A stretch of DNA of 24,198 bases from Chromera velia (taxonomy: Eukaryota; Sar; Chromeraceae): NCBI GenBank assembly GCA_018398765.1, contig JAHBMJ010001530.1, forward strand, positions 1 through 24,198. Reading direction: 5' to 3'. Of this stretch, positions 1 through 24,198 are shown one piece after another. The translations under genes and the position numbers were made by a program. The notes under the pieces were generated by a model, which saw nothing but the letters and a program-made list of their open reading frames with translations, was not told the DNA's origin and searched no databases. The first letter of the stretch is position 1; every line of letters starts with the position of its first letter.

Positions 1-946
1 TTCCGTGCCTCAGGAGTCGCTGCAGATGACGGCTCGAAATCAGGATCGGCTCCGTCGTCAGAATCAAGCTCCGCGAGACGCCTACGCCTCCGGGAGGTTC
101 TTGTAGTAGTTGCTGCTGGTGTTGAGGCTGCTGCTGCCGAAGAGGATGCTGCCGCCTCTCGAGCTGCTCGCCCCGAAGCGCCCGAATCAACATCGACAAC
201 TGTCTCGTCATCTCCCTCGATAGGAGCAGTACCGGCGTCAGAGCCAGCATCAGCTTCGGCTTCACCTACGAAGCAGCACACAGAGAGACAAAGAGACAGG
301 CTCAGTTAGCATGGAATGCATCGCAACATATAGGCTGTACATACACAAAGCCGCCTCATCAGTATCTGGGTGTTCATTGTCAGAAAGTTCAATGGGTGGA
401 TCTGCCCCTCTCGCATTCCCGTCTCCTTCTGCAGCTGGAGCAACAGCAGAAGACGAGCTAAGTCCTGAATTGCCCTCGCCGCGAGTTCGATGGTGACCTA
501 CTAGGTGGGTACAGAAGCACACATCACGTGTAGACTGCCCGGTAAGCGCGTAATCTTCCACTGTCGCAGGACAATCACAATTCGGAACCTTGCATCCGTT
601 CGGATGTGCTTCAGAGTCGAACGCTTAAAACACAAGAATCCAAACAGCAAGTAAAGCAAAAGGCAGAGAGACGTTCATAATTTCAAATCTGAAGAAGGCG
701 CAGTCAAACGATGGAGGTTCACAATAAATCTGACCCGGCTGGTTCCAGAGAGGCTCCTCGGAAGTTTCCAGTTCGGCTGATTGCCTCAGCAAAAGGCCAG
801 AAGAGAGATCAACGCACGACCGCATAGGCATGGGGCTAACCACCTTTCTGGGACAGATGTGAGTTTGAGATCCTGTCCGTTTAGAGAATTTTCATACGTG
901 ACATACTTTCAATTTCTGCCCGAAAGCTTCCTGGAAGTGCCGCCAT
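1..946 (-). CDS. Spliced Cys/His-rich N-terminal protein, 3' part beyond the left edge
   Basis: I see three exons on the minus strand. Exon 1 (946-907) starts ATG GCG and encodes MAALPGSFRAEIE. It ends at a GTATGT donor in phase 1. Exon 2 (623-345) follows a strong pyrimidine-tract acceptor (TTTTAAG) and ends at another GTATGT donor in phase 1. Exon 3 (265-1) follows a pyrimidine-rich CGTAG acceptor and stays open to the window edge. Introns are 283 and 79 nt and all phases agree, giving about 194 residues. Exon 2 encodes C-x4-C-x-C, then about 20 residues later C-x-C-x-H-x3-H, which looks like a small zinc-binding site. The rest is acidic and low-complexity with an Arg-rich patch (TSRRRRRLAELDSDDG), so it is probably disordered and perhaps nuclear. 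I do not recognise the family. A cassette exon inside intron 1 (around 780-700) is possible but not needed. It is divergent from the gene at 1805. Confidence 0.6.
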
Positions 947-1804
947 CTGAGCACAAATGCACCGCAAAAATTCATGACATGAAGTGGCCCGCTCACGCCC
1001 GCTGGTCCAGATAAGCGAAATCTCTAGCTGCCATGACCATCACTCTCAGTGCATGACGGACCGCTACGCAAATCGATCCGAAACAACCGTTCAGAAAAGG
1101 TTAGGAGACGGAGTGACTGACCTTCGCCGATTTTTGCATGCTTGCATGCGATTCACGATCGAGCTCACGCGCAATTCGCGAGATGCAATTCTGCCGAGGC
1201 GTATGCATCCGGGGTGGCCGCCGGCCCCGCAAAGTTTTTGGTCTAAAAAGCGCCCACCCACCATACTGCACAAACTCCTGCACGCGAACCCGCGTCAGTT
1301 CACGCGCAGCATGCAGCTATATAATTAATGAATAATTGGCACGCGAACCCGCGTCAGTTCACGCGCAGCATGCAGCTATATAATTAATTAAGCCAGACCC
1401 GTGCACACGCGAAATTGAAAGTTTCGCTTTTCTGGGCCAATCGCCTCAGTCGATCAGACGCAGTGAGAAGGATCGATTCATGTAAGTGCCTCACAAAAGC
1501 CTTTTCCGGGGCCACAATCTGAACCCAACCCCCGTCCTCAAATCCAAACCCTCTCGATCAGACTCGAGCGTTGCATGCAACACTTCTTTGCAACATGCAG
1601 CAACCCATGCACATTGCATGAACGTGTCTGACACCTTGAAAATCAGACCGACGAGTCAAAACTGCCAGCACACTTTTGCTCTCTACAGAAAACTCCCCTT
1701 TTACTGGTGTACAGGGTCTCACACTCCAGCAAAGTCGAGTCAACGCAACGCAGTCAATCCAAGTTCTGAGGTTGCCTCACATTGGCCACACTGAGACCAA
1801 CCCG
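947..1804. promoter_or_regulatory. Divergent intergenic region with GCATGC motifs
   Basis: This non-coding stretch separates the start codons of two divergent genes and should hold both promoters. Five GCATGC cores lie at 1135-1141, 1143-1149, 1309-1314, 1368-1373 and 1572-1579. The last is TGCATGCA inside the perfect 12-bp palindrome GTTGCATGCAAC (1570-1581). A TATATAATTAAT string occurs in each copy of the tandem repeat at 1280-1388. Short open frames here have no protein-like character. That this is a shared promoter is inferred from position. Confidence 0.45.
1280..1388. repeat. Exact 50-bp tandem direct repeat, period 59
   Basis: Positions 1280-1329 and 1339-1388 are identical over 50 bp, beginning GCACGCGAACCCGCG and ending TATATAATTAAT, with a 9-bp spacer. 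Each copy carries several ACGCG/CGCG strings, one GCATGC and one TATA-like string. The lack of any mismatch suggests a recent duplication or selection. It lies about 420 bp upstream of the plus-strand start codon and 334 bp upstream of the minus-strand one. Confidence 0.9.
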
Positions 1805-2836
1805 ATGAGTGACATGACTTCGTTCAAACAACTCGGTATCTCTCAGGACGCACTTCTTGAGAGGATGACGGCGGAAGAGATCAAGCCCCACCCCCACTAC
1901 CAGGCTGGTGGACTGTTCTTTAACAAATCACCACAGGAGATGCCCACAGATGAAGTGCGAGCTCAATGTGATCTCGTCATGAGCGGCGAGTTCTGTGCCT
2001 TCTACTTGGCCGCACAGCCGATCAATCACTTCGACAAAGAAACGGGCGAATGGAAGCTTGCCGGGACTGAATTGCTACTTCGTGCCCGAGATGGGAAGCA
2101 GGCCTTTCCGACAGCAGTGGTCTACCACGCCACTGCAGATCAACGAGAACGTCTTTTGCTTTGGCAGCTGCGTGAAGCGAAAAAGCTTGTGGACAGTCGA
2201 AGGTCCCCGATGGTGACAGTCAACGCGTGGCTACAGGATTTGTACAGTCGCCTTGATGAAGTGGTGGAACTTATTCATGACACTTCCGTGGTCATTGAGG
2301 TGACAGAGTACACTAAGCAACAGGACACGGTTGGTTTTCCGTCTACTAGCGTTGCACTGGACCTTCCCCATACCATTAAGGTGGTGACGTTGCTTCGCCA
2401 GAGAGGTGTCCTGGTGGCGTTGGATGACGTCAATGCGCTGAAAGAGGGGTACCCCCTGAATGCGGCGGCAGCCCTCGCTGTGGCTCCTTTCGTGCCGATC
2501 ATCAAGATGGACATCATGATGCTGATGAGATTGTACCAGAGTGTGCCGATGGCTTGGCAGCCTGACAAAAGTTTCAAGCCCAACGGTTTCCTTTCCAAGA
2601 AGATGATGGAGGAAGGTACGGAAGGACTCGAGAGAGATCGACAGAAGGTTGCTGAATTCGTGCAGCAGCTGTGGAGTTTGAACCCCAGTTTGAGGATTGT
2701 CGTTGAGCTCTCCGTTACTTCCGAGGAGATAGCGAACTCTTTCGCTGAAATCGGAGGATGGGGGTTTGTGACGGACCCCCGTGTTTGCATTCAGGGCGGC
2801 AAGACTCACGATTGGGCGGAAGAGGTGGTCTTCTGA
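1805..2836 (+). CDS. EAL-domain-like protein (cyclic-di-GMP phosphodiesterase fold), intronless
   Basis: A 343-residue single-exon protein starts MSDMTSF, the first ATG in this frame; the open frame extends upstream without ATG to about 1676. The domain order follows a bacterial EAL domain: AQPI near 70, ELLLR at 89-93 (E-A-L reads E-L-L), VTVN ending at N140, VIEVTE with E165 and E168, VALDDV with D207 and D208, IIKMD with K234 and D236, VVEL with E301, and IQGG with Q330. These match the metal- and substrate-binding E, N, E, D, K, E and Q positions known for EAL enzymes. Loop 6 is degenerate (DDVNAL instead of DDFGTG), and EGVE reads ELSV, so activity may be weak or lost and the protein could instead bind ligand. 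About 60 N-terminal residues are unassigned, and a loop around 245-280 is longer than usual. No signal peptide or membrane segment is seen. Confidence 0.72.
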   Translation: MSDMTSFKQLGISQDALLERMTAEEIKPHPHYQAGGLFFNKSPQEMPTDEVRAQCDLVMSGEFCAFYLAAQPINHFDKETGEWKLAGTELLLRARDGKQAFPTAVVYHATADQRERLLLWQLREAKKLVDSRRSPMVTVNAWLQDLYSRLDEVVELIHDTSVVIEVTEYTKQQDTVGFPSTSVALDLPHTIKVVTLLRQRGVLVALDDVNALKEGYPLNAAAALAVAPFVPIIKMDIMMLMRLYQSVPMAWQPDKSFKPNGFLSKKMMEEGTEGLERDRQKVAEFVQQLWSLNPSLRIVVELSVTSEEIANSFAEIGGWGFVTDPRVCIQGGKTHDWAEEVVF

Positions 2837-4444
2837 TTGAAAGAGGGATGGCTGGCAAGGAGTGGAGAAAGTGAAAGAAAAAGTACGAGACTCTTCGTGT
2901 GGATTTGCGCACTCACTCTGATAGGTCGATGTCTTGTGGATGGTTGATCGATAGATTGCTCGAACGATTGTATGATTGCTGATTTCATTGATTGAGATGG
3001 CCACATTCGGGAGCTGCTGTCTGTACGAAGCGAGTCAGCAAAGCGACTGCATGGCAGGTGTGAGTTCGTGTATCCGTGTATGAGAAATGCGCAGGCTCTC
3101 CCAGTCGTCGGTTCTGCGTGGAGTCAGGACAATTCGTCGGCGTACCGGGTACGAGACGAAAAGATCTCTTCGGGCCCGGTGTTGGCGCTTGTATTCCAGT
3201 ATTCCATCTTGCAACAACGTGGATTTTACAGGATCGAAACGCATGATCCTGCATGAAATTACACTGCAGGTGAAGTGTGACATCCATCTTAAATTAACGA
3301 GGTCTTTCCATTGACTGGAGATCGATGCAGTACTGCTGTCGATATGTATATGAGACGTTTTTCAAAACTTCTTCTATAATACTGCATATAATTGATAATG
3401 TCACTGATTTCATACTAACTGTAAAAAATTCTTAAAACGGTTGATGAATTAGATTTTTTATTAATTGTGTATTCGATTATTAAACTGAATAGGATTAAGA
3501 GCTCGTAAAAAAAAATCAGATTTAAGATCATTCAAGATAATCGAATGAGATCGATTAAAACAGTCAAAAACGTTTTGAGAACTAGTTTGAGATTCAAAAT
3601 TGAGAAGGGGTTTAGCTATATGCATTCACTCAAATTTGGAGACACTGCATATGATTATATATAACTTGGGCTTAGAGTTGTTAAATGTTATTAGTGTCGT
3701 GTATTGATACTTTCAATTACTAAAGTGTCAACACTGACACTTATAGCGATACTTTCAAGTAGAGATGGCATTTTTGCTAGTATATATAATACATTTTTTG
3801 TACCGACCGTCTTAGTGACCGTCCCCAACTGTGCATGCGGCTCCTTAATTAAAAACCCATAAAAAGCCAGTTAATTTTATTTATAAAACGTTTCATCAGT
3901 TTTAATTTTTGCTTACCATATTTAAAAATCAATGAATGATTAAAATTTGAAGGTTTAGATGAAAAGGGGTTTGACTCAGCAAACTTTTTGCCTCATTATT
4001 GCCCCAAAAGTTCAAGCATAAGGTGATAACAAATGAAAAAAAGTGATATGTTCCATGCAGACTGACAGAAACGTGTCTTTTGGAGCAGTAGGGAAAGGAA
4101 GGCCCGAATATGAATAAAAGACATAGATGGAAATTTTTAGCCAGGTCGAACCGCAATCCTGTATTCAGCTAGGGTGAAAGCAAGAATCCGGGTAAGGCAT
4201 AGGCATGGCGGCATCTAAGCATCTACTATGAGAAAAGACGCGGGCCCGCAAGGCATAAATGCTTTGCGTACGTAACCGTACTGATTTTTCTGGAAAATGC
4301 ATGTATGTGCAACACATGCTTCCATACAATGTTTTTTAGACTCACGTACGAATCTGTATGATTCAATGTCTGAGTAGATGGTTTGAGAGGCACTGTATGG
4401 ACAACAGAATTACTATGTGTGTGAAGGTTGTATGAACTAGGCGT

Positions 4445-4447
<3 letters not shown>
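2837..4447. other. AT-rich intergenic stretch, no gene seen
   Basis: After the EAL-like gene, composition falls to AT-rich from about 3300. The short frames between 2985 and 3314 overlap on both strands and have no recognisable protein character. Apart from the GTGTC repeat described separately at 3673-3760, I see only an imperfect hairpin near 4247-4270 and scattered TATATA strings. Confidence 0.5.
3673..3760. repeat. GTGTC palindrome repeat, left copy
   Basis: The unit begins TAGAGTTGTTAAAT (3673-3686). It then carries GTGTCG and a near-palindrome, AGTGTCAACACTGACACT, about 50 bp in, flanked by two copies of GATACTTTCAA. The reverse complement of the first 14 bp recurs at 14097-14110, and a related GTGTCGACAC palindrome lies a similar distance inside that copy. 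It is probably a transposon-derived repeat. Whether the two copies are ends of one element or independent insertions is unresolved. Confidence 0.5.
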
Positions 4448-4481
<34 letters not shown>

Positions 4482-4494
4482 TCATCATCATCAT
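4448..4494. repeat. (TA)n then (ATC)n microsatellite
   Basis: About 16 TA units run directly into five ATC units. Confidence 0.95.
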
Positions 4495-4588
4495 ACGCTA
4501 TAATAGGTGTCTAGCGTTCGGCAAGTCACAACACGCAAGGCAGATTATTAAATGATGGACCCTTATTTCATAACCTTTAGCAAATAGC

Positions 4589-4903
4589 TTAACAGCTGCA
4601 TTTTTTCTCAAACTCTTCCACTTCTGGCAGGGCGTGCTTGCGCATGAGCGAGGCTGCTTCATGTGATGTTGAGTGCCAGCCATGCCATACCACCTCATAA
4701 TGCCATCCTCTTCCCTGCTTGTACTTCCTAAGAATTTCCTTCACCTGACAGCCCTGAACCCAGCTTCCCTTCTTTTCTTTGACTGCTTTCTTCGGCTGCT
4801 CTGGCTGTCTGGGGGCGAGGTCCTTATGTGCTTTGCTTGTGTGAATGCGAAGCCCCCGGGGGGTGGAAAACGTTCGTCCACACACACACACATTATATTC
4901 TAT
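4589..4903 (-). pseudogene. C2H2 finger plus chromodomain, transposon-derived fragment
   Basis: The open frame encodes about 104 residues and ends at a stop at 4591-4589. It opens just after a TGA at 4906-4904 and has no ATG. The N-terminus reads CVCGRTFSTPRGLRIH followed by TSKAH, which is a C2H2-like finger with C-x-C instead of C-x2-C. It resembles the N-terminal fingers of R2-type retroelements. A basic Lys/Pro linker follows, then a chromodomain-like stretch: QVKEILRKYKQGRGWHYEVV, then WHGW, and an acidic C-terminus (EVEEFEKK). In the usual tWEp motif the W is replaced (STSHEAA). Chromodomains at the C-terminus of mobile-element integrases bind modified histones, and that may be the origin here. 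The first finger Cys pair is encoded by a GT microsatellite (4869-4885), so slippage may have changed it. It lies 90 bp outside the LTR element, on the opposite strand. Confidence 0.55.
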
Positions 4904-4992
4904 TCATTAAGAATGTATGTATGTATATATGTAATGTATGTAAACTAATGTTGTAAAAGTCATTTTAGAAGTCATTTTCAAAACCAAATTCC

Positions 4993-5675
4993 TGACAATA
5001 TTATGTTGAGCTTTACAATAAAAGTAATTTAAAGGAGAAAACGAAAGTAATTTAAAGGAGAAAAGGATTGATATGATAATCCTATAAAGATAAAATTGTT
5101 TATAGGTCGAATAAAAAAGAATCAGTTTGGTAGTAGAATCTGAAGAAGGGAAGAAATGATAATAGAAGTGGATTAAAGTGGATAATCAGACTGAAGTGAC
5201 ACACTGAAGCCGATTTTGATGAAGTGACAGACTGAGGGGGTGAGTATATCACCAAAGTGACACACTCAGATACTCAGTGTGTTAGTGTGTCATTGTGTTA
5301 CTAAACTGACTTACTCAAGGTACGATTATATCAGCGAGCCAACATCATAACGTATACAAAATAACCAATGATGTGCATTATCTATTTTGCATCGTAACTC
5401 ATCAAATCTTGAAATCCAAGGAATGATTGATCCACTCTTTCATCTCAATCATGCAACTGAAGTGACTCTCATGAGAATCGACACATTCCTGAACACACTC
5501 GAACATTGAATCATTGATCAATATCAACTCTGAATACTTATGCACACACTCATTCACTGGCGATAGACAGCCCTCACTCCTTCTAGTCTTTTAACAGTCA
5601 TCTCACCTAAGTAGACCTCTAGCTTCCAGTTTCCACTCCTGCTTGTTCACCTACGAGTAGGAGGAGCACGGAATA
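4993..5675 (+). repeat. 5' LTR
   Basis: 683 bp, starting TGACAATATTATG and ending GGAGCACGGAATA, matched by 11056-12092. The start is aligned to the 3' LTR start TGTCACAGTGTTATG; two bases are missing here. Internal features are a duplicated AAGTAATTTAAAGGAG unit (about 5025-5063) and several AAGTGACA motifs (about 5190-5270). An AATAAA lies near 5016. Confidence 0.85.
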
Positions 5676-5678
5676 CGT

Positions 5679-5701
5679 TGTGACTTGCCGCGAGAGTCGA
5701 G
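5679..5701 (+). other. Candidate tRNA primer-binding site
   Basis: The sequence TGTGACTTGCC sits three bases after the 5' LTR and is followed by GCGAG and AGTCGAG. If TGT stands for TGG, the spacing fits the complement of a tRNA 3' end: CCA, discriminator, seven-base acceptor strand, five-base T stem, then a T loop close to TTCRANY. The TGG mismatch and the missing tRNA identity keep this tentative. Confidence 0.3.
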
Positions 5702-5930
5702 CCTCAACCACAATCAAAAGACTTACCTGAACGAGTCCTCTTTCACCACTGGAACCCTTTCACCGGCGGCTTCACAGATACGTGTACCTGAATCGCATCG
5801 CTAGACCTTGTTTTCCTGAACCCCAACGCCTAAACCTACCCACTATCAGTCATAAGTACGCTTTTGCCCCCACCCCTTTCGGCCAAACCCTTGACGAGTA
5901 ACTGCAGAAGAATGCAGATCAAACAGGACC

Positions 5931-6190
5931 GGATCGCAAAGCGCTGTCAAAATCGCTGACAGACTCCTTTATCTGGCCTTCACCTGAATTTAGCATCAAT
6001 CAAGACTATGCCGCGAAGCGCTGCCAAAATTTTTAACGGAACCCCGTTTCCCTTCCTCTACCAAAAATCTCCATTGAGCAGGAGCAGATCGCGAAGCGCT
6101 GACAAAATTTCTCAGGGGACTGTATTTTTTGTCCTCTACCCAAATTTCTCGTTCAGCAGGAGCAGATCGCGAAGCGCTACCAAATTTTTT
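5931..6190. repeat. Four degenerate repeats with 77/78/78-bp period
   Basis: The core GATCGCGAAGCGCT followed by an A/C-rich then T-rich stretch recurs with GCGCT at 5941, 6018, 6096 and 6174. The core contains TCGCGA and AGCGCT palindromes. The two rightmost units are the most alike and also share GCAGGAGCAGATCG before the core. Because 78 is a multiple of three, frames stay open through the last three units on both strands. The minus frame repeats SASRSAPA and the plus frame repeats SRSRSR. I treat it as a leader repeat rather than a gene. Confidence 0.8.
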
Positions 6191-6684
6191 TTTTTCAGAT
6201 AGAACTTGACCAAAACTTGACTTCCACGCCAGCGCCAACATTCCCACTTCACTCCCATCGATTAAAAGGCCCCCCCAAAACGACCCCCATCGACGTTGAC
6301 CAGAGCAGCTTCTAGACAACCACGGTTCTCAAGTCTGTTGTTGGAATTCCTTCAGAATATACAAACACAGTTAGAGCTGAACAAGTACACATCATAGCTG
6401 AAGAAGCCATACAAAAGAACGCCACCTTTATATAAGACGACTGAAACCTACAAGTCTTCTTGCTCAATCAATTCCCCCACTCTGTATGGACCCATAACTG
6501 CCAATCAGCTGTGACCCGCAAGGCTCTCAGCCTTGACACGCCCCCTCGGACCCCTTGAGATCCAGACAAGTTATCTATATCCAACACCTTCGCCTCCTCC
6601 GTGTCTCTCTCCCCTTTTCAGTACACCTAGACTGGTAGCTGAGTCAACTAATCCTCACTGACACCAGAGCACACGAACACTAGC

Positions 6685-8022
6685 ATGCCTACTCTTCTGA
6701 AAGTAAAGGCAAAGGCGAAAGCCGCCTTTACTGCTGTTGCCAAGGCCAAAGCAAAAAGACTAGCAAAAGCAAAGGCACAACCAAAAGGCAAAGCAAACGC
6801 AAAAGCAAAAGTTGCCCCACAACTGATCATTCCTGAGCAACTTCAAGGACTCCCTATACAGGTGAATAGACAACAAGAAGCAGCCGAACACCCACCTGTA
6901 CAAGAAGGTCATGACGTCCATATGGCAGGGGTCGACCAACTCCCACCTGCACAACACCAAGGAGACGGTGGAGAAGGCGAAGAAGTCCAAGCTATGCAGG
7001 TAGAAGGAGAAGGGCAACCCGGACTCCCTGAAGGACCTGCACCTACACAACAAGGCAACCGACAAGGAGAGCCCTCTGCTTTCAAAGGGATCGATCCGCA
7101 GTTTTTCAGAGAACTGCAGAACCAAGGCTTCTGTTTCAAGATGGATGAATGAGGAAATATCATCCCTATGCGTATAGACCCTCCCCATGCTGCAACTGCC
7201 CCCTTCCTTTATCCCCCAATAGAAACGAGAATGGACAGAGATGTACCCAAGGTGAAAATAGACCTCCCTTCCTTTTTCGGAGACCGCACCCAAGCAAAAG
7301 CTTATTGAAAATGAATGACACGTCTCTTTAACAGAATGGAGTGGAATTTTCTTGACTTCCGTGACATGTATTTCCCCTCCACCCTGACTGGTAGAGCCAC
7401 TACATGGTATGACCGACTCCCTACCAGAAAACTGTGCCTTGTCAGTTCCCTCAGTCAGTTGATCGAACTCTTCATGAACGAGTACGACCTAACCGAAGCT
7501 GACCAGGATACTGCCGAAGAACAACTTTTTACCCTCAACCAGACCCTCACTGAGTCCGTTGATGACTACGCCATCCGATATCGGAGACTCTGCGATGAAA
7601 GCAGAAGAGACGCGGACTCCGCCCCCACCTTCAAACACTTCATCAAGGGCTTATTCAACGAGAATATATGCGTAGCTCTCCGCATGAAGTCATACACATC
7701 CTTTCAGAATCTCCTCCATGACATGAAAAGCTACATCCATGTTGCTTCTACACCTTCTTATATCGTCTCTACAACGCAAACAGCTGCGAACGAAAGCACA
7801 GATGAGTACAACATGCCGCCAAAACCAGATCTGCTAAACATGTATGCAAAACGGTGGTTACCGAGAAATGAACGGTCTGACATCAATTACACACGGTGCA
7901 CTGATACATACTCTCATGACATGAAGACAGGGCGTTGTGCTGTCTCTCCAGAAACGGAGTGCAGACATTGTCTTAAAAAAGGGCACATTCACGCAGCGTG
8001 TTTCCAGCTGAAGAGACATTGA
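6685..8022 (+). pseudogene. gag: Retrotransposon gag with three in-frame TGA codons
   Basis: Translation from ATG 6685 to the TGA at 8020-8022 covers 445 codons interrupted only by TGA at 7150, 7306 and 7312. The N-terminal 60 residues are an extreme Lys/Ala run (KVKAKAKAAF), presumably nucleic-acid binding, followed by an acidic Gln/Glu/Gly linker. After the TGA cluster comes the retrotransposon-gag domain: STLTGRATTWYDRLP, then LIELFMNEY, then LFTLNQTLTESVDDYAIRYR. Near the C-terminus is a CCHC zinc knuckle, CRHCLKKGHIHAAC (C-x2-C-x4-H-x4-C). Gag forms the particle and packages the RNA in Ty3/gypsy elements. The stops could be decay (CGA to TGA or TGG to TGA) or readthrough. The same frame continues after 8022 as a Lys-rich tail to 8229 with no conserved protease. 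Confidence 0.8.
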
Positions 8023-10711
8023 GTGTATTCCCGCAAGACATGTATTGGAGCGACTCTGAGTTTGATTATGCAAACGTCTGAAAAAAAAAAAGAAACCGGA
8101 ATGAATTCAGTGTATGCAAGAACAACGAAAAAAAAAAAGCGGGGGGGGATATTAAAAAAGGTTGAAAAAAGAAAGAAACAGTTCGAAAAAGGAAATTTGA
8201 GGACCGCAGAAGTCAACAAGCTTCATTGACACTCTTTCCAATCATGGAGGAGCAACGGAGAAAGAGGGTGATATGAGGATTAAATGGAGTTCATGTATGA
8301 GCGAGTGGGTTAAACTTTGAGAATCTACTCAAAACGAGTAGGATACAACTACATGCGAATGGTTCATGCTTCTGTCACCTGTATGAAAAGAACAACGCTT
8401 ATGCTCATGAGAAAGCTGCTCACCACTTCATGATGTCGATGGTTGTGCAAGTGTTGATCCAAAATGTCGAAATCTGCGCGTTCACGGAAGTACCAGCTGC
8501 ACAGAGAGGAAAAACGAAGGGAAAGAAATCAAAAACAAGTCATAACATGCATCTGAGACACTCCACCAGGTGAAAGCAAAACCTTCACTTCGCATGAAGG
8601 GTCCTGCTGACCCCGCCTGCTCAAGCCTGCTGACTCCGAGTCGAAACGAAGAGCGAAAAGAAAAAAAAAAGAAGAAAAAAAAACGAATACACAGAAGCGA
8701 TCCATTCGCTGTCAAAAAAGCGTACTGCTGCTGCGTTGTTCCGTCTCTATTGGCAGGGGGTGGCTCCCTGCTGGAGTCACAGTCGCCCTGCGGGTGGCTG
8801 TTGCCCGCTGCAAACCCCCAGTCTTCCTTCAAAGCGCTCCCTGCCTGACGGAAAGACAAATCCCGGTCCGGAATCCTACTGAGTTGCACCTGCTGTGCTG
8901 CAGTGACGGGATGGTCCCTCTGTCTATAGCCTGATCCCCTGTAGACAAGGACCAGCCAATATGAGACTGTGCGAGAAAAGTCTTTGCTGGATCCCTGCTG
9001 GCTCGCCGGGACGTTGACACGCAAAAGGAGAGTGTCTCGATGCACATAGATACATACCAAACACTGTTTGAAAATATTAAAGAGGAGAGAGAGAATGTGG
9101 AAGAGAAATGATGTTGCGTTACACAGAAGTGACACATCTGTATACCACAAGGTTGTTGGCATCTTTTGCTTTGGCCTCTGCTTTGATTCTACTGAGCGTA
9201 GAAATAAGATACACAATGCCGCGTGTAAATTCATGCATACACACGAACAAGTATGCAGACAGAGATAAGACGCGTTCATATGTGTTTTCAAAACGAAGAA
9301 CGAAACAAGGAGTCGTCTGAAGACAGCTTTGAGAATGATAGTTCACTGCCCTCTGGATTGCATGCATATGGTGCACACACGAGGGGATGTGGATGAAAAG
9401 GATTTCTATGTGTACCAAGAAGTTGTATGTGCAGAATCTGATGAAGGATTTGAACACAACGCACTTGAAAGAAAAGAAAACATGACAGTGAAAAGACCTT
9501 TCATCACAAGAGTTACTTGTCTCATAAGTCGAACACTCGACAAAACGAAGAAAGCATCAAGAGAACACCACATTGTACGTGCTGACTTATGTGTATGGAC
9601 CTAGTGGCATGGAGGGGATGAAGTTACCATACTTATGAAGGAGGTAGACGGAAAGTGAGAAGAAAACTCCACATGACCTTTATGACCTTCAGTCCAACAG
9701 GCCTTTCCTCTCTAGAGGAACTGATGGAGGCATGTGCCGACGTGCACCAACCTGAGAAAGGGGGAGGAAGACTGGGAGGAATGTAAACGGACCTTCATAA
9801 ATGATTATGAGAAGTATGTGGAAGAATGGCAGGTTACAGATGCAATGCGTACGCAAAACTCAATCTGTCAGTGAATATGAAGCCGCTTGAAGATGTGCTT
9901 GCATGAAGAATGAATGGAAGGAAGCTGCATGAACATACGAAGTACGTGCATGAACACACATCGAGGTCTGTTACAATTGATCATCAAAATGATGATAAGA
10001 TCGAGGAGACGACACGTCATCTGTTGTTTCACAGACCAGAACGAATGTGCTCAACAAATGCTTATGTACCATTTTGACTACCTTGTGCGGGAGCAAATGA
10101 CACAGAAAGATATTGAAAGAAAAAGAAACAAGAGAGGCGAAGGGACTTTGTACGAAAGAATATAAACTGAAGCTTGAGAAGAACTGGCTGAGCTCCTTCC
10201 TGTTTACCTGCATACATACGACTTGACAGAGACGTACCTTCAGTTGTCTAACTTCGCCGCACTTTCTTTTCTCGAGAACTACAAACCTGCCACGAACGGT
10301 CCAGTGCTGATAATCTGAGTAGCAAGAAATGAAACAGAAAGATTTATGTAAGTTCTTTTCAAGTGGTCCAATTTGAACATTCAAGGAGGTTTCATCACTC
10401 TTGAAGAAGAGCAGAATGACTCACCTTTTTTATACCGCCTGTTTGACCACGCTCATATCGATACGATTTTACTTTCCGTTCACCTTCTTTCTGACATAAG
10501 CCACCTTCACTTCACACTCTCTCTGACAAAAAGTTGGAGTTATATCATGAATGCACATGAATGTTGCACAAGACCGTTGAAGTTGTGCAAACGTACAGAC
10601 ACAAAGCCAATTATATGCAGTCGACAGAGAATGACAGAGACAGGTAGTATCTTGGGGGGGACAACTCATAAGGCTGTGAGAACTCCCTAGGGAGAGATTC
10701 TGCTACTGACG
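8023..10711 (+). other. Element interior with no recognisable pol
   Basis: About 2.7 kb between gag and the polypurine region. Immediately after gag there is a Lys-rich frame to 8229 with A-homopolymers. Further on the open frames are short, overlap on both strands and lack the protease DTG/DSG, reverse transcriptase YxDD, RNase H or integrase HHCC/DDE signatures. The longest plus frames, at about 9340-9604 and 9914-10165, resemble nothing I know. It is either non-coding filler of a non-autonomous element or pol decayed past recognition. Confidence 0.5.
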
Positions 10712-11058
10712 TGAGAAGGAGGGATGTGTTGTATTGAATGATGATGAATAGGTAGTGGAGGAGAAGAGGTCAAATGAAAACAAAGAAAAGGAGGTCCTTG
10801 GAGACGCCAACTGCTTAACCCGGCCAGACCATGCAAGTAAAAAGGCAATAAAAGGCAAGACCAAGCGAGACCAAGGGCGGCTTGAAAGGCCCAAAGTTTT
10901 GAACCCGGTCGGACGGGCAAACATGGGGTCCTGAACGTAGTGTCCTTGGCCGAACATAAATTTCCAAAACATCCATTGTGTTTAATTGTGTTCTTTGGCA
11001 AGATAAAAGATTGTCTTTTTAGACGGCAGTGGAATGCCGTCTTGAGAAGGAGGGATGT
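10712..11058. repeat. 315-bp insertion flanked by 16-bp direct repeats at the polypurine tract
   Basis: TGAGAAGGAGGGATGT occurs at 10712-10727 and again at 11043-11058, where it forms the polypurine tract and the first three LTR bases. The intervening 315 bp differ in texture from the flanks. They contain GGTTCAAAAC on the minus strand (a weak pol III B-box resemblance near 10896-10905) and end in a perfect 7-bp stem, GACGGCA/TGCCGTC, at 11021-11040. A 16-bp duplication would fit target-primed insertion of a short element, but no A-rich tail is present. Confidence 0.45.
11044..11055 (+). other. Polypurine tract
   Basis: The all-purine string GAGAAGGAGGGA directly precedes the TGTCACAG start of the 3' LTR, as expected for the plus-strand primer of LTR retroelements. 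This placement fixes the left edge of the 3' LTR. Confidence 0.75.
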
Positions 11059-11585
11059 CACAGTGTTATGTTGAGCTTTACAGTAAAAGTAATTTAAAGG
11101 AGCAAAAGGAAGTAATTTAAAGGAGAAAAGTAGAGAAAAAAGTCGATATGATAATCCTATAAAGATAAAAATATTTATGGGTCGAATGAAAAAGAATCAG
11201 TTTGGTAGTAGAATCTGAAGAAGGGAAGAAATGATAATAGAAGTGGATTAAAGTGGATAATCAGACTGAAGTGACACACTGAAGCCGATTTTGATGAAGT
11301 GACAGACTGAGGGGGTAAGTATGTCACCAAAGTGACACACTCAGGTACTCAGTATGTTAGTGTGTCATTGTGTTACTAAACTGACTTACTCAGGGTACGA
11401 TTATATCAGCGAGCCAACATATATAACGCATGCAAAATAACCAACGATGCGCATTATCCATTTTGCATCGTAACTCATCAAATCTTGAAATCCAAGGAAT
11501 GATTGATCCACTCTTTCATCTTAATCATGCAACCGAAGTGACTTTTATGAGAATCGACACATTCCTGAACATACTCGAACATTGA

Positions 11586-11935
11586 GTTAGTTAGTTAGTT
11601 AGTTAGAGGATGCCTAACCCCAGTTGCAGCGCTAAGCTCCCAGGCGGCACATACATGGCATTGCATGGTTATTGTTTGTTGAATCGCCGGTAGAATTGAT
11701 CATTTAATCACTTTCTAGAATAGGGAGACAGGCATCAAAGAGACAGACTGGATGCGAGCGTAGAAGCGATCGAATGATATTATGGATGAAGGGTTCAGAT
11801 GTACTTACACCAGGGAGTGGACAGTTACAATCATTTGAATTAATGGATTCTAGCTTAGCCAGGCAGTGTAGGAATTCTCTTTCATCCAGCCACTTGGTAC
11901 ATGAAGAAAGTCTATGCATGAAGTCATCAACACAC
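11586..11935. repeat. 350-bp insertion in the 3' LTR
   Basis: Homology to the 5' LTR stops after GAACATTGA and resumes at CAATATCAACTC. The insert replaces nine LTR bases, has no target-site duplication and begins with five GTTA units. A deletion-plus-insertion junction without duplication looks like filler DNA captured during break repair. It carries the exon-intron-like fragment at 11700-11919. Confidence 0.75.
11700..11919 (-). pseudogene. Captured exon-intron fragment inside the 3' LTR
   Basis: On the minus strand ATG 11919 opens a 37-codon exon (11919-11809) with ordinary protein composition: MHRLSSCTKWLDEREF, then LHCLAKLESINSND, then CNCPLPG. It ends GGT at a consensus GTAAGT donor (11808). 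A pyrimidine-rich acceptor ending TATTCTAG (11715) defines a 94-nt intron. The downstream exon reads KVIK and stops at 11700. The frame stays open upstream of the ATG (VDDF) to about the insert edge, so the ATG may not be the true start. It lacks a known domain and is probably part of a host gene carried in with the insert. Confidence 0.4.
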
Positions 11936-12294
11936 CAATATCAACTCTGGATACTTATGCACATACTCATTCACTGGCGATAGACAGCCCTCACTCCTTC
12001 TAGTCTTTTAACAGTCATCTCACCTAAGTAGACCTCTAGCTTCCAGTTTCCACTCCTGCCTGTTCACCTACGAGTAGGAGGAGCGCGGAACAACAATGCC
12101 TGGAACAATGCCAGTTAAGTTCTTACTCAAGTTTATACAGTCAGTTTAGTAGTTGGTCTATTACTAAACTAGTGACAAACAAGGAGAGGACTTATATGCT
12201 GAACTAGAAATCAAATTTAAACTAGCTAGTTTTTTTAGCTAAATACTTCATGCAAAAAGCTAGCATAAAAAGTTTAAGTAGGACAGCTGTGATT

Positions 12295-12670
12295 TCAAAG
12301 AACCTGTAAGCCCGTTCTGGCTTGAATAAGCTCTACTCCTAGCTCTACTCGGTGCTTTGATAACAGAATATGTTCTGCTAAGTCAGACATTGCATCTTCT
12401 TGAGCTTTTACATAGGAGCCATTGCCGCATACTCTGCCAAGTTCGGAAAGGAGTTGTGGTTAATTCATTCCCTAGGTGCGTCTTACCTGGGTAGATGGGA
12501 TTTATGGGAAGCCCACAATTGCAGAGGATGCAAAACACATATTTTCGATTGACGAGAAGACTGGTGTCATTACGTTGAAGACGGGATAGAAACTGAGATA
12601 GAGGGCCGGGCCCCTTCGCTATAGACTGACAATAGGACATTTCATACACAGTATATGTATTAGTACACAT
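12295..12670 (-). CDS. Small C2H2 zinc-finger protein, two exons
   Basis: Exon 1 (12670-12487) starts at ATG and ends at a CAG/GTAAGA donor in phase 1. Exon 2 (12374-12295) follows acceptor CTTAGCAG, with a CTGAC branch-like motif close by. The intron is 112 nt. The joined product is about 87 residues. Before splicing only the Cys pair is encoded (C47-x2-C50, in VNRKYVFCILC). Splicing supplies H63 and H69, giving C-x2-C-x12-H-x5-H across the junction (exon 2 begins EHILLSKHRVELG). The pattern of an Asn/Tyr-containing lead, then C-x2-C-x-C-G-x-P-I-x-P, then H-x5-H resembles the C2H2-like region of OrsD/DUF3505-type proteins, which in fungi accompany mobile elements. That link is only a resemblance. 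It may be a complete small gene or the N-terminus of a broken larger protein. Confidence 0.45.
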
Positions 12671-13282
12671 GTTACTGAAATTTATTTAAAAATAGATTGA
12701 TTACTATTTTTTTTTTAACATAGTCTTTATAGATATTGTGTATACATTATATTTTCTAAGTCCAGAATGTATGTAAGAATGTATATATATATAAACTACG
12801 CCTAGCATATGAATGATATAGATTTAGAAAGTTGTAGGCGATCCTCTAGCCTAGAACTTCTTCACAGGCTAGCAGCCTATGTACATAGGATCACATTATA
12901 AATAGGGATGCATCGGCCATATTAAGTCTAAGGACTGTCAGATAGGGCTAGAAAAGAAAAGAGGTTTCAACCAGTGTGGATCGATCTGAGTGAAAAGCAA
13001 GTCTAGGCGTGATCTAGGGCGTGATCTATAGATATATATATTTTTAGATATATTTTTTATAACCCATAAATTGGGCCATAATATAATATATGCACAGGAA
13101 AAAATGTATAGAAAAAATATATGAGGTAAGACTATGTTGATGAAAACTTTCTTCAAAAAAGGTTCTTTGGTGAACCAATGAAGTGAAAAGCTGTTTATAC
13201 ATTGAAGAAGTGACATAAATATATTATATATATATGGATATATTTTTAAAATTGAAAATATAATATAAATAAATAAATATTA

Positions 13283-13313
<31 letters not shown>

Positions 13314-13319
13314 GAATAA
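12671..13319. other. AT-rich stretch, no gene seen
   Basis: Long T and TA strings with no conserved frame. A (TA)n microsatellite occupies 13287-13313. Confidence 0.5.
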
Positions 13320-13945
13320 ATGAATGAATGAGTTAGGGTAAAGCCGGTGAGCCACCTCTTAGGCTCTGGCCAACCCGGCATGTCATACAGAAATTTGTTA
13401 CGCAACCTAGGTTCCATGGGGCATTTGAAGGCTTGTAAGACTAGGCGGCCCCTTCGGTTTAGTCTTAAGCACACACGCCGGACGGAGGTGCCCCGGTCCT
13501 TGGAAAAGAAAAAACCTGCATATAGCACAGAACAGAGTACCCCCCAACCGGTCTTCTCCCCCAGAAGAGCAGGACACCCGACGGCACCATTCGTTTGGAA
13601 CCTATGGAGGGACAAGAACAAAAGAAGACGCACCTCCTCTATCCAAAGCCCCCCTTCCACCCATTACCCCACTTTCACTTGTTTCAAGAGCTAGTAAACT
13701 TACTATCCGAAGTAACCTTAGACCTGTTAACAGGTCACACCTAGAAGCTAGCCTAGAAGCAAGCAGAAGCAATAATTCTGTCGTTCAGGGTTGATCCAGC
13801 CATGGCCTCCGTGCCTGCACATGTATGTATGAGCGAGGTGCCTGGCCGCTAGCCTGGCCAGGGCATGCCGGAACCACTGTGTGGGACGATGTGGAACGCA
13901 CCCTACGGCGCCCTATACGATATCACAGCGGCACATAAGTTGTGA
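13320..13945. other. GC-richer island with degraded open frames
   Basis: The texture changes abruptly from AT-rich to GC-rich. Frames of 115 (plus, 13347-13694) and about 100 codons (minus) overlap each other. From 13801 a plus frame runs MASVPAHVCMSEVPG, meets a TAG at about 13849, and continues to about 13944. I recognise no domain. This may be a worn transposon or pseudogene. Confidence 0.3.
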
Positions 13946-13957
13946 CACAACAAAAAG

Positions 13958-14110
13958 TAAGTGTCAATACTGTACTAAAACATGCGTAAATGTCATTGAC
14001 ATGCATTTCAAAGTTATAGTGTCATTCCAAGCTTAAGTGTCGACTAGTGTCGACACTGATATTTATCGCCTATGACATTAAAATTATGTCATTCATATTT
14101 AACAACTCTA
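13958..14110. repeat. GTGTC palindrome repeat, right copy
   Basis: It contains GTGTCAATAC, AAGTGTCGACTAGTGTCGAC and paired ATGTCAT strings, and ends ATTTAACAACTCTA. That last string is the exact reverse complement of 3673-3686. The palindromic core lies about 55 bp inside the end, as in the left copy. Confidence 0.5.
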
Positions 14111-15275
14111 CTTGGATCACAGTCAGATACTCGGCCGGCGGACCCTAGCAAAAACCTACTAATAGGCAAAAACAAAGATTGATTGATTGACTGATTGCCA
14201 TATACCATGCATGCAACAAAAAACTAGACAAAGAAGGATTATAAATGATTGATCTAAGTGATTGGTTCGCTACAACAGTACCAGACTGAATGCTGTGACT
14301 GCTGTTAGTGTAGGGCGGGAATGTGCGGCGGCTGTGGCCGGATTGATCATGGAAGGAATCGATTTTATGTACAGGGGCCCGGGGGGGCCGATTCCCTCAT
14401 CAATCCGTTCCTGAGCCTGTAAGCATAGGAAACACTCCGTCGGAATGAATAAAGTGGGGACTCACAGGATTGATCTGAGAGTCCCTCTCCGCTGGCCTTC
14501 TCGGTCGGACCCCCAAGAGACTCCAAGGAACAAGAAAGGAAGAAAGGAAGACAGCCAGTGAGAAATGTCTGCGCAAGCCACCATCAGCTACACAGGCGGA
14601 GACAAGCAATTCAAAAGGGGAGGGGGAGGGAGAAGCACTCTGGCATCGAGCAGCAATCGAGAGTCGGGCAGACAAACAGACAGAAAGCAACCCCATGCAA
14701 ACATTCATTGTTCAGTCGACTGAATTGGTTCTACTCACTCACTCACTCATTCACTCACTCAGTTAGTCATTCCCGACCCAACCATCGGCATGCGGCCGAA
14801 GGGGAAGAACGAACAGAGAGTGAAGATGAAGGGCCAAAGAGAAGAGAAGAGAAGAGGAGGTTACAAGTCCGTTCCAGCAGAAACCTGTTGAGTAAGCCAA
14901 TGGAGGAAATCCACACGCTCTACACAAATTGATTTATTCATTGATCATATACGTGCATGCCCGGTCTCCTTCTCTGTCTTTTGTCAGTCCACCCATGATG
15001 CAAGATGTGGGCGGGGGGGGGGGGAACCAACTTGATCGACACTTACATGCAGAGCTTTTTCTGGCCCTGTCAGCAGATCTCACGGGGCTATATCTTTCGG
15101 CAAGTCATGCGGACCAAGAATGAAAGAAACGGTGGAGGGACAGGAGGAGGGGACAAGAAGAGAACCTTGTTCTCCTCCCACCCTAGCTGTCTCTCTCTCT
15201 CTCTGTTCTTTCTTTCTTCTCATAAATGAAGAAGTTGCCGTCAGTTCCCTTCCTGGAGTCTCATGCACTTCGAGT

Positions 15276-15444
15276 TCTTTCTTTCTTTCTTTCTTTCTTT
15301 GCAACTTCGATCGGGTCCTCTTCTTTCCTTCTTTCCTTCCTCGTCTTCTCTGAATTCTTTTCAGGCGCTTGCTTCGTTCGCTGAGTCATCCAGAGAATGG
15401 ATTGACATTCGCGTCCTTCCATCCATCCATCCATCCATCCATCC
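15276..15444. repeat. (CTTT)n and (CCAT)n microsatellites
   Basis: (CTTT)n at 15276-15300 and (CCAT)n at 15417-15444, with ordinary sequence between them. Confidence 0.95.
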
Positions 15445-15698
15445 TCCCCCGTCGTTTCTTCCTGATTTTCTTTCTCTCTCCTCACTTCCCTTCACCTCAC
15501 CGCAAAGGGAACGAATTCTTTCCCTCCCTCCAAGCGCGTCTTCTGCTGTATGGAATTCAGGGTCGAAAGAGGTCATCAAAAAAACAAAAAAAAAAAGGTC
15601 TGTCTCTCAGCCTCTTCCTCTCTTCTGAATTCTCTCTCGTTTTTCTCCACAAAATTCTCCCTCCATGTTGAAAAGAAATGAGGCAGACAAACTGGGTT

Positions 15699-15701
<3 letters not shown>

Positions 15702-15733
<32 letters not shown>

Positions 15734-15751
15734 CCTCTGCCGGTCTCTCTT

Positions 15752-15786
<35 letters not shown>
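15702..15786. repeat. Two (CT)n tracts
   Basis: 15702-15731 and 15758-15786 are pure CT runs separated by a mixed pyrimidine-rich spacer. The minus strand is correspondingly GA-rich, and its open frame reads as Arg-Glu repeats, which I treat as an artefact. Confidence 0.95.
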
Positions 15787-15788
<2 letters not shown>

Positions 15789-15940
15789 GCGCCTCTGTCT
15801 GTCTGCCTCGCGGTATTTCGTTCGCCTTGAGAAACGCACACAGACAAAAGGAAAAGGCGGAAGTCGACACACGGACCTCTCTCCTGCCCCCATGAACAGC
15901 AGCAGCAGCATCACACATGAATAAAAAAAGGGAGGTAGCC

Positions 15941-16171
15941 TGCCTGTGAAGACAGACAGTCCCTCTGGCTTCGAGCCAGTCTGGCTGGCCTTTCTTGGCA
16001 GTCTATCTCTACAGTTTCTGCCTGCCCGCCTCCCACCACGCCTGTGGCTGGCTAGGTCCCCCCAAAGGCTTTCAGAAGAAGTCACTGACCATGCCTCTCT
16101 GCTCCACTCCATCTTCACTTTCTGCCGTCTCTGCTGCGAAGGCTGTGCGTCAAGCAAGTTCTTGCAAGGTG
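15941..16171 (-). CDS. Candidate minus-strand exon
   Basis: A pyrimidine-rich acceptor (ending CGTCCATCAG) precedes a frame with normal composition: PCKNLLDAQPSQQRRQKVKM, then EWSREAWSVTSSESLWGDLA, then a basic stretch. The frame continues to 15576 through GA repeats, so the true 3' end is unknown; I stop it before the repeats. The plus strand of the same DNA also reads as plausible protein, so the strand is uncertain. No domain is recognised. Confidence 0.25.
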
Positions 16172-17352
16172 CTGATGGACGAAGAGTGTGTGTATGCAGG
16201 AAAGGTTCGTGAACAACAAAGTACAGCAAGTCGAGGGGGGAATCGAGAAATGTCGACCCACACAAGCGCGGGCTTTCCGACATCGATCTTCTTCATAGTA
16301 CATTTGCCTGATTGCGCCAGTGACAGACCCTATGCATAGAAACAAACCAACAAATAAACAACAGAGTCAACAAAGAAAGTAAGTTCGTAGACACAAGGAA
16401 GAACACCATACATCCAGAATCACTCTGTCTGTCTGTCTGTCTCCTTTTGTGGCCTTCTGGCGTTCCCTTTCCCTTGCTCTTCACGGGTCCTTCAGATGAA
16501 TCGGCCGAATCAAAGAGGACACATGCAGATCAAGAAAGGGGTTTGTGGAGAAGGAAAAAGGCGAAAGGAAGAAAGTTCCTGCTTCTCCCCACTTTTTCTC
16601 CTCGCAAGACAAACTTGCACAGAATGAAAAAGAAATGCATCAGTGACGAAAAACAAAAAAACAAAACGGTGGCACAGAAAAAAACGACAACACGAAAAAA
16701 GAGAGAGAGAAAAAAAAGGTCAGTCTGCGCTATGTCCATTCAGTCAAACCACATTTCTTTCAAGGAAAATCTACCCACCCGTGTATTCTATCTATATGCC
16801 TTCCCCCTCTCCTCTGTTCATTTCTTAATTCCTTCCTGGTTTCTTCTTAATTCCTATCTTTAACACCCAGATGCTCGAAAAAAACCGGGCCCCCAATGCC
16901 ATAGATCGGATTTCGCGGAGCCCGCGCTTCCTTTGATACAACACACCCGTACGTCTCTCTGTCTGATGCCATTCTCCTCTCTTTCTCTCTCTGGCTCTTT
17001 TAATTTCACAGTGTGCACACTCAGCCGAGCCTCCCTCCCTCCCGCCACCCACGCACTTCCTCGAGGGGTCCTTCCTTCCTTCCTTCATCCTCCCTCCCTC
17101 CCTCCACCCAGCCAGCCACAACTGTAGTAGGCAGCCGGGGGCAGAAGTCGCTCTGACTCTCTCTCTCTCTCTCTGTATTGGTATGTGCAGGGACCTAGCG
17201 AGGGGGGTCCTCCCTTCATCTATACAACGCTGGCATGCATGCATGCACCCATACTGACATGACATGAGATGAGTCTAAAAACGTGAGGCGGGGGAAACGA
17301 AACAAAGAATTAATGACAACATTCCTTTCCTCCTTCGCCCGCCCTCTGACAG

Positions 17353-17444
17353 GATGATTCATCCGAAAGGAAAGAAAAGAGAGAGAAAGAGTGACAACAG
17401 GAGAGACCACCAACCCAGAGAGAGAACCGACTCTATTCGTCAAG
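17353..17444 (+). CDS. Candidate plus-strand internal exon
   Basis: The acceptor GCCCTCTGACAG and donor CAAG/GTGAAT bound 92 nt. Only one of the three frames is open (G-ATG-ATT start, reading MIHPKGKKRERKSDNRRDHQ and on), and it is phase-consistent at both ends. It is highly basic with no known domain. A possible next exon begins at 17558 after CTTGCACAG. Confidence 0.35.
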
Positions 17445-18334
17445 GTGAATTTTTTTCAACCAGTCTCTTTCCTTTCTTAATTCCTTTTTCCTTCGTCTGT
17501 TTGTCTAACTGTCTCAAATATCTGGCGCCTCTGTCTTCCATGGATCACTTGCACAGAAAGTCACTTCCCAGGAAGAACCTGCGACCATCCACCCATCCAT
17601 CCATCCAGCATGCCGACCTCCTTTACTCGCCCTGCCAGTCTGCTTCACTCTCTCTTTCTCCTCACGTTTTTACACTCAAAGACAATTAGCCGGAAGGAAG
17701 GAAGGCCGGCAGCTCCCCTCCCCTCCCGTTCTGTCAGATTGCGCAATTAAGTGTCTCACCTTCACCAAAAAATGGACCACACCCGTTCAATTGCGTGTCT
17801 CAAGCACAAGCGAAGGAAGAAATGGAAGAGGACGAGACCGAAAGAGGGCCCTCAGTCGATCGAGCACAGAAGGAAGGGCAAGAGACAGACAGACAGACAG
17901 ACATACATACAGAAAAAGAGCCAGCTGGTGAGAAATTGTCGGTGCAGTCCTTTGAAAAAGAGAGAAGAAAGAGATAGAAAGACAGTCTGTCCGTCATCCC
18001 ATCCCTAAATGAGACCACCTTCGTATCGAAAAAACCAACCCGCTTGCTTTCTCCGAGCAGGCTTCCATCCCTTAAACCACGTACCGGTCAGTAATGCAAG
18101 ACAGGCTCTTCTCTTCTTTCCGCAACCTCAATGTAACAAGGCACCCCTCCACCATCTATACAGAACCCAACAAAGCAGCAAGGTACGACGAGGTGGTCTC
18201 TTCTTCTTCCTCTTCCTCTTTGTCCTCCTCTTCTGTCTCCTACAGGACTGACTGGGGAACTTGACTGACCGTCTGTTCTCTGTTCTGTTCTTCTCTGACA
18301 CAACCCAATCAAGCACTCCTTGTGGTACACGCTC

Positions 18335-18339
<5 letters not shown>

Positions 18340-18372
<33 letters not shown>
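18340..18372. repeat. (CA)n microsatellite
   Basis: An uninterrupted CA run of about 16 units. Confidence 0.95.
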
Positions 18373-18373
<1 letters not shown>

Positions 18374-19018
18374 GAGGGGGAGATCGGCCGGTGAGGGAGT
18401 TAGTGCAGGGACGACGATTTTGACCGAAAAACCGAAGAAGAAGAGGAAGAATGAAGCAAAGAGAGAAAGAAAAAACGTGGGAGAGAGAAGCGACTGAAAC
18501 CCGTACAAGTAGAAAAGCCCTCCCCGCTCCTTCACGCCGGGTAAACGAGAGAGGAAGGAGGGACGTGAGACAGACGGGGCAGGTAGACACACGGGGAGGC
18601 TAAGAGACAGACACACCGATGTCCGAAGAGGAGAGAAGAGTGGGGGCAAGAGACAGACAGAAAAAAATAGATGCGTCGAGCACGGACAAACGGACTGACT
18701 GACTGACAAGCATCCCATCCATCCTATAGGACTGCGTGTGTCTCAGCAGTCGGGTTCTATTTTTGTACGGCGGTGCAGCAGGCATGACGGACACGCACTG
18801 TCTACATTAATCAAAAAGGAGAGCCAGCCAAGCAGCCCCCACGGGAGCGCTAGAATCAAACGCACGCACCAAATCTTTACAAGAGGAGCCGATGGCTGCA
18901 GACACACAACATGCAGAGCCGACTAAGCTCACAGGGGGAGAGGGAGGCAACGCCTTCTTTCTCTCTTCCTTGCATACTTACTTTTTTTCTTTCTTCGTTC
19001 CATCCGTCCACTCTGCAG

Positions 19019-19579
19019 GGTTCCGTTCAGACACACGAAAGAAGCAAGTACGGCAAGCAGGGAGCTGTAAGTAGACATCCACTGTCATCAACACCCAACC
19101 CCAACACACGACACCAAATGAGAATCTTCGCTCCCTTCTCTAACACACACACGACACGGTCTTATTTTCGAAAAAATCCAGTGCTGCCTCTCACTATTTC
19201 TACAAAGGAATTTTCCCTTACACCGTTGCCCTCTTCGCTCTCGCTTCTTTCCGTCCCCCACTCTCTCACTTGGGCACTTTTTTGTCAGAACAACACGTCT
19301 GTCTCTCCCTCTCTCTCTCCCTCTCTCTCTCTTTTTCGTGTCTTCGTTTCTTCCCCCACCGACTGTCTCACCTTTTCACTGTATCAGAGCCAAAAGAAAG
19401 GTGAGAGTCGAAAGGTTGGCTTGGAAAACCGCGAACCAGTGAGTTTCGTCAGCCAGTCTGTCAGTCAGACATCAAAAACGAACAAGAAAGGCGAGGCGCC
19501 TCATTACAACCACCCACAAAGCACATATTCACACAGGCAGACCATCAGGCAAGACAGCGTTAGCGTCGGATTAAGTTAA
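19019..19579 (+). CDS. Candidate two-exon plus-strand 3' gene end
   Basis: Exon 19019-19066 (48 nt) lies between CACTCTGCAG and a GTAAGT donor. Exon 19388-19579 follows CACTGTATCAG and ends at TAA. Both are phase 0, giving GSVQTHERSKYGKQGA then SQKKGESRKVGLENREPVSF and a Ser/Gln-rich tail. The intron is 321 nt and pyrimidine-rich. No upstream exon could be joined and no domain is recognised. Alternative minus-strand exons are possible nearby. Confidence 0.3.
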   Translation, partial: GSVQTHERSKYGKQGAVSRHPLSSTPNPNTRHQMRIFAPFSNTHTTRSYFRKNPVLPLTISTKEFSLTPLPSSLSLLSVPHSLTWALFCQNNTSVSPSLSPSLSLFRVFVSSPTDCLTFSLYQSQKKGESRKVGLENREPVSFVSQSVSQTSKTNKKGEAPHYNHPQSTYSHRQTIRQDSVSVGLS

Positions 19580-19623
19580 GCGGGGTAAACGAAAAACACC
19601 GCACAAAACAAACAAACCTTTCT

Positions 19624-19848
19624 TCATTTACCCAATCCAACAATTTTCACCCAAGAAGGAGGACTCTCTTGAATCTCGAAGATGCTTCCTTTTTCTTTCT
19701 TTTTCACTTCGCTGCTTTCTGTCGTTTTGATTTGCAACACATGTGCCCTCCCTGACTGTCTGTGGGACTGAAGGGGAAGCGAGGCAGTCAGCAGAGACGA
19801 GACAGCCTTCGTAAGCACGTGAACGAGGGTAACTGTTTCTTCCCTCAT
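19624..19848 (-). CDS. Candidate minus-strand open frame
   Basis: An ATG at 19848 opens 74 codons with balanced composition (MREETVTLVHVLTKAVSSLL, later GSIFEIQESPPSWVKIVGLG). It ends at a TGA that overlaps a possible GTAAAT donor. A good acceptor (CCCATCCAAG) lies shortly upstream on the same strand. A second minus frame through the same DNA is also open, so the frame is uncertain. Confidence 0.25.
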   Translation of the reverse strand: MREETVTLVHVLTKAVSSLLTASLPLQSHRQSGRAHVLQIKTTESSEVKKKEKGSIFEIQESPPSWVKIVGLGK

Positions 19849-20616
19849 CTCTCTCTACAGTTGCCTGTTCGTTCTTGGATGGGAAGGAAAGAGGGAGAGA
19901 GAGAGGACAAGAAGCTGCTAATTCCGGCTGCTGTTTTTCTTCCTTCCTTACTGCAGGCTTACTGGACCGTGCGCAATCTTGCGCTTGCTTCTCTCTAGCT
20001 CTCCTTCTTGTTCGTCTAGCTGTCTCTCTGTCCGGAAGATGAGAGAGACGGAATCTGATGAACACCTCAGTCAGCTGGAGGACAGCACAGGGGTTCGTTC
20101 TCTCGGACAAATTACCAGTCAAGTCCATGGTCGAGCCAGCATGGTTGAGCCAGGAAGAATGCACGAGAGGGCTTGGGTGTGTCTTTGTTGTTGACGGAGA
20201 GACTGACCTGGGACGTCTTTTCTCTCTCTGTCTGGTGTGACAGAAGTCTTCTCTCTCTCCTTCTCTCTCTCTGTGCATGATGCGTGTATGCCCTTTCAGT
20301 CCTTCGTCCCCCCCTTGCAGCTGCCGTCTCCGCCTTCTCTCTGTTCGCAACCGAAACCGGTCGTGCGTTTCCCTTTTCAGCGACAGTTTCTGTGCCTTTC
20401 AACTTTTCTGACATTTTTCGTTCTTGCCCTCTTTTCTCTGCCGACCCGGGCACCTGTTTTACCGTTCTACTTCCTCTCGCGGCCAGCGAAAAAAACCTCC
20501 CTCCTTTCCTTCACCTATAGAAAAAACCTTTCCCTTTTGCCTTCATGCATTCAGAGAAAAATAGTGATCCTCAAATAAAAAAACATACCCAGAAACTCCT
20601 CCCATTCCTTTGTACA

Positions 20617-20658
20617 GCCAACCAACCAACCAACCAACCAACCAACCAACCAACCAAC
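20617..20658. repeat. (CCAA)n microsatellite
   Basis: About ten CCAA units. Confidence 0.95.
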
Positions 20659-21011
20659 GGAGCGCTCTGTCTTTCTACACGACCAACGGACACACCCACC
20701 CGCCTATTCACCAACTGACGATATGGAAGGAGTTGGATGGACGGATTTTGGCTTCTCCAAAACAAAAGAAAGGAAGAAAAAGACTTTGTGAAGAGACGCA
20801 AATGCCCACGCGCCACCTCCTGTCTCGTCTGTCTGGTCTATCAAGAAAGACAAAAGGCAAACGAAAAAGAATGACTAACAGACAAAAAGGACATTCGGAA
20901 AAGGACCCCAAAAAACCAAAAACCCTGCATGCGGACCTTTCCCTCCCTCCATCGAATTTGCATCCATCCTTCCATCCTGCATGTCTTTTTTGTCCGTTCA
21001 ACTGTTGCCAG

Positions 21012-21047
21012 GGCCTCCCTGTCTACATCCGTTCCCCGAATGCACAG
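21012..21047 (+). CDS. Candidate plus-strand 36-nt microexon
   Basis: Bounded by TTCAACTGTTGCCAG and CAG/GTTGAAG; phase 0 reading GLPVYIRSPNAQ. The pyrimidine tract is strong. The minus strand is also open here, so this is weak on its own. Confidence 0.2.
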
Positions 21048-21839
21048 GTTGAAGTTCAGAGTCATACACACACGCATCATTATCATTGTACGTACGGTTG
21101 CGCCTCCTTTGTCTCTCTTCTCACACCCGCCTGCTCTCTTCCACGAGAGCAAAGGCGCTTGACGAAGAGAGAGAAACTGATCGGAAAAGGAAAGAGGGGA
21201 AGGCAGGAGGGGAGCTCGGAAGGAATTCTTCCTGTCTTCCAACTGCACAAACGCTCCCACTCCCGTCTTCATCTCTTCTCCTCTGTTCTCTCTGACTTTG
21301 ATCCCTCCCTCAACACATGATGATGTCGAATGAATGAATGGATCCTTCTTTCCCTCCTTTGATCCCCTTTCTTTTGTTTGACCTTTTTCACCGACTTCTT
21401 TCATTCTTTACATCGTTCGCACGCACGGGTGAGTGAAGCACTGACCATGCGAACCACCAAAAGGCAAGAGGAGGGGAGCAGAGAACACGAAACCACAGCA
21501 ATACACGACAAAAGCACAAAGAAGAGAATAGTAGAGAAAGGTTTCGGAAGAGAGGAGAACTAACATGCAACGCACATGCACCTACACACGTAGACAAGGG
21601 ACAGGCAGCACCCAATTCATTTCTTCCTTCCTTCCTTCCTTCCTACACGCCTCGATCGTCGCCCTTCCTTCCTGCCTTCCTTCCTTCTTGCCTCTGATTT
21701 CTTTCTAAGCCCGTCCTTGAGGGCTTGAGAAATGAGAGAGAAAGTTGGGATTCAATCAGTTCTCTCAAACTCTCTCTCCTCTTTCTTTCCTTCCATCCTT
21801 CCTTCATCCGTTTTCTACACACAAGACGCAAAAAGCGTT

Positions 21840-21873
21840 TAGTCAGTCAGTCAGTCAGTCAGTCAGTCAGTCA
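21840..21873. repeat. (CAGT)n microsatellite
   Basis: Eight CAGT units. Confidence 0.95.
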
Positions 21874-21984
21874 ATTAGCAACTGTCACATTCAGGAAGGA
21901 ACATCAAAAAAAGGGGGCATCCTGTCGCTTTTCCCTCTGCATGTCTCTCTGTGTGCGTGTCTATCCGTTCAGTCTGTCGGTCTG

Positions 21985-24003
21985 TCATCCTGGTGAGGAC
22001 ACCCCCCAAGATGACGACCCGCTCTGTTGTACGGACTTCAGGGGCGCTCCTTTTGTTTGGGGCTGCCCCCTCTGTCCCTGCTCATTCACTTGCTGCACGT
22101 CTACAGATATTCCTACTGACCCACTTCCACCTTCTCCTCCTGTGTGGGTGCTTCCAGACGGCAGGGGCCACTGGGCTGCACGCCGCAAAGGTTCATTCCC
22201 CTGTCCTTCTCCCCAAGACGCTGATATTCGCTGCTCCTCCTCTCCTTCTGCACAAGCGGGCATCACCCCTGACGCCCCCGCCTCCCAGGCCTGCTGCATC
22301 CCTGCTGGGCCTGTATCTGCACCCCCATTCCGCATTATGGGACGCTGTGAAGGGGGGCTCTGCTGATTCGGATTCAGCATCTCCAGAGGGAACGGAAACG
22401 CAGGGGCGGGGGGGACTGAACCTCCACCACCCGCCGAAGGATGAACTCCCTGCTGCTGTGGCTGCCCCCCCTCGCCCCCCATCCCCCTTGAGCTTTCAGG
22501 AGGGGGGGGGCTGTCTCTGAAGATTGAGGGGATCCAGTCAAATTGGCTCTCGTCAGGTTGGAGGTTCGCCTCCTCTGCATTCATCCCCCCCGTCTGTCGG
22601 GGCTGTGTCTGAAGGAGCCGGGACCCTGCCTGAACACGCGAGTTGCTGCTAGGGGTTGGGAAGGGAAACCCCCCGCCTGCACGTGCAGGGGTCGATACGG
22701 CAGACAGATCGGCAGAGGGACCACCGACGTTGGATGTGTCAACCATCGGAGGGGGGGTCGGGCAGAACGGTGCCATCCCCCCCTGCTGCTGTTGGTGACT
22801 CTGTATACCCCCCTGCTGCTGCTGCTGTTGAGTCTGATTTCGAAGCACCTGCATCCATTCAGGAGACCCATTCATATCAGCTGTGCGCGCTCTCAATACA
22901 GCGCCTCCCCCTCCTGCGGAACCAGCATTTGAACCAGCAGCAGCAGCATTCAACTGAAGAGCTCTATCAACAGACGCAAGATGGGGCTGGACATCGTCGG
23001 ATCCTCCCATGGGGGGGGCAGAGTGTGCGAGTGCAAAATTGGGGAAGGCCAAACGGGAGTGGAGGGAGGAGGGGCCCAACACAGCCGCAGACCCTCTGCC
23101 GGCTCCCTGCACAGGGGTGAGCAACGGAAAGGCCAATGGGTAAGCGAACCCCCCCCCCTCAACAAAAACGGGCAAAGAGCCCCTTCCATGATCCTGAGAG
23201 GTTTCTTGAGCCGTCCCTCTGGAGGGGGTTGGGGGTAAAGGCCCGGGTCCGGATGACGATGAAGAGGGAGCGGTGGCTTGCATCAGGCGGGGGGGACGGG
23301 GTCCCATTCGGCCCTCTGTTATCCACTCCCACCCTCCAGCGGCTCCACCCATCATCATCATACCCCCCCTCCCTCCTCCTCGTCCTGCTCCACGCCCACC
23401 CCCTGCACCTCCTCCGCTCATGCCTCCTGCAGCAGCAGCAGCAGCAGCTGTGGAGGCCGAGACTTCTGCTTCTCCCGTCTCTGCCAAACCCTCTTCACCT
23501 CCTGCTAACGGCACACCCCGGACAGTATCAACACCAGCACTCATAGATGAGGGCGGACGGCCTCCCTCCAAAATCTCGGCACCTCCCTGCAACTGCAAGT
23601 GGGAGTACAGACCCGCCAGCTCCCCCAGCGCCTGCAGAGACTGCTGCTGTTGCAACTGCAGCTGCTGCTCTGATATTCCCCCCCCCCCTCCTGTAACGAG
23701 AGAAGACGGCATCGCTTGAGGGTCCCTCTCCCCGCCTATTCTACCCCCTTTCTGGTCTCCTTGCATTCCAAACATGGAGACAGGAAGAGACGCGAAGGGA
23801 CGCTGACCAGCTGCCCCTTGGTAGGCCCCACTCAGATCATCTCTGCTGGAGCTTGAGGGTACCTGCTGTTGCTGCTGCTGCTGGGGGTGGAGACGGCTAT
23901 GGTCAGGCTGCAGGGACGGGGACAAAAGGGATGCAGAAGATTCGCCGTCCCTATCTGTGGACTCTTGGATGCTTAAGGATCCTGGTTGATCCGCGGCTGT
24001 CAT
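21985..24003 (-). CDS. Gln/Gly/Ser/Pro-rich low-complexity protein
   Basis: A continuous frame of about 672 residues starts at the first ATG (24003, A at -3, reading MTAADQPGSLSIQES) and ends at TGA 21985. The frame extends about 36 codons further upstream without ATG. Poly-Gln runs of 4-7, a Gln/Leu-rich helix-like stretch (ISEQQLQLQQQQSLQALGEL), poly-Ala and Gly/Arg-rich segments, an MMMM run and several Pro-rich stretches alternate. Short less-biased segments such as DESQFDWIPSIFRDSP and SPEWMQVLRNQ may be conserved motifs. No folded domain is recognised. Composition suits a disordered transcriptional or RNA-associated protein, but that is inference. The C-terminus (WGVSSPG) may continue in another exon through an unrecognised donor. 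Antisense frames over the same DNA are shadows. Confidence 0.6.
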   Translation of the reverse strand: MTAADQPGSLSIQESTDRDGESSASLLSPSLQPDHSRLHPQQQQQQQVPSSSSRDDLSGAYQGAAGQRPFASLPVSMFGMQGDQKGGRIGGERDPQAMPSSLVTGGGGGISEQQLQLQQQQSLQALGELAGLYSHLQLQGGAEILEGGRPPSSMSAGVDTVRGVPLAGGEEGLAETGEAEVSASTAAAAAAAGGMSGGGAGGGRGAGRGGGRGGMMMMGGAAGGWEWITEGRMGPRPPRLMQATAPSSSSSGPGPLPPTPSRGTAQETSQDHGRGSLPVFVEGGGFAYPLAFPLLTPVQGAGRGSAAVLGPSSLHSRLAFPNFALAHSAPPMGGSDDVQPHLASVDRALQLNAAAAGSNAGSAGGGGAVLRARTADMNGSPEWMQVLRNQTQQQQQQGGIQSHQQQQGGMAPFCPTPPPMVDTSNVGGPSADLSAVSTPARAGGGFPFPTPSSNSRVQAGSRLLQTQPRQTGGMNAEEANLQPDESQFDWIPSIFRDSPPPPESSRGMGGEGGQPQQQGVHPSAGGGGSVPPAPAFPFPLEMLNPNQQSPPSQRPIMRNGGADTGPAGMQQAWEAGASGVMPACAEGEEEQRISASWGEGQGNEPLRRAAQWPLPSGSTHTGGEGGSGSVGISVDVQQVNEQGQRGQPQTKGAPLKSVQQSGSSSWGVSSPG

Positions 24004-24198
24004 CGTTAGACTCGTTGTCGGTTGGGGGGGGGAGGGGGCGCGTGCGGAATTCGGGGGCGGGGAGAGGGAGAACGAGGGGGGCACGGGTCTTCTGGCGTCT
24101 CCTGTCGTTGAGCTCTCTACAATTTCCCTCTCCCCTTCCTCCTCCTCACCCCTTCTACCTCCCCCCCACCTGCTGTTGCCTCCAAACCCCCCCCCCCC
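24004..24198 (-). promoter_or_regulatory. Upstream region of the Gln-rich gene
   Basis: Purine/G-rich on the gene's strand, probably 5' untranslated. A possible acceptor (AAATTGTAG) lies about 110 bp before the ATG, and CAACAGCAG/GTGGGG could be a donor. The window ends in a run of 13 C. Confidence 0.3.

What the first reader, a model, noticed from the sequence alone, without database searches (positions are those of the whole stretch)
1805..2836. EAL-type (cyclic-di-GMP) domain protein encoded by an intronless gene in a eukaryote
All seven metal/substrate-binding positions typical of EAL phosphodiesterases appear in order (E89, N140, E165, D207, K234, E301, Q330), although loop 6 and the EGVE motif are degenerate. 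Cyclic-di-GMP signalling is overwhelmingly bacterial, so a single-exon copy beside an intron-bearing gene suggests horizontal acquisition, or a eukaryotic family with a changed role.
Basis: partly seen in the sequence, partly recalled or inferred. Interest (0 to 1): 0.7.

Follow-up and report, generated by a model that had tools for sequence, protein, structure and literature searches.

The report
Divergent EAL-like gene in an alga
A nuclear gene of a single-celled photosynthetic eukaryote encodes a very divergent relative of the bacterial EAL domain, which breaks down the signal molecule cyclic di-GMP, so the alga may handle a bacterial signal or may have reused the fold for something else.

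Summary
The frame at 1805-2836 (+) is a real, host-adapted gene: 343 codons, no stop, coding periodicity, codon choice better than 1,000 GC3-matched controls. It is a distant EAL relative. Pfam EAL is sub-threshold (19.4 bits, cut-off 31.3). A profile of 88 EAL domains of the HDOD-EAL ("YuxH") kind scores 21.4 bits, against 6.8 for the best of 10,000 shuffles; HHalign gives 95.7% over residues 59-240. My canonical-EAL profiles do not separate it from shuffles. E89, N140, E165, D207 and K234 align in several programs; E301 and Q330 do not, and residues 241-343 match neither profile better than shuffles. The degenerate loop 6 is also found in bacterial YuxH-type EALs. The tree places the protein between both bacterial groups. 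No close relative was found in the collections searched, and no GGDEF or canonical EAL elsewhere in the genome, within sensitivity limits. The fold stays untested: the single-sequence model is poor (pLDDT 39) and the alignment-based job was never accepted. Likely an old bacterial acquisition; catalysis undecided. New variant of a known kind.

The parts
1805..2836 (+). Open reading frame, 343 residues plus stop, EAL-like protein
   Evidence: Translation; stop-free run and codon-position GC; codon choice; single copy
1805..1996 (+). N-terminal extension, residues 1-64, no family match
   Evidence: The Pfam match begins at residue 65; HHalign begins at residue 59
1997..2524 (+). EAL-like core, residues 65-240, with E89, N140, E165, E168, D207, D208 and K234
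   Evidence: Pfam EAL sub-threshold; YuxH-type profile 21.4 bits; HHalign 95.7% over 59-240; MAFFT columns
2525..2833 (+). C-terminal part, residues 241-343; should hold the last barrel strands; register unresolved (E301 by eye, or E270/Q287 by MAFFT)
   Evidence: No better than shuffles in either profile; no match to the matching profile columns; low-confidence secondary structure

Best explanation
The gene encodes an EAL-like protein of a photosynthetic alveolate, descended from a bacterial EAL protein by an old transfer and since adapted to the host. It most likely keeps the EAL barrel and metal centre (E89, N140, E165, D207/D208) and the catalytic lysine (K234), binds cyclic di-GMP or a related dinucleotide, and cleaves it to the linear form. 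As no GGDEF synthase was found in the same genome, the ligand would come from outside, from associated or ingested bacteria. Shown here: a real gene in a eukaryotic genome, EAL homology over residues 59-240, the conserved residues up to K234. Inferred: the complete barrel, metal binding, catalysis, the source of the ligand, and the direction of transfer. The homology alone I hold at about 0.9; the whole statement, catalysis included, at 0.4.
For: YuxH-type profile 21.4 bits against 6.8 for the best of 10,000 shuffles; an eight-sequence version 17.2 against 8.5; HHalign 95.7% (YuxH-type) and 93.6% (canonical) up to residue 240; metal and lysine positions kept at about 20-30% identity; host-like codon choice. 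YuxH is a working phosphodiesterase in Bacillus velezensis: its deletion raised c-di-GMP (PMC12029170, passages); that this YuxH is of the HDOD-EAL kind is recalled.
Against: Pfam EAL is below its cut-off. The canonical 86-domain profile gives 8.7 bits and 2 of 10,000 shuffles beat it; the eight-sequence E. coli profile gives 4.2 bits and at least five shuffles beat it. The tail is no better than shuffles, so the strand-7 glutamate and the strand-8 glutamine are unplaced. No trustworthy model. No c-di-GMP source found in the genome. The YuxH-type comparison was chosen after the likeness was noticed, which the shuffles do not correct for.
Confidence: 0.4

Rival explanations
1. A degenerate EAL protein that no longer cleaves c-di-GMP and works as a ligand sensor or a protein-binding scaffold, as the inactive bacterial EAL protein YdiV does (recalled).
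For: Strand-7 and strand-8 residues not found; DDVNAL instead of DDFGTG; no GGDEF partner found.
Against: The five residues E89, N140, E165, D207 and K234 are kept although the rest has diverged to about 20%. YuxH-types, which also lack the GTG, include a working enzyme (PMC12029170, passages; subfamily recalled).
Confidence: 0.4
2. Not an EAL at all: another barrel or alpha/beta protein that resembles the EAL motifs by chance.
For: Sub-threshold Pfam score; canonical profiles no better than shuffles; the C-terminal half without a match.
Against: 0 of 10,000 shuffles reach the YuxH-type score, best 6.8 against 21.4; the motifs come in EAL order with their neighbours; the best BLAST hit among the fetched open frames is an EAL domain in register, 53% over 30 residues.
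Confidence: 0.1
3. Bacterial contamination, or a very recent insertion of a bacterial gene.
For: EAL is overwhelmingly bacterial; the Chromera paper reports that bacterial scaffolds had to be removed (PMC4501334, passages), if that is the host.
Against: The gene lies in a gap-free 24 kb contig (0 N) with a Ty3-type gag; host-like codon choice; no near bacterial match.
Confidence: 0.03

Closest known systems
HDOD-EAL proteins of bacteria (YuxH kind; COG3434 is recalled)
   Same: Opening 'QPI...ELLxR', an AT(A) stretch, N, ExxE, ALDD without GTG, IIKxD
   Different: No HDOD domain in the Pfam scan; T167 as in canonical EALs where 38 of 40 YuxH-types have L; inserts after E168 and after D208; outside the YuxH-type clade in the tree
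Canonical EAL phosphodiesterases (PdeL, DosP, PdeH of E. coli)
   Same: E89, N140, E165, T167, E168, D207, K234 columns
   Different: Profile score no better than shuffles; DDFGTG, AEGVE and VQG not found in place
Diguanylate cyclase DgcA of Dictyostelium
   Same: A bacterial c-di-GMP gene kept in a eukaryote, described as acquired by horizontal transfer (PMC10559540, abstract)
   Different: DgcA makes c-di-GMP; this protein resembles the degrading domain, in another eukaryotic lineage

Membership tests
EAL domain (PF00563) | Score above Pfam's curated cut-off | tested here: not met
   19.4 bits against 31.3
EAL domain (PF00563) | Sequence homology to EAL domains | tested here: met
   YuxH-type EAL profile 21.4 bits against a best shuffle of 6.8; HHalign 95.7% and 93.6%; only up to residue 240
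EAL domain (PF00563) | First five ligand positions (E, N, E, D, K) | tested here: met
   E89, N140, E165, D207 and K234 in conserved columns
EAL domain (PF00563) | Strand-7 glutamate and strand-8 glutamine | tested here: inconclusive
   Two possible registers, neither better than shuffles
EAL domain (PF00563) | EAL barrel fold | tested here: inconclusive
   Only a single-sequence model, pLDDT 39.3, pTM 0.30; the alignment-based job was not accepted (12 tries)
EAL domain (PF00563) | c-di-GMP phosphodiesterase activity | not testable with these tools
   Needs the purified protein
HDOD-EAL (YuxH kind) | HDOD domain after the EAL domain | tested here: not met
   No HDOD in the Pfam scan at E <= 1; the protein ends 103 residues after the core, whereas most of the 88 bacterial frames continue for about 200 residues after the EAL match
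HDOD-EAL (YuxH kind) | Groups inside the YuxH-type clade | tested here: not met
   It attaches between YuxH-type and canonical EALs in a 75-row, 136-column tree (few columns, bootstrap not settled)

The most novel reading that the evidence does not exclude
A eukaryotic alga holds its own working cyclic-dinucleotide phosphodiesterase, a third EAL lineage beside the canonical and HDOD-EAL types, and uses it to read or disarm the c-di-GMP of associated bacteria.
Probability: 0.2. Interest if true: 0.8.

Novelty: new variant of a known kind. Interest (0 to 1): 0.5.

Why it matters
One abstract states that among eukaryotes c-di-GMP is made and used only by Dictyostelium (PMC10399225, abstract seen in the listing). 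An EAL-type protein kept in an alveolate alga would be a second, independent entry of this bacterial signalling chemistry into eukaryotes, on the degrading side, and a testable handle on signalling between alga and bacteria. If it is inactive, it is still a bacterial signalling fold kept for a new role.

Tried and rejected
Second copy in the genome: the only other hit (C3917, E 0.89) lies opposite a 597-residue open frame that looks to me, by eye, like a serine-peptidase gene, so I took it as spurious.

Close relatives: none in viral contigs, species genomes, plasmids or phages. Whole-genome searches with the protein gave a match at E <= 0.01 in 3 of 398, 0 of 398 and 1 of 395 genomes. A fourth (centre L202) listed the same hits and the same handles, so I count it as no new sample. 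Of these four hits, L211 is an EAL domain, L210 and L213 gave no EAL match, and L212 was not opened. The searches are insensitive: of nine genomes whose loci carry a YuxH-type EAL only 1 of 9 rang even at E <= 10, and that hit (L209) is a canonical EAL. They speak only against nearer relatives.

Other c-di-GMP genes in the genome: PF00563 and PF00990 gave no match at E <= 0.1, but PF00563 did not find this gene itself (0 candidates), so equally divergent or intron-split genes could be missed.

Canonical-EAL reading: my canonical profiles do not separate the protein from shuffles; kept as evidence against.

Rows left out: 30 of the 31 loci were left out of the YuxH-type profile before scoring (I took them for canonical EALs; all but L098 score far lower on the eight-sequence profile); of the other 89 loci 88 gave a domain. 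78 of the 80 loci entered the canonical profile. The tree used 40 of 88 and 34 of 86 rows after removal of similar ones.

Host name: Chromera velia is suggested by size (177.8 Mb in 4,040 contigs here; 193.66 Mb in 5,953 scaffolds in PMC4501334, passages), by 11 alveolin matches (that model also rings in Caulobacter) and by 58 light-harvesting matches. It is not proved; the 18S query did not complete.

Papers: searches listed no report of an EAL protein in an alveolate, as far as titles and abstract openings show. Of PMC4501334, PMC12029170 and PMC4686194 I saw passages only; of all others the listing.

Full report
What was checked. The frame 1805-2836 (+) translates without a stop into 343 residues. 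It lies in a 398-codon stop-free frame that begins at 1640; with 3.76% stop codons over the six frames of the window such a run has a chance of about 2e-7 per starting point. GC by codon position is 0.60, 0.38, 0.62; in 12 host stretches GC3 runs from 0.62 to 0.84, so the gene is at the low end. Codon choice scores -0.046 on a scale built from those stretches (1,430 codons of light-harvesting and alveolin genes, which score 0.264 on themselves); 1,000 synonymous versions with matched GC3 average -0.259 with a maximum of -0.078, and the other five frames score -0.179 to -0.429. It is a host-adapted coding gene. The window has no N and holds a Ty3-type gag (Retrotrans_gag, E 3.5e-11).

Which domain. 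Pfam's EAL model is the best hit, 19.4 bits, E 7.5e-4, over residues 65-210, but below the curated 31.3 bits. NCBIfam gives a weak hit to the HmsP family over residues 62-236 (E 0.0075). No Protein Data Bank sequence matches at E <= 1. A profile of 86 canonical EAL domains (8 from E. coli, 78 of the 80 loci) gives only 8.7 bits, and 2 of 10,000 shuffles beat it. An E. coli-only profile gives 4.2 bits, beaten by at least five shuffles.

A better-fitting subfamily. The stretches 'AAQPI...TELLLRARDG..AFP' and 'VALDDV...IIKMD' recalled the HDOD-EAL proteins (YuxH kind). A profile of eight of them gave 17.2 bits against 8.5 for the best of 10,000 shuffles. With 80 more loci from bacterial genomes and one from a viral contig the profile holds 88 domains (of 89 loci) and scores 21.4 bits; the best shuffle gives 6.8. 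HHalign gives 95.7% and p 9.9e-9 over residues 59-240 for this profile, and 93.6% and p 2.1e-7 over residues 58-240 for the canonical one. The subfamily was picked after seeing the likeness, which these controls do not correct for.

Which residues. MAFFT puts E89, N140, E165, E168, D207 and K234 into conserved EAL columns with E. coli enzymes, with YuxH-types (in one search N140 is not among the invariant columns) and with both; D208 is conserved or nearly so where YuxH-types are included. On the other hand T167 is the canonical letter (T in 33 of 34 canonical rows, L in 38 of 40 YuxH-type rows), so the protein mixes both types. The C-terminal part is the weak point. E301 and Q330 align to the glutamate and glutamine columns in no alignment made here. 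MAFFT prefers E270 and Q287; K234 to E270 is 36 residues, as I recall it for canonical enzymes. Against shuffled tails neither profile finds more than chance (104 of 200 and 87 of 200 shuffles reach the best score). The single-sequence AlphaFold2 model is not trustworthy (pLDDT 39.3, pTM 0.30); it draws a helix 266-292, a strand 297-301, a helix 307-314 and a strand 319-322, an element order that would put E301 at the tip of strand 7. In that reading T323 or D324, not Q330, would stand near the end of strand 8. The job with an alignment was never accepted.

Where it comes from. In a tree of 40 YuxH-type and 34 canonical EALs (136 columns) the protein sits on the branch between the two groups; the YuxH-type rows are set apart from it with 100/99 support. 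The tool warns of few columns and a bootstrap that had not settled; the end branch is 1.15 and the highest identity 33% over 131 columns. Searches for nearer relatives in viral contigs, bacterial genomes, plasmids and phages found none. Of 1,191 whole genomes drawn from three phylum groups, 4 have a weak hit at E <= 0.01: one EAL domain, two without an EAL match, one not opened. These searches miss similarity at the YuxH level, so they speak only against close relatives. Acquisition from bacteria is the natural reading, but it must be old, or the gene fast-evolving; other eukaryotes could not be searched.

Context. One copy in the genome. No canonical EAL and no GGDEF domain was found, with the caveat that the EAL search did not find this gene either. 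The genome carries alveolin and light-harvesting matches: a photosynthetic alveolate, probably Chromera velia (by size and recall only; assembly figures from passages of PMC4501334).

How it may work. If the barrel is complete, E89, N140, E165 and D207/D208 would hold the metal ions and K234 would help to activate the water, as in known EAL enzymes (recalled). That these residues are kept while the rest has diverged argues for a working site; the unplaced strand-7 and strand-8 residues argue against it. YuxH is a working phosphodiesterase in Bacillus velezensis: its deletion raised c-di-GMP (PMC12029170, passages; that it is an HDOD-EAL protein is recalled). With no GGDEF partner found, the likely substrate is bacterial c-di-GMP that reaches the cell, or another dinucleotide. 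The eukaryotic c-di-GMP user named in the papers seen is Dictyostelium, with a transferred diguanylate cyclase (PMC4686194, PMC10399225 and PMC10559540, abstracts; passages of the first).

Verdict. A real gene, a real but distant EAL relationship, eukaryotic and host-adapted; a separate branch rather than a plain member of either bacterial group; function open between phosphodiesterase and binding-only.

Noticed in passing
window 7315-8022 (+): Ty3-type retrotransposon gag (Retrotrans_gag, E 3.5e-11), ending in a zinc-knuckle-like stretch seen by eye; the 155-residue frame 6685-7152 just before it had no Pfam hit.
   Followed up: partly
window 4589-4891 (-): 100-residue frame with a sub-threshold C2H2 zinc-finger match (E 0.0062) and, by eye, a chromodomain-like stretch.
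   Followed up: partly
window 1284-1391 (+): A stretch of about 50 bases upstream of the gene appears twice, head to tail, as seen in the sequence.
   Followed up: no
window 21985-24084 (-): 699-residue low-complexity frame rich in Q, G and S, open to the window's end, without a Pfam hit.
   Followed up: partly
L163:1501-2094: The YuxH-type EAL match in a Clostridium frigoris contig has an in-frame stop codon.
   Followed up: no
L202 (G009): The record title says Mycobacteriaceae, but the phylum sample around it listed the same genomes and hits as the one around Pseudoalteromonas, so title and grouping disagree.
   Followed up: no
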